From an uncultured Pelagibacteraceae bacterium (GTDB taxonomy: Bacteria > Pseudomonadota > Alphaproteobacteria > Pelagibacterales > Pelagibacteraceae), in assembly GCA_902564565.1 (NCBI GenBank), contig CACFBW010000001.1, positions 124,001 through 188,000 on the forward strand: DNA of 64,000 nucleotides, given 5' to 3'. The notes under the pieces were generated by a model. The model had not been told where the DNA came from, made no database searches, and saw only the letters and a list, made by a program, of their open reading frames with translations. Position numbers and translations under genes: made by a program. Within the stretch, counting starts at the first letter, position 1; each line of letters opens with the position of its first letter. Shown piece by piece: positions 1 to 64,000 of the stretch.

Positions 1-2
1 TT

Positions 3-815
3 GTATACAAAATTAAAGCTTGGAAAATTCCGGAGGGTTCAGCTTCATCAAAAGGCAAGTCTTTATTTAATATTTTACCCTTAAAAAATCATCAATCTAT
101 AAGCTCAATAATGCCATTTCCTGATGATGAATCCGATTGGAAAAATCTTTTTATAGTTTTTGCTACAGCTAAAGGCAAAGTAAGAAAAAATAGTTTAGAA
201 GACTTTTCATCTATTAGCACATCAGGAAAAATTGCAATGAAATTGGATTCCAATGATAAAATAGTTGGTGTTAAGATATGTAAAGATAATCAGGATATAA
301 TATTAAGCACAAGCAATGGTAAATGTATAAGGTTTGACTCTAAAAAACTCAGAGTTTTTAAAGGTAGGTCGTCAAAAGGAATCAAAGGTATAAATTTATC
401 AGATAATGATCATGTTGTTTCATTGTCAATAATTGACCAAGATAATGATAAAAAAAATGGAAAAATAAATAAAGATGAAAAATCTGAGATTAAAGCAAAA
501 GAAAAATTTATATTTTCTATAACCAAAAATGGCTTTGGAAAAAGAACCTCACATTACGATTTTAGAGTAACAAATAGAGGTGGAAAAGGAATTATTGGTA
601 TAGTGAATTCTGAGAGAAATGGAAATGTTTCATCATCATTTCCAGTTAATGAAGGTGATGAAATATTAATCTCCACAAACAAAGGAAGGGTTATACGGGT
701 GGCCGTCAAGGAAATTAGAATTGCCGGAAGAAATACTCAAGGAGTGAGAATTATAAAATTGTCTGGTGATGAAAAAGTTGTTTCGGCAACTAAAATTGAT
801 GATAACTTGCTGTAA
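3..815 (+). CDS. gyrA: DNA gyrase subunit A, C-terminal part (5' truncated by window edge)
   Basis: Open frame runs from the window edge (VYKIKAWKIPEGSASSKGKSLFNILPL...) into the 111..815 ORF; GyrA beta-pinwheel-like repeats (GRVIRVAVKEIRIAGRNTQGVRII). Confidence 0.93.
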   Translation, partial: VYKIKAWKIPEGSASSKGKSLFNILPLKNHQSISSIMPFPDDESDWKNLFIVFATAKGKVRKNSLEDFSSISTSGKIAMKLDSNDKIVGVKICKDNQDIILSTSNGKCIRFDSKKLRVFKGRSSKGIKGINLSDNDHVVSLSIIDQDNDKKNGKINKDEKSEIKAKEKFIFSITKNGFGKRTSHYDFRVTNRGGKGIIGIVNSERNGNVSSSFPVNEGDEILISTNKGRVIRVAVKEIRIAGRNTQGVRIIKLSGDEKVVSATKIDDNLL

Positions 816-1309
816 TGAAAAAAAATGCAATTTACCCAGGCACATTTGATCCAATTACATTTGGACATATTGATGTAATTAAAAAAGCTTTAAAAATTGT
901 TGATACAGTTATTGTAGCCATATCCGATATTAATAATAAAAATTATCTTTTTGATTCCGATGAAAGAATTGAGATTGTCAAAAATGCTTTATATGAAGAT
1001 GTTAAACTAAATAAAAATAAAATTAAAATTGTTACATTTAAATCGCTAACTACAAATTTATGTAAAAAATATAAATCAAACATTATTTTAAGAGGATTAA
1101 GAGCGGTATCTGATTTTGAATATGAGTTTCAATTAGCTGGAATGAACAGAAAATTAAATAGCAATATAGAAACAATTTTTTTAATGTCTAACGTAGAAAA
1201 TCAAATTATTTCTTCAAATTTTGTTAAAGAAATAATATCTTTAGGAGGTGATGTTAAAAAATTTACCACAAAAAGTACTATTAAAGCACTAAAACTTAAA
1301 TATGAATAA
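815..1309 (+). CDS. coaD: Phosphopantetheine adenylyltransferase
   Basis: MKKNAIYPGTFDPITFGHIDVIKKAL (TFDPxTxGH nucleotidyltransferase motif), ISSxxVKEI C-terminal motif. Confidence 0.95.
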   Translation: MKKNAIYPGTFDPITFGHIDVIKKALKIVDTVIVAISDINNKNYLFDSDERIEIVKNALYEDVKLNKNKIKIVTFKSLTTNLCKKYKSNIILRGLRAVSDFEYEFQLAGMNRKLNSNIETIFLMSNVENQIISSNFVKEIISLGGDVKKFTTKSTIKALKLKYE

Positions 1310-1862
1310 GTTTATTTTCAGGGTATTAATTTTACTTATATTAACAATTAATAATTCAATAGGAGAAGAAAATTTTATGATTTTAAAATTAAAAGATGGA
1401 GATGTAAAAATAAAATTGTTTCCTGATGTAGCACCAAACCATGTAGAAAGAATTAAAAAGTTAGCTAACAATGGAGATTATGATAATGTTGTTTTTCATA
1501 GAGTTATAGATGGTTTTATGGCTCAAACTGGTGATGTTAAATTTGGTAATTCTTCAAATAACAATTTTGACTTAAATAGAGCTGGCACGGGTGGATCAGA
1601 TCTTCCAGATTTAAAACAAGAATTTAACAATCTTCCACATGATAGAGGTACTTTGTCAATGGCAAGGTCTCAAGATCCAAATAGCGCAAACAGTCAATTT
1701 TTTATTTGTTTTAAACCTGCCGCTTTTTTAGATCGACAATACACAGTTTTTGGAAAAGTAATAGAAGGAATGGAGTTTGTTGATAAAATAAAAAAAGGCG
1801 ATGAAAATAAAAATGGATCTGTTGACAATCCTGATAAAATTATAAGCTTTAAATCATTATAA
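1302..1862 (+). CDS. Peptidylprolyl isomerase, cyclophilin type, with signal peptide
   Basis: VVFHRVIDGFMAQTGD, FxQEFNNLPHDRGTLSMARSQDPNSANSQFFI cyclophilin motifs; N-terminal hydrophobic signal. Confidence 0.93.
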   Translation: MNKFIFRVLILLILTINNSIGEENFMILKLKDGDVKIKLFPDVAPNHVERIKKLANNGDYDNVVFHRVIDGFMAQTGDVKFGNSSNNNFDLNRAGTGGSDLPDLKQEFNNLPHDRGTLSMARSQDPNSANSQFFICFKPAAFLDRQYTVFGKVIEGMEFVDKIKKGDENKNGSVDNPDKIISFKSL

Positions 1863-1870
1863 ATTTTTTA

Positions 1871-2983
1871 ATGGCATTAAAAAAATTTTCTTTTAATGTT
1901 ATAGAGCAAGATCGACATGCTAGATGTGGCATTATAAAAACACATAGAGGGAATATAAATACCCCTGCCTTTATGCCTGTTGGCACTCAAGCTACAGTAA
2001 AAGCAACTTTTATTGACGATATAGTTAAAACCGGATCGGAAATCATTCTATCTAACACTTATCACCTCATGTTAAGGCCAGGTGTTGATAGAGTTAAATC
2101 TGCTGGTGGTCTTCATTCATTTATGAATTGCAAACTTCCAATTTTAACAGACTCTGGTGGTTTTCAAGTTATGTCTTTATCAAAGTTAAATAAAATTGAT
2201 AAAGAAAAGGGTGCTATATTTAATTCACATATTGATGGAAAAAAATTTATTTTAAGTCCCGAAGCAAGCATCAAAATACAAAAAGGTTTAAACTCTGATA
2301 TTTTAATGGTCATGGATGAATGTCCCAAAAAATCTAAAGATTATAGATTAATTAAAAAATCAATGGAACTATCAACTTATTGGGCTCGAAGATCAAAAAA
2401 AGAATTTGGAACTATTTCACATAAAGCTTTATTTGGTATTGTCCAAGGCGGCCTCTTTGAAGACTTAAGACAAAAATCTTTGAGTGAACTTATTAAAATC
2501 AATTTTGATGGTTATGCCATTGGTGGTTTAGCTGTTGGTGAAACACAAAAAGAAATGTTTAAAATCTTAGATGTTTTGAAGAATTTGATGCCAACAGAAA
2601 AACCTAGGTATCTAATGGGTGTAGGAACACCTTCGGATATATTAGGAGCAGTTAAAAGAGGAGTGGATATGTTTGATTGTGTTCTCCCAACAAGATCAGG
2701 CCGGACTGGCCTAGCATTCACATGGAACGGTAGAATCAATATAAGAAATGCTAAATATCAAAAAGATAATGATCCTTTAGATAACAAATGTAAAAACTTT
2801 AATTTGAATAAGTATTCCAAAAATTATCTGAATCATCTTTTTAATACAAATGAAATTCTTGCATCAATGTTATTAACTTTACATAATATTAATTTTTATC
2901 AAGAATTGATGGATTCAATAAGGATGCATATTAAAAATGGTACTTTTGAACAATTTCACGATAGATACGTCGAAAAGTTGTAA
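1871..2983 (+). CDS. tgt: Queuine tRNA-ribosyltransferase
   Basis: TPAFMPVGTQATVKA, LTDSGGFQVMSLSKL, FDCVLPTRSGRTGLAFT motifs. Confidence 0.96.
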   Translation: MALKKFSFNVIEQDRHARCGIIKTHRGNINTPAFMPVGTQATVKATFIDDIVKTGSEIILSNTYHLMLRPGVDRVKSAGGLHSFMNCKLPILTDSGGFQVMSLSKLNKIDKEKGAIFNSHIDGKKFILSPEASIKIQKGLNSDILMVMDECPKKSKDYRLIKKSMELSTYWARRSKKEFGTISHKALFGIVQGGLFEDLRQKSLSELIKINFDGYAIGGLAVGETQKEMFKILDVLKNLMPTEKPRYLMGVGTPSDILGAVKRGVDMFDCVLPTRSGRTGLAFTWNGRINIRNAKYQKDNDPLDNKCKNFNLNKYSKNYLNHLFNTNEILASMLLTLHNINFYQELMDSIRMHIKNGTFEQFHDRYVEKL

Positions 2984-3036
2984 TACTTATAAACATTGAA
3001 AATTTTAAAAAAAAGTCTATAAGTTTTTTTGTTGTA

Positions 3037-3112
<76 letters not shown>

Positions 3113-3139
3113 CAATTTTAATGATTTTAAATAAAAAAA

Positions 3140-3967
3140 CTAACTTATTGAGTTTGGTGGATAGTTAATCATTACTTGGTATATCCATTCATTTATTTTT
3201 TTAATTCTATTGTCGGGTGAAGGATGTGTGCTCATAAATTCAGGAACATTTTTACCTTTGTTTGCTTCTTTCATTCTTTCCCATAAAAGAGGTGTTTCTC
3301 TAATATCGTAACCTGATAAAGATGAAAAAATCAAACCTAAATAATCTGCTTCACTTTCTTGTTTTCTATTAAAAGGATTGAATATTCCAATTTGTGTAAG
3401 CAATCCAACTGTATTCATTCCTGTCGTTCTGTTTACAGTCGACAGTTTCCCACCCGTCAAAACATCTGTGATTTGTGTTGCTACATTTATAACAACATTT
3501 CTACTAGCTCTTTCAGCAGAATGTTTTGCTACAGCATGAGCAATTTCGTGACCCATAACAGCCGCTAGACCATTTTCATTTTTAGTAACTTCTAACATTC
3601 CAGTATAAACAGCAATTTTTCCACCAGGCATACACCATGCATTTTTTATTTTTTTATTATCAATTAAAATATATTCCCAATCAAAATTAGTTGTGGGATC
3701 TTCTTGATCTGTTTGATAAAAGTATTCAGTAATTGAATCTTGCATTTTTTTACCAATACTTTTTATTTGTTTTAATTCTTTTGTATCAGTAATTAGTTTT
3801 TCTTTTTTTTTGACTTTTTCATATATTTGAGCAGCTTGTGCATTTAATTTAGCTTCAGGAATCAGTTTTAATTGTCGACGATCTGTTATTGGTGTTGTGC
3901 TACAAGATGAAATCATTAAACCACAACAACCGCAGCCCATATAAGTTAGAAATTTTCTTCTATCCAT
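3140..3967 (-). CDS. M48 family metalloprotease, putative lipoprotein
   Basis: HEIAHAVAKH zinc motif, ESEADYLGL; N-terminus MDRRKFLTYMGCGCCGLMISSC lipobox/Tat-like. Confidence 0.9.
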   Translation of the reverse strand: MDRRKFLTYMGCGCCGLMISSCSTTPITDRRQLKLIPEAKLNAQAAQIYEKVKKKEKLITDTKELKQIKSIGKKMQDSITEYFYQTDQEDPTTNFDWEYILIDNKKIKNAWCMPGGKIAVYTGMLEVTKNENGLAAVMGHEIAHAVAKHSAERASRNVVINVATQITDVLTGGKLSTVNRTTGMNTVGLLTQIGIFNPFNRKQESEADYLGLIFSSLSGYDIRETPLLWERMKEANKGKNVPEFMSTHPSPDNRIKKINEWIYQVMINYPPNSIS

Positions 3968-4010
3968 TTCTTTAATATATTATATAATTTAATATAAATC
4001 TCAATAAAGT

Positions 4011-4631
4011 ATGGCTGTAAAAAAGAAAAAGAAATCTATTGCATTAAAACTTCGTAATTATTTTTTTACTGGAGTTGTAGTATTAATTCCTATCGGTTTC
4101 ACTCTTTATTTGACTAAATTTTTAATTGGCATTTCATCTAAATTAATTCCAGAAAAAATTAATCCTAACACATATTTGCATTTTTCTATACCTGGCTTAG
4201 AAATATTTTTAACTATAATCTTCATTACTATTGTCGGAGGTTTATCTTTATCTTTTCTAGGTAAAAAATTTTTACAAATAGTTGACGATTTATTTAGAAG
4301 AATACCAATATTAAGAACAATTTATTCTGCTATAGGTCAAATGACAGAAACTTTTGCAAAAAAAGATAATGATTCTAAAAAATCTGTTGTATTGGTTGAG
4401 TATCCAAAAAAAGGTTCATGGGCAGTAGGCTTTGCAACAAAAGAAAATAAAACTGAAATGTCTAACAAAACAAATGAATCTTTAGTTAATGTTTTTATAC
4501 CAACTACTCCGAACCCAACTAGTGGTTTTTTAATAATGTTTCCAAAAAAGGATCTTATATATTTAAATATGACTTTTGAAGAAGCTTCAAAATTTATTGT
4601 TTCAGCAGGTACTTCTAATCCTAAAAACTAA
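4011..4631 (+). CDS. DUF502 family membrane protein
   Basis: Two TM segments and DUF502-like motifs (RNYFFTGVVVLIPIGFTLYL; RIPILRTIYSAIGQ; VFIPTTPNPTSGFL). Confidence 0.88.
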   Translation: MAVKKKKKSIALKLRNYFFTGVVVLIPIGFTLYLTKFLIGISSKLIPEKINPNTYLHFSIPGLEIFLTIIFITIVGGLSLSFLGKKFLQIVDDLFRRIPILRTIYSAIGQMTETFAKKDNDSKKSVVLVEYPKKGSWAVGFATKENKTEMSNKTNESLVNVFIPTTPNPTSGFLIMFPKKDLIYLNMTFEEASKFIVSAGTSNPKN

Positions 4632-6667
4632 ACTAAATCATTTAATATATCAGCTCTATCATACAACTTAAGTAAAGGACTATATTTATCTATATTTAAT
4701 TTTTCTAACTCAATCTTTTTAATTTCTTTTTCAGCTAAAAAAAATAAATCTTCATTGATAACTGGATCTGCTAATCTAAAGCTTTGCATGCCACTTTGTT
4801 TAAAACCAAGCAAGTCTCCATAGCCTCTTAACTTCATGTCTTCTTCTGATATTTTGAAACCATCATTGGTGCTTTTTAGGATATTAATTCTTTTTCTCGC
4901 ATTTTCACTTAAATTAGATTTAAACATTAATATACAGTAGGAGTCTTTATAACCTCTGCCAACTCTTCCTCTTAGTTGGTGCAGTTGAGAAAGACCAAAT
5001 TTATTTGCATTTTCAATTATTATTACATTTGCATCAGGAAAATCAATTCCAACTTCAATTACTGTTGTCGATACAAGAATATTAATTTTCTTATTTAAAA
5101 ATTTTAACAATATTTCATTTTTTTTATCTTTTTCAAGCGAACCATGCAACAACCCAACTTTATGCTTAAATTTTTTTTTAAGATTGTCATATCTTTGAAT
5201 GGCAGATTGATTATCTATTTTTTTTGATTCTTCAATCAATGGGCATACCCAAAATATTTGATTGTTATTATTTATTTGATTTTTTACAAATGAAATAACT
5301 TCATTAACTTTTGTATCTAGTTTACTATAGGTTTTTATCTCTTTTCTATTTTTAGGCTTATTTTTAATAACCGATGTATCCATATCTCCAAAGATTGTCA
5401 TAACCATTGTTCTAGGAATAGGAGTTGCGGACATAACTAAAATATCACAATTATCTCCTCCTTTGTCAGATAATTTTTTTCTTTGTTTTACTCCAAATTT
5501 ATGTTGTTCATCTATCACTATTAATCCTAAATTAAAAAATTTTATTTTTTCCTGAAATAAAGAATGTGTTCCGATCAATATATTAATTTTATTCTTATTT
5601 AAATCATCCAAGATTTTTTTGCGTTCTTTGTGATCAGTTTTGCTAGTCAGGAGAGCTATATTTATTTCATTATCAAACAATTTTTTAGCTATTTCATAGT
5701 GTTGTTTTGCCAAAATTTCAGTTGGAGCCATGAACGAAACTTGATAACTACTTTTTATTACATTTAAGCACGCAATAAGTGCAACGATTGTTTTACCACT
5801 TCCAACATCACCCTGTAGAAGTCTAAACATTTTTTTATCAGATTTAAGATCTCTATTTATTTCTTCCAATGCAGTAAGTTGATCTTTTGTAAGACTATAT
5901 TTAATTTTTTTTTTTATATTGTTTAAAGGTTTTAAATTGAAATTTTTTTTCTTTTTTTTGTTTTTTTTTATATTTTTTCTAATGTTTGAATTTATTAAAA
6001 AAGTTGAAATAATTTCATCGAATATTAACCTATTTAAAAAAAAACCTTTTTTTTTTATATTTTTTGGATTATGAAGTTCTAGTATAGACTCTTTCCAAGA
6101 TATATTATTGAACTTACTTAATATTTCAGGTCTATGCCATTCTTTTAAATCTGGTATATTTTCTAGAACATCATTGATTATTTTGTAGTATTTTTTTTCA
6201 TTTAAACCATCAGTTAAACTATAACTTGTGAATATTTTTTTAATTGAATTTTGGTCCGATGAAATATGTGTTGGATTGGTTATTTGATATTTTTTTTTAT
6301 AATACCCAATTTTACCACTTATTGTTACCTTTGAGTTTATTGGGAGAATTTTTTTAATATAACCCTCATAACTATTGAAAAAAACACATTCTAATTTACC
6401 GCTATCATCTTCACATAACACTTTATTAGGCAAATTTCTTACTCTTGGAAATATATATTTCTTTACTTCTACTACCAGGGTTTGAATTTTTCCTATTTGC
6501 AATTCATTAATTTTGACCAGTTTATCTCTATCAATAAAATCCCTAGGCAACCTCCAAAGAAGATCAAAAATTGTATTAATATTTTTCTTTCTAAATAATT
6601 TTGCAGTTTTATTTCCAATACCTTTTATGGTATTTATATCAGATAATAAATATTCATAGGAAACCAT
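4628..6667 (-). CDS. recG: ATP-dependent DNA helicase RecG
   Basis: Helicase motifs LLQGDVGSGKT, DEQHKFGVKQR, MSATPIPRT, QLRGRVGRG; OB/wedge N-terminus. Confidence 0.96.
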   Translation of the reverse strand: MVSYEYLLSDINTIKGIGNKTAKLFRKKNINTIFDLLWRLPRDFIDRDKLVKINELQIGKIQTLVVEVKKYIFPRVRNLPNKVLCEDDSGKLECVFFNSYEGYIKKILPINSKVTISGKIGYYKKKYQITNPTHISSDQNSIKKIFTSYSLTDGLNEKKYYKIINDVLENIPDLKEWHRPEILSKFNNISWKESILELHNPKNIKKKGFFLNRLIFDEIISTFLINSNIRKNIKKNKKKKKNFNLKPLNNIKKKIKYSLTKDQLTALEEINRDLKSDKKMFRLLQGDVGSGKTIVALIACLNVIKSSYQVSFMAPTEILAKQHYEIAKKLFDNEINIALLTSKTDHKERKKILDDLNKNKINILIGTHSLFQEKIKFFNLGLIVIDEQHKFGVKQRKKLSDKGGDNCDILVMSATPIPRTMVMTIFGDMDTSVIKNKPKNRKEIKTYSKLDTKVNEVISFVKNQINNNNQIFWVCPLIEESKKIDNQSAIQRYDNLKKKFKHKVGLLHGSLEKDKKNEILLKFLNKKINILVSTTVIEVGIDFPDANVIIIENANKFGLSQLHQLRGRVGRGYKDSYCILMFKSNLSENARKRINILKSTNDGFKISEEDMKLRGYGDLLGFKQSGMQSFRLADPVINEDLFFLAEKEIKKIELEKLNIDKYSPLLKLYDRADILNDLV

Positions 6668-6684
6668 ACTTTAGTTATATAGTT

Positions 6685-6939
6685 ATGTCACAAAATAAAG
6701 AAGATCTTAAAAATAAAATTATTTATAGAGCCTCATATAGAGGGACAAAAGAAATGGATATACTGGTTGCTAGTTTTGTTGAATCTATAATTAATGAAAT
6801 TGATATTAATCAGCTTAAAGAACTTAATAATTTAGTTAATTTGGACGATGAGGATTTAATTTCTATTAAAAAAAAAGAATCAAAATTAAAGTTGAATGAT
6901 TCAATTTTAATAAAAAAATTTCAAAATTTTCAATTATGA
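6685..6939 (+). CDS. sdhE: FAD assembly factor SdhE family (DUF339); start chosen at internal ATG
   Basis: MSQNKEDLKNKIIYRASYRGTKEMDILVASFV (R-x-x-x-RGxxExD motif). ORF-track start at 6601 is too far upstream and overlaps recG. Confidence 0.87.
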   Translation: MSQNKEDLKNKIIYRASYRGTKEMDILVASFVESIINEIDINQLKELNNLVNLDDEDLISIKKKESKLKLNDSILIKKFQNFQL

Positions 6940-7029
6940 TGGCGGAGAGACTGGGATTCGAACCCAGGAAAGAGTTGCCCCTTTGCCGGTTTTCAAGACC
7001 GGTGCTTTCAACCGCTCAGCCATCTCTCC
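6940..7029 (-). tRNA. tRNA-Ser (TGA)
   Basis: Reverse complement GGAGAGATGGCTGAGCGGTTGAAAGCACCGGTCTTGAAAACCGG...GGGTTCGAATCCCAGTCTCTCCGCCA; long variable arm; loop CTTGAAA. Confidence 0.96.
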
Positions 7030-7106
7030 ATGCGCTAGTGTTTATCGGATTTTAAGACCTTTTCAACTTAAAAATGATATATAAATAAAAGAATTCAAAT
7101 TATTTT

Positions 7107-7988
7107 ATGAAACAATCGCAGTTTAAAAAAGGAATAATTTACGCTACTGCTGGATCATTATGGTGGGGACTTTTAGGCACAGTTTTTTTTAAATATATTT
7201 CTTCTATGGGTGCTTTAGAAGTCACAATACATAGATTAATTTGGACATGTTTAATTTTATTTATATCCACCCTTGTATTTAAAAAATTTAATGTGTTTAA
7301 AAATATACTTAAGCAAAAAGAAAAATTAATAATTCTTTTTTTAACAAGCATATTAATTTTTTTAAATTGGGGAACCTGGATTTATGCCATTTCAATAAAT
7401 AAAATTATTGATGCTAGTTATGGCTACTTTATTTTTCCTATATTGAATGTTTTTTTGGGCTACATTTTTTTAAAAGAAAAAATTAACACTCAAAGAAAAT
7501 TAGCAATTTTTACTGTTATTGGATCATCTTTATATTTACTTTTTAATTTAGAATCATTTCCATGGATAGGTTTTCTAGTAGCTTTTTTTTGGGGCTTTTA
7601 TAATTTGTTAAGAAAAAAAATAAATGTTGATACTGATGTGGGACTGTTTATCGAAAGTTTATACATTGTACCAATTTCATTCGCTATATGGTATTTTATA
7701 TATAAGTCTGGTCACAATAACTTTACAATTGATGAGCCTATTAATATGCTCTTATTGTTTTTAGGTGGAGTGATGACCGTGATTCCTTTATTTTTATTTA
7801 TTAAAGGTTTAGAAAAAACAACAATGGCAACCTCAGGGTTAATATTCTTTGTCACTCCAACAAGCCAATTTTTACTTGGTTTTTTTTACTATAATGAACC
7901 TTTCAACATGAATAAGCTAATTAGTTTTATTATTATATGGATAGCTGTAATTATTTATCTAAAAGATTTATATGAAAAAAATTTATAA
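7107..7988 (+). CDS. rarD: EamA family transporter, RarD-like
   Basis: ~10 TM segments; KKGIIYATAGSLWWGLLGTVFFKYISSMGALEVTIHRLIW N-terminus typical of RarD. Confidence 0.85.
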   Translation: MKQSQFKKGIIYATAGSLWWGLLGTVFFKYISSMGALEVTIHRLIWTCLILFISTLVFKKFNVFKNILKQKEKLIILFLTSILIFLNWGTWIYAISINKIIDASYGYFIFPILNVFLGYIFLKEKINTQRKLAIFTVIGSSLYLLFNLESFPWIGFLVAFFWGFYNLLRKKINVDTDVGLFIESLYIVPISFAIWYFIYKSGHNNFTIDEPINMLLLFLGGVMTVIPLFLFIKGLEKTTMATSGLIFFVTPTSQFLLGFFYYNEPFNMNKLISFIIIWIAVIIYLKDLYEKNL

Positions 7989-8973
7989 AATTTTACTAAC
8001 ATTATTTTACATCATTTTTTGTTCAAACGTATATGCAGCTGATGAAACTTTTGATATATGGCTTAAATCATTTAAAAAACTTGCTATTAAAAATGGAATC
8101 TCAGAAAAAACCTTCAATATATCTATGTCCAAAGTAAAATTTAATCCTAAAGTTATTGAATATGATAGATTCCAACCTGAATTTTATGAAGATACAAAAA
8201 CTTATATAAGTAAAAGAACTTCAACTAATAAAGTTAAAAATGCTATTAAAATTTATAAGCAAAATAAAAATTTAATTGATAAAGTTGAAAAGGAATTTTC
8301 AGTTGAAAAGGAATTATTGTTGGCTCTAATGGGCATAGAGACCAATTTTGGAAAATATCTTGGTAAAATGAATATTTTGTCATCTTTAGCAACATTAAGC
8401 TATGATAAAAGGAGAAGAGATTTTTTTACCAGTGAATTAATAACAATACTTCAGTTAGTGGAAGCGGGCATGATTGATTATAAAATTCTTTATGGTTCAT
8501 GGGCAGGTGCATTTGGAAATTTTCAATTTATGCCTTCGACTATTAAAAAATATGCATTAGATTATGACAATAATAATATCATTGAATTAAAAAAAATGGA
8601 TGACTCATTTGCTTCAGCTGCTAATTATATTAATAAAATTGGATGGAAAAAAAACAATAATTGTTTTAAAAAAATTGAACTTTCGAACAATACACCAAAC
8701 AAACTTTTAAATACTTCAGCAAAAAAAATTAAAAATAAAAATGAAGTTAAAAAAATTAAAAAATATTTAGTAAACTTTGAAAAACATGAGTTAAATGATA
8801 AAAGTAAAGTAGGTATAATAACTCCTGACAAAGATATTATACCTGAGTCTGAAAATTTAAGTCCAGCATACCTTACTTTTGATAATTATGAATTAATTTT
8901 AAAATGGAATCGTTCATTAAGATTTGCTTTAGCTGTTTGTACATTAAAGGAAAAGATATCAAATGAATTATAA
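7972..8973 (+). CDS. Lytic murein transglycosylase (MltB-like)
   Basis: SLT_2 motifs: ALMGIETNFGKYLGKMNILSSLATLSYD, GSWAGAFGNFQFMPSTIKKYALDYD. Confidence 0.92.
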   Translation: MKKIYKILLTLFYIIFCSNVYAADETFDIWLKSFKKLAIKNGISEKTFNISMSKVKFNPKVIEYDRFQPEFYEDTKTYISKRTSTNKVKNAIKIYKQNKNLIDKVEKEFSVEKELLLALMGIETNFGKYLGKMNILSSLATLSYDKRRRDFFTSELITILQLVEAGMIDYKILYGSWAGAFGNFQFMPSTIKKYALDYDNNNIIELKKMDDSFASAANYINKIGWKKNNNCFKKIELSNNTPNKLLNTSAKKIKNKNEVKKIKKYLVNFEKHELNDKSKVGIITPDKDIIPESENLSPAYLTFDNYELILKWNRSLRFALAVCTLKEKISNEL

Positions 8974-9718
8974 AAAAATATTAATATTAATTTTATTTTT
9001 ATTTAACTCATGTACAATTAATACTAATAATGTAAAAATAAATGATAAACCAATTAAATCTGCATTTAAAAATAATGGATTTGCCATAATTTACAATGAT
9101 AAACTTTATAAAAGTAAAATTATATCTTCAAAATTAGAAGATAGAGATTTGCTAATTTTTCAAAGAAATTTAAAAAAAGGGTCAATTGTTAAAATTAAAA
9201 ACAACATAAATAATAAATCAACTATTGCAAAAGTTAGTAAAAATGCAAAATACCCAAATTTTAATAATTCGGTGATAACAAGTAGAATTGCATCTTTAAT
9301 TGAATTAGATATGGATGAACCATATGTTGAAATTACTGAAATATTAAACAGTTCATCATTTGTAGCAAAAAAAGCAAAAACTTTTGAAGAAGAAAAACAA
9401 GTAGCAGATAAAGCTCCAGTTGAATCTATAAGTATTAACGATTTAAATTTAAATGAAAAGAAGATTATCAAAGTTAATAAAAAAAAATTTTCTTATATAA
9501 TTAAGATTGCTGATTTCTACTTTCTTGATTCAGCAAGTTTGATGAAAAAGAGAATTGAAAAAGAGACCATGGTAAATAAAATTATGATTAAAAGTCTTTC
9601 TGAAACCAGTTATAGAGTTTTTTTGGGTCCATTTAACGACTTAAATTCACTAAAAAAAGCATTTAATGATATAAGTTTATTAAACTTTGAAAATATAGAA
9701 ATTATTAAAAATGATTAA
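8963..9718 (+). CDS. Septal ring lytic transglycosylase RlpA-like / SPOR-domain lipoprotein
   Basis: Lipobox-like N-terminus (LFLFNSC), double-psi-barrel-like middle and C-terminal SPOR-like region (YRVFLGPFNDLNSLKKAFNDI); sits between mltB-like and dacA. Confidence 0.65.
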   Translation: MNYKKILILILFLFNSCTINTNNVKINDKPIKSAFKNNGFAIIYNDKLYKSKIISSKLEDRDLLIFQRNLKKGSIVKIKNNINNKSTIAKVSKNAKYPNFNNSVITSRIASLIELDMDEPYVEITEILNSSSFVAKKAKTFEEEKQVADKAPVESISINDLNLNEKKIIKVNKKKFSYIIKIADFYFLDSASLMKKRIEKETMVNKIMIKSLSETSYRVFLGPFNDLNSLKKAFNDISLLNFENIEIIKND

Positions 9719-10862
9719 AAGATTTATTACTTTTTTTTTACTTGTTTTTTTTACAAACACTTCATTATTTGCAAAATTTGACATAAAAGCTACCACTGCA
9801 ATTCTACAAGACTACCAATCTGGAGAAATATTATTTGAAAAAGATCCGGATAGAGAAATTTATCCAGCATCAATGACTAAAATAATGACATCAATTATTG
9901 CTTTTGAGCTAATAAAAAAAGGGGATTTAAGTTTAGATGATAAGTTTGTTATTTCTGAAAACGCATGGCGTTTATCTCAAGCAGGATTTTCATCGATGTT
10001 TATAATGGTTAATGATGAAGTTAGTGTTGAAGATTTATTAAAAGGTATAATCGTCGCTTCAGGTAACGATGCATGTGTAGCTTTGGCTGAAGGTATTGCC
10101 GGATCAGAAGAAGAGTTTTCTATTATGATGACTTCCAAAGCTAAGGAAATAGGAATGATAAATACAAATTTTTCTAATGCATCAGGTATAAATCACCCTG
10201 ATAACTATTCTACAGTTAGTGATATTTTGATTATGTCAAATTATCTTATAAGAAATTATCCTAAATATTATGAATATTTTAAAGAAACAGAATTTACGTG
10301 GGATAGAACAGGAGGAGACCCAATTACTCAAGGTAATAGAAACCCGTTGCTATATAAAAATATTGGAGCTGACGGTATTAAGACTGGATATTTGGCTGTA
10401 GAAAAATACTCGCTTGCATCATCTTCTGTAAGAAAAAACCGAAGATTGATTGCTGTTGGAAGTGGTTTTAATAGTAAGAAAGAAAGATCTAAAGAGTCAG
10501 CAAAACTTTTGTCTTGGGGTAGGACAAACTTTGATTTAATTGAAATTGTTAAAAAAGGTAATGAATTAACAGAACTTGATGTTTGGCTTGGGTATAAAGA
10601 TAAAGTCAAAACTTATATTAATCAAGATGTTTATAAAACAGTACCGAAAGCAAGAAAAAAATACCTTAAAGCTATTGTTGAATATAACGGTCCCATTGAA
10701 GCGCCAATAAAAAAAAATGATATGATTGCTACATTAAAAATATTTTATAAAGATGAAATTGTAGGTACTTATGAAGTTTTAGCTTTTGAAGATATTAAAA
10801 AAGTAAATATTTTTACCAGATTAATAAAATCAATCAATTATTTAATCTGGGGCGATGTATAA
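9711..10862 (+). CDS. dacA: D-alanyl-D-alanine carboxypeptidase (penicillin-binding protein)
   Basis: SMTKIMT (SxxK), SGND (SxN), KTGY motifs; signal peptide. Confidence 0.94.
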   Translation: MIKRFITFFLLVFFTNTSLFAKFDIKATTAILQDYQSGEILFEKDPDREIYPASMTKIMTSIIAFELIKKGDLSLDDKFVISENAWRLSQAGFSSMFIMVNDEVSVEDLLKGIIVASGNDACVALAEGIAGSEEEFSIMMTSKAKEIGMINTNFSNASGINHPDNYSTVSDILIMSNYLIRNYPKYYEYFKETEFTWDRTGGDPITQGNRNPLLYKNIGADGIKTGYLAVEKYSLASSSVRKNRRLIAVGSGFNSKKERSKESAKLLSWGRTNFDLIEIVKKGNELTELDVWLGYKDKVKTYINQDVYKTVPKARKKYLKAIVEYNGPIEAPIKKNDMIATLKIFYKDEIVGTYEVLAFEDIKKVNIFTRLIKSINYLIWGDV

Positions 10863-11469
10863 AAAACCAATAATAGTTTTTGAAGGCATTGAAGGATCGG
10901 GAAAAACATTTCATATTAATCATTTATCGAAATATTTAAAAAAAAAAAAAGTAAAGTTTATAAAATTAAGAGAACCTGGTGGAGATGTTAATTCAGAAAA
11001 AATAAGAAAATTAATTTTAAACAATAAGTCTAATTTTCATAAAAAAACTGACCTACTTTTATATTTAGCAGCAAGAAATGAAAATTTAGAAAATTTAATA
11101 AAAAATAACTATGGAAAAAAAATAATTTTGATTGACAGGTTTGTTGATTCAACCATAGCCTATCAGCACTATGGCATGGGTATTGATATCAATTTTATTA
11201 ACATGATTAATAAATTTATATTAAAAAAAATTAAAATTAATTTAACATTTTTAAATCTTGTAAGTAGAAAAAATATGCTTATTAGACTTAAAAAACGTAA
11301 AAAACTTAATAGATATGATAAATTTAAAATTAATTTTTATACGAAGGTGCAGAAGGGCTACATGAAAATAGCAAAAAAAGGCAATAATAAATATGTTACT
11401 ATTAATTCAAATAAAATTATAAATATTAATAAAAAAATAGTTATTGATGAAGTTAATAAATTGCTATAA
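10855..11469 (+). CDS. tmk: Thymidylate kinase
   Basis: FEGIEGSGKTFHI P-loop, LREPGG, DRFVDSTIAYQHYG motifs. Confidence 0.92.
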   Translation: MYKKPIIVFEGIEGSGKTFHINHLSKYLKKKKVKFIKLREPGGDVNSEKIRKLILNNKSNFHKKTDLLLYLAARNENLENLIKNNYGKKIILIDRFVDSTIAYQHYGMGIDINFINMINKFILKKIKINLTFLNLVSRKNMLIRLKKRKKLNRYDKFKINFYTKVQKGYMKIAKKGNNKYVTINSNKIININKKIVIDEVNKLL

Positions 11470-12407
11470 TGAACATTAATCCAACAACACAAACTCATTT
11501 ATTTGGCTTAAACTCATATTTAACTTCATTAATCAAACTAATTGATTCAAATTATCTACCAAATAAAATTATACTATCAGGACCCAAAGGTATTGGTAAA
11601 TCTACTTTGGCCCACCACTTTATTAATTATGTTTTTTCAAAAAATGAAGATTTTTCATATAATGTAAAAACTGCATCAATTAATAAGTTAAATAGATCAT
11701 ATAAATTGATCGAAAATCAATCTCATCCTAATTTCTATAGAATAGACTTGATAGATGAGAAAAAAAATATCGAAATTAATCAAATACGTGAAATGATTAA
11801 TTATGGAAATAAATCAAGTTTCAATGCAAAACCAAGGTTTGTCCTTATTGATAATCTAGAATATCTAAATTTAAATTCTTTAAATGCATTATTAAAGATT
11901 GTTGAGGAGCCCAATAATAATCTTTTTTTCATATTAATTCTAAATAATAATAATAGAATTTCTGATACTCTCAAATCTAGGTGTATTACTTTTAAGATAA
12001 ATTTATCTTTTGAACAAAGTATTGAAATTTCAAATAAACTTTTAAACGATAGTATAAATAAAATTTTACATGATGACTTAATTAATTATTATTTTACACC
12101 TGGGGAAATAATTAATCTTGTTCATTTTGCAAAATCAAACAATATTGATTTGAAGGAATATTCTTTAAAAAAACTTTTGCTTTTATTAATAGATAAAAAA
12201 TATTATACTAAAGATAATTTTATTAAATATTACATCTTTAATATAATACAACATTATTTTTTAAAACTTTTACATAAATCAAAGAGAAAGAAACAGATAC
12301 TTACTCTTTATAACGATTTTATCAGAATGAATTCTAACTGTAGTACATTTAATTTAAATTATGAAAATTTATTTATGGAATTTACATCTAAAGTGCTAAA
12401 TGAGTAA
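11469..12407 (+). CDS. holB: DNA polymerase III delta' subunit-like
   Basis: AAA+ GPKGIGKSTLAHHF; NSLNALLKIVEEP; SRCITF; position tmk-holB-metG. Confidence 0.85.
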   Translation: MNINPTTQTHLFGLNSYLTSLIKLIDSNYLPNKIILSGPKGIGKSTLAHHFINYVFSKNEDFSYNVKTASINKLNRSYKLIENQSHPNFYRIDLIDEKKNIEINQIREMINYGNKSSFNAKPRFVLIDNLEYLNLNSLNALLKIVEEPNNNLFFILILNNNNRISDTLKSRCITFKINLSFEQSIEISNKLLNDSINKILHDDLINYYFTPGEIINLVHFAKSNNIDLKEYSLKKLLLLLIDKKYYTKDNFIKYYIFNIIQHYFLKLLHKSKRKKQILTLYNDFIRMNSNCSTFNLNYENLFMEFTSKVLNE

Positions 12408-13938
12408 AAATTATTACATTACAACTCCTATTTATTACCCTTCTGCTAAACCACACATGGGTCATGCTTACTCTAGCATTATTGCTGATTTTTTTGCTAG
12501 AATTAAAAAAATTCAAGGTTTTGATGTTTTTTTCTTAACAGGAACGGATGAACATGGCTTAAAAATTCAAAGAGCTGCAGAAAAAAATGGTCTCAGCCCA
12601 AAAGATTTTTGTGATAAAATAAGTATTACTTTTAAAAATTTATCGAAAATATTAAATCTTTCTAATAATGATTTTATAAGAACTACAGAAAAAAGACATT
12701 TTAAATCTGTCCAATATCTGTGGAACATTCTGGAAAAAAATAATGAAATTTATTTATCAAAATATTCAGGCTGGTATTCTGTTTCAGACGAAGCTTTTTA
12801 TAACGATGATGAAATTGAAACAATTGAAGGTGAAAAAAAATCTAAATTATCAGGCTCAAAAGTTGAATGGGTAGAAGAAGAGTCATATTTTTTTAAACTT
12901 TCAAAGTGGCAAAAACCTCTCCTTGATTTTTATGAAGAAAATCCAAATTTTATTTTACCTAAAAGCAGAAAAAATGAAGTAGTAAGTTTTGTAAAATCTG
13001 GCTTAAAAGATTTATCAGTTAGTAGGAAATCTTTTTCTTGGGGAATTAAAGTTCCATCTAATAATGAGCACGTTATATATGTATGGCTTGATGCTCTTAC
13101 TAATTATTTGAGCGCTTTAAATTATCCTGACACTAATAACAAACTTTACAACAATTTTTGGCCAGCTTCACTGCATTTAATTGGTAAAGATATTTTACGA
13201 TTTCATTCAATTTATTGGCCAGCTTTTTTACTAGCTGCAAATATTCCTTTACCCAAAAGAATATATGGACATGGATGGATTTTATCAGGTGAAGAAAAAA
13301 TGTCTAAATCAAAAGGTAATATTTTAGATCCAATAGAAATAATTGAAAAATATGGTTTAGATCCACTAAGATATTATTTAATTAAAGAAGTTTCATTCGG
13401 CAATGATGGTAATATTTCACAAGATAAATTAGAAAGTTGTATAAATAGTGATTTAGCGAATAATTTTGGCAACTTATGCCAAAGAGTGATTTCTTTTAAT
13501 GAAAAAAATTTGAACTTAATAATTCCTAAAGAAATTAAATTTAACGATTCAGATTTAAAAATTTTAAATAATTTTAAAAATAATTATGATGAACTTTTAA
13601 AGTTTATAGATGATCAAGATATTAATTCATATATAAATTATATAGTCGACCGACTTTTTGCTTCAAATAAATATTTTAATGATGAAGAGCCATGGAAAAA
13701 GAAAAATGACATGATTAGAATGAATACAATCATGTATGTGTCACTAGAATTAATAAGAAAAATTTGTATTTTATTATATCCAGTAATTCCAGAAAGTTGC
13801 ATGAAAGTTTTAAAAATTTTTAACATTAAAGAGAGTGAAATTAATTTTGAAAGTATTAATGATAACAATTTTTTAGAATGTGGAAAAAAAATAAGTAAAA
13901 TAAATATTTTGTTTAAAAAAATAGAAAATCATGATTGA
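12400..13938 (+). CDS. metG: Methionyl-tRNA synthetase
   Basis: ITTPIYYPSAKPHMGHAYSSI (HIGH-type), GEEKMSKSKGN (KMSKS). Confidence 0.96.
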   Translation: MSKNYYITTPIYYPSAKPHMGHAYSSIIADFFARIKKIQGFDVFFLTGTDEHGLKIQRAAEKNGLSPKDFCDKISITFKNLSKILNLSNNDFIRTTEKRHFKSVQYLWNILEKNNEIYLSKYSGWYSVSDEAFYNDDEIETIEGEKKSKLSGSKVEWVEEESYFFKLSKWQKPLLDFYEENPNFILPKSRKNEVVSFVKSGLKDLSVSRKSFSWGIKVPSNNEHVIYVWLDALTNYLSALNYPDTNNKLYNNFWPASLHLIGKDILRFHSIYWPAFLLAANIPLPKRIYGHGWILSGEEKMSKSKGNILDPIEIIEKYGLDPLRYYLIKEVSFGNDGNISQDKLESCINSDLANNFGNLCQRVISFNEKNLNLIIPKEIKFNDSDLKILNNFKNNYDELLKFIDDQDINSYINYIVDRLFASNKYFNDEEPWKKKNDMIRMNTIMYVSLELIRKICILLYPVIPESCMKVLKIFNIKESEINFESINDNNFLECGKKISKINILFKKIENHD

Positions 13939-14692
13939 TTCACATTGTCATTTAGATCACGAACCTTTATTCAAAAATTTAAAAAATGTAATTCTAAATT
14001 CAAAAAATGAAGGTCTTGAAAAAATTTTAACTATATGTACTACAAAAGAAAGCTTCAATTCTATACTCGAGATTGTTAAATATGATAAAATTATTTATGG
14101 AACTTATGGTATCCATCCTCATGAAACAAAAGAAAATATCTTAACCATACAAAATATTGTTGATACTATTGAAATGAATAATAGAATAATCGGTGTTGGT
14201 GAAACTGGTTTAGATTTTTATTATAATAATAGCGATAAAGAATCGCAGATTAAAAGCTTTAAAAATCATATTGAAGCTTCTATGAAACTGAAAATACCTG
14301 TTATTGTTCATTCAAGAAATGCCGAAAAGGAAACTTTTGAGTTGTTGAGTCACTATAAAAAAAGTGCAGATTTAAAAATCCTCATGCATTGTTTTACAGG
14401 ATCAAAAGATTTTGCTGATAAATTGCTATCCTTAGATGCTTATTTTTCTGCTAGTGGTATAATTACTTTTAAAAATAGCACGGATTTGCAGTCAACGTTT
14501 AAAGATCTACCTTTGGACAAGCTATTAATAGAAACAGATAGTCCCTTTTTGTCACCTGAGCCTATGCGTGGAAAAAAAAATGAACCCGCGTATATAAAAT
14601 ATACTTTAGACAAATTATCAAAAATTAAAAATATTGATAAAAAAAAATTAGACAAGATTACAACAAATAATTTTAATAATTTGTTTTTTTAA
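13931..14692 (+). CDS. TatD family metal-dependent hydrolase
   Basis: MIDSHCHLD, YGIHPHE, GETGLDFYY, IETDSPFLSPEPMRGKKNEP. Confidence 0.94.
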   Translation: MIDSHCHLDHEPLFKNLKNVILNSKNEGLEKILTICTTKESFNSILEIVKYDKIIYGTYGIHPHETKENILTIQNIVDTIEMNNRIIGVGETGLDFYYNNSDKESQIKSFKNHIEASMKLKIPVIVHSRNAEKETFELLSHYKKSADLKILMHCFTGSKDFADKLLSLDAYFSASGIITFKNSTDLQSTFKDLPLDKLLIETDSPFLSPEPMRGKKNEPAYIKYTLDKLSKIKNIDKKKLDKITTNNFNNLFF

Positions 14693-14694
14693 TA

Positions 14695-15468
14695 ATGTCT
14701 ATTAAATTTACCATTTTAGGATGTGGAAGTTCAATGGGGGTTCCAAGGGCTGATGGATTTTGGGGTAAATGTGACCCTAAAGAAAAAAAAAATAATAGAA
14801 CAAGATGTTCAGCTATCCTCACTACTAAAGATAAGACAATATTATTTGACACATCTCCAGATTTACGAAGTCAATTGATTAGAGAAAATATAAAACAAAT
14901 CGATAGTGTCTTTTATAGTCATGCTCATGGCGATCAAACACACGGTATTAATGATTTAAGAATATTTTATTTAAAAAAAAGAAAAAAAATTGATGTTTAT
15001 ACAAATTCTTTTACGAAATCATATCTTAGAAAAAATTTTTCATATTGTTTTTCTGATGAAGCTGATTATCCTGCAATCTTAAATTTAAAAAAATTAAAAA
15101 AAAACATTATATTCAAGAACAGAAATGAAAACATAAATATTAAGTCTATCGAAGTAAAGCATGGTAATGTTAATTGCTTAGCATTTATAATTAACAACAA
15201 ATGTGCATATGCAAGTGATATTAATGAAATATATAAAAATGACCTCAAGCATTTCTATCATTTAAAATATTTAATTGTAGATTGTTTAAGACTAATGCCA
15301 CATCCATCTCATTTTCATTTACAAGAGGTCCTTGATTTAATTCACATAATTAAACCAAAAAAAACAATTTTAACTAATTTACACTCTGATCTTGATTATA
15401 ATTATTTATTGAAAATTTTGCCTAAGAATGTAAAACCTGCTTACGATGGACTATCCTTTTATATCTAA
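14695..15468 (+). CDS. MBL-fold metallo-hydrolase (PhnP-like)
   Basis: FTILGCGSSMGVPRADG, SHAHGDQTHGINDLR. Confidence 0.88.
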   Translation: MSIKFTILGCGSSMGVPRADGFWGKCDPKEKKNNRTRCSAILTTKDKTILFDTSPDLRSQLIRENIKQIDSVFYSHAHGDQTHGINDLRIFYLKKRKKIDVYTNSFTKSYLRKNFSYCFSDEADYPAILNLKKLKKNIIFKNRNENINIKSIEVKHGNVNCLAFIINNKCAYASDINEIYKNDLKHFYHLKYLIVDCLRLMPHPSHFHLQEVLDLIHIIKPKKTILTNLHSDLDYNYLLKILPKNVKPAYDGLSFYI

Positions 15469-16353
15469 ATGAAAAAAAATGTAATTGTTATAACTGGTGG
15501 CGCAGGCTTTGTTGGCACTAATCTTATAAATTTATTGATAAAAAAAACGAAATATAAATTGATCAGCATTGACAACTATTCATCAGGTTCAAGAAAAAAT
15601 CATATTAAATCAAATAGAGTTAAGTATATAAAAGGTGAGACTAAGAATATTTTTCATTTGTTAAAAAAACCTAGTAAAATTGTTTCAATTTTCCACTTTG
15701 GTGAATTTGCTAGAATCTATCAAAGTTTTTTAAAAATGAACGAATGCATTAGCTCTAATACAGTTGGTAGTAATGAAGTATTTAATTTTTGCTTAAAGAA
15801 CAAAATTAAACTTATATATTCTGCGACTTCAGCCAGCCTTGGAAACAGAGGTAATGATAAAAATTTATCACCATATGCTTTCACAAAATCAAAAAACCTT
15901 GAACTTTTGGAAAACTTAAAAAAATGGTTTAAGTTTAAATATGAGGTGATTTACTTTTATAATGTATATGGGTCAAATCAAATTTGTGAAGGAACAATGG
16001 CTACAGTAATCGGTATTTTTGAAAATTGTTACAAAAAAAATAAACCATTACCAGTTGTTAAACCAGGAAATCAAACTAGAAGGTTTACCCATATTAATGA
16101 TACGGTGGAGGTTTGCTATATGGCTTGGAGAAAAAATTTATGTAGACACTACAGTATAGCAAATCATAAAACTTATTCTATTTTAGAAGTTGCTAAAATG
16201 TTCAATTCAAAAATCAAATTTCTCCCAAAACGTCCAGGCGAAAGGTATGCTTCTGCTCTAACAAATATGAATTTATCTAATAAAGTTTATAAATATTTTG
16301 GTAAAATAAACTTAAAAACTTACATAGAAAATTTTACTAATAAATCTAATTAA
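15469..16353 (+). CDS. NAD-dependent epimerase/dehydratase (GalE-like SDR)
   Basis: ITGGAGFVGTNLINLL Rossmann motif; FYNVYGSNQ; RFTHINDTVEV. Confidence 0.85.
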   Translation: MKKNVIVITGGAGFVGTNLINLLIKKTKYKLISIDNYSSGSRKNHIKSNRVKYIKGETKNIFHLLKKPSKIVSIFHFGEFARIYQSFLKMNECISSNTVGSNEVFNFCLKNKIKLIYSATSASLGNRGNDKNLSPYAFTKSKNLELLENLKKWFKFKYEVIYFYNVYGSNQICEGTMATVIGIFENCYKKNKPLPVVKPGNQTRRFTHINDTVEVCYMAWRKNLCRHYSIANHKTYSILEVAKMFNSKIKFLPKRPGERYASALTNMNLSNKVYKYFGKINLKTYIENFTNKSN

Positions 16354-16895
16354 AGGATTTTTTCAATAACAGTTGTTATCTTTTTTGACATTGGTTTTGT
16401 GAAAGATACAAAAGTATCAAGAACTTTACCATTTTTGTCTATTAAAATTTTATGAAAATTCCATTTAGGAACGGCAGAGTTTCCATGATTTTTTTTTGCC
16501 CATTTATAAATTTCGTGTGCATCGTTACCCTTAACTTCGTAAATTGAAGTTAATGGGAAATTAATATTAAAATTTACTTCGCAAAAATTTTTTACTTCTT
16601 TTTCACTATTCTTCTCTTGATTGAACGAATTTGATGGAATTCCAATTACAACAAGACCTCTATCTCTATATAAATCCCAAAGTTTTTGTAAATCAGTATA
16701 TTGCTTAGTAAAACCACAGTAACTCGCAACATTTACAATAAGAATTGCTTTGTTTTGATAATCAGAAAAATTTATGATTTCTCCTGTAATTGAATTAATT
16801 TTAAAATCATAAATTAGTTTGTCATAATTAGCAGTAGCGATGTTTTTAAAAAAAATCATAAATATTGATATTGTTAGAACAATTACTTTCTTCAT
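16350..16895 (-). CDS. Glutathione peroxidase family protein (Cys-type) with signal peptide
   Basis: NVASYCGFTKQYTDLQKL, GIPSNSFNQE, PKWNFHKILID. Confidence 0.92.
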   Translation of the reverse strand: MKKVIVLTISIFMIFFKNIATANYDKLIYDFKINSITGEIINFSDYQNKAILIVNVASYCGFTKQYTDLQKLWDLYRDRGLVVIGIPSNSFNQEKNSEKEVKNFCEVNFNINFPLTSIYEVKGNDAHEIYKWAKKNHGNSAVPKWNFHKILIDKNGKVLDTFVSFTKPMSKKITTVIEKIL

Positions 16896-16903
16896 TTAGG
16901 TTA

Positions 16904-18076
16904 TTATTTATTAGGGGTAAGTAATATCAGGAAGTATCCAGTTAAAGTGGATAATAATGACCCAGTTAAAACTCCAATTTTCACTCCATCCATGTACTGT
17001 GTATTTTCAACGAAAGCTAGATTTCCAACAAAAAGACTCATAGTAAAACCTATTCCAGTTAAAATTCCAACTCCATAGAAATTAAACCAGTTTGAGTTAT
17101 TTGGCATTTGAGCGATTTTAAGTTTTATAGAAACATAAGAAAATATAAAAACCCCTAATTGTTTACCTATAAACAATCCCATCAATATACCTAAAGGAAC
17201 TTTGTTAAGTAATGACGAAAACGAAAGTCCTTCCAAAGACACTCCTGCATTAGCAAATGCAAATAAGGGCATTATCCCGAAAGCTACATATGGACTTATT
17301 GCATGCTCAATCTTTATTAATAAAGAATAATCTTTTTCTTTTTTTCTATGAGGTATAGCCATTGCCAATAAAACTCCTGCTATTGTTGCATGAATTCCAG
17401 AATTGTGTGTGAAATCCCAAAGAAATATTCCAATTACTAAATAGGGTAAAAATTTTTTTATATTAAATTTATTTATTATTAATAAAATTATAAACGCTAA
17501 GGCCATTAATATTAAATATTTTATATTTAAATCAGTGGAATAAAATATAGCAATTATCAAAATTGCACCTAAATCATCAATAATTGCTAAGGCTGTTAAA
17601 AAAACTTTTAAAGATAAAGGAACTCTTTTTCCTAACAATGAAAGGATACCCAATGAAAATGCAATATCCGTAGCTGATGGGATTGCCCATCCATTAAGAG
17701 TTTCATTATCACCCCAGTTAATAAATATATAAAATAATGCTGGAACTAGCATTCCACCAACAGCTGCAATTATTGGTAATAATGCTTGTTTCATATTTGA
17801 AAGTTCGCCCTGCAAAAACTCCCTTTTAATTTCTAAAGTCACAAAGAAAAAGAAGATTGCCATTAATCCATCATTTATCCAATGAATTATAGAAAGTTTT
17901 AATCCAACATCATTAATTCCAATAAATAAGTATTTGTTTAATGTTGAAAAATATAAATCTGATAAATTTGAATTACTAACTACTAATGCAATTATTGCAG
18001 CAAACAATAGAACAAGACCACTTGCTGCCTCTAACTTAAAAAACCACTTGAAGGGTTTAGAAATATAATTAATCAT
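16904..18076 (-). CDS. nhaA: Na+/H+ antiporter NhaA
   Basis: 11-12 TM protein; WAIPSATDIAFSLGIL, ALAIIDDLGAI motifs. Confidence 0.96.
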   Translation of the reverse strand: MINYISKPFKWFFKLEAASGLVLLFAAIIALVVSNSNLSDLYFSTLNKYLFIGINDVGLKLSIIHWINDGLMAIFFFFVTLEIKREFLQGELSNMKQALLPIIAAVGGMLVPALFYIFINWGDNETLNGWAIPSATDIAFSLGILSLLGKRVPLSLKVFLTALAIIDDLGAILIIAIFYSTDLNIKYLILMALAFIILLIINKFNIKKFLPYLVIGIFLWDFTHNSGIHATIAGVLLAMAIPHRKKEKDYSLLIKIEHAISPYVAFGIMPLFAFANAGVSLEGLSFSSLLNKVPLGILMGLFIGKQLGVFIFSYVSIKLKIAQMPNNSNWFNFYGVGILTGIGFTMSLFVGNLAFVENTQYMDGVKIGVLTGSLLSTLTGYFLILLTPNK

Positions 18077-18078
18077 AA

Positions 18079-18531
18079 TTAATTAAATAAATCTTTAATA
18101 AATAATATTATATCCTTTAGTGTTTCATATAAGCTATTAAGAATTAAATCAAATCCTGGAATTAATAATTTAATCGAATTTTTAAAAGTGTCTAATAAAA
18201 TTATAAGTGCGACAAAAGAAATAATTAAAAGAATCAAAAAACTTAAAATATTTATTTTTTTATTTTTTATCTTTTTCTTCTCAACGTTTGATATACCTAT
18301 TTCTGCTTCGGATATTAAATCTTCTGTGGTGTTTGGTATATTTTTATCAATAATTTCAGGTATCTTATTTGTTGGTTTCTTTACATCTTTTATAACTTTT
18401 TTTTTTAGTTCTTTTTTGAAAAACCATTTATGACTACAAGCACCACATTGAAGCAACTTACCTTCACTTTGAATTAAAGAGGAATTAACTTCAAATTTTT
18501 TCTTACAAGATGGGCATGTAATTATCATCAT
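18079..18531 (-). CDS. MJ0042-type zinc-ribbon domain membrane protein
   Basis: MIITCPSCKKKFEVNSSLIQSEGKLLQCGACSHKWFF plus one C-terminal TM helix. Confidence 0.8.
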   Translation of the reverse strand: MMIITCPSCKKKFEVNSSLIQSEGKLLQCGACSHKWFFKKELKKKVIKDVKKPTNKIPEIIDKNIPNTTEDLISEAEIGISNVEKKKIKNKKINILSFLILLIISFVALIILLDTFKNSIKLLIPGFDLILNSLYETLKDIILFIKDLFN

Positions 18532-18622
18532 TTCTTATATATCAGATTTTTATTAAAATTCTTCATTTTTGGTAACATTTATCCTTTGAAATTAGTATTA
18601 ACTACTGTATTAGTTACCCATT

Positions 18623-18699
<77 letters not shown>

Positions 18700-18704
18700 T
18701 TTAT

Positions 18705-18986
18705 ATGAAGAAAGCAAAAATTTATATTCCAACTAAGAATGCAATGCAGTCAGGACTGGCTAAAAAAAATAAGTGGCTTTTGGAATTTTATACTGATAAT
18801 GAAAAATTGAATCCATTAATGGGCTGGGAAACTTCATCTGATACTTTATCTGAAGTTAAATTAGAATTTTTATCTAAAGATGCAGCAATAAACTACGCTA
18901 AAAAAAACAATATTGATTATGATTTAATAGAACCAAAGAAAAGGAAGATAGTAAAAAAATCATACGCTGACAATTTTACAAAATAA
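18705..18986 (+). CDS. ETC complex I subunit conserved region (NDUFS4-like)
   Basis: [26 protein letters not shown]...[12 protein letters not shown] motif. Confidence 0.87.
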
Positions 18987-19985
18987 ATGTTTAAATTTTT
19001 TACTAACAAAAGATGGTTTTTATGGAGTATTTTTGGATCTTCATTAATTTTAATTTCAACATGGTACCAAGTTCAGCTTGATGTTAAAATTAATGAATGG
19101 TTTGGTGAATTTTATGACACGCTTCAAAAAGCTTTAACTACTCCGGGCTCAGTTTCAGAGGGAGAATTTTATGCATATTTATTTACATTTGGAAAAATTG
19201 CTGGACTTTGGATTTTAATTAATGTTTTTACTACATTTTTTACTGAACATTGGGTATTTAGATGGAGAACAGCTATGGCTGATTATTATCACAAAAATTG
19301 GCACAAAGCTCGATTTATTGAAGGTGCATCACAACGTGTTCAAGAAGATACATTGAAATTTGCGAGATTTCTTGAAACTCTAGGAACTGGTTTTTTGGAC
19401 AGTTTAATGACTCTTGTCGCTTTTACTCCGATACTTTGGGTTCTTTCTAAACAAATAACATATTTACCAATTATAGGAGAAGTTAACCATGCATTAGTTT
19501 GGGTTGCAATTTTGTCTGCATTGATAGGAACTATAATGTTGATAACTGCTGGAATAAAATTACCTGGTATTGAGTATAACATACAAAAAGAAGAAGCTGG
19601 ATATAGAAAAGAACTTGTTTTAGGAGAAGATGACTCAAACAAAGCAAACCCAATAACAATTAACCAATTGTACAATAAAGTTAGATTAATTCATTATAAA
19701 TCATATTTTCATTATTTATATTTTAATGCTGTGAAGTGGAGTTATCTACAAGCTATGGTTATCGTACCTTATATTGCGTTAGCACCGACTATTGTAACAG
19801 GTGCAATTACGCTGGGCTTTGTTCAACAAATAGCAAGAGCTTTTTCAAAAGTCGAAACATCTTTACAATACTTGGTTCGTAATTGGCATTTGATAGTAGA
19901 GTTTATATCTGTTTGGAAGAGGCTATCTGAGTTTGAAGCGAAATTGAATTCCGCAAAGGAAGATGAGATAATAACTATAAAATAA
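18987..19985 (+). CDS. SbmA/BacA-like family transporter
   Basis: WYQVQLDVKINEWFGEFYDTLQKAL, WVFRWRTAMADYYHKNW, RIQEDT-like RVQEDTLKFARFLETLG; multi-TM. Confidence 0.85.
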   Translation: MFKFFTNKRWFLWSIFGSSLILISTWYQVQLDVKINEWFGEFYDTLQKALTTPGSVSEGEFYAYLFTFGKIAGLWILINVFTTFFTEHWVFRWRTAMADYYHKNWHKARFIEGASQRVQEDTLKFARFLETLGTGFLDSLMTLVAFTPILWVLSKQITYLPIIGEVNHALVWVAILSALIGTIMLITAGIKLPGIEYNIQKEEAGYRKELVLGEDDSNKANPITINQLYNKVRLIHYKSYFHYLYFNAVKWSYLQAMVIVPYIALAPTIVTGAITLGFVQQIARAFSKVETSLQYLVRNWHLIVEFISVWKRLSEFEAKLNSAKEDEIITIK

Positions 19986-20935
19986 TGAATTTAGATATAA
20001 ATTTAATTAATCATTTTGCAAACATTACCTCAAAAGCAGCAATAGCTTGTCACAAACATATTGGAAAAAAGGACAAAATTATTGCTGATAAATCAGCTAC
20101 GGATAGCATGAGGTCAAGTTTAAATAAATTAGATATTGATGGAAAAATTGTTATTGGTGAAGGCGAATTAGATGAAGCACCTATGTTATATATAGGTGAA
20201 AAAGTTGGCACAGGGAAGGGTATGTCTCTAGATATTGCTGTTGATCCATTAGAAGGTACTAATTTTGTTGCAAACAATATGCCCGGTGGTTTATCCGTAA
20301 TTTCTATAGCTGAAAGGGGCAATCTTTTTCAAGCACCCGAAACTTATATGGATAAAATAGCTTACAGTAAAGACGTACCTAGTGATGCAGTTGATTTAGA
20401 TTTTTCAATAGAAAAAAATGTAAAGAATTTATCTGACGTTAAAAAAAAAAGCTTGAATAATCTTACTGTATGTATGTTGGACAGACCTAGGCATATAGAA
20501 ATAATTAATGAATTAAAAAGATTAAAAGTTAATTTAAAATTGATTACAGATGGTGATGTTTCTGGCGCACTACTTGTGACTAATGAAAAGTATAATGTTG
20601 ACTTGTTTTTAGGAATTGGTGGAGGTCCCGAAGGAGTTTTAGCAGCATGTGCATTAGATGCATTTAACTGTAAATTTCAAGGCAGATTTATTTTTAAATC
20701 TAAGAAAGATATTGCTAGAGCAAATGAAATGGGAATATTAGATTTAAAAAAAAAATATATATTAAATGAAATTGTAAAAGGTGATTCAATATTTTGTGCT
20801 ACAGGCATAACTAAGGGAGATTTGGTTAATGGTGTTATTCAAAATGGTGAAAAATATGTAACAGAAACACTTGTTACACACAAACATAGCTCTTTAAATA
20901 AAATAATTGTAAAAGAAGATGTTATAAAACCTTGA
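19985..20935 (+). CDS. glpX: Class II fructose-1,6-bisphosphatase
   Basis: IGEGELDEAPMLYIGEKVG, DIAVDPLEGTNFVA, GIGGGPEGVLAA. Confidence 0.95.
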   Translation: MNLDINLINHFANITSKAAIACHKHIGKKDKIIADKSATDSMRSSLNKLDIDGKIVIGEGELDEAPMLYIGEKVGTGKGMSLDIAVDPLEGTNFVANNMPGGLSVISIAERGNLFQAPETYMDKIAYSKDVPSDAVDLDFSIEKNVKNLSDVKKKSLNNLTVCMLDRPRHIEIINELKRLKVNLKLITDGDVSGALLVTNEKYNVDLFLGIGGGPEGVLAACALDAFNCKFQGRFIFKSKKDIARANEMGILDLKKKYILNEIVKGDSIFCATGITKGDLVNGVIQNGEKYVTETLVTHKHSSLNKIIVKEDVIKP

Positions 20936-20970
20936 TAAGTATAAGATTTTACAATAAAAGATCAAAATTT

Positions 20971-21045
20971 GGTCCCTTCGTCTATCGGTTAGGACACGTG
21001 GTTTTCATCCTCGAAAGAGGGGTTCGATTCCCCTAGGGACCGCCA
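20971..21045 (+). tRNA. tRNA-Glu (TTC)
   Basis: GGTCCCTTCGTCTATCGGTTAGGACACGTGGTTTTCATCCTCGAAAGAGGGGTTCGATTCCCCTAGGGACCGCCA; loop TTTTCAT. One T-T mismatch in the anticodon stem. Confidence 0.94.
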
Positions 21046-21050
21046 ATTAT

Positions 21051-21296
21051 ATGGTTTACTTTGTATATTTAATTAAATCTATATCACCACATACAAACAA
21101 AACATATGTAGGTTATACAAATAACTTAAAGAGAAGATTAAAATTTCACAATTCAAATAAAGGTGCAAAATCGACAAGAGGTTTAAAGTGGAAAATTATT
21201 TATAAAAAAAAATTTTTAGATAAATCAAAAGCAATGTCATATGAATACTTCCTTAAAAATAATCGCTCATTGAGAAAAAGAATAATATCAAATTAA
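21051..21296 (+). CDS. GIY-YIG nuclease family protein
   Basis: YFVYLIKSISPHTNKTYVGYTNNLKRRLKFHN (GIY-YIG core). Confidence 0.87.
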   Translation: MVYFVYLIKSISPHTNKTYVGYTNNLKRRLKFHNSNKGAKSTRGLKWKIIYKKKFLDKSKAMSYEYFLKNNRSLRKRIISN

Positions 21297-21306
21297 TAGC
21301 TTAGCT

Positions 21307-22275
21307 TTAAGTTTTTCTAAGAGTTAAAATGATTTTTTCAGAAAAGTTAATATCGGTTAAGTTTTCTTTTTTTTTAATAAATTCTTTAATTTCTTCATCA
21401 AGTGGCTTTGTACTTTTTAATTTAATAGATTTAGAAGTTCCTTTGAAAATATACCTTGAATGATTGAAGTAATTTTTTGTGAATTTATCAATTTTAGGAA
21501 AACTTACATAGTTATTATAAATTTTGATAGGTTTTTTTAGATTCATTTCATCATAAAGAAGCATTTTCCTTGAGCCTATTATAATAATTTTTCTAATTTT
21601 TTCAGGATTTAACCAACTTACATTTATATCTGCTTTAATATTATCAATTTTTAAATTTAAAAAAGAAATATCATAGTTTTTTTTATTTAATATATCATGG
21701 TTAATAGTTTTTTTAAGTTTAACTTTTTTATTAAATAAATAATGAAGTATACTTATATCATGTGTAGCTAAATCATATGCTGCAGATATTTTATTTCTAA
21801 TAGGTCCAAAATTTTGCCTTTGAAAATTTATATATTTAATTTTACCAAGTCTTTTTGATGTAATAATTTTTTTAATAAATCTAATATAACTATTATACAT
21901 ATAGATATAGCCAAAACTTAGTTTGTTTTTATTCTTTTTTAATTTTCTTTTAATAATTTTATAGTGCGCAGGCTTAATTAAACCTGGTTTTTCAATTAAA
22001 ATATTTTTTTTTTCTTTAATTAAAGAATTTAAAATAGAAAAGTTATTTCTTGGAGGCGTTGCTAAAAAAATGTTTTTTAGATCCTTTTTTTTTAAAATTT
22101 CATTAAATGAAATTGGAGAAACTTTGCTTTTAAATTTCTTCTTAATAAGGGCAATTTTATTTAAATCATTATCATATATATATATTTTTTTAAAAATTTT
22201 TAATCTAATCAACGTATTAGTTACTATAGTTCCCCAATACCCCAGTCCAATTATGCCAATTATTTTTTTTTTCAT
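21307..22275 (-). CDS. Gfo/Idh/MocA family oxidoreductase
   Basis: IGIIGLGYWGTIVTNTL Rossmann; ILIEKPG; YDLATHDISIL. Confidence 0.85.
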   Translation of the reverse strand: MKKKIIGIIGLGYWGTIVTNTLIRLKIFKKIYIYDNDLNKIALIKKKFKSKVSPISFNEILKKKDLKNIFLATPPRNNFSILNSLIKEKKNILIEKPGLIKPAHYKIIKRKLKKNKNKLSFGYIYMYNSYIRFIKKIITSKRLGKIKYINFQRQNFGPIRNKISAAYDLATHDISILHYLFNKKVKLKKTINHDILNKKNYDISFLNLKIDNIKADINVSWLNPEKIRKIIIIGSRKMLLYDEMNLKKPIKIYNNYVSFPKIDKFTKNYFNHSRYIFKGTSKSIKLKSTKPLDEEIKEFIKKKENLTDINFSEKIILTLRKT

Positions 22276-22337
22276 TATTTATATGATTGATAATGTTAAT
22301 CTATTTATTATAAATTATTATTAATACAATATCTATA

Positions 22338-23813
22338 ATGATTAATATTCAAAGGAACTTTTTTATTGAAAATATTTTATCAGAAGCAAAGATCAATGAT
22401 AAATTTGATATTAGTAAAATCCCATATAAGGATAATATTGTTAATTTTACCAACGATAAACCTTCTTTGATTTTGCTAGATATAGACAGAATTAAAAATA
22501 TTAATTATTTAAAAAAAGATGTGATACTTATTAAAAACAACAATAGCAATACTATTTTCATTCCAGTTTCTCAATACCCAAAAAAAATTTATAATTTAAT
22601 AAAATATTTAGAAAAATTTAATTTAAATAATTTAATACTTGTTAATATTTATAAATTAGGTCTTAACAAAATATCAGATAATAAAAGAGAAAAGATTTTT
22701 AAAACATATCTTACTGTTGATGCGCAGTTAACATTATCAAAACTAATTTCAAATATGATTACACTATTAATAAATAAAGATATTAGATTAGTTTCACTAG
22801 ATTTAGACGAAACATGTTGGACTGGAGTTATTGGTGAGGATGGATTAAGTAAAATTTTCTTAGACAAATACCAAAAAAAATCTTTGAATTATATTAATAA
22901 ATTAATTAATAAAATTGGATTGATTGTTTCAATTCATTCGAAAAATAATGAAAAAATAGCAATAAATGGAATTAAAAAAAAGTTATCAAAATACCCAAAT
23001 TTTATAAAAAAAACTTTCAAGTACATTAATTGGAATGCAAAAAATAAATCTATAAAAAAAATTACGAAACTAGTTAATTTTTCCAAAAATAATATTATTT
23101 ATTTTGATGACAATATTTCTGAAATTAAACAAATAAATAAGTTTTTATTAAGTAAAAATTGTTTTTGGATTAAAAATTCTTATTTTTTTTATTTGTATTC
23201 AAAGTGCGTTTATATATCCAATTATACCAGACCAAAAAATAAAAAGAGATTTAAAGATATTAAAAGTAATATTGTGAGAAGTGAGATTTCAGAATCAAAA
23301 GGTGTTTTAAATTATATAAAAACATCTAAATTAAAAGTAAAATTCACCGTTAAAAAATTAGATTTAAAAAGATGTGAAGAAATGTCTAATAAAATTAACC
23401 AATTTAATTCTAACTACAAAAGATATGATTTAAAAAAAATAAAATCACTTAATAATACTAAAAATATTAAAATAGTAACATTTTCTGTGTCTGATAAATA
23501 TTCAGACTCAGGAATAATTTCTAATATCATTTTAGAGAAAAATAAAATGCATGATCTGATCAATGAATTTACCATATCTTGTAGAGCTTTAGGTAGAGGC
23601 CTTGAATATCATTTTTTGAATCAATTAATAAAAAAATTCTCTATTAAAGAATTAAGAATTAATTACATTAAAACTGATAGAAATGAACCTTTTATTAATT
23701 TTGCTGAAAAAATTAGTTCTAAAAAAAATAAAAAAATGTATTGGATTAATATAACAAAAGTAAAAAAAATTTCGGAAAATTATGAAAAATATATTAAAAC
23801 AAAAATTAATTAA
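22338..23813 (+). CDS. HAD-IIIC / FkbH-like protein
   Basis: LVSLDLDETCWTGVIGEDGLSKIFL (DxDxTxWxGVxGEDG signature), IYFDDNISEI; C-terminal acyltransferase-like region. Confidence 0.88.
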   Translation: MINIQRNFFIENILSEAKINDKFDISKIPYKDNIVNFTNDKPSLILLDIDRIKNINYLKKDVILIKNNNSNTIFIPVSQYPKKIYNLIKYLEKFNLNNLILVNIYKLGLNKISDNKREKIFKTYLTVDAQLTLSKLISNMITLLINKDIRLVSLDLDETCWTGVIGEDGLSKIFLDKYQKKSLNYINKLINKIGLIVSIHSKNNEKIAINGIKKKLSKYPNFIKKTFKYINWNAKNKSIKKITKLVNFSKNNIIYFDDNISEIKQINKFLLSKNCFWIKNSYFFYLYSKCVYISNYTRPKNKKRFKDIKSNIVRSEISESKGVLNYIKTSKLKVKFTVKKLDLKRCEEMSNKINQFNSNYKRYDLKKIKSLNNTKNIKIVTFSVSDKYSDSGIISNIILEKNKMHDLINEFTISCRALGRGLEYHFLNQLIKKFSIKELRINYIKTDRNEPFINFAEKISSKKNKKMYWINITKVKKISENYEKYIKTKIN

Positions 23814-24015
23814 AAATATTATAAAAATTTTAAAAATTAAAGACCAAAAAAAATTTTATAGTATAAAAAGAATCAATTGTGATGAATGGGATTCTTTAGC
23901 ACATTTACAAATAATTTTTTTAATTGAAAAGAACGTAAAAAAAAAAATTCCTATTAAAAAATTAAATAAAATTTCTAGTACAAAAGAATTAATTAAAATT
24001 TTTAATGAAAATTAA
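23782..24015 (+). CDS. Acyl carrier protein (phosphopantetheine attachment site)
   Basis: NCDEWDSLAHLQIIFLIEKNV (DSL phosphopantetheine site); overlaps the end of the FkbH-like gene. Confidence 0.82.
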   Translation: MKNILKQKLIKNIIKILKIKDQKKFYSIKRINCDEWDSLAHLQIIFLIEKNVKKKIPIKKLNKISSTKELIKIFNEN

Positions 24016-24556
24016 CGGTAAATACGTTTGTCTTAAGAGTATAAATGTGGGAGATAGTAATTTTATTTACAATCTTAGACAAAATAAAAATAATAGTTTT
24101 TATTTACACAAACCACCAAAATCAATCAAATATCAAAAAAATTGGATTAAAAAAAATATTAAAGATCACAAAGCACTTGATTTTATTATTATCAATAAAA
24201 AGAAAAATACAAAATTAGGAACAATAGCTTTTGATTCTATCAATATAAATGAAGCAGAGTGGGGAAGATGGATTTCAAAAGGAAATACAATTGAAAATAT
24301 CGAAGCTATTATTTTATTATTAAATTATGGTTTTAAAAAACTTAAACTAAAAAAAATTTATTCTTTAACTAATATTAATAATAAAAAAGTAATTAATTTT
24401 CACAAAAATACTACAGCTTTATACTCAGGTAAAATAAAATCTTTTTTTCTAATTAAAAATAAAAAAACTGATGCAGTTAAGTTTGTTTTTAATAAAAAAA
24501 ATTTTTATAAATTCAAAAAAAAATTTGATTTTATGACTCGATCAATTCAATTATAA
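24005..24556 (+). CDS. GNAT family N-acetyltransferase
   Basis: VCLKSINVGDSNFIYNLRQN...EWGRWISKGNTIENIEAIILLLNYGFKKLKLKKIYSLTNINNKKVINFHK. Confidence 0.75.
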   Translation: MKINGKYVCLKSINVGDSNFIYNLRQNKNNSFYLHKPPKSIKYQKNWIKKNIKDHKALDFIIINKKKNTKLGTIAFDSININEAEWGRWISKGNTIENIEAIILLLNYGFKKLKLKKIYSLTNINNKKVINFHKNTTALYSGKIKSFFLIKNKKTDAVKFVFNKKNFYKFKKKFDFMTRSIQL

Positions 24557-24917
24557 AACTATTTTTCATCGTTAAAAAAGCTATTTTTTTATTATTAAAA
24601 GCTTTAGCTGGAACTGGATTAACTATTAATTTAAATTTCTTTTTTTTTAATTTAATAATTTCTTTATGCAAATTTTTAACTTTATAGGCAAAATGGTAAG
24701 CATAATTTTTTTTCTTAATAAAATTAACAAGGCCGTAATTTTTTTTAAAAGGCTTAACTAGTTCGATAATATTATTTGAATTATATATAAATTGTATTTT
24801 TACTTGCAATATGTTGTCAGTAATTACTTTTCCTTTCCTTGTATAACTTATTTCCTTAAATTCTTTAATAGATTTTTTAAAATTATTAGTTAAATAACCT
24901 ATATGATGAAATTTCAT
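24531..24917 (-). CDS. VOC family (glyoxalase/methylmalonyl-CoA epimerase-like) protein
   Basis: MKFHHIGYLTNNFKKSIKEF...YHFAYKVKNLHKEIIKLKKKKFKLIVNPVPAKAFNNKKIAFLTMKNSFIIELIE. Confidence 0.78.
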   Translation of the reverse strand: MKFHHIGYLTNNFKKSIKEFKEISYTRKGKVITDNILQVKIQFIYNSNNIIELVKPFKKNYGLVNFIKKKNYAYHFAYKVKNLHKEIIKLKKKKFKLIVNPVPAKAFNNKKIAFLTMKNSFIIELIES

Positions 24918-25011
24918 GTTGATTAAATTATATTATTTGTGATTTTTGTCATCAAAAAAACAAATTTGTTTTATAATTCTAATTTTTTGATACAAGAAAA
25001 TTATAACATTC

Positions 25012-27144
25012 ATGTCCAAAAAAATATTTATTATATTGCCACATAAAGACCAATTTATAAAAAATTATGCTGGTTCTGCTTCTATATGGGTTAAGGATTT
25101 TTTTAATAAATCTCAATTTAAAAAAAAAATTAATATATTTGGATCCACCAATAATACAAATAATGTATTTGTTAAAAAAAATTATATTAATATCAAAATT
25201 CCAGAACTTAAGCTCTCAAGTAAATCTAATTTTTATATAAAAAAATTACTTAATTATTGTTACAAAGAGAATCCCAGTTTAATAGAAATACACAATAGAC
25301 CCTCATATCTTTTAAAAATTTCCAAATTTTACAAAAAAGCAAATTTTATTTTAGTTATTCATAATGACCCGTTAAATCTTAAAGGTTCAATCACCGTTGA
25401 TGAAAGAAAAAAGCTTATAAATTTATGCTATAAAATATATTTTGTAAGTTCTTGGGTTGAAGAAAAGTTTTTTAATGGAATAGATAAAAATTTTTATACT
25501 AATTTTAGAACTATTTATCCTAGTATTAATAAAATAAAAAAATTCCCAAAAAAAGAAAATTTAATTATATTTTCTGGAAAATTGAATGCAGCTAAAGGCT
25601 TCGATAAATTTGCCTTAGCAATAATCAAAGTTTTAAAAAAATACAAAAATTGGAAATCGATTATTATAGGAGATGAACCAAGAGAAAAATATAATTTTAA
25701 ACATTCGAGATTATTATTTACTGGTTGGATTTCTCAAGATAAAGTTTTAAATTTATATAACAAATCTTCAATAACTGTTGTTCCATCTTTGTGGGAAGAA
25801 CCATTCGGTAGGTCTTCTTTGGAAGCTGGGTCAAGAGGTAATGCTGTAATTATTTCTAAAAGAGGTGGATTACCAGAAACTATAGAAAATCCTATTTTTT
25901 TAAAGAATGTATCTTCAAATTCTATTTATTTAGAAATAGAAAGGCTAATTAAAAATAAAGATTTACTTAAATCAACTCAATTAAGATCATTTAAAAAACC
26001 TTTACACACAATAACAGAGAATACAATTATAATGGATCGTGATAGAAAAGCTGCTTTATCGCCTTATAAAAAAATAAATATCAATAAAAATTCAAAATTA
26101 AAAATTTTACACGTTTTTAATAGAGCTGAAAAAATTGGAGGTAGAATATATTTCATATCAACAGGTAAAAAAATTGAGAATGGGCTAATTAGACTTGGTC
26201 ATGATGTTGAAGGTATTAGCGATAGAGATATTTTAAGTTATAATCCAAAATTAAATGCAAAACAGACCTTAAATAAGATTTTTTTAGAAAAATCACTATA
26301 TTATAGACCTGATATAGTTTTATTAGGCCATGTAAATACCATTAAAGAGGAATGTTTTGAAAAAATTAAAAATGTTAATCGAAATGTTATTTTTTCACAG
26401 TGGTATGAAGATAATTTAACAAAATCTGGTCCAGATTTTGAAAAAAATTATGAAAATTTAAAAACAAACTTTAAATATTTAGATAATTTTTTTATATCAA
26501 CTCACCCTGACGATGTAAGTAAAAAATTAAATAGAATAAAGTATCATTTTTTACCAACACCAGTAGACAAAAATATAGAAAAACTAAATGTCTACAATTT
26601 AAAAAATTATACTTATGATGTTTTTTTTGCAATGAGTCATGGTGTTAATAGAGGGATTATTAAATCTGGTAAAGTTGATGAGAGAGAGTATTTTATAAAA
26701 GAGTTAATGAATATAAACAAAGATATTAAATTTGATGTTTATGGTTATAATGAACGTAATCCTGTTTGGTCAGAAAGTTTTTATTCTGCAATTTCGAAAT
26801 CTTCTATGGCAGTAAATCTCAATCGAGGCAAACCAAAAAAATATTCGTCTAGCAATAGAATTGGTTCTTTAATTGGGAATGGCTTATTAACATTTATTGA
26901 TTATAAAAAAAAATTTAATCATTTTTTTAATAAAAATGAAATTATTTTTTACCACAACGGCAATGATTTATCTGAAAAAATTAACTATTATAAAATAAAT
27001 GAATCTGAAAGAAGAAGAATCTCTTTTAATGGTCAAAAAAAATATTTTAAATTGTTTAATGAAGTTGAAGTTGCCAAATATATTGTAAGTGAGTCCATTG
27101 GAGTTAATAATTACAATCCTATTTGGCATAATTACCTAAAATAG
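25012..27144 (+). CDS. Two-domain glycosyltransferase (GT4-type N-terminal half, CgeB-like C-terminal half)
   Basis: LIIFSGKLNAAKGFDKFALAI, VPSLWEEPFGRSSLEAGSRGNAVI in N-half; second domain with FSQWYEDNL, STHPDDVSKKL, GSLIGNGLLTFID. Confidence 0.82.
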   Translation: MSKKIFIILPHKDQFIKNYAGSASIWVKDFFNKSQFKKKINIFGSTNNTNNVFVKKNYINIKIPELKLSSKSNFYIKKLLNYCYKENPSLIEIHNRPSYLLKISKFYKKANFILVIHNDPLNLKGSITVDERKKLINLCYKIYFVSSWVEEKFFNGIDKNFYTNFRTIYPSINKIKKFPKKENLIIFSGKLNAAKGFDKFALAIIKVLKKYKNWKSIIIGDEPREKYNFKHSRLLFTGWISQDKVLNLYNKSSITVVPSLWEEPFGRSSLEAGSRGNAVIISKRGGLPETIENPIFLKNVSSNSIYLEIERLIKNKDLLKSTQLRSFKKPLHTITENTIIMDRDRKAALSPYKKININKNSKLKILHVFNRAEKIGGRIYFISTGKKIENGLIRLGHDVEGISDRDILSYNPKLNAKQTLNKIFLEKSLYYRPDIVLLGHVNTIKEECFEKIKNVNRNVIFSQWYEDNLTKSGPDFEKNYENLKTNFKYLDNFFISTHPDDVSKKLNRIKYHFLPTPVDKNIEKLNVYNLKNYTYDVFFAMSHGVNRGIIKSGKVDEREYFIKELMNINKDIKFDVYGYNERNPVWSESFYSAISKSSMAVNLNRGKPKKYSSSNRIGSLIGNGLLTFIDYKKKFNHFFNKNEIIFYHNGNDLSEKINYYKINESERRRISFNGQKKYFKLFNEVEVAKYIVSESIGVNNYNPIWHNYLK

Positions 27145-27145
27145 T

Positions 27146-28240
27146 ATGAAAATCAAATTTACAAATTTATACAAACTTTTACCTGAAAAAAATAAAATAT
27201 TTAATAAGATTAATTATTTAATAAAAAATAATCAATTTGTTGGTGGTGAGGAAGTTAAAAAATTTGAATTGGAGTTTTCATTATTTACAGGTTCAAAATT
27301 TTGTGTTTCTGTTGCAAATGGTACCGATGCTCTTTTCTTAGCAATAAAATCTTTACAACTAAAAAGAGGTAGCGAAGTTATAATTCCAGTTAATACTTGG
27401 ATTTCAACGGCTGAAGCTGCTGTAGATGCAGGATTAAAAGTCATATTTTGTGATGTAAATTTAGATGACTATTCAATTGATTTAAAAGATTTAAAAAAAA
27501 AAATAACAAACAAAACTAAATTAATAATTCCAGTTCATCTTTATGGGAATCCAACTAACATCCTTGAAATTAAAAAAATAGTAAATAAAAGAAGTATAAA
27601 AATTATTGAAGATTGCGCTCAAGCTCACGGTTCACTTATAAAAAACAAACATGTAGGTACTTTTGGAGATATAGGAACTTATAGTTTTTTTCCTGGTAAA
27701 AATCTTGGTTGTTTTGGTGATGGTGGGGCAATTATTACTAATAATAAAAATTATTATGAATTTATTTTAAGAGCAAGGAATCATGGAGCTTTAAAAAAAT
27801 ACGATCATAAATTTTCTGGTCAAAATTCTAGACTAGATACAATTCAAGCTAGTATTTTGAGAATTAAATTAAAAAACTATAAAAAAGTACTGATTAAAAG
27901 GAATAAACTGGCTAAAATTTATTATGAAAATTTATCAAATTTAAAAAATATCGCACTATATAAATTAAATAAAAAATATAAATCATGTTATCATCAATTT
28001 GTAATCAGGGTTAATAATAGAAACAAGCTTCAAAGATTTTTATCTAATAAGAAAATATCTACGATGATTCATTATCCATATATGTTAAATGAACTAAGTT
28101 TTTTTAATTATAAAAAGAAACTGCCAAATGCCAAAAACTTAGGAAAAAAAATTTTGAGTTTACCAATATCGGAAGAACATACACCCAAAGAAATTTACTT
28201 TATATGTAAACAAATAAATATATTTTACAAAAAAAATTAA
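27146..28240 (+). CDS. DegT/DnrJ/EryC1/StrS family sugar aminotransferase
   Basis: FCVSVANGTDALFLAIKSL, IPVNTWISTAEAAVDAG, EDCAQAHGS, SFFPGKNLGCFGDGGAI (PLP lysine). Confidence 0.94.
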   Translation: MKIKFTNLYKLLPEKNKIFNKINYLIKNNQFVGGEEVKKFELEFSLFTGSKFCVSVANGTDALFLAIKSLQLKRGSEVIIPVNTWISTAEAAVDAGLKVIFCDVNLDDYSIDLKDLKKKITNKTKLIIPVHLYGNPTNILEIKKIVNKRSIKIIEDCAQAHGSLIKNKHVGTFGDIGTYSFFPGKNLGCFGDGGAIITNNKNYYEFILRARNHGALKKYDHKFSGQNSRLDTIQASILRIKLKNYKKVLIKRNKLAKIYYENLSNLKNIALYKLNKKYKSCYHQFVIRVNNRNKLQRFLSNKKISTMIHYPYMLNELSFFNYKKKLPNAKNLGKKILSLPISEEHTPKEIYFICKQINIFYKKN

Positions 28241-28247
28241 TTTATCA

Positions 28248-28646
28248 ATGAAAAAATATACTTTTAAAAAATATAAAAAAAAAAGTGGAACTTTGGTGCC
28301 ATTTTCATTAATCAAAGATATACCTTTCAAAACCAAAAGAATATTCATTATATATGGAAATAAAAATTTTATTCGTGGAAATCACGCTCACTTTAAATGT
28401 TCACAATTTTTAATTCCGATATATGGAGCCATGGATGTTGAGTATGAAAATAAAAATAAGAAAATTAAAAAAAAAATTAATTATTTAAATAAACAGGGTA
28501 TATTATTAAAACCAAAAACATGGTGTAAAATAAAATTTAATACAAATCATTCAATTTTAATGGTTTTTTGCGATATGGAATATAAATATAATGATTACAT
28601 AGCAAAATATAGTGATTTTTTAAAAATTATAAAAAATAAAAAATGA
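28248..28646 (+). CDS. WxcM-like / FdtA-type sugar 3,4-ketoisomerase (cupin)
   Basis: FIRGNHAHFKCSQFLIPIYGAMDVEY (RGxHAHxxxxQ motif), YNDYIAKYSDFL. Confidence 0.82.
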   Translation: MKKYTFKKYKKKSGTLVPFSLIKDIPFKTKRIFIIYGNKNFIRGNHAHFKCSQFLIPIYGAMDVEYENKNKKIKKKINYLNKQGILLKPKTWCKIKFNTNHSILMVFCDMEYKYNDYIAKYSDFLKIIKNKK

Positions 28647-29566
28647 ATTTATTAATTACTGGATGCTGTGGTCATATTGGTTCATACATTGCTCAAAATG
28701 TTTATAAAATTAAAAAAATTAAAAAAACAATTTTAGTAGATAATATTAAATCTAATAGATTTTGTTCATTATTTAACCTTAATAAAAAAAATAAATTAAA
28801 ATTTTTATTAAGAGATGTAAGCATAACTAATAGCCTTAATGACATTAAAAAAATTGATTATGTAATACATTGCGCTTCAATGACAAATGCTGAAAAAAGC
28901 TTTTCAAAAAAAAGTGAAATGTATAAGAATAATTTAAATTGTCTTCGTAATGTTATTAAATTTTGTAAAAAAAATAATTCAAAATTAATACATTTATCTT
29001 CAACTAGTGTGTATGGTAAACAAACTAAAATAGTTGATGAAAACTGTGAAAAGAAATACTTAAAACCTCAATCACCATACGCTGATATTAAACTTATTGA
29101 AGAAAGAATGCTTAAAAAAATGAGTAAAGAATTAAGTTATATTACTTATCGTTTTGGTACAATTTCTGGAGTTTCAAGTGGGATTAGATTCCACACAGCA
29201 GTAAATAAATTTTGCTTTAATGCTGCAATTAATGAAAATATTAATGTTTATAAAACTGCATTACATCAATATAGACCGTACCTTTCATTAAGAGATGCAT
29301 TTAAAGTATTTAAATTTTCAATTGAAAATGATTTTTTTAAAAATGATATATTTAATGCATTATCGGGTAATTACACAGTAGATCAAATTTTAAAAAAAAT
29401 TAAAAAATACAAAAAAAATATTAAAATAAAGCTAGTTTCATCAAGAATTATGAACCAATTATCATACCATGTAAGTGATAAGAAAATTAACAATGCAGGT
29501 CTTTATTTAAATTCTAAAATTGACCTTGATATTAAAGAAACAATTAAACTTTTAAAAAATATTTAA
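28643..29566 (+). CDS. NAD-dependent epimerase/dehydratase (SDR)
   Basis: LLITGCCGHIGSYIAQNV Rossmann; HLSSTSVYGKQ; SPYADIKLIEE (YxxxK). Confidence 0.87.
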   Translation: MNLLITGCCGHIGSYIAQNVYKIKKIKKTILVDNIKSNRFCSLFNLNKKNKLKFLLRDVSITNSLNDIKKIDYVIHCASMTNAEKSFSKKSEMYKNNLNCLRNVIKFCKKNNSKLIHLSSTSVYGKQTKIVDENCEKKYLKPQSPYADIKLIEERMLKKMSKELSYITYRFGTISGVSSGIRFHTAVNKFCFNAAINENINVYKTALHQYRPYLSLRDAFKVFKFSIENDFFKNDIFNALSGNYTVDQILKKIKKYKKNIKIKLVSSRIMNQLSYHVSDKKINNAGLYLNSKIDLDIKETIKLLKNI

Positions 29567-30763
29567 ATGATTTGCAAAATTACAAAAAAACAAATAACAC
29601 CATTTATGTCATTTGGAAAAATGCCAATTGCTAATGCTTTTTTAAAAAAAAGTGGATTTAAAAAAGAGTTTTTTTTTAAAATGGAAGTTGGTTTTTCAAA
29701 AGATCTATCTCTTTTTCAGTTAAATGATCATCCCAAACCTAAAATGATGTTTAATAAAAATTATCCTTTTTTTACCGGTAGTTCAAAAAATATGATTAAA
29801 CATTTTAAAAAATATTCTGATTGGGTTAAAAAAAATTACTTAAAAAATAATAAAAATCTAATCGAAATTGGCTCAAATGATGGAACATTCCTAAAAAATT
29901 TTAATTCAAAAAAAATTAATTGTATAGGTTTTGAACCTTCTGCTAATGTTGCTAATATTGCAAAAAATAATGGTGTTAAAACTATAAACAAATTCTTTAC
30001 TTATAAAAATGTTTCAAAAATTAAAAAAAATAAATCGACTATTGATTTAATATGTGCTGCTAATGCAATTTGTCATGTTCCTAATTTGAATGACCTTATT
30101 AGAGGAATTGATTTTTTATTAACAAAAGATGGTTTTTTTATTTTTGAGGAACCTTACTTAGGTTCCATGTTTAAGAAAGTTTCCTATGACCAAATTTATG
30201 ATGAACATATATTCATGTTTTCAGCTACTTCGGTTAAAAAAATATTTAATTTATACAATTTTGAACTTATTGATGTTTTGCCACAAAAAACTCATGGCGG
30301 ATCAATGAGGTATGTTGTGTGCAGAAAAAACGTACATAAAATTAAAAATAGTGTAAAAAAATTAATATCTTATGAAAAAAGAAATAATATTGATAATATT
30401 AAAGGATGTTTGAAATTTAAGAGAAATTGCGAAAGGTCAAAAAAAAAACTTAGTATTAAAATTAAAAAAATTATAAAAAGTGGATATAATATTGCTGGTT
30501 ATGGTGCAACATCGAAAAGTACAACAATATTAAATTATTGCAATATTAATCACAAATATATTGATTTCATTTCAGACACCACAATTGAAAAAATAAATAA
30601 ATATACACCTGGAACACATATTCCTATTGTGCCAATTGAATATTTTAGAAATAATATCCCAAATTATACTTTTTTATTTGCCTGGAATCATAAAAAAGAG
30701 ATATTTAAAAAAGAAAAAAAAATATTAAATAAAACAAATTGGTTTGCTCACGTTAAATTATAA
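29567..30763 (+). CDS. Class I SAM-dependent C-methyltransferase (NDP-hexose C-methyltransferase family)
   Basis: N-terminal MICKITKKQITPFMSFGKMPIANAFL, LIEIGSNDGTFLKNF SAM motif, EEPYLGSMFKKVSYDQIYDEHIFMFSATSV, GYGATSKSTTILNY. Confidence 0.87.
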   Translation: MICKITKKQITPFMSFGKMPIANAFLKKSGFKKEFFFKMEVGFSKDLSLFQLNDHPKPKMMFNKNYPFFTGSSKNMIKHFKKYSDWVKKNYLKNNKNLIEIGSNDGTFLKNFNSKKINCIGFEPSANVANIAKNNGVKTINKFFTYKNVSKIKKNKSTIDLICAANAICHVPNLNDLIRGIDFLLTKDGFFIFEEPYLGSMFKKVSYDQIYDEHIFMFSATSVKKIFNLYNFELIDVLPQKTHGGSMRYVVCRKNVHKIKNSVKKLISYEKRNNIDNIKGCLKFKRNCERSKKKLSIKIKKIIKSGYNIAGYGATSKSTTILNYCNINHKYIDFISDTTIEKINKYTPGTHIPIVPIEYFRNNIPNYTFLFAWNHKKEIFKKEKKILNKTNWFAHVKL

Positions 30764-30790
30764 AATTATTAATCTTAATAAAATTTAATA

Positions 30791-31843
30791 TTGAATTTAA
30801 AAATGAATTCTAAAATTGTAATCTTTAAAAATGACGCAGTAGGTGACCTTGCTCAAAGTCTTGCTGCTATATATAATATAATTGAAAACAATAAAGATAA
30901 AAGTATTTTAATATATTTATCTGAAAGAAGTAAAAGTTTTTCTTTTCTTATTAAAAAAAACAGCAACGTAATATTTAAAAACCTTAAATATAATTTAACC
31001 ATTTTTGAAAAAATTAAAATTTTTTTTTACATTTTGTTAAATGATATTTCTAAAATATATATATTAACACCAAAGAGTTTTTATTTTTTTCTACCATTGA
31101 TATTTAAAAAAATTAAATTTTATGGGATATGTATTAATGGAACAAATAAATACAAAAGACCAAATGAATTTCTTAGAAAAAAACTTTTTAAATATGTTGT
31201 AAATGATAGAGCCGCGATTTTTAAAAGAGATTCCACAGTAAATATTCAAAATGATTTAGTTAATGATAGTAAAAAAAAAATTAACGAATTTAAATTTAAT
31301 ATAAACGTCAAAAAATCTTTTATTTTAAATAAATACTTGCCTTCTAACTATGCTTATTTTCATATTAAAAAAAGCACAATGGAAAAATTAAACTGGAGCA
31401 TAAATGATTTACATAATCTATTTAATAAACTACTTAATTATTATTCAAACGTTGTATTTAGCAAGGATATTGAAAAAGATTTAATTTCAGAATCCTTTAA
31501 AGAAAGTTTTAACGTTGTTGATTTTTCCTCTGGTAAATTTATTAATAATAATAGTAAAATTTTCTTTTTTGATAATATTAAAGGTGAAGATTTATATTAT
31601 ACTATAAAAAATTCATCTAAAACTATTGCTTTTCACGGAATGATGACGAATCTTGCATCGCTTGAAAAAAAACCAGTTTTAGATTTATGGTATTGTAATA
31701 TAATAAATTGGGACACTTACAGAAGTTGTCGTAATGCATTTTATGAATTTAAACCTTCTTACAATGAATACAATTTTATAATGCCTAGTAAAAATTTCTT
31801 GAAAACTGTTAAAAAAATCGAATATTCATTAAATAGGAAATAA
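30791..31843 (+). CDS. Glycosyltransferase family 9-like (heptosyltransferase-like)
   Basis: KIVIFKNDAVGDLAQSLAAIYNIIE N-terminus; TIAFHGMMTNLASLEKKPVLDL near the C-terminus. Confidence 0.65.
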   Translation: MNLKMNSKIVIFKNDAVGDLAQSLAAIYNIIENNKDKSILIYLSERSKSFSFLIKKNSNVIFKNLKYNLTIFEKIKIFFYILLNDISKIYILTPKSFYFFLPLIFKKIKFYGICINGTNKYKRPNEFLRKKLFKYVVNDRAAIFKRDSTVNIQNDLVNDSKKKINEFKFNINVKKSFILNKYLPSNYAYFHIKKSTMEKLNWSINDLHNLFNKLLNYYSNVVFSKDIEKDLISESFKESFNVVDFSSGKFINNNSKIFFFDNIKGEDLYYTIKNSSKTIAFHGMMTNLASLEKKPVLDLWYCNIINWDTYRSCRNAFYEFKPSYNEYNFIMPSKNFLKTVKKIEYSLNRK

Positions 31844-31844
31844 T

Positions 31845-32342
31845 TTAATTAAGCGTATATAATTTTAAAGTTTTTTTAATTAAATCAAATTTATAAATAA
31901 TCTCAATTGTTGTTGAAAACAAAACTGTTGAAATGAGACTATAAGCAAAGAAGGGGATTGCCATTGTGTAGCACATAACTAACCCACTCATGCTATATCC
32001 ATACATGCCACCGCTCCATACACCAAAATTTGTAATAACAAAAAAAACAAGTGCCCCTAAAAGTGCTCCAGATATTCTTTTAGTTATTCCTCTAGAAAAA
32101 TAAGTAGGTAGAAAACTAATTAATAAAACACTCCCCCATGTAAAAAGTAGCGTGCTATGAAAACCTATAATAAAGTCAGTTACAGCAAAGCTCAAAATTA
32201 AAGCTGGTATAAATCTAGTTCCCAAAAGTGCAGGAATGTAGAAACTTAAAGCAATCAAACTTGTAAAGTTTGGTGGATGTGGAATAAATCTACTAGCAGC
32301 TAGAGCAGCAAAAATTCCTAATGATATTTTTAAATAGTTCAT
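31845..32342 (-). CDS. DUF6580-like small membrane protein, downstream of btuB under the cobalamin riboswitch
   Basis: ~5-6 TM; RFIPHPPNFTSLIALSFYIPALLG, VTDFIIGFH, FFVITNFGVWSGGMYGYSMSGLVMCYTMAIPF. Family name is from memory. Confidence 0.78.
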   Translation of the reverse strand: MNYLKISLGIFAALAASRFIPHPPNFTSLIALSFYIPALLGTRFIPALILSFAVTDFIIGFHSTLLFTWGSVLLISFLPTYFSRGITKRISGALLGALVFFVITNFGVWSGGMYGYSMSGLVMCYTMAIPFFAYSLISTVLFSTTIEIIYKFDLIKKTLKLYTLN

Positions 32343-32377
32343 AAGTTTAGTATTTTAAATTATATCTAACAAAATAA

Positions 32378-34225
32378 CTAGTATAATTTTGTAAAGCCAA
32401 TTCTAAATTGCCTCCCGTCCTGACTATAAGTTGCAGGTTTTTCATATCTCTCATTGAGTAAATTTGTAAAACTTAGTATAAAAACATTATTAAATTTTTT
32501 TTTTCTTAATGTTAGATCTAACATATCTACACTCTTTACAAATTCATTTTTAGATCCTGTCCAATCAAGATGTTCACCAATATATCTATAATTTAAATTT
32601 AAATTGACAGAACCATAATTTTTTACGTTCAGTTTTTTTTCATAATCAATACCATAAGATAAATCAGGTCTTCTAGAATTTGGCCCCCCAGTGTCTGTTC
32701 GACTTTTAGCGAAATGCGAGGTAATTGAAAATTTTTGATTATCTTTAAAAAATAGATTGATTTCACTCTCAATACCTTCTTGTGTGGTATCTGGAAGTTT
32801 ATTTTCATACCCAGACCAATCTGATTTAATTTTAATTCTATCAGTCATATTTGTTCTATAAAGTGTTGATATAAATTGAAATTTTTCAGTAAAATTATAT
32901 TTAGCATACAACTCATTAGTGCTACTTTTTTCTGGATCAATGCCAGTACTTCCTGAATGCGAGCTCGATGAACCATATAATTCATAAAGACTTGGGTTTT
33001 TCAATCCTGTTGAGCGAGTTAAACCTAATTTTAAATTTTTAAATAGTTGAGTATAGTTAATTTTATATGTTTGATTACCACCAGTTTCTTTGTGATCATC
33101 GTTTCTTAAATGTAATGATAAAGATTGTTTATCATTGAATTTATATCCAGCATTTGAAAAAATACCAAAATTTTTTAAATGTCCTTTTGTTTGCGATGTA
33201 AAGGTAAGTGTTGTGTAGTCACCCCAGTCATATTTATATTCTGCTCCATATCCAAAAGAAAGTTTATCATTAAAAGTCATATCACTTTCAGCCTTTGTGG
33301 TGAGAGACTCGCTGTAATATTTATTTACAGTACCTTGTTCATCATATTTTCTGTCATAGTTATGATAATGAATAATAAAATTATCAAATGAATTATTGGT
33401 GAATCTTTCAAAACCAACCTGCATTGCATACATTTTATTATCTGAAATAACATTTTCTTCAGTTGATGCATTTTTATCATAATCTGACTCAGTATCTCTT
33501 CCATAAAATGTTGACTTAAACTTTAAATTTTCATTTATCCATTTATTACCATTTAAATTAACTTGGTAATTTTGGGTTCCATCTTTTTCTGAACCTTTAG
33601 CAATTGCACTATCAGTTTTCATTTGATTTGAAGCACCTTTAAAATTTAAATGCCAACCATTTTTAGTTATTTTGGTTTGATTGTAGTTAAAAGAGTTGTT
33701 GTTAGCATTAAATCCACTAACCGAATAACTATTGTTATAATCTATATCAGTAACAAAATTTATTGCTCCACCTATAGCATCAGGACCAAAATGAGAACCG
33801 TTTGCTCCTTTGTATATTTCAATCTGTTGAACAGTTTGAATAAAATCTTGTCCAAAGTCATGTATACCATTTGTTGTGGATTGATCATTAATAGGAATAC
33901 CATTTAATAAAACAAGAGTGTGATTTGATTCAGAACCTCTCATGAAAATTGCTCCAGTTTGTCCTTTTTGACCAGACTGATAATAGTCAAGTCCTGGAAT
34001 TAGCTTAAGTAGATCGAATGTATCTTTTGCACCAGTTGCCTCAATTTGTTGTTTATTAAAAACTTTCTTAATAACACTGTCATTATTATAATTTGAAGTA
34101 TTTGAAGTTTTTCTAATTGTTAAACATGAAACACCCTGTCTATTATCCCACTCACAATCATTTAATTTTTCACCATACAAATTTGATATTAGTAATAAAA
34201 AAAATATTGAAGCTCTTAAAAGCAT
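32378..34225 (-). CDS. btuB: TonB-dependent vitamin B12 receptor (BtuB-like)
   Basis: Plug domain (VIKKVFNKQQIEATGAKDTFDLLKLIPGLDYYQSGQKGQTGAIFMRGSESNHTLVLLNGIPINDQ), C-terminal beta-strand ending RQFRIGFTKLY; preceded by a cobalamin riboswitch. Confidence 0.92.
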   Translation of the reverse strand: MLLRASIFFLLLISNLYGEKLNDCEWDNRQGVSCLTIRKTSNTSNYNNDSVIKKVFNKQQIEATGAKDTFDLLKLIPGLDYYQSGQKGQTGAIFMRGSESNHTLVLLNGIPINDQSTTNGIHDFGQDFIQTVQQIEIYKGANGSHFGPDAIGGAINFVTDIDYNNSYSVSGFNANNNSFNYNQTKITKNGWHLNFKGASNQMKTDSAIAKGSEKDGTQNYQVNLNGNKWINENLKFKSTFYGRDTESDYDKNASTEENVISDNKMYAMQVGFERFTNNSFDNFIIHYHNYDRKYDEQGTVNKYYSESLTTKAESDMTFNDKLSFGYGAEYKYDWGDYTTLTFTSQTKGHLKNFGIFSNAGYKFNDKQSLSLHLRNDDHKETGGNQTYKINYTQLFKNLKLGLTRSTGLKNPSLYELYGSSSSHSGSTGIDPEKSSTNELYAKYNFTEKFQFISTLYRTNMTDRIKIKSDWSGYENKLPDTTQEGIESEINLFFKDNQKFSITSHFAKSRTDTGGPNSRRPDLSYGIDYEKKLNVKNYGSVNLNLNYRYIGEHLDWTGSKNEFVKSVDMLDLTLRKKKFNNVFILSFTNLLNERYEKPATYSQDGRQFRIGFTKLY

Positions 34226-34244
34226 AAGACATCCTTTATTTTAA

Positions 34245-34265
34245 CTCTCTCGTTTAATTAGAGAG
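34245..34265 (-). terminator. Hairpin between the B12 aptamer and btuB start (possible expression platform)
   Basis: Inverted repeat CTCTCT cgtttaatt AGAGAG between aptamer and the AAAGGATG Shine-Dalgarno region. Confidence 0.5.
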
Positions 34266-34269
34266 ATTA

Positions 34270-34430
34270 TTTAATTTATGCCGATGCTAATTTTTCATTG
34301 TAGAACTAGACTTTTCCTGGCCTTCGTTCACAGCGGACTTTACTGGGTGGCGCTCGGGCTTTAACCGTTGCAGGAACAGTCAATGAATTTCACACTGATT
34401 TCCCACCATGCATTTCAGTATTAATTATTT
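34270..34430 (-). promoter_or_regulatory. Cobalamin riboswitch upstream of btuB
   Basis: Minus strand reads ATGCATGGTGGGAAATCAGTGTGAAATTCATTGACTGTTCCTGCAACGGTTAAAGCCCGAGCGCCACCCAG...GGCCAGGAAAAGTC, with GGTGGGAA, GACTGTNCCTGCAACGG, GAGCGCCACC and B12-box-like elements in canonical order. Outer boundaries approximate. Confidence 0.9.
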
Positions 34431-34531
34431 TATGTATATTTATAATAAAAAGTCAATCCTTTATTGAGAAATTACCTTATCTTTTTGATTAACATTTATT
34501 GTAAAAATGATAAATTGTTAACGTATTTAAT

Positions 34532-35977
34532 ATGAATAAAAATAATAGTAAAAAGTGGTGCCTTGTACATATTGGTAATGATATTACTTATGGTTTAGCA
34601 TTTGTTGCTGGTGAACTTAAAAGACTGAATCATCAAATTTTTTGGATAGATGGAGATGATGAAATTGATGCTTTAAATAAATCTATTATTAAAAATAAGC
34701 CAGATTATGTTTGTTTTGGACCTCTTTCTACCGAGTTTTCGAGATCTGTAGAACTTGTCAAAGAATTTAAAAAAGTACTTCCTTCTTTAAGAAGTGTATT
34801 TGGTGGAAAGCATGTTCTAGCTATACCTGACGAAATAAAGAAAAATGATGACATTGATTATTTGATATGGGGACCTGTATACGAAACCATTGATAAAATT
34901 ATAAACAGTCCTCCTAAAACTTCTATAAAAGGTGCTCCCACTATGCCTTGCAATATGCAACCAGCTTTAGAGGAATATTTTCAACAAGTTCCAAGAATGG
35001 GCAGTAGAGAAAGAAAATATATAATGTCTCATTTTGGCTGTGTTTACAATTGCTCATTTTGTTGCACAAGTGTGACTCGTAAATCTTATGGTGCCAAAGC
35101 TTACAAAGAATATTGGCTTTCTAGAAGACCTGTAGAAAATATGATTGAAGAAGCAAAACTTTTTTTAAAATTTCCAACTAAAGAAGTTTCTTTTGAAGAT
35201 GATGATGTTTTATACGGAACTCATGAGGGTGCCGAAGGTACAGACTGGTTAATTGAATTTACAAAGGCATGGAAGAAAGAAATTAATATACCAATGTATG
35301 CAAATGTTACTCCAAATACAGTAGTCAAAGCTACAGATGCTGCGCTAGCAACTCTGGCTGAATTGGCCGGCACTTTAACAATGGGTGTTCAAACTACCGG
35401 TGGTGATTCAAGTAGATTGTTCAATAGACATTTTCAAGATGAAAAACAAGTTATAGAAGCTGTAAAAATTATGACAAAGTTTGGTGTTAAAGTAAAATTA
35501 GAAGTTATAATTGGTTTACCTAATATTGACGGATTGTGTCCCGATCCAGTTACTGATGCAATAAAAACAATCCAAATGTGTCAAAGAATAGCAAGAGAAG
35601 TGCCTCCAGAAATGACATGGACTTCATGCTTTCCCTTGATGTTGTATCCAGGAACTGAGCTCCATAAAAAAGCCATGAGAGCCAAAATTCCTTTAAGTGA
35701 AGCTTGCGAATTTGAATGGCACAGTGGAGAAGGGTCAGTAAAATTTGATCCTCTTACAATGAAGCGTATAAGAAACATGACAAAGATGGCAACCATGTTT
35801 ATAAAGTACGACATGAATGAAAGATGGATGAGAGCTTTAATGGATATGGATCTAAATGAATCATCTTCAAAACAACTTAGTGAATGTCAATATTTAGAAA
35901 GTTTAACTTTTAGATTAGGTGATGGTATAGAAAGCGAATTTGATAGCATACTTAAAGGCATGAATTTTAAATACTAA
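34532..35977 (+). CDS. B12-binding-domain radical SAM protein
   Basis: N-terminal cobalamin-binding-like Rossmann region (TYGLAFVAGELKRLNHQIFWIDG...PDYVCFGPLSTEF...SVFGGKHVLAIPDEI), radical SAM CVYNCSFC (CxxxCxxC), EDDDVLYG, EVIIGLP. Confidence 0.88.
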   Translation: MNKNNSKKWCLVHIGNDITYGLAFVAGELKRLNHQIFWIDGDDEIDALNKSIIKNKPDYVCFGPLSTEFSRSVELVKEFKKVLPSLRSVFGGKHVLAIPDEIKKNDDIDYLIWGPVYETIDKIINSPPKTSIKGAPTMPCNMQPALEEYFQQVPRMGSRERKYIMSHFGCVYNCSFCCTSVTRKSYGAKAYKEYWLSRRPVENMIEEAKLFLKFPTKEVSFEDDDVLYGTHEGAEGTDWLIEFTKAWKKEINIPMYANVTPNTVVKATDAALATLAELAGTLTMGVQTTGGDSSRLFNRHFQDEKQVIEAVKIMTKFGVKVKLEVIIGLPNIDGLCPDPVTDAIKTIQMCQRIAREVPPEMTWTSCFPLMLYPGTELHKKAMRAKIPLSEACEFEWHSGEGSVKFDPLTMKRIRNMTKMATMFIKYDMNERWMRALMDMDLNESSSKQLSECQYLESLTFRLGDGIESEFDSILKGMNFKY

Positions 35978-36033
35978 TTAATATTTTTCTATACAAAATC
36001 ACGAAATAGTCATACAAAAAAATCAAATCCTTT

Positions 36034-36984
36034 ATGAAGAAATATATTGTCGTAAAAATCGCAAATGGTTTTGGAAATCAAATGTTTTTATATTCTGCAG
36101 CTTATTCTTTTTCAAAAAAAATGGGCTATGAACTCTTAATTGATGATGAAACTGGAATTAATCACGATATTAGAAAATCACAAAAAGTCAAAAGAGCAAA
36201 TTGGAAACCAAAATATGAATTGGATATTTTCACATTATCAGCAAAAATAGCTGAAAATAAGTACAAATTTATCAGTTACAAGGACCATATAAAAAGAAAA
36301 TTTTTAAAATTTACCGATAATTTTTCAAATAAAAAAAAATTTTTAACAGAAAAGTTAGATAATAATAAAAAAACATATTATTCAGATCAATATCTAAATA
36401 ATAAATATGATAATGTCATTTTTTTTGAAGGTTATTTTGAATCAGAAAAATACTTTTACGAACACAAAAAAAATCTTCAAAAAGAATTCAATTTTAAAAA
36501 TTCAATTAACCTTAAAAACAATAAATACTATGACTTAATTTCTAATAATAACGTTGTTTCAATTGCTTTTAGAAGTAGAAGATTTACTGAGACAGAAAAA
36601 GATTTTAAAAATAAAAATATGCAAATTAAAACTGAAAAATTTGAATCTGATACATTAAAATATATATATAGAGGGATTGATTTTTTTAAGTCCAAAATAA
36701 AAAATCCAAAGTTTTTACTTTGGTCTGATAATTTTGAAGGATTAGGGAAGCATTTTGATCCTAAATTTTTTACATATGTAGAAAATGACCCTCAGAACAA
36801 AATCATTTTAGATTTTTCTCTGATGTGTAAATGTAAATATTTCATTGTCGGTTCAACATCTTTTCACTGGTGGTCTGCTTGGCTATGTGACGATGAAAAC
36901 AAAATTATTCTTCGTCCAAAAGATAAGGATTTAAATCTTTCGTGTAATGAAGATTTTTGGCCTGAATCCTGGATTAATATTTAA
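36034..36984 (+). CDS. Alpha-1,2-fucosyltransferase-like glycosyltransferase (GT11)
   Basis: VKIANGFGNQMFLYSAAYSFSKKMGYELLIDD, FEGYFESEKYF, VSIAFRSRRF, CKYFIVGSTSFHWWSAWL. Confidence 0.8.
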   Translation: MKKYIVVKIANGFGNQMFLYSAAYSFSKKMGYELLIDDETGINHDIRKSQKVKRANWKPKYELDIFTLSAKIAENKYKFISYKDHIKRKFLKFTDNFSNKKKFLTEKLDNNKKTYYSDQYLNNKYDNVIFFEGYFESEKYFYEHKKNLQKEFNFKNSINLKNNKYYDLISNNNVVSIAFRSRRFTETEKDFKNKNMQIKTEKFESDTLKYIYRGIDFFKSKIKNPKFLLWSDNFEGLGKHFDPKFFTYVENDPQNKIILDFSLMCKCKYFIVGSTSFHWWSAWLCDDENKIILRPKDKDLNLSCNEDFWPESWINI

Positions 36985-37033
36985 TTGTATTTAATAATGA
37001 TAAAAAATTGTTTATATATAATTAGTTATTAAA

Positions 37034-37720
37034 ATGAAAACTCTTGCACAAATCGGGAAAAAATACCCTACAAGTAAAAATAAAACTGGGTTTATTCCAA
37101 TCTATGAACATTTTCTTGATTCATTACGAGAAAAAGAAATTAACATACTTGAAATAGGTGTGGACCAAGGAGATAGCCTTAGGCTTTGGAGAGACTATTT
37201 TAGTAAAGCAAAAATTTGTGGAATAGATATAGTTAAAAAGGATTTTTCTATTAATAATGTTGAAATTTTATGTGGTGACCAATCTGATTACAACTTTTTA
37301 TCAGAAATTGTAAAAAAATATGGAAAATTTGATATTATAATTGATGATGGAAGTCATGTCTCAAAACATATTATAAGTTCATTTCATTACTTATTTGATT
37401 ATTTAAATGAAAATGGTCTTTATATAATTGAAGATCTACAAACTTCATACATACCTAGATTTGGTGGTAGTCGTTTAAATTTAAATAAAAAAAAAACTTC
37501 TATGAATTTTATCAAAACTTTATCGGATTCAATTAATTATGAACATAATGATAAACCTTTTTTTAAGAAAAGTATTTATGATGGTAAAATTAAATCAGTA
37601 CATTTCTATCAAAATATTTCAATAATTGAAAAAGGGGAGAGTATTAAGTATTTCTACGGAGAAAATCAAAAAATTAAATTTTCTAACAAAATTAAAAAGT
37701 TATTATCTTTATTTTTCTAG
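37034..37720 (+). CDS. Class I SAM-dependent methyltransferase
   Basis: INILEIGVDQGDSLRLWRDYFSKAKICGIDI, FDIIIDDGSHVSKHIISSFHYLFDYLNENGLYIIEDL. Confidence 0.82.
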   Translation: MKTLAQIGKKYPTSKNKTGFIPIYEHFLDSLREKEINILEIGVDQGDSLRLWRDYFSKAKICGIDIVKKDFSINNVEILCGDQSDYNFLSEIVKKYGKFDIIIDDGSHVSKHIISSFHYLFDYLNENGLYIIEDLQTSYIPRFGGSRLNLNKKKTSMNFIKTLSDSINYEHNDKPFFKKSIYDGKIKSVHFYQNISIIEKGESIKYFYGENQKIKFSNKIKKLLSLFF

Positions 37721-38638
37721 TTAAATTTTAATCTTGTTTAAAGCGTTGTTTTTAAATAAATTTGCTTCTTGTATGTATCTTCTTACCATCTGAGTTGTTT
37801 TATGACCAGTCATAGCCATTATGTTGCGTTCTTCAGCTCCAGATTCCGCAGTTGATGTTGCAAACCCTGATCTTAGGCTATGGCCTCCATATTTGTTTGG
37901 ATCTAATCCACAAAATGACGCATATTTTTTAATTATTAGTGCTATGCTTTTATCCGAAATATCAAATATTTTTCCTGATTTATTTTTTGTATAATTTATC
38001 CAGTTTTTTAAATTTGTTACTGGGCAAAATTCTTTATTATCAAAGTAGGGTATTGCTTTAGTCATTCCTTCGCCAGATTGATCAGTTTTTGATCTTTTAA
38101 CAAAGATTTTTAAACCTTCATTTACAAATTCAACATCTTCATGGTCTATATTGACAAGTTCTGACCTTCTAAAACCACCTGAAAATCCTACTAATATAAT
38201 TGCTTTATCTCTAATTTTTTTATTTTCTGATTGTTTAAATTGATCTATCGCATTAATTATTAATTTTAAGTCATTGATTAATATAGGTTTTTTTGCTTTT
38301 TGATTGCTACCTTTAACCCTTTTAATTCCATGTAAATTCTCCATTATTATAGGATGTTTTGTGTCGAGGTAATGACCTTTTATCTTATGAATAACGCTTA
38401 TTGAAGCTATTCTTCTTTTTAAAGTGCTAAATTTTGAGCTAGCAGATAAATGAGTTAGATAAATAGACAGAACTTTTGGCTCTGTAGGCATTGAACATAA
38501 TCCATTCTTAGTACAAAATCCTGCAAAATCTTTAAAATCTGCCTTATAAGCTCTTAGAGTATTAGCAGCTTTCGAATTCTTTAAATTTTTTAAAGTTTCT
38601 AACTCAAGGCTTTTTAAGTCAGTTGTTAGTTCATTCAT
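37721..38638 (-). CDS. Tyrosine-type site-specific recombinase (Cre-like/phage integrase family)
   Basis: GFSGGFRRSELVNID (catalytic R), SKTDQSGEG, GGHSLRSGFAT (HxLR), TGHKTTQMVRRYI (H...Y). Confidence 0.93.
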   Translation of the reverse strand: MNELTTDLKSLELETLKNLKNSKAANTLRAYKADFKDFAGFCTKNGLCSMPTEPKVLSIYLTHLSASSKFSTLKRRIASISVIHKIKGHYLDTKHPIIMENLHGIKRVKGSNQKAKKPILINDLKLIINAIDQFKQSENKKIRDKAIILVGFSGGFRRSELVNIDHEDVEFVNEGLKIFVKRSKTDQSGEGMTKAIPYFDNKEFCPVTNLKNWINYTKNKSGKIFDISDKSIALIIKKYASFCGLDPNKYGGHSLRSGFATSTAESGAEERNIMAMTGHKTTQMVRRYIQEANLFKNNALNKIKI

Positions 38639-38643
38639 TGTAT

Positions 38644-38670
38644 TTTCCGATAACCATTAATTATCGGAAA
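38644..38670. repeat. Perfect 10-7-10 inverted repeat (candidate recombinase core/operator site)
   Basis: TTTCCGATAA-CCATTAA-TTATCGGAAA, starting 6 nt upstream of the recombinase start codon. Confidence 0.85.
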
Positions 38671-38779
38671 TTATATAATAAGCAAAAATAAATGTCAATA
38701 TTAAAATTTTGAAAATAATCATAAATGTTATACCCGTAATCCACAGCTGTGAGAAACTGAATCAATCAATTATAAAGTG

Positions 38780-39004
38780 ATACATACAACCATTGCACTC
38801 TGATAGTCTGATAAATGAATTAAGGGGCAACCCTTAACTGGCCGATTGGGGAAAAACCGAGAGGTTCAAGCCCAGGGGGCAGAAAGTTCTGCGGAGTAGC
38901 GCTAAAATCGCGGAGCGGAAGGCATGGCGGTAGCGCATACAACGACGTGCCAAAACTACTGTTCTTTGTGCCGTAAAAAGCACAAGGAAACAGGGGTTTT
39001 TTTT
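38780..39004 (+). ncRNA. Putative GC-rich structured RNA of unknown family, ending in a Rho-independent terminator
   Basis: Hand count 95/180 G+C over 38821-39000 versus AT-rich surroundings; hairpins TTAAGGG-GCAA-CCCTTAA (38820-38837), GCAGA-AAGT-TCTGC (38879-38892), GCGCT...AGCGC (38899-38936), terminal hairpin plus T8. 5' end is a guess. Confidence 0.55.
38959..39004 (+). terminator. Rho-independent terminator
   Basis: CTGTTCTTTGTGC-CGTAAAAA-GCACAAGGaAACAG followed by GGG and T8 (38997-39004), just before the ogt start. Confidence 0.8.
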
Positions 39005-39010
39005 CTATTT

Positions 39011-39286
39011 ATGATCTTAAAAGGTACTAAATTTCAAATAAAAGTTTGGAAATATCTCAAAACTATACCTAAAGGTAAGGTAAAAACCTATAAAGAGGTA
39101 GCTATTGGCATAAATAGCCCTAAATCAGCAAGAGCAGTGGCTAATGCATGTGGTAAGAACCCCTATGCTCCTAAAGTACCATGTCATAGAGTTATAAGAT
39201 CCGATGGTAGCCTAGGTGGTTTTTCTGCTGCTGGAGGAACAGAAGCCAAGAAAATGTTACTAAAAAAAGAAGGTTTTTTGCTCTAA
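39011..39286 (+). CDS. ogt: MGMT family methylated-DNA--[protein]-cysteine S-methyltransferase; start at internal ATG
   Basis: MILKGTKFQIKVWKYLKTIPKGKVKTYKEVA, PCHRVIRSDGSLGGF active-site motif. ORF-track start (38924) lies inside the GC-rich RNA candidate. Confidence 0.9.
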   Translation: MILKGTKFQIKVWKYLKTIPKGKVKTYKEVAIGINSPKSARAVANACGKNPYAPKVPCHRVIRSDGSLGGFSAAGGTEAKKMLLKKEGFLL

Positions 39287-39649
39287 AAGTTAGGAATACC
39301 AACATTTTTTTACTTCTAGACCCCTTTTCCTTTGATATTTTTATTTTCTCCCTTCAGTTGTACTCAATATAACCATATCGTTAAATATAACACTTCTTTG
39401 GGCGTTTAATCGCTATATTCCTTTTATGCAAACCTCTAGAATTTTATCCTATCAGCACTTATTTCGTACTTTAAAAACAGTTATTTTTTTTAGTATTTTA
39501 TCTAATTTTAATTTTGTTTATTATTTAAGTGTCAATTTTAATAGTTTATACCTGAATAAATATTAACTTAATAAATTACCTTAAGTTTTTTAAAATATAC
39601 AATGATATCAGTACATTAGACAATTAAATTAATGTATTAGATTAATATA

Positions 39650-40498
39650 TTAGTTAGGTCTATTTAGGGCCTCTCTCCTGAATATATAAATACCAGATGA
39701 GATGATTATGAACAATCCTATGAAGGTCCAGTTATCTGGGAAGTGACTAAAGAAGTAATAACCTATTATAATGTTAGTAATAATCTCAAAATAACCAAAA
39801 GGAGCAAGTTTTGAGGCATCAGCATACTTTAAGGAAAGTATTAAAAATAAATGACCTATTGATGCAAAAAAACCTATAGCAAACATCATGTACCACTCTG
39901 TAATAGTTGGTTGAACCCAAACAGAAGGTACAATCATCGATCCGATGATGCCCCCTACTACACCTGTTAGTAAAAGAGTTAATAGAGGATGATCAGACTT
40001 ATGTAACTTTTTTGTTACAATTAGATAAAAACCATACAAAACACCTGTTCCTAAAGCTGCAATACTTGCTAAATTAATTTCAACAAAACCCGGTCTCAAA
40101 ACAATTAAAGATCCAATAAATCCAACAATAACAGCTGCCCATCTTCTAATGCCTACTTTTTCACCTAAAAAAATTGGAGACAAAATAGTAACTATTAATG
40201 GAGCAATAAAAGCTAACGTTAAAGCTTTTGCTAAAGATATAACCGATATTGAATAAAAAAATAAAATATTGGCACAAAATAATAGTAAACCCCTAATTAA
40301 TTGAAGTTTGGGTTGTTCCGTCCATTTAAAATTTTTCCTAAAAAAAATTAACATGATTGGTAAAGCAATTACAACAGTAAAAAAATATCTAGACCAAGTA
40401 ATTTGTAATACAGGAATTGTTGTACTTAAATATTTAGCAAAGCCATCCATTATGGGTAGCATTACCCATGCTAACAAGTTTAGTATTATTGCTTTCAT
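39650..40498 (-). CDS. EamA/DMT family transporter
   Basis: 10-TM protein with internal duplication; AFIAPLIVTILSPIFLGEKVG. Confidence 0.88.
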   Translation of the reverse strand: MKAIILNLLAWVMLPIMDGFAKYLSTTIPVLQITWSRYFFTVVIALPIMLIFFRKNFKWTEQPKLQLIRGLLLFCANILFFYSISVISLAKALTLAFIAPLIVTILSPIFLGEKVGIRRWAAVIVGFIGSLIVLRPGFVEINLASIAALGTGVLYGFYLIVTKKLHKSDHPLLTLLLTGVVGGIIGSMIVPSVWVQPTITEWYMMFAIGFFASIGHLFLILSLKYADASKLAPFGYFEIITNIIIGYYFFSHFPDNWTFIGLFIIISSGIYIFRREALNRPN

Positions 40499-40504
40499 TA
40501 AAAT

Positions 40505-41404
40505 TTAAAAAAAATACTTTAATGAAATAAACACTATAATTGGTATAGTTACAAATGATAGAAGAGTAGAAACAACAATCATGCTAGCAATATTATCAAC
40601 AATTTTTTTAGGTGAATACATTGATCCAACTAAATATGTTAACACTGCGCTAGGCATTGAACATTGTATTAATAAAACACCAGCAGCATAACCGTTTAAA
40701 TTAAAAAATTTAATAATTCCAAAGCCAATAACGGGTCCAAATACTACTCTTCCTATAGAAGAAATTAATGCTTTATTAAAAGAAAAAACCTTAAGTCTAG
40801 TTAAAGCAATGCCTAAAGACATTAAAATTAAAAAAATTGTGGCATATGTTAGTAACATAGTTGTATTAATAACAAAATTTGGTGCCTCAATATCAAAATA
40901 AAGAAATAATACAGATATTAAAACTGCATAAAACGAAGGGCTTTTTATAATCACATTAAAATTAAATTTTTTACTAGCAAGAAAAACACCTAGAGTAAAA
41001 TGAAATAAAATTATTAACGAAGATATAGCACCAGCGACACCAAGACCTTGAGATCCATAAGCAAATAAACAAATGGGAAGGCCCATATTTCCTGTATTTG
41101 GTAGAATAAATGGTGGTAGTTCCATTACAATATCTTTTTTTAATATTGAAAGGAAAATAATTCCAACGATAGAAAAACCCATAATTGCTAAAAGATAATA
41201 CCCAAAATAAGATTTAAAAACTTCAAAAGTTAAACCGGTAGTAGCAACTGCGTAAAAAATAATAGCAGGCGAACCAATATTTGCACCAAAGTTAGTTATA
41301 AATGATGTGTCTAAATTTGGGTTTTTTTTTCCTAAATAATAACCAATACCTACAACAAAAAAAACAGGAAAAAGAACTTCAAATAACTTGATATAAATTT
41401 CCAT
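40505..41404 (-). CDS. AEC family (auxin efflux carrier-like) transporter
   Basis: Multi-TM; LPNTGNMGLPICLFAYG, LLIQCSMPSAVLTYLVG motifs. Confidence 0.87.
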   Translation of the reverse strand: MEIYIKLFEVLFPVFFVVGIGYYLGKKNPNLDTSFITNFGANIGSPAIIFYAVATTGLTFEVFKSYFGYYLLAIMGFSIVGIIFLSILKKDIVMELPPFILPNTGNMGLPICLFAYGSQGLGVAGAISSLIILFHFTLGVFLASKKFNFNVIIKSPSFYAVLISVLFLYFDIEAPNFVINTTMLLTYATIFLILMSLGIALTRLKVFSFNKALISSIGRVVFGPVIGFGIIKFFNLNGYAAGVLLIQCSMPSAVLTYLVGSMYSPKKIVDNIASMIVVSTLLSFVTIPIIVFISLKYFF

Positions 41405-41405
41405 A

Positions 41406-42695
41406 TTACAGAAGTCTAATCAAGATAGGGTTTTTTAATATATTTTTGTTTGACCTTATTGATTTAATGCATTTTTGCGCATTATACTCATTAGCTTTAT
41501 GAGTAATAATAACTATAGAAGCTGTTTTTCTTTTATGGTCAGGTATTTGTATCAATCTTTCTACAGAAATTTTTCTTTTAGCTAATTGTTTAGTTATTTG
41601 AGAAAGAACACCAGGCTTATCCTTTACTTCAAATCTTAAATATAAAGAATTCGAATATTGATCGACATTATAAACAAGTGGAATTTTTCTTTTAATATTA
41701 GGTAAGCCAAATGGATATTTAATATTGCCTCTCAAAATTGATAAAAAGTCTGACATTAAAGCAGAAGATGTGGCTCCGGGGCCAGCACCTTCACCTTGTA
41801 AAATACTTTCACCAATTGGGTATCCATGAACAATAACTGCATTCATTACTCCATTAACATTACCAATATAACTGTCTTTTTTAACTAAACATGGATGAAC
41901 TCTTTCAAATAATTTATTATTAATTAGTTCAGTAATACCAAGTAATTTAATTCTAAAATTTAATTGATTAGCTATATCAATATCTTTGTAATCAATGTTT
42001 TCAATTCCTTCCATTAAACATTTTTTATTGGAAATTTTTTTATTAAATGAAAGTGATGATAGTATTCTTACTTTAGCAAATGCGTCATATCCATTTAAAT
42101 CAAGTTTAGGATTTCCAGGTTCGGCATAGCCTAAAAGCTGAGCTTTTTTTAGTACATTAGAAAATGTATTTTTGGATGTTTCCATTTCAGACAAAATATA
42201 ATTACAAGTTCCATTTAAAATTCCATATACTTTAGTGATTTTATTTGTAGCTAAACCTTCTTTAATAGTTCTTAGAATTGGTATTCCTCCTGCTACAGAT
42301 GCCTCAAATTCTAAATTAACTTTATTTTTTTCTGCAAGTTTGGCCAAATAGTCACCATGTTTAGCAATAAGAGCCTTGTTAGGTGTAATAACGTGAATTT
42401 TTTTTTTTAAAGAAAGTTCTACGACTTTTTTTGATACACCGTCTGAGTAACCAATCGCTTCGAATAAAATATCGACATTGGTTTTTTTAATTATATCTAC
42501 CGGATTTTTATAAAAAATATTTTTATTTATTTTAAATTTTCTTTTTTTCTTAGGATTCTTTGCCGATATTGCTATTATTTTAATTTTTTTACCAGTTTTT
42601 AATTCAATATCTTTTTTTTTAGTATTCAATTCATTTAATAAATAGTTTCCTATTTGTCCTAGTCCAACTACAGCTATATTAACATTTTTTTTCAT
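41406..42695 (-). CDS. hom: Homoserine dehydrogenase
   Basis: VAVVGLGQIGNYL-type N-terminus, VTPNKALIAKHG, GGIPILRTIKEGLATNKITKVYGILNGTCNYIL, C-terminal ACT domain. Confidence 0.95.
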   Translation of the reverse strand: MKKNVNIAVVGLGQIGNYLLNELNTKKKDIELKTGKKIKIIAISAKNPKKKRKFKINKNIFYKNPVDIIKKTNVDILFEAIGYSDGVSKKVVELSLKKKIHVITPNKALIAKHGDYLAKLAEKNKVNLEFEASVAGGIPILRTIKEGLATNKITKVYGILNGTCNYILSEMETSKNTFSNVLKKAQLLGYAEPGNPKLDLNGYDAFAKVRILSSLSFNKKISNKKCLMEGIENIDYKDIDIANQLNFRIKLLGITELINNKLFERVHPCLVKKDSYIGNVNGVMNAVIVHGYPIGESILQGEGAGPGATSSALMSDFLSILRGNIKYPFGLPNIKRKIPLVYNVDQYSNSLYLRFEVKDKPGVLSQITKQLAKRKISVERLIQIPDHKRKTASIVIITHKANEYNAQKCIKSIRSNKNILKNPILIRLL

Positions 42696-42697
42696 AA

Positions 42698-43105
42698 TTA
42701 ATTACTTATATCTGGATAATCTACAGTATTAGAATAGTTTATTACCAAATTTTTAAACTCTTCAAAAGAAATATTATCATTTTTTACATTAACTAGTTTA
42801 ATTTTTTTTTTCTCCTTTTTGCTTTTTTTTTTAACTACATTTTCTTTCTGCTCTTTTTTTATTATTTTTTTAACTACTTTTTCTTTCTGCTCTTTTTTTA
42901 TTATTTTTTTAACTACTTTTTTTTTACTTTCATCTGATTTGTTTGACTCAATATCAGAATTTTTATTGGATTGACTAGATATCATATTCGAAGATGAACA
43001 TGGTTCTAAATTTTCATTAATGCATTCAATTTTTAAATTTGACTCCCAGGCACTGACAGATGAAATTCCTATTAAAAAAGAAAAAAGTAGGCAAATTTTT
43101 TTCAT
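42698..43105 (-). CDS. Secreted Lys-rich hypothetical protein with tandem repeats
   Basis: Signal peptide MKKICLLFSFLIGISSVSA; repeated VVKKIIKKEQKEK. Confidence 0.7.
   Translation of the reverse strand: MKKICLLFSFLIGISSVSAWESNLKIECINENLEPCSSSNMISSQSNKNSDIESNKSDESKKKVVKKIIKKEQKEKVVKKIIKKEQKENVVKKKSKKEKKKIKLVNVKNDNISFEEFKNLVINYSNTVDYPDISN
42831..42925. repeat. 39-bp tandem repeat (about 2.4 copies) encoding VVKKIIKKEQKEK
   Basis: ttaactact(t/a)tttctttctgctctttttttattatttt recurs with starts at ~42831, 42870 and 42909 (39-nt period = 13 codons). Confidence 0.85.
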
Positions 43106-44127
43106 ATCAATCCTCTGCTTTCTGGGAAATTAAACTTAATATTCATATTTTGAACTGCTTGGCCCGATCCTCCTTTTATCAAATTATCTATTGCAGATAA
43201 GATAATATACTTATTTTTATATCTAGTTTTACAAAGTGATATGTGACACTCATTGGTATTAATAACATCATTTGTGCTTATGTAACTATTAATTTTTTTA
43301 ACTTTAACAAATTGTTTTTTTTTAAAACTAGTTTTAAAAGCACTGTTTAACTTGTTAAAAGAAACTCCCTTTTTCGATTCAATATATATTGTGCTCAATA
43401 TTCCTTTAAACATTGGTGATAAGTGAGGGGTAAAAGTAATATTTAATTTTTTGTTCTTTGTGTATTTTTTTATTTCTTGCTCAATTTCAGAATTATGTCT
43501 ATGAAATCCAACGCCATATGCTTTGAGTGAATCATAAAGATTTTTTTTGGCATAAATTTTATGAACATTTCTTCCAGCTCCTGAATATCCTGACTTTGAA
43601 TCAGCTATTATATTTTCTAATTTAATCATATTTTTTTTAATTAGTGGAACTAATGGCAAAAGTATTGATGTTGGATAACACCCAGGACATGAAATTATTT
43701 CAAAATTTTTAATAATTTTACCTGTAAATTCAGGAAGTGAATAGATACTTTTTTTTATATTATTTGGAGCTCTATGTTTTTGTTTGTACCAATTTAAATA
43801 ACTTTTTGAACTGCTCAATCTAAAATCAGCCGCTATATCTATTAAAACATTTTTTGGTAATAAATTGTTTGATATATCTTGAGCTTCGCCATTTGGCAGT
43901 GCAGTGAAAACAACATCTACATCTTTAAGATAAGATTTTTTAAATTTAACTATTTTAGGTAATTTTTTAGAATTTAAAGATTTATCATAAAAGGAAATAT
44001 TTTTACCGACTGATGTATTCCCACATAAATATTTTATTATAATATTTTTGTGTTTATATAAAATTTTAACTAGTTCAATTCCAATGTAACCAGTAGATCC
44101 AGCAATTAATACATTAAGCTTAAGCAT
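43102..44127 (-). CDS. argC: N-acetyl-gamma-glutamyl-phosphate reductase
   Basis: LIAGSTGYIGIELVKIL, EIISCPGCYPTSILLPLVPL, YSGAGRNV. Confidence 0.95.
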   Translation of the reverse strand: MLKLNVLIAGSTGYIGIELVKILYKHKNIIIKYLCGNTSVGKNISFYDKSLNSKKLPKIVKFKKSYLKDVDVVFTALPNGEAQDISNNLLPKNVLIDIAADFRLSSSKSYLNWYKQKHRAPNNIKKSIYSLPEFTGKIIKNFEIISCPGCYPTSILLPLVPLIKKNMIKLENIIADSKSGYSGAGRNVHKIYAKKNLYDSLKAYGVGFHRHNSEIEQEIKKYTKNKKLNITFTPHLSPMFKGILSTIYIESKKGVSFNKLNSAFKTSFKKKQFVKVKKINSYISTNDVINTNECHISLCKTRYKNKYIILSAIDNLIKGGSGQAVQNMNIKFNFPESRGLI

Positions 44128-44160
44128 TTTTTATTATAACAGTTAATAGAGAAAAAAAAA

Positions 44161-44577
44161 TTATCTTTTAGAAAACTGAAAGCTTCTTCTAGCTTTCCTA
44201 TGACCATATTTTTTTCTCTCTACAGCCCTAGAGTCTCTCGTGGTTAGTTTTTCTTTTTTTAGAGTTGATTTTAGATTCGAATCAAATAATAACAATGCTT
44301 TTGAAATACCATGAACCATTGCACCTGCCTGCCCTGTATGTCCACCACCTTTAACACTGCATCTAACGTCATATACAGCAGATTGATTTATAATTTCAAA
44401 AGGTTTTAAAATTTGTGTTTGATGATTAGGTCTTTTAAAATAATCATTATAATTTTGACCATTAACCAAAATTTTTCCTGAACCTTTTTTTAACCATATT
44501 TTTGCTATAGATTTTTTTCTTCTACCAGTTGCATATTTGCTATCTTTGAAATCTTCTTTGATTGCTACTTCGTTCAT
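44161..44577 (-). CDS. rpsI: 30S ribosomal protein S9
   Basis: ATGRRKKSIAKIWLKKGSGKILVNGQ...GQAGAMVHGISKALL...ERKKYGHRKARRSFQFSKR. Confidence 0.98.
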   Translation of the reverse strand: MNEVAIKEDFKDSKYATGRRKKSIAKIWLKKGSGKILVNGQNYNDYFKRPNHQTQILKPFEIINQSAVYDVRCSVKGGGHTGQAGAMVHGISKALLLFDSNLKSTLKKEKLTTRDSRAVERKKYGHRKARRSFQFSKR

Positions 44578-44581
44578 ATTT

Positions 44582-45040
44582 TTAATTTCGTACCAAATTC
44601 TTATTATTTAATTTCGATATATCTATTGTTATAGGTTTTTGAACTGAATGTGGATGATTTTCACCAGTATATATTTTTAGTTTTGTAAGTTGTTTTTTAC
44701 CTAGAGGTCCACCAGGCAACATTCTTTTTACAGCCAATTTTAAACTTTCGCTTGGTTTTTTAATGCTAAGTTTTTCAGGAGTAGTTTCCTTAATACCTCC
44801 TGGATGACCAGTGTGTCTATAATATTTTTTATTTTGAAATTTTTTACCTGTAAATTTAATTTGTTCGACATTCTTAACTACAACAAAATCTCCGTGGTCC
44901 ACATGTGGGCTGTAAGTGTTTTTGTTTTTCCCTCTAATAATCTTAGAAATAACTGTGGCAAGTCTGCCTACAACTGCATTTTTTGCATCTATTTCAAACC
45001 AATTACTTGATATGTCACTTTTTTTAACAAATTTTGTCAT
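44582..45040 (-). CDS. rplM: 50S ribosomal protein L13
   Basis: WFEIDAKNAVVGRLATVISKIIRGKNK, HTGHPGGIKE, MLPGGPLGKKQLTKLKIYTGENHPH. Confidence 0.98.
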   Translation of the reverse strand: MTKFVKKSDISSNWFEIDAKNAVVGRLATVISKIIRGKNKNTYSPHVDHGDFVVVKNVEQIKFTGKKFQNKKYYRHTGHPGGIKETTPEKLSIKKPSESLKLAVKRMLPGGPLGKKQLTKLKIYTGENHPHSVQKPITIDISKLNNKNLVRN

Positions 45041-45210
45041 TGAGCAGGATTAATACTTTTTATTAATCAAAAGTCAATTATTAGGTTGTATAAAATTCTT
45101 TGAAATCAAAGATAATATAGGGCTTTTTAATAACTTGCACCTGATATTGATACTGTAATAAACTATAGTTACAAAAAAAATAATTAAGCGTTAAATAAGA
45201 AAGAGGGAAA

Positions 45211-46539
45211 ATGACAAAAACTATAAAAAATCCAGAAACTATTGCATTGCATGGCGGTGATTACAGGAGTGATCCCGCTACAACAGCGGTTGCTGTTCCT
45301 GTTTATAGAACAACATCTTATCAGTTTAAAGATACTGAAAATGCGGCCAATCTTTTTGCACTAAAAGAGTTTGGTAATATTTATACAAGAATAATGAATC
45401 CAACTAATGACGTATTGGAAAAAAGAGTTGCTGCACTTGAGGGCGGGCTTGCTTGTGTAACAGTCGGATCAGGCCAAGCTGCATCAACTTTTGCAATTAT
45501 GAACTTATGTCAATCTGGAGATAACTTTGTAAGTTCGACCGATCTATATGGTGGAACGGTTAACTTGTTTACTCATACATTAAAAAAATTGGGTATTGAG
45601 TGCAGGTATGCTGACCCATCTGATCCAAAAAACTTTGAGAAATTAATTGATGAAAAAACTAGAGCATTTTATGCAGAAACATTGCCTAATCCTTATTTAA
45701 GGGTTTTTCCAATTCAAGAAGTTGCTGATATAGGTAAAAAACACAATATACCTTTAATTATGGATAACACAGCATCACCGGTAATTTGTAAACCAATTGA
45801 ACATGGGGCGGCTGTAGTTGTCCATTCATTAACAAAATTCATTGGTGGACATGGAACGGTAATTGGAGGCTGTTTAGTTGATGGCGGTAATTTTGATTGG
45901 ACTGCTAATCCTAAAAGACATCCCAATTTTAATGAACCTGACGCAAGTTATGGTGGTGCTGTTTGGGGACAGGTAGTTCCACAGTTAACTGGCGCAAATG
46001 TTGCTTTTGCAGTAAGAGCTAGAGTTTGTTTGCTTAGAGATCTAGGTGCACCATTAGCTCCTGATAATGCTTGGGGTATTATACAAGGTTTAGAAACTGC
46101 TCCACTTAGAATGAAACAACATTGTTCAAATGCAGAAAAAGTTGTTGAGTTTTTAAACAAACATAAAAATGTTGAAAGAGTTATATACCCTACTCTTCAT
46201 AAAGGAGAAATTGCTGCTAGATCTAAAAAATACCTTAAAGGTGGTAACGGTGCTCTAGTTGGTATTGAGGTAAAAGGTGGTGTAGAAGCTGGTAAAAAGT
46301 TTATAGAATCTTTAAAGATGTTTTACCATGTGGCAAACATAGGTGATGCTAGAAGTTTAGCAATTCATCCGGCTACGACAACTCATAGTCAATTAACACA
46401 AGAAGAACTATTAGCAGCCGGTGTAACACCAGGCTATGTTCGTTTATCTATAGGAATAGAACATCCAGATGATATTATTGAAGACTTAAATCAAGCATTA
46501 ACATCTTCTGGTAAACCTAGTCTTAAAGCTGTAAGTTAG
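45211..46539 (+). CDS. metY: O-acetylhomoserine aminocarboxypropyltransferase / cystathionine gamma-synthase family PLP enzyme
   Basis: PETIALHGGDYRSDPATTAVAVPVYRTTSY, RIMNPTNDVLEKRVAALEGG, VVHSLTKFIGGHGTVIGG (PLP Lys), HPATTTHSQL. Confidence 0.9.
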   Translation: MTKTIKNPETIALHGGDYRSDPATTAVAVPVYRTTSYQFKDTENAANLFALKEFGNIYTRIMNPTNDVLEKRVAALEGGLACVTVGSGQAASTFAIMNLCQSGDNFVSSTDLYGGTVNLFTHTLKKLGIECRYADPSDPKNFEKLIDEKTRAFYAETLPNPYLRVFPIQEVADIGKKHNIPLIMDNTASPVICKPIEHGAAVVVHSLTKFIGGHGTVIGGCLVDGGNFDWTANPKRHPNFNEPDASYGGAVWGQVVPQLTGANVAFAVRARVCLLRDLGAPLAPDNAWGIIQGLETAPLRMKQHCSNAEKVVEFLNKHKNVERVIYPTLHKGEIAARSKKYLKGGNGALVGIEVKGGVEAGKKFIESLKMFYHVANIGDARSLAIHPATTTHSQLTQEELLAAGVTPGYVRLSIGIEHPDDIIEDLNQALTSSGKPSLKAVS

Positions 46540-47548
46540 ATTTTGAATTTAAATATAAAAAATATATACAAGAACTAACTAAAAATATTGAAGTAATTTG
46601 GTGCATAGATGCTAAAACAATCTGTGCACCGTTCAATAACGTAAGAACTCCTAATACTATTTGTAAAATAAGCAAAAAACCAATTAAGTTGATTGATAAA
46701 TAGAATTTGTTCAATTTTCTAAAATAAATAATGCAAAGAATATAAATATAAAAAAACAATATTAAATAAGCTAAATTTCTATGAATAAATTGGACAAGCG
46801 AAGGGTCATTAAAAACACTAATCTTAAATAAATTTTCAATCAAATTATCATCTGGAAAATACGTTGAGCCCATTAAAGGCCAAGAATTATAAATTTTCCC
46901 AGCATCCATTCCAGAAACAAAAGCGCCCACTGAAATTTGTAAAAAAATTAAAAACAAAAAAATAGATGGTAAAATTGAATTAATTTTTTGATTAATGGAT
47001 TTTAAATATTTGAGATTTAAATAATTCCAAAAAATTAAAGATAGAATTACAAAAGCTAATAATAAATGAACGCTTAATCTATAATGACTTACATCAACTC
47101 TATCAACTAATCCACTTGAAACCATATACCAACCAATAAAACCTTGAAAACATATAAGAAAAAAAATTATGTATAAATTTATTATTTTAGAAAGTTGCAC
47201 TTTAAAAGAAAAATACAAAAGTGGCACAAGGTATAAAATGCCAATCAAGCGACCAAAAAATCTATGAAACCATTCCCACCAAAATATAACTTTGAATTCA
47301 TTTAAATTCATCGAGTTGTTTTGCAACATAAATTCGGGTATTTGCTTATATAAATTAAAATAATTTTGCCATTCTGTTTCAGTAAACGGAGGTAAAACTC
47401 CTGAAAATAACTGCCATTTAGTAATAGATAGACCTGAATCAGTAAGTCTAGTTAAGCCACCAATAATTATCATAAATGTAATTAGCCAAAACATTAAAAA
47501 AAGCCAATTGGATAATTTATTTTTTAACTGTTTATTCTCTATATACAT
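46523..47548 (-). CDS. ctaA: Heme A synthase (COX15/CtaA family); start chosen at internal ATG
   Basis: IIIGGLTRLTDSGLSITKWQLFSGVLPP, EFKVIFWWEWFHRFFGRLIG, QIxLGVLTLL. Longer ORF start overlaps the divergent chorismate mutase gene. Confidence 0.93.
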   Translation of the reverse strand: MYIENKQLKNKLSNWLFLMFWLITFMIIIGGLTRLTDSGLSITKWQLFSGVLPPFTETEWQNYFNLYKQIPEFMLQNNSMNLNEFKVIFWWEWFHRFFGRLIGILYLVPLLYFSFKVQLSKIINLYIIFFLICFQGFIGWYMVSSGLVDRVDVSHYRLSVHLLLAFVILSLIFWNYLNLKYLKSINQKINSILPSIFLFLIFLQISVGAFVSGMDAGKIYNSWPLMGSTYFPDDNLIENLFKISVFNDPSLVQFIHRNLAYLILFFYIYILCIIYFRKLNKFYLSINLIGFLLILQIVLGVLTLLNGAQIVLASMHQITSIFLVSSCIYFLYLNSKSNLQL

Positions 47549-47591
47549 AAGATTATAAATATAATAATTATACATTAATCCAATTGAAAAA

Positions 47592-47882
47592 ATGTCGCCA
47601 GAAAAAGAAAAAAAATTAAAGAAATTAAGAAAGCAATTAGATAATCTTGACAATTCCTTTATAAGATTACTTAAAAAAAGAACAAATTTAGTTAATCAAG
47701 TCCTAAAATTAAAAGATTATAAAAATCAAATTATAGACAAGAAAAGAATTAAAATAATCTTAAATCGAATTAAAAAAAAATCTATTAAAAATAATATTGA
47801 TCCAAAAATTACAAATAGAATTTGGAAAAATATGATTTGGTCATATATTAATTACGAAAAAAGAAATTTCAAAAAAAAATAA
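47592..47882 (+). CDS. Chorismate mutase
   Basis: LRKQLDNLDNSFIRLLKKRTNLVNQVLKLKDYKNQIIDKKR (AroQ-type helix 1). Confidence 0.85.
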   Translation: MSPEKEKKLKKLRKQLDNLDNSFIRLLKKRTNLVNQVLKLKDYKNQIIDKKRIKIILNRIKKKSIKNNIDPKITNRIWKNMIWSYINYEKRNFKKK

Positions 47883-48074
47883 TTACTTACTATGCGGCGG
47901 TAGCTTCTTTTCAACAAAAACTTCATGTTTTCTTGTTGACGGATTATATTTCTTAGCTTTTAATTTGATTTTTGCTTTTTCACCACCAGCAGGTTTTTTT
48001 ACATAGTAAAAAAAAGGACTATCAGGTTTTGATTCTGGTACAAGACGAACTTTTACGTGAGTTTTTTTTGCCAT
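47883..48074 (-). CDS. rpmG: 50S ribosomal protein L33
   Basis: MAKKTHVKVRLVPESKPDSPFFYYVKKPAGGEKAKIKLKAKKYNPSTRKHEVFVEKKLPPHSK. Confidence 0.95.
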   Translation of the reverse strand: MAKKTHVKVRLVPESKPDSPFFYYVKKPAGGEKAKIKLKAKKYNPSTRKHEVFVEKKLPPHSK

Positions 48075-48075
48075 A

Positions 48076-48453
48076 TTATTTTAACTTTTTTAGTTCTTTA
48101 GCTAAATCGAGTATCTTTCTAAGTTTAGTTTTAATTTTTAAATTGTCACCACTTATAGAACGATTTTTACTTTCGTCAAGATTTAAAGATTGATTGTCAT
48201 TCAATAGTTTTTTTACACCATTTATAGTCATACCTTGTTCTTTAAGTAAGTATTGGACTTTCTTTAATACAGAAATAGTTTTTGGATCATAGTACCTTCT
48301 TTTTCCAGTCAAAATTTTAGGCTTAATTTGTTTAAATTCCTTTTCCCAAAATCTAATTGTATGAGTGTTTAAAGTTCCATTTTTTTTATTCACTAGATTT
48401 AATAATTTAGCAACTTCGCCTATAGATTTATATGCACTTTCAGATTTAGTCAT
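48076..48453 (-). CDS. MerR family transcriptional regulator
   Basis: YKSIGEVAKLLNLVNKKNGTLNTHTIRFWEKEFKQIKPKILTGKRRYY. Confidence 0.92.
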   Translation of the reverse strand: MTKSESAYKSIGEVAKLLNLVNKKNGTLNTHTIRFWEKEFKQIKPKILTGKRRYYDPKTISVLKKVQYLLKEQGMTINGVKKLLNDNQSLNLDESKNRSISGDNLKIKTKLRKILDLAKELKKLK

Positions 48454-48745
48454 TTAAATTTGCATTTAAGGTTTTTTTTAGCTGTTTAGAAGGTTTAAAT
48501 AAAACTACTTTTCTGCTTGAAATTATTTTTGATTCTTTTGTTTTTGGGTTTCTGCCAACTCTTTCTTTCTTTTCTCTTATTAAAAATGTTCCAAAATTAG
48601 AAATTTTAACTATTTTTTTCTTAATTAAATTTTCCATCAATGTATTTAATATATCTTCTAATAAATTCTCAGATATCTTTTTTGAAAAACCAATCTGCAT
48701 ATAGACAGCATTGACAATATCTTTTTTGGTTAAATTAATTCTCAT
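48446..48745 (-). CDS. ihfA: Integration host factor subunit alpha (HU/IHF family)
   Basis: LTKKDIVNAVYMQIGFSKKISENLLEDILNTLMENL...VKISNFGTFLIREKKERVGRNPKTKE. Confidence 0.92.
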   Translation of the reverse strand: MRINLTKKDIVNAVYMQIGFSKKISENLLEDILNTLMENLIKKKIVKISNFGTFLIREKKERVGRNPKTKESKIISSRKVVLFKPSKQLKKTLNANLND

Positions 48746-48746
48746 T

Positions 48747-49751
48747 TTAACCTATATTTTTTTTAATTTTTTCTATTAAATTACCTTTTACTATTCTTTC
48801 ACATACACTTAAAGAGTTAGAAAAACCAATATAATCTGTTCCACCGTGACTTTTAACAACGGGAGAATCAAGACCTATAAAAATAGCACCATTGTAGAGT
48901 CTTGGATCTAATCTTTTTTTAAATTTTCTTAAATTAGTAATATTAATTAATGAAGAAATTTTACCAAGAATAGAATTGGTCATTGTTTTTTTTAATTCAC
49001 TTGTTATAAAATTTGCAGTACCTTCTGCAGTTTTTAAAGCTATATTTCCAGTAAAACCGTCAGCTACTATAACGTTTACTTCACCATCCATCAAATGACT
49101 ACCTTCGATAAAACCTTTAAATTGAAAATCCTCATTTTTTATTTGATTTAATTTTTGATAAGTTTGCTTGATAATTTCGTTACCCTTTACTTCTTCAGAA
49201 CCTATATTAAGTAAAGCTACTCTAGGGCTAGACTCAGGATACAGTGATTTTAATAAAGATGAACCCATAATTGAAAAATCAATAAGATTTTTATCACTAC
49301 ATTCAATGTTGGCACCGAGATCTAAAACAACACTCATGCCTCTTTTACTTGGCCATAATCCTGATAAAGCAGGCTTATCAATATTTTCAATCATTTTTAA
49401 ATTTAATTTTGCAATAACTAAGAGTGCTCCTGTGTTACCCGCCGAAATTACTATGTCAGATTTTTTTTCTTTAACACTTTCTACAGCAAGCCACATACTT
49501 GTAGTTTTTCCTCTTTTAACAGCAGCAAGAGGAGAGTCTTCACCTAAAACTTTTTCGGAAGTATGATGAATTTCAAAATTTTTAGAATTAAAATTTTTTG
49601 GTATATATTTCTGAATTTCATTCTTATTACCAAAAATTCTATAAAAAATATTATTATTTTTTTTATAGTGATGGTTAATCCCATTTATAACTTTAGCTGG
49701 TGAACCATCTCCTCCCATTGCATCTATTGCAATTGTTATTAAATTATTCAT
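48747..49751 (-). CDS. plsX: Phosphate acyltransferase PlsX
   Basis: ITIAIDAMGGDGSPAKVINGI, VISAGNTGALL, NIGSEEVKGNE, VVADGFTGNIALKTAEG. Confidence 0.96.
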   Translation of the reverse strand: MNNLITIAIDAMGGDGSPAKVINGINHHYKKNNNIFYRIFGNKNEIQKYIPKNFNSKNFEIHHTSEKVLGEDSPLAAVKRGKTTSMWLAVESVKEKKSDIVISAGNTGALLVIAKLNLKMIENIDKPALSGLWPSKRGMSVVLDLGANIECSDKNLIDFSIMGSSLLKSLYPESSPRVALLNIGSEEVKGNEIIKQTYQKLNQIKNEDFQFKGFIEGSHLMDGEVNVIVADGFTGNIALKTAEGTANFITSELKKTMTNSILGKISSLINITNLRKFKKRLDPRLYNGAIFIGLDSPVVKSHGGTDYIGFSNSLSVCERIVKGNLIEKIKKNIG

Positions 49752-49769
49752 TAAAAAATTAATAGATTC

Positions 49770-49949
49770 TTAATCCTTTGGATCTAAAATTTGCTTACCT
49801 TTATACATTCCTGTCTTCATATCAATATGATGTGACAATCTATATTCGCCAGATTTCTTATCTTCAACAACATTTTTTGCTGAAAACTTTATATGAGATC
49901 TCCTTTTTCCTGATCTTGAAGGGGTAGTTTTTCGTTTTGGTACAGCCAT
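49770..49949 (-). CDS. rpmF: 50S ribosomal protein L32 (59 aa; below ORF-track cutoff)
   Basis: Manual translation [59 protein letters not shown]; adjacent to plsX as in many bacteria. Confidence 0.95.
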
Positions 49950-49951
49950 AA

Positions 49952-50419
49952 CTATATTTTTGGTTTAATTACACTTTTTATGTAAAAATTTAAAGTATTA
50001 TTTTTTAATTCTACACTATATTGGTCAAAATATACAATTAAATCATCATTATTGGGAATATTTAATAAAGATGTAATTACATTACTTTTTTGATTATTAT
50101 TTATTGAATTCCAATTTTCAATTTTATTTATAATAGTATGAAACAGGTTAATATAATCTTTCATTTTTTTATTTATTGTAACATCACCATAACCTATTTC
50201 TCGTATGCTTAATTCAAGTTGTTTGAATATATAATCATATATATCTTGGAGAATATTTTTGTCATTATTTTTGAAAATTTTTAAAAAAAAGGCAAAATGT
50301 AGAAGAAAAAATAACAATCTATCAGAAAAGGTATCTTGCGAATTAAAATTCTTATATAGTTCTTTATTTCTAGTTAAATTGACTAAATTATTGTAAATAT
50401 TAATATATTTATCGTTCAT
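49952..50419 (-). CDS. Ubiquinol-cytochrome c chaperone family protein
   Basis: [21 protein letters not shown]...[27 protein letters not shown]. Confidence 0.75.
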
Positions 50420-50879
50420 GAATAAAAAAATTTTTATTATATTGCTAATATTTATTTCAAATTGTAGTTTAAATAAAGTTATTAAACATCATGGTGTACA
50501 TTTTTTAGAAAGTAAACAGGAAAAGTTAATTTTAAATTTAAGTAATAAAAATGATATTTTGACTAATTTAGGCCCTCCTTCTACAGAAAGTACTTTTAAT
50601 AATGATATTTGGATCTACATAGAACGTAAAGAAACAAAAACATCAATGACAACACTTGGTAGAAAAAAACTCTTAGTAAACAATGTTTTAATACTTGAGA
50701 TTAATGATATTGGAATTTTAGTTGATAAAAAATTCCTTAATATAGATGACATGAATAAAATTAATTTTTCTGAAAAAGAAACAAATGTTCTTAGCTCAAA
50801 AGAAAGTTTTATTTATGAATTTCTTTCAAGTCTTAGACAAAAAATTAATGATCCTTTAGGTACAAAAAAAATTGAATAA
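50418..50879 (+). CDS. bamE: BamE/SmpA/OmlA-like outer membrane assembly lipoprotein
   Basis: Lipobox (LIFISNC), GPPSTESTFNNDIWIYIERKETK; divergent from the chaperone gene as in other alphaproteobacteria. Confidence 0.8.
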   Translation: MNKKIFIILLIFISNCSLNKVIKHHGVHFLESKQEKLILNLSNKNDILTNLGPPSTESTFNNDIWIYIERKETKTSMTTLGRKKLLVNNVLILEINDIGILVDKKFLNIDDMNKINFSEKETNVLSSKESFIYEFLSSLRQKINDPLGTKKIE

Positions 50880-50881
50880 TT

Positions 50882-52987
50882 CTATCCAGCAACAATGGCC
50901 AACAATAACAAGGCTACAATGTTTGTAATTTTAATCATTGGATTTACAGCAGGGCCCGCGGTGTCTTTATACGGATCTCCAACTGTGTCGCCTGTTACAG
51001 CTGCTTTATGTGCATCGGAACCTTTTCCACCATAATTACCATCTTCAATATATTTTTTAGCGTTATCCCATGCACCACCACCAGCAGTCATTGATATGGC
51101 AACAAACAATCCAGTAATAATTACTCCTAATAACATTGCTCCAACAGATGAAAGAGCGGCTACTTGACCTCCAATAGGCAAAATTACTAAATATAAAACG
51201 ATTGGTGATAACACTGGAAGTAAAGATGGAACTATCATTTCTTTAATAGCTGCTTTAGTTAACAAATCAACTAATCTACCATAATCGGGTTTTGACTTTC
51301 TTTTCATAATTCCTGGAATTTTTTTAAATTGTCTTCTTACCTCAATAACTACAGCTCCACCTGCTCTTCCAACAGCTTGCATACCCATAGAACCAAACAA
51401 ATATGGAAGCATTCCACCAACTAACAATCCAACTACTACAAATGGATTTGATAGATCAAATGTTACAACAATTCCTTCTAACTTTGATCCCGAAACTTTT
51501 GAAAAATGTTTAATATCCTCTGTGTAAGCAGCAAATAAAACTAGTGCACCTAAACCAGCTGAACCTATTGCGTAACCTTTTGTAACAGCTTTGGTTGTAT
51601 TACCAACTGCGTCTAGTGCATCGGTAGTTTTTCTAACATTTTTTGGTAAATTTGACATTTCTGCTATTCCACCAGCATTATCAGTAACAGGTCCATATGC
51701 ATCCAAAGCTACTACCATGCCAGCTAACGCCAACATTGTTGTTACCGCAATTGCTATACCAAAAAGTCCAGCTATATGATTAGTTAAGAGTATTCCAGCA
51801 ACAATGATTAAAGCCGGAATTGCAGTAGCTTCCATTGAAACTGCTAAACCTTGAATAACATTTGTACCATGGCCAGTTGTTGATGAAGATGCAACACTTT
51901 TAACAGGTCTATAATTAGTTCCAGTGTAATATTCTGTTATCCAGATTAGCAAACCTGTTATAATTAATCCCAGAATTCCACACATGTATAAACTCATTCC
52001 AGAAAATGATTTGTTTGATACAAAATAAGTATTTTCCAATCCCAAAACATAATCTGTAATAGGATATAAAATTATTAGTGATGTAATCGCAGTAACTACA
52101 AAACCTTTGTATAAAGCAGCCATAATGTTTTTAGATTTTCCTAATTTAACAAAAAATGTTCCAATAATAGAGGTAAGTATGCAAGCACCTCCAATTGATA
52201 ATGGATAAATCATCATATTAAGATCACCATGAAAAAATATTGAGGACAAAACCATAGTAGCAACTATTGTTACAGCATAAGTTTCAAATAAATCAGCAGC
52301 CATACCAGCGCAATCACCAACATTGTCACCAACATTATCAGCTATTACAGCAGGGTTTCTAGGGTCATCTTCTGGAATACCTGCCTCAACTTTTCCAACT
52401 AAATCTGCACCAACATCTGCTCCTTTGGTAAAAATTCCACCACCAAGTCTAGCAAAAATTGATATAAGAGAAGCACCAAATCCTAATGCAACTAAAGCAT
52501 TTACAATTTCTCTTTCCTCAACTCCAAATGATAATAATAAATAATAATAAACTGCAATTGCTAGAAGAGCCAGACCTGCAACCAGCATACCTGTAACAGC
52601 TCCAGATTTAAAAGCTATTGAAAGTCCTTGAGACAAACCTTTTCTTGAAGCTTCTGCAGTTCTTACATTAGCTTGTACTGATACAAGCATACCAACATAT
52701 CCTGCAATTCCAGATAAGGTTGCTCCTATTAAATACCCTATTCCAACTAAAATACTAAATGCATAAGTAATAATAAGCAATACAGCCACACCAACTATTG
52801 CTATTGTTTTATACTGTCTATTCAAATAAGCTTTTGCACCAACTTGTATTGCTGATGCAATTTCCTGCATTTTGCTACTACCAGCGCTAGAGCTTAAAAT
52901 ATTTCTTCCTGTAAAATATCCATAAACAATTGCAAGTAGGCCTGATAAAATAATAAGTTGAAGTATATTTGTTACTGAAGATTCCAT
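50882..52987 (-). CDS. hppA: Membrane-bound K+/Na+-independent-type proton pyrophosphatase
   Basis: [64 protein letters not shown]. Confidence 0.97.
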
Positions 52988-53069
52988 AATTCCTTTAATT
53001 ATTAGTTATTTAGTAAATATTAAAAATCGGACATTACAAAAAAAAGAATAAAAGGCAATATCTAACTTA

Positions 53070-54029
53070 TCAAAACTTATGTGAATAACCTTTAAAATTA
53101 CTTAAATTTAGAGACTTATTGCCCTGTTTTATTGAATTTTTTTTATAACCCATATTAATTTTGCCTATTAGGGTAATTTTTTGATTCATTTGTTTTGCAA
53201 TTGATTTAATTAAAGATCTTTTTTTAACAGATGATGTAAAAAGAGTCTGATAATCATCGCCATTAAATATGTATTGAGATTTTTTTTTATTATATTTTTT
53301 TAAATAAAATCTCAATTCTTTTGAAATAGGAATCTTATCAATATTTATTTCAAAAGATAATTTTTGCCTATTAATTAGTTTATTCATATCGGATAGCAAA
53401 CCATCAGATATATCCATAGAAGTATTTGCAAATTTATGTATTTTTTTATAAAATTTATAAGGTAGATTAGGACAATAAAATTGATTAATAAAATATTTTT
53501 TCAATTTTGAATGAATTTTAATATTATTTTTAATTAATTTAAGGCCAAGAAAACTGTCGCCTATATTTCCTGTAACGTATATATCATCATTTAATTTAGC
53601 CTTATTTCTTTCAATAATTTTATTGGCATACCCTACTGTAGTTATAGAAAAAGAAACTTTTTTAGAGTTAGTTGTATCACCACCTGACAATTTTAAATTA
53701 TATTTTTTTTGCTCTTGATTTAATGATTTTGAGATAATTTTTAAATTCTTTTTTGAAAATTGATTTTTATTTCCACTGGCTGAAATAAAATAATACTTTG
53801 GTTTAACGCCTTTTGATATTAGATCAGAAATTGACGATCTTATAACTTTTTTGATTATCAAATTTGGATGTTTAAAATTAGTAAAATGGATACCTTCATT
53901 ATATGTATCGACAGATACTACTAATTTATTTTTTTTATCAAAAAAAACATCATCATTTAATTTTTTTGAGCTTGTATTATTGTTAGTAATTTTTTGAAAA
54001 TATTTTTTTATTAATTCAAATTCATTCAT
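53070..54029 (-). CDS. thiL: Thiamine-monophosphate kinase
   Basis: MNEFELIKKYFQ, VVSVDTYNEGIHF, KLSGGDTTNSKKVSFSITTVG, SMDISDGLLSDMNKL. Confidence 0.92.
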   Translation of the reverse strand: MNEFELIKKYFQKITNNNTSSKKLNDDVFFDKKNKLVVSVDTYNEGIHFTNFKHPNLIIKKVIRSSISDLISKGVKPKYYFISASGNKNQFSKKNLKIISKSLNQEQKKYNLKLSGGDTTNSKKVSFSITTVGYANKIIERNKAKLNDDIYVTGNIGDSFLGLKLIKNNIKIHSKLKKYFINQFYCPNLPYKFYKKIHKFANTSMDISDGLLSDMNKLINRQKLSFEINIDKIPISKELRFYLKKYNKKKSQYIFNGDDYQTLFTSSVKKRSLIKSIAKQMNQKITLIGKINMGYKKNSIKQGNKSLNLSNFKGYSHKF

Positions 54030-54426
54030 TAGAATTTCTTATTTTTTTAGATATTTTATCTAATAAAGCATTTAAATATTTAGTTTTTTCGTCTTGAATA
54101 AAAAAATTGGATGCTCTTAAATATTCATTTATTATTATTTTTGATGGTGTTTTTGGCTTATATAAAAATTCAAATATTGCACTTTTAATAATTACTTTAA
54201 AAACTTTATCTATTTTTTTTAAATCTAGATCAGAATGTAAATGATTTGATATTTCATCATTAATAATATCGTCTCTTTCAATAGTTCCATTAACTACATC
54301 TTTAATAAATTTTTTAAATCTATGCTTTGGAAAAGTTAAATTTTGATCTTTATTAAAAAACTTTCCATAAAGTTTTTGAATTACTATAACTCTTGGATTA
54401 TTTTTTGGACTATATTGCAAAATCAT
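54022..54426 (-). CDS. nusB: Transcription antitermination factor NusB
   Basis: NPRVIVIQKLYGKFF, FIKDVVNGTI, ILKSAIFEF-like, VIINEYLRASNFF. Confidence 0.88.
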   Translation of the reverse strand: MILQYSPKNNPRVIVIQKLYGKFFNKDQNLTFPKHRFKKFIKDVVNGTIERDDIINDEISNHLHSDLDLKKIDKVFKVIIKSAIFEFLYKPKTPSKIIINEYLRASNFFIQDEKTKYLNALLDKISKKIRNSNE

Positions 54427-54427
54427 A

Positions 54428-54808
54428 TTATTGCGATAATACAGAAATTATTGCTTGGGCGGCTTCTTTACCCTTTTTACCTCTAGCTTTGGCTTGTCTC
54501 ATATTTAAACAAGTAATTATGCCATTGCCGATTGGTTTTTGACTATCAACTGATAATTTCATTATAGCTTGGGTTGATGCATTTGAAATAAAATCAAAAT
54601 GAGGTGTTTCACCTTTTATAACACAACCCAATGCAATAAATGCATCATATTTTTTTATATTTTTTGAAATAGTTACAGGAATTTCAAAAACACCTGGGAC
54701 TTTAATTACTTTTATAAAGAATTTATTTAAATTATTTTTTGCATTTTTTAACAACGATGAAGATATATCTCCATAATAATCAGCTAACACAATTAACACT
54801 TTTTTCAT
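54428..54808 (-). CDS. ribH: 6,7-dimethyl-8-ribityllumazine synthase
   Basis: VIKVPGVFEIPV, DAFIALGCVIKGETPHFDFISNAST, IGNGIITCLNMRQA. Confidence 0.93.
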   Translation of the reverse strand: MKKVLIVLADYYGDISSSLLKNAKNNLNKFFIKVIKVPGVFEIPVTISKNIKKYDAFIALGCVIKGETPHFDFISNASTQAIMKLSVDSQKPIGNGIITCLNMRQAKARGKKGKEAAQAIISVLSQ

Positions 54809-55908
54809 TTTATTATTTCCTGCTTAGTTATTTTAATTCCATAACCATCTAAACCAACTACTTTTTTTCTAGACCTAGTTACTAATATCATATTTTTTAT
54901 CTGTAAAGATTTAATAATTTGTGCTCCTATACCATAGTTCTTGATTAATTTATCTTTCCCTTTTTTATAAAAACCTTTACTTTTATAATCACGTAAAGTC
55001 TGAGTAACAGATTTTAGATTAGCATCTCTTATAAATATTAAAACGCAATTATTGTATTTTTTGAAATGATTAAGAGTATTGTTAAAAGAATTTGGTAAAT
55101 TTTGATTTAATAGATAATTTTGAACAACATTTGATGAAATAACTCTAACACGAGGCACTATTCCTTTCTTAATTTTTCCTTTTATAAGTGCAAAATGCTC
55201 AGAGCCATCTAATAAATTTTCATATATTTTTATTAAGTATTTTTTACCTTTGACATCTATATTTGATATTTTTTTAAGTTTAATTAACTTTTCTTTTTTT
55301 AATCTAAAAGCAATAAGATCATCAATTCTCCCAATTTTTAATTTATGTCTTTTAGCAAAATTAATTAATTTTTCGCCTCTTGCCATTGTCCCATCTTCAC
55401 TCATGATTTCACAAATAACGGCTGAAGTGTTTTTTTTAGCTAACTTAGAAATATCTACTGACGCTTCTGTGTGGCCTGCTCTAACTAAAACTCCTCCATC
55501 TTTAGAAATAATAGGGAAAACATGCCCTGGTGATACAATTTCTTTTTTTAATACATTTTTTTTTGTAGCAACCCTAATTGTCTTTGCTCTATCTTGTGCA
55601 GATATACCTGTTGTTACACCTTTTTTTGCTTCAATAGAAACTGTAAAAGCAGTTTGATTTCTAGATTGATTGACCGGAGCCATATATGACAAACCTAATT
55701 TTTTTGCTTGTATGCTATCTAAACTTAAACAAATTAGTCCCCTTCCATACTTTGCCATAAAATTAATTTTTTTTGAACTAACATCAGATGAACAAAAAAC
55801 TAAATCACCTTCATTTTCTCTATTTTCATCATCAACCAAAATATACATTCCGCCTTTTTTGGCTATTTGAATTATTTTTTCTATTGAACTAAATTTTTTA
55901 CTTTTCAT
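54805..55908 (-). CDS. ribB: 3,4-dihydroxy-2-butanone-4-phosphate synthase fused to a degenerate GTP cyclohydrolase II-like domain
   Basis: MYILVDDENRENEGDLVFCSSDVS, RAGHTEASVDI, CEIMSEDGTMARG (RibB). The C-terminal half is RibA-like (YGIGAQIIKSLQIKNMILVT) but lacks the zinc-binding cysteines. Confidence 0.93.
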   Translation of the reverse strand: MKSKKFSSIEKIIQIAKKGGMYILVDDENRENEGDLVFCSSDVSSKKINFMAKYGRGLICLSLDSIQAKKLGLSYMAPVNQSRNQTAFTVSIEAKKGVTTGISAQDRAKTIRVATKKNVLKKEIVSPGHVFPIISKDGGVLVRAGHTEASVDISKLAKKNTSAVICEIMSEDGTMARGEKLINFAKRHKLKIGRIDDLIAFRLKKEKLIKLKKISNIDVKGKKYLIKIYENLLDGSEHFALIKGKIKKGIVPRVRVISSNVVQNYLLNQNLPNSFNNTLNHFKKYNNCVLIFIRDANLKSVTQTLRDYKSKGFYKKGKDKLIKNYGIGAQIIKSLQIKNMILVTRSRKKVVGLDGYGIKITKQEIIK

Positions 55909-56488
55909 TAAAATATTTTTTTACATATTTTGAAAGAATATCAATTTCAATATTTACCAAACTATCTTTTTTTAATTTAGATAAATTTGTAAATTTATAT
56001 GTGTGAGGAATTATCCATACCTCAAAACCATTTTTTGTAATTTTTGAAATTGTTAATGATACACCATTAATTAATATTGAAGCTTTTTCAATTAAGTTCT
56101 TTTTTAGAGTATTGTTGGTAGAAAATTCCATCAAATAAGATTTGTCGATTATTTTAATTCTTTTTAGTTTTGATACATAATCTACATGTCCTTGGCAAAT
56201 GTGGCCTGATATATTTTGACCTTTTTTAAGTGGAAGCTCTAAATTAATAACATCTCCAACTTTAATTTTTTTAAATTTGCTTCTAGTTAAAGTTTCGTGC
56301 GATAAATAAAATTCTAGAATATTATTTCTTTTTGATATTAAAGTTAAACAAACACCATCACAAGAAATTGAAATTCCTAATTCTTTAGGTTTTATTGAAA
56401 GATTTGATTTGATAAATAAATTAATACCTCTTTTTCGTTTAACTATTTTATCAATCTTGCCCTGGTTAAATATAACTCCATTAAACAT
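55898..56488 (-). CDS. ribE: Riboflavin synthase alpha subunit
   Basis: LGISISCDGVCLTLI, NISGHICQGHVD, ILINGVSLTISKI, WIIPHT. Confidence 0.93.
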   Translation of the reverse strand: MFNGVIFNQGKIDKIVKRKRGINLFIKSNLSIKPKELGISISCDGVCLTLISKRNNILEFYLSHETLTRSKFKKIKVGDVINLELPLKKGQNISGHICQGHVDYVSKLKRIKIIDKSYLMEFSTNNTLKKNLIEKASILINGVSLTISKITKNGFEVWIIPHTYKFTNLSKLKKDSLVNIEIDILSKYVKKYFNEK

Positions 56489-56489
56489 T

Positions 56490-57593
56490 TTAATAGTATC
56501 TTGTTATTTTGTCTCCATTTAAAAAAGTTTCAATATTTTCTTTTTTTTTAAAAAAATATTTTATTTTTTTTTTTAAATTAATAATATTATTTTTACCGTG
56601 CTTTCCTAATTTTTTTTTACTTCTAAATAAATAAAATTCATTAATTAATTTCTCTTTTAAAATACTTTTAGTCAATGCTTTTCCACCCTCTATTATAATT
56701 GATCCTATGCCCATAATATAAGCTTTTGAAAAAACCTTTTCTAAATTTATCTTATTTTCGGAGTTTAAATCGATATAATTAAGTTTGATACCTTTGGATC
56801 TTAAGTATTTTATTTTTTTTTTATTTCTCGAAGAGTGAAAAATAATTGTATTTATTTTATCATTATCATTAATAATATGAGATTTTTTTTTAATTTTTAA
56901 GTCTTTATCGATAATTAACCTGCGCGGTGAATAACTTTCCAAACCGTTAATTCTACAAGTTAATTTTGAATTGTCTGAATTTGCAGTTTTAGATGAAACT
57001 AATATTGAATCAAAATAGTATCTTAATAAATGTGATACTTTCCTAGAATACTGATTTGTTATAAATTTATTTTTTGATGATATGAAATAATCGTTTGAAC
57101 AAGCTATTTTTGCAGCTACATAAGGTTTTTGAATATTCTTATGTATAAAATAATTTTTATAAATTTTCTTTGTTTTAGCTTTTAACAAACCTCTTAATAC
57201 AATGATTTTTTTTGATTTTAAAAATGAATAAGCCTTATTTGAAGTTCTTAAATCAACATCGTTAATTGAATAAATAACTTTTTTAATCTTAGATTTTACA
57301 ATCAAATTTGTACATGGTGGTGTTTTACCATAATGTGTACATGGCTCCATAGTAATATAAATTGTAGAATTTTTTAAATCTTTTTTATTACACTTTTTTA
57401 TCGCATCAAATTCAGCATGTGGCCTCCCATTAAAACCTGTTTGTCCAAATGATAAAATTTTGTTATTTTTTACAATAATAGAACCAACTGATGGATTTAA
57501 TCCAGTTAAACCATTTCTATGACTTGCTAAATTAATAGCAAGATTCATAAAATATTGATCTTTTTTATTGAATTTATCTTTTTTTGTAGACAT
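56490..57593 (-). CDS. ribD: Bifunctional riboflavin deaminase/reductase RibD; start chosen internal
   Basis: [65 protein letters not shown]-track start overlaps nrdR. Confidence 0.93.
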
Positions 57594-58032
57594 CAATTTT
57601 GTCCACAAATTGCACAAAGTCTTTTTCTTCTCTAAAATTTCTATAGACAGATGCAAATCTTACATATGCAACTGGATCGAGATCCTTTAGTCTTTCCATA
57701 ACCATTGTGCCTATTACGGTTGTTGAAATTTCAGATTGTCCTAATTCTTCAAGAGATCTGACTATAGAACTAATAAATTTTTCTATAGTTTCGGTATCTA
57801 TAGGTCTTTTTTTCATTGCAATGTAAATCGATTTTGAAAGTTTATCCCGGTCTAAAGTTGATTTTCTACCATTTTTTTTTACTACCACCAATTCTCTAAA
57901 TTGAACTCTTTCAAATGTAGTAAATCTTTCACCACATACACATAAGCGTCTTCTTCTTATAGCTGTTCCATCCTCGGTTGGTCTTGAATCAACAACTGAA
58001 GTCTCACCTTTTTTACAGAAAGAACAAATCAT
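57574..58032 (-). CDS. nrdR: Transcriptional repressor NrdR
   Basis: [45 protein letters not shown]. Confidence 0.97.
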
Positions 58033-58034
58033 AT

Positions 58035-59345
58035 TTATCTTAAATGTTTATAAATTGGAAAGTTTGAACACAAGTTAATAACTTCTTTTCTAACTTCATC
58101 TTCAGTTTTTGTGTTATCATTTGGATTTTCTGATAATCCTTTAATTATTTTTGTTATTAAATGACCAACTTTTTCAAATTCTTTTAAGCCAAAACCTCTA
58201 GTTGTTGCAGCTTGTGTTCCAAGTCTTATTCCAGAAGTAATCATTGGGCTTTCATTATCAAAAGGTATTCCATTTTTATTACAGGTAATATTTGCAGTTG
58301 ATAAACTTTCTGCAGCTAAATTTCCTTTTACACCAAAAGGTCTTAAATCAACTAACATTAAATGTGAATCTGTGCCACCAGAGTAAATTTTAAATCCATT
58401 GTTTTTAAGCGTTTCAGATAAAATTTTAGCATTTTCTAATACAGCTTTGATATAATCTTTGAATTCCGGCTTTAAAGCTTCTAAAAAACCAGCGGCTTTT
58501 GCCGCAATTATATGCATTAAAGGCCCGCCTTGATATCCAGGAAATACAGCGGTATTAAATTTTTTTGCTAAATCTTCATGATTCGTTAAAATAATACCTC
58601 CTCTTGCACTTCTAAAAACTTTATGTGTAGTTGATGTTACAACATGAGCATGTTCACAAGGATTAGGGTAACCTTTTCCTGCAACCAAACCTGAAAAATG
58701 TGCCATGTCAACCATAAGATATGCACCTACTTTATCAGCTATTTCTCTAAATTTTTTAAAATCTATTACTCTGGAATATGCACTTCCACCCGCAATTATA
58801 AGTTTTGGTTTATTTTCTAAAGCAATTTTTTCGACATTGTCGTAGTCAATAAGTTCTGATTTTTTATCAACATCGTAACCTATTGCATTAAACCATTTTC
58901 CTGACATCGAGATTTTTAATCCATGAGTAATGTGGCCACCAGAATTTAAACTCATTCCCATAAAAGTGTCCCCTGGTTTAAGTAAAGCTAAAAATACAGC
59001 ACCATTAGCCTGTGCGCCAGAGTGTGGTTGAGCATTTGCAAATTTACAATCAAATAATTTTTTTAATCTTTCGATAGCTAAATTTTCCGCAACATCAACA
59101 TGCTCACATCCGTTATAATATCTTTTGCCCGGGTAACCTTCTGCGTACTTATTTGTTAAAACTGAGCCTTGAGCCTCTAATACAGCTTGTGAAACAATAT
59201 TTTCTGAAGCAATTAATTCAATATGCTCCTGTTGTCTTTTTAACTCATCAGTAATAGCCTTGTGTAATTCTGGATCAGTTTTTGATAAACTATTCTCAAA
59301 GAAACCTTTATATTGATCATTTAAGTATTTATTTTCACTAGACAT
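58035..59345 (-). CDS. glyA: Serine hydroxymethyltransferase
   Basis: [60 protein letters not shown]. Confidence 0.98.
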
Positions 59346-59347
59346 AG

Positions 59348-59770
59348 TTACATCTTTTTAACTCTTCTTAAGTGTCTGCCGCCTTCAAATTTTGTACTTA
59401 AGAAAATTTTAATTAGATTGAATGCTTTATTTTTGTCAATCAACCTTTCTCCCAATGTAATGATGTTTGCATCATTATGCAATCGTGATAATTTAGTATT
59501 TTTAACACTATAACATAAGGCTGCTCTTATATTTCTTCTTTTATTTGCTGTTATGGCCATCCCCATACCAGATCCACATACAAGAATACCAAAACTTCCT
59601 TTGTTTGATGAAACTTTTCTAGAAAGCTTTTTTGCAAAATCAGGATAATCAACTGATTTATTAGATTTGGGGCCCAAATCAACTATTTTTTTAGTTTTAG
59701 CAAATTTTGAAATTATGTTGTTTTTTAATCTATATCCAGCGTGATCTGATGCAATAAAAATTTTTTTCAA
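59348..59770 (-). CDS. rpiB: Ribose 5-phosphate isomerase B
   Basis: [40 protein letters not shown]. Confidence 0.95.
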
Positions 59771-59794
59771 TTCAGGTAAATATATAAACTAAAA

Positions 59795-60379
59795 TTAATT
59801 AAATTTATAGTCTAAAACACAAGCCACTAGATGAACTCTATTTTCCTCACCACCATTAAAAGCATTGTGATATTTTAAGTTATTTGTAATCCACACTGAG
59901 CCATCAGCAGGCAAATGTTTGGCAGCTTCATCGATAACCATAATAGATCCAGGGTTTGTAATTATTGGTATATGTAATCTAGGCTCAGGATCTCTATGCC
60001 AACTTAATGTGGATCTAGGTTCTTTCAATAATATTCTTACACGACCTAGTTTAAATCTTTTGGAAAGTTCATCATAAACTTCTTTAAAATATGTATCTTT
60101 TAAATCGTCTACAAATTCAGTGTAAGCTTCTTCATTAATTCTTTTGGCTCTAACCTCTTCTTTTCCTGAGCTGTTGGGTTTGGTCCAATAAATACCTTTT
60201 ACATTTTCTCCTTTTGCAGAATCTGGGTCTCCTGGTATTTGATTTAGTGAGATACAAGCGATATATTTGGTTCCTGATGCATCATCATAGGTTTTTCTCT
60301 GGAGTACAGTTTTCAATGCATTCTGAAGTTTAGATATATCAAACTTAAGGTTTTCTACTTTATGAAAATCATTCATCAT
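59795..60379 (-). CDS. Aspartyl/asparaginyl beta-hydroxylase-like dioxygenase
   Basis: TLSWHRDPEPRLHIPIITNPGSIMVID...HNAFNGGEENRVHLVACVLD (HxD...H 2OG-Fe(II) pattern). Confidence 0.82.
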   Translation of the reverse strand: MMNDFHKVENLKFDISKLQNALKTVLQRKTYDDASGTKYIACISLNQIPGDPDSAKGENVKGIYWTKPNSSGKEEVRAKRINEEAYTEFVDDLKDTYFKEVYDELSKRFKLGRVRILLKEPRSTLSWHRDPEPRLHIPIITNPGSIMVIDEAAKHLPADGSVWITNNLKYHNAFNGGEENRVHLVACVLDYKFN

Positions 60380-60453
60380 AGTTTTCTTTTTCTTTATAAC
60401 TACAATATATTATATTTTAATATATAAATCTAATGTCGCATATTAAAAATTAA

Positions 60454-61452
60454 TTGAGAATGATTATCACTGGAAAGTATCCAAATTTAAGGCTGAGAAG
60501 AAACCGTAAAACTGACTGGTCGAGAAGATTGGTGCAAGAAAACAATTTATCAGTAAATGATCTTATACTGCCAATTTTTATTGTTGATGGAAAAAACAAA
60601 ATAGAATCGGTAAAATCAATGCCTGGTATATATAGACATACTGTAGATAAAATTCCTTTAATAATCGATCGAGCAGTTAAATACAAAATACCGATGGTAG
60701 CTTTATTTCCACATACAAGTTCAAAATTAAAAAATAATTCAGGTCTAGAAGCTATAAATGAAAATAATTTGATTTGTAAAGCTATAAGATTAATTAAAAA
60801 AAAATATAAAAATAAAATTGGAATTATGTGCGATGTTGCTCTTGATCCATATACATCTCATGGACATGATGGACTATTAGAAAAAGGAAAGATTTTAAAT
60901 GATGAAACTATTGAAATTTTAATTAGACAGTCGTTATTGCAAGCTGAAATGGGATGTGATGTAATAGCACCATCAGACATGATGGACGGAAGAATTGGAA
61001 AAATTAGAAAAGCTTTAGACAAAAATAAATTTCAAAATGTACAAATACTTTCGTATGCTGCAAAATATGCTTCAAGTTTTTATGGCCCATTTAGAGAGGC
61101 TGTTGGATCAAAAAGATCTCTTAAAGGTGATAAAAAAACATATCAAATGGATTTTAATAATAGCGCTGAAGCATTAAGAGAAATTGCACTAGATATTAAA
61201 GAAGGCGCCGATATGGTTATGATTAAACCCGGCATGCCTTATTTAGACATTATTAAATCTGCAAAAGAAAATTTTAAAATTCCTATATTAGCTTACCAAG
61301 TTTCTGGTGAATATAGCATGATCAAAAACGCAATTAATAAAAAAATTGTTGATAAAAATATCATTATAGAAACATTAAGTGCATTTAAAAGAGCTGGTGC
61401 ATCAGCTGTCGTTACATATTTTGCAGATGAAGTTGCAAAATTTTTAGAATAA
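60454..61452 (+). CDS. hemB: Delta-aminolevulinic acid dehydratase (porphobilinogen synthase)
   Basis: NDLILPIFIVDG, MPGIYRHTVD, CDVALDPYTSHGHDG, APSDMMDGRIG, MVMIKPGMPYLDII, YQVSGEYSMI. Start may be the ATG at 60460. Confidence 0.96.
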   Translation: MRMIITGKYPNLRLRRNRKTDWSRRLVQENNLSVNDLILPIFIVDGKNKIESVKSMPGIYRHTVDKIPLIIDRAVKYKIPMVALFPHTSSKLKNNSGLEAINENNLICKAIRLIKKKYKNKIGIMCDVALDPYTSHGHDGLLEKGKILNDETIEILIRQSLLQAEMGCDVIAPSDMMDGRIGKIRKALDKNKFQNVQILSYAAKYASSFYGPFREAVGSKRSLKGDKKTYQMDFNNSAEALREIALDIKEGADMVMIKPGMPYLDIIKSAKENFKIPILAYQVSGEYSMIKNAINKKIVDKNIIIETLSAFKRAGASAVVTYFADEVAKFLE

Positions 61453-61456
61453 CAGA

Positions 61457-62137
61457 TCATTTCAATATATTAATAAAATTTAATCTTGATGGCGGATGAT
61501 TAAGATTGTTAGCTTTTAAAATACTTTTGTTAAGATAATCTGTAACTAGTTTTAAACCTGAAAGTAAAACTTCATAGTCGATATTATTATTATCACGTTC
61601 TATTAAAAATTTAGGAACATTTTTTACAGAAGAGTTTGATTTGACAAAATATTTTTTTTCATTTCCTACATTTATTGAAGTCACTATACTTTCAAGACTT
61701 AAATCATAACCTACATGTTTAAGTATATCCAGTTCCCATAAAACATACTCTTTTAACCATATTGAATGATTTAAATTCTCAAATAAATTTTCGATACCAT
61801 CAAAAATTTTTCTATTTTCCTGCAATTCTACGGTTAATAATTTTACCAAACTCATTGCTGATGAGATACATAATAACTTTTTTTTATTATCAAAAAAGAA
61901 TGGACTAATTGGCTTTACAATTTCAACTTTAAAATTACCAATTTTATTCTCACTTTTAAAATTATAATTTATATGAAGTTTATTTCCAACTTGTAGATAA
62001 TTTTTAATTTTTTTAGAAGTTCCGCCAAATATTATCGCCGAACATTTTCCATGATGTTTGGTATAAAATTCTGCAATAATTGAGTTTTCATTATACTTAT
62101 TTTTAGATATTAAAAAACCTTGATCGATCCAGTTCAT
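61457..62137 (-). CDS. recO: DNA repair protein RecO
   Basis: MNWIDQGFLISKNKYNENSIIAEFYTKHHGKCSAIIFGGTSKK; HHPPSRLNF-like end. Confidence 0.9.
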   Translation of the reverse strand: MNWIDQGFLISKNKYNENSIIAEFYTKHHGKCSAIIFGGTSKKIKNYLQVGNKLHINYNFKSENKIGNFKVEIVKPISPFFFDNKKKLLCISSAMSLVKLLTVELQENRKIFDGIENLFENLNHSIWLKEYVLWELDILKHVGYDLSLESIVTSINVGNEKKYFVKSNSSVKNVPKFLIERDNNNIDYEVLLSGLKLVTDYLNKSILKANNLNHPPSRLNFINILK

Positions 62138-62802
62138 TTTTTAAATAAATTTTTCAATAAAATTGATGCTGCATTTTGTTCTGCTTCTTTTTTTGATGAG
62201 CCTTTTCCTTTTATTAATTTTGAATTTTTTAACTTAACTCCAATTTTAAATAAGGGTTTATGTTTTGGTCCAGAACTTTCTAATAATTTATATTCTGGTA
62301 ATAATTTAAAATTTTTAAGAGAATATTCTTGGAGTTTAGTTTTTGAATCAACATATGTTTCACCACTTGAATTAATATGTTTGCTCCACAACTCCAATAT
62401 AAATTTTTCAACTATCTCAATACCTCTATCTAAATAAACAGCACCAATAAGAGATTCACATGCATCAGAAATAATTTTATCTTCTATTTTAAATATTTTT
62501 TTTTTTGAATTACCTACGATAACAAATTTTTCTAAATTAATAGATTTTGCAACTTCTAAGCATTTTTTTTTATTTACTAATGAAGCTAATTTTTTATCAA
62601 GAGATCCTTCTCTGTCATTGGGATATTTTTCTAAAAGTTTTTTTGAAATAACAAGTCCCAGCACTCTATCACCAAGGAATTCTAATTTTTCATTGCTTTG
62701 AATAGAATTATAACTTTTATGAGTTAAAGATTGGATTAAAAGGTGTTTGTTTTTAAATTTTAAATTTATTATTTTTTCAAATTTATTAAACTCTGAGCTC
62801 AT
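62134..62802 (-). CDS. rnc: Ribonuclease III
   Basis: NEKLEFLGDRVLGLVISKKLLEKYP, ACESLIGAVYLDRG, C-terminal dsRBD GKGSSKKEAEQNAASILL. Confidence 0.95.
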   Translation of the reverse strand: MSSEFNKFEKIINLKFKNKHLLIQSLTHKSYNSIQSNEKLEFLGDRVLGLVISKKLLEKYPNDREGSLDKKLASLVNKKKCLEVAKSINLEKFVIVGNSKKKIFKIEDKIISDACESLIGAVYLDRGIEIVEKFILELWSKHINSSGETYVDSKTKLQEYSLKNFKLLPEYKLLESSGPKHKPLFKIGVKLKNSKLIKGKGSSKKEAEQNAASILLKNLFKK

Positions 62803-63533
62803 TAAGATATTTTTTTAAAAAAACGATTAAATTTAATTGATTCATGCCATTTCCAAAATTCCAATAAATAGCCAATTCTATAGTCAGATGAAAAAAAAAT
62901 AAACTGAGCTTTTCCAACCAAATTATTCTCATGAACATAGCCTACGCTAGTTAGAAAGCGACTATCTTTTGAGCAATCTCTATTATCTCCAAGAAAAAAA
63001 TAATGATTTATAGGTACAACAAATTTGTCAGAATTTTGAAAACTTAAATTTTTTCGATATGAGGCTATATATTTTTTGTCGTTAGGTAATTTTTCTTCGA
63101 AAATATTAACCGCCATTTTTTTGTTTCCACAAGAAACTTGCTCATTTTTTGAAATTATAGTTTTTAAAATTTGATTATTATTTATATAAAGATCTCCATC
63201 AATAAATTGAACAATATCACCAGGTAAACCGATTAAACGTTTAATGTAGTCAGTTCTATTATCGGAAGGAGTTTTAAATACAATTACATCACCTCTGCTT
63301 GGTTTTGAATTGAAAATTCTACCATTAAATATTGCAGGGCTAAATGGAAATGAATGTTTGCTATAACCGTATGAATATTTTGTTACGAAAAGTCTATCTC
63401 CAACTAAAAGATTTGGCTCCATTGATGATGATGGGATATAAAAAGGTTGCAAAAAAAGAGATCTAATTAAAACAGCAATTATTAGTGCGTAAAATATTGT
63501 CTTTAAATTATCTATAAAAAAATCTTTATTCAT
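62802..63533 (-). CDS. lepB: Signal peptidase I
   Basis: YIPSSSMEPNLLVGDRLFVTKYSYG, RGDVIVFKTPSDNRTDYIKRLIGLPGD, FFLGDNRDCSKDSR. Confidence 0.96.
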   Translation of the reverse strand: MNKDFFIDNLKTIFYALIIAVLIRSLFLQPFYIPSSSMEPNLLVGDRLFVTKYSYGYSKHSFPFSPAIFNGRIFNSKPSRGDVIVFKTPSDNRTDYIKRLIGLPGDIVQFIDGDLYINNNQILKTIISKNEQVSCGNKKMAVNIFEEKLPNDKKYIASYRKNLSFQNSDKFVVPINHYFFLGDNRDCSKDSRFLTSVGYVHENNLVGKAQFIFFSSDYRIGYLLEFWKWHESIKFNRFFKKIS

Positions 63534-63539
63534 TTTTTA

Positions 63540-63923
63540 TCATTTTTGAAATATTACAAAAGCTACAGAATAATTTTTTTCATCTGAAATAGATAGTAAG
63601 AAATTGAAATTTTTGATTTTAAACTTCTTCGTAATGATAAATTTAATCTTTTTTGTAATGTAAAAAAAAGGTTTTCCAGATCTGTCATTTTTGACAACTA
63701 TATCTTTAAAATTTAAATTATTACGGAATCCGGTACCTAGAGACTTTGAAAAAGCTTCTTTAGCAGCAAACCTTTTTGCAAAAAAAGATGTTTTATTTAC
63801 TTTTTTTTTTGAATCTAAAATTTCATAACTAGAAAAGACTCTTTTTAAAAAATTCTTATTTCTAATCATTTTTTTTATTCTAGAATTCTTAACTATATCA
63901 ATCCCTACACCAGATAATTTCAT
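63540..63923 (-). CDS. acpS: Holo-[acyl-carrier-protein] synthase
   Basis: VGIDIVKNSRIKKM, FFAKRFAAKEAFSKSLGTGFR. Confidence 0.93.
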   Translation of the reverse strand: MKLSGVGIDIVKNSRIKKMIRNKNFLKRVFSSYEILDSKKKVNKTSFFAKRFAAKEAFSKSLGTGFRNNLNFKDIVVKNDRSGKPFFYITKKIKFIITKKFKIKNFNFLLSISDEKNYSVAFVIFQK

Positions 63924-63925
63924 AA

Positions 63926-64000
63926 TTATTTTTTAAGTATTTTTTTAAATTTTTTAATAACAGATTTAATTCCATAAAAAAAAGATTCGCCTACGATAAA
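63926..64000 (-). CDS. pdxJ: Probable pyridoxine 5'-phosphate synthase C-terminus (truncated by window edge)
   Basis: Minus-strand frame FIVGESFFYGIKSVIKKFKKILKK*; matches expected pdxJ-acpS-lepB-rnc order. Confidence 0.55.
   Translation of the reverse strand, partial: FIVGESFFYGIKSVIKKFKKILKK

Follow-up and report, generated by a model that had tools for sequence, protein, structure and literature searches.

The window (the 64,000-nt stretch of Pelagibacteraceae DNA analysed here) contains an inverted repeat just upstream of a gene for a tyrosine recombinase (Table 1). The repeat reads TTTCCGATAA-CCATTAA-TTATCGGAAA on the forward strand. On the strand of the recombinase it is TTTCCGATAA-TTAATGG-TTATCGGAAA, or TTTCCGATAATTAATGGTTATCGGAAA as a whole, and belongs to class I as defined below. 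A preliminary description of this DNA had reported a 10-7-10 inverted repeat here, 6 nt from the start of the recombinase. We confirmed that both arms are perfect, that the spacer is 7 nt, and that the repeat is next to the start codon (38638, minus strand), but only 5 nt, not 6, separate the two.

Table 1. Features at and around the inverted repeat (positions in the window)
Feature	Position	Strand	Description
Single tyrosine recombinase, 305 aa	37721..38638	-	Pfam PF00589, 67 bits
dif-like recombination site (candidate)	38644..38670		Two 10-bp arms, 7-bp centre; class I
Sigma-70 promoter of recombinase	38670..38698	-	Perfect (12/12) TTGACA-N17-TATAAT; -35 and -10 conserved across the genus
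IMES-2 RNA (RF02035)	38813..38953	+	160.9 bits; in most relatives next to the module and divergent from it
Replication terminus	36000..42000		Cumulative GC skew of the window peaks at 39294

We found that the repeat is unique. The preliminary description had raised the prospect of a second copy elsewhere in the genome. There was none within the window at up to 3 mismatches (0.01 expected by chance), and there was no further copy in the 1.06 Mb, 34-contig assembly. The recombinase was likewise the only match to PF00589 in this genome. A unique, intergenic and palindromic site with a centre in the range of 6-8 bp is what is seen with chromosomal dif sites of Xer systems.

The repeat is joined to the promoter of the recombinase gene. 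The -10 box and the repeat share one base. Because the -10 box of this 12/12 promoter overlaps the repeat, the predicted transcription start is inside the repeat. The repeat strand also folds as an RNA hairpin (z = -3.6). The neighbouring IMES-2 RNA was single-copy in 30/30 genomes where it was detected and was 0.2-0.9 kb upstream of the recombinase, in divergent orientation, at the 74 loci measured. We know of no function assigned to this RNA motif. A link to the terminus/Xer locus described below is possible, but so is mere synteny. Elsewhere in the window, an AdoCbl-II (cobalamin) riboswitch (34340-34421, minus strand) is directly upstream of a TonB-dependent-receptor-like gene (32378-34225).

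The recombinase has the conserved R-K-H-R-H/W-Y residues of a tyrosine recombinase: the catalytic residues R157, K184, H253, R256, H279 and Y288 are invariant across 134 orthologues. In a structure model of moderate confidence (mean pLDDT 73.6), the closest solved fold was that of Cre, followed by XerH and XerA. The label 'Cre-like' in the preliminary description was therefore apt. The protein is not a XerC, XerD or XerS. It missed all three NCBIfam cut-offs widely, scoring 73.7 bits (cut-off 329.6) and 68.9 bits (335.15) against the XerC and XerD models and 60.2 bits against XerS (267). Together with plasmid-borne relatives (see below), the SAR11 recombinases cluster apart from XerC/XerD with 100/100 support; the tree does not resolve the branching inside this joint clade.

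Most genomes of the genus contain one tyrosine recombinase. In two genomes that are at least 90% complete (G056:C7:21360-21830 and G039:C72:104339-104761), the orthologue is absent and the sole tyrosine recombinase is a different one, in a 464-aa frame. This protein may be a replacement or a separate integrase.

We found that the repeat is conserved together with the recombinase. An orthologue that is about 61-100% identical is present in most genomes of the genus. In a set of 134 distinct recombinases with 60-100% identity, every one had the site upstream, in nearly all cases no more than 15 nt before the start. The preliminary description had named a lack of the repeat upstream of orthologues as evidence against its proposal, and the result was decisively the opposite. 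The sites fall into two classes, TTCCGATAA-TTAATGG-TTATCGGAA (class I) and TTACTAnyGATAA-TTAATkG-TTATCAATAGTAA (class II). The core GATAATTAATkGTTATC is near-invariant, and the sequence beyond the site and the promoter drifts. Differences between the classes in the arms are mostly two-sided (outer pair 1 changes from C:G to T:A, and pair 3 from T:A to A:T), as expected if two molecules of a single protein bind the site. For a dif centre, the 7 bp show unusually strong conservation, and this could reflect a role in the promoter or leader.

The core motif was found in 170 of the 250 genomes searched, normally as one exact copy. Among near-complete genomes it was present in 32/37; its absence from about five is somewhat above what missing assembly predicts. 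Cores with one mismatch recur in relatives (GATAATTAATGGTTTTC and GATAATTAATGCTTATC). We found no other conserved site in the genome. Genes upstream of the module are syntenic across genomes, and the downstream flank is variable.

The module is located at the replication terminus. In the window, cumulative GC skew reaches its maximum 0.6 kb away from the site, and gene orientation changes there, from mostly plus on the left to mostly minus on the right. The terminus was tested on stretches of sequence (20 kb in 20 genomes and 300 kb in two). Two genomes of the genus are single contigs of 1.34 and 1.44 Mb; in these, the skew maximum of a contiguous 300 kb was 1.8 and 1.1 kb from the site, and coarse sampling of the whole chromosomes put the skew minimum roughly opposite the site. 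The skew fell across the site (left greater than right) in 20/20 genomes, compared to 54% of 39 control stretches. Skew in any single genome is noisy, and in 5/20 genomes over 8 kb separated the site from the maximum of the 20-kb stretch. Among the 20-kb regions, five (L120, L122, L123, L125 and L127) have AEC, homDH and argC, which are usually upstream, inverted across the module. This arrangement suggests inversions around the terminus.

We found neither XerC nor XerD in the genus. Genomes of the sister family that were tested encode both XerD (~320 bits) and XerC (~250 bits). Within the genus, the only consistent match was the recombinase of the module, at ~70 bits to the XerD model. The translocase FtsK was present in 18/18 near-complete genomes of the genus; no FtsK (PF01580) was found in the source genome, which is 84.8% complete. 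FtsK of the genus (G012, G082 and other genomes) is ~695 aa with an FtsK_SpoIIIE domain of ~561 nt; the corresponding figures for the sister family, which has XerCD (G121-G128), are ~760 aa and 660 nt. FtsK may have changed together with the switch of recombinase.

The best annotated relatives of the recombinase (35-41% identity) are encoded on plasmids of Alicyclobacillus, Sporosarcina, Protochlamydia, Iodobacter and others, where they are labelled 'site-specific integrases'. Several are beside partition or toxin-antitoxin genes. We found a YGATAA-N6/7-TTATCR palindrome within 800 bp upstream of the gene in 7/14 of these relatives (0.01 expected). The palindromes were 35 to 770 bp from the gene; that of Alicyclobacillus dauci, ACTTCCGATAA-TTTAACG-TTATCAGAAGT, is centred 36 bp before it. 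The other seven plasmids had no YGATAA-type site within 800 bp upstream, and one of them, from Rickettsiales Ac37b, has a related CGACAA..TTGTCG palindrome. The plasmid recombinases are like those of SAR11 in the palindrome upstream, but differ in their plasmid location, the variable distance to the gene and the unrelated centres. Arms that are common across phyla around a centre that varies are the behaviour of a recombinase recognition site. In its family, the SAR11 module seems to have taken the place of XerC/XerD, and its apparent ancestors are multimer-resolution cassettes of plasmids.

Copies of the site are also present in SAR11 phages. Scanning viral contigs for the core yielded 29 matching stretches, and none of these contigs encoded the recombinase of the module. 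The site was upstream of terL in all 17 stretches in which terL could be identified. In 14 of them the distance was 334-487 bp, and in the other three it was 1.1-1.2 kb. A second site, of the other class, was adjacent or overlapping in 13/29, with conserved arms and a different centre. The terminases of the site-bearing contigs match those of SAR11 phage isolates of the HTVC106P and HTVC010P type. Pelagiphages of this type belong to the most abundant marine viruses. Phage sites with 6- or 8-bp centres are missed by a PWM of fixed spacing, and the arms were rescored with a free spacer. A class I or class II arm pair then scored better than all 30 shuffles of the same stretch in 8/12 isolates (HTVC106P, HTVC024P, HTVC010P, Greip, HTVC035P, HTVC034P, HTVC100P and Lederberg), in some with several mismatches. 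A tyrosine recombinase was absent from 11/12 isolates. The exception, HTVC028P, has an integrase, and no such site was found in it.

We searched 399 SAR11 genomes for terL and found no prophage at the site. The sole terL-positive genome (G257:C20:1083-13375; L305, L306) has two equal-scoring terL genes in opposite orientation on one phage-like contig, and this contig has no site. We read it as a co-captured phage, possibly with an amplification chimera.

It seems somewhat better than an even bet that pelagiphages of the HTVC010P/HTVC106P type, most of which lack an integrase, parasitise the single Xer recombinase of the host by means of these copies. Class I and class II mimics are side by side in many of the phages, so hosts of either class could serve. 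Circularisation of the genome or resolution of multimers would be the likeliest use, because most phage centres differ from the host centre and no prophage was found at the site. Use of the site in the lytic cycle seems likelier than lysogeny, and integration at the host dif is possible for phages with the matching TTAATTG centre. In phage P1, loxP serves circularisation of the phage and resolution of plasmid dimers.

Based on these results we suggest that Pelagibacter (SAR11) has an Xer-type system with a single recombinase, and that the repeat is the chromosomal dif of this system, fused to the promoter of the recombinase. We put the probability of this reading at roughly 0.87. The preliminary description had proposed that the repeat could be the enzyme's own crossover site, with the architecture of loxP and dif, and this is strongly supported. 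It had brought up dif solely for the similar architecture, and the option with the best support is now that of a chromosomal dif at the terminus of replication. We infer from the sequences that each arm would be occupied by one monomer of the recombinase, whose gene starts 5 nt from the site. If the two sister chromosomes have become joined through an odd number of crossovers, the enzyme would synapse their two copies of the site at the septum and cleave them, and strand exchange across the 7-bp centre would turn the dimer into monomers. FtsK would probably bring the two sites together. The bound enzyme would also be expected to repress its own gene, as the promoter's start point and the border of its -10 box both lie within the site.

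The overlap with a perfect promoter, and the conservation of promoter and repeat as a whole, might also indicate that the repeat is an operator only, at which the recombinase or another repressor shuts the promoter while recombination takes place elsewhere. We consider this unlikely. The module is at the skew turnover in all genomes tested, the phage copies are upstream of terL with no recombinase gene nearby, the plasmid repeat may be as far as 770 bp upstream (and as near as 35 bp), and the genome has yielded no alternative conserved site at which the enzyme might act. The autoregulatory operator of the preliminary description is plausible as a second role for a site on a promoter, but unlikely as its sole function. 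It is very improbable that the repeat instead acts as an RNA hairpin in the 5' leader of the recombinase transcript, controlling stability or translation. The strand does fold, and compensatory changes in the arms would suit RNA too. However, a start inside the repeat, as predicted, would leave most of the 5' arm out of the transcript. Conservation of the spacer equals that of the arms, and copies are found in intergenic phage DNA and far upstream of plasmid genes.

The preliminary description had also suggested the boundary of a self-excising element. There is exactly one exact copy of the site per genome, and no second copy flanks any segment, which argues against a boundary or attachment site of an integrative or self-excising element that carries the recombinase. 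The orthologue is in most genomes of the genus with syntenic genes upstream. A gene of the phage-integrase family beside a core-type site, with a variable flank downstream, is what would favour such an element, but the single copy, vertical inheritance and one-sided synteny have already largely refuted it, and we give it very little weight.

We compared the module with known systems. Cre/loxP of phage P1 is like the SAR11 module in having one enzyme, symmetric arms and a short asymmetric centre, in addition to the best match of fold. However, the identity to Cre is only about 17%, and loxP is a 13-8-13 site whereas the SAR11 site is 10-7-10, chromosomal and at the terminus. XerS/difSL of streptococci and lactococci is a single recombinase with a linked site (PMC5357621). 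As in SAR11, the gene of this single tyrosine recombinase adjoins the site at the terminus, and the left arm of difSL, TTTCCGAAAA, resembles SAR11 TTTCCGATAA (PMC5357621). In contrast, XerS is longer (356 aa), and the arms of difSL are unequal and separated by an 11-bp centre; symmetric arms flank a 7-bp centre in the SAR11 site, which overlaps the promoter. XerH/difH of Campylobacter and Helicobacter also has a single recombinase, with a site that is usually gene-linked and near the GC-skew maximum (PMC2731167), as in SAR11. XerH differs in its length (353-363 aa, compared to 305 aa) and in its site (TGAAAAC..TTTTCAAA rather than GATAA..TTATC), and the sequence similarity is weak. XerL/dif of Legionellales is a single-recombinase system in bacteria thought to be without dif/Xer, and was revealed by mobile elements that mimic dif (PMC9765430). 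That system is from a different lineage, and we liken it to the SAR11 module by description, in its history of discovery: both were missed by homology. The SAR11 module would add one more system with a single recombinase, apparently of plasmid/Cre-like descent and with a site that doubles as part of a promoter. By analogy, it should work like the XerS, XerH and XerL systems.

A survey by Carnoy and Roten in 2009 described Pelagibacter as free-living bacteria without dif/Xer, which was lost through genome streamlining (PMC2731167). This negative statement was the only literature that we found on dif or Xer in SAR11. Our results contradict it for the genus; strain HTCC1062 is outside their scope. 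SAR11 are the most abundant bacteria of the ocean. The sequence evidence indicates that Pelagibacter exchanged XerCD for a one-gene, one-site cassette of the plasmid type, with dif inside the gene's own promoter. The finding gives a locus for the replication terminus of SAR11, a testable pair of enzyme and site with two naturally diverged specificities, and a starting point for studying how pelagiphages without an integrase process their genomes.
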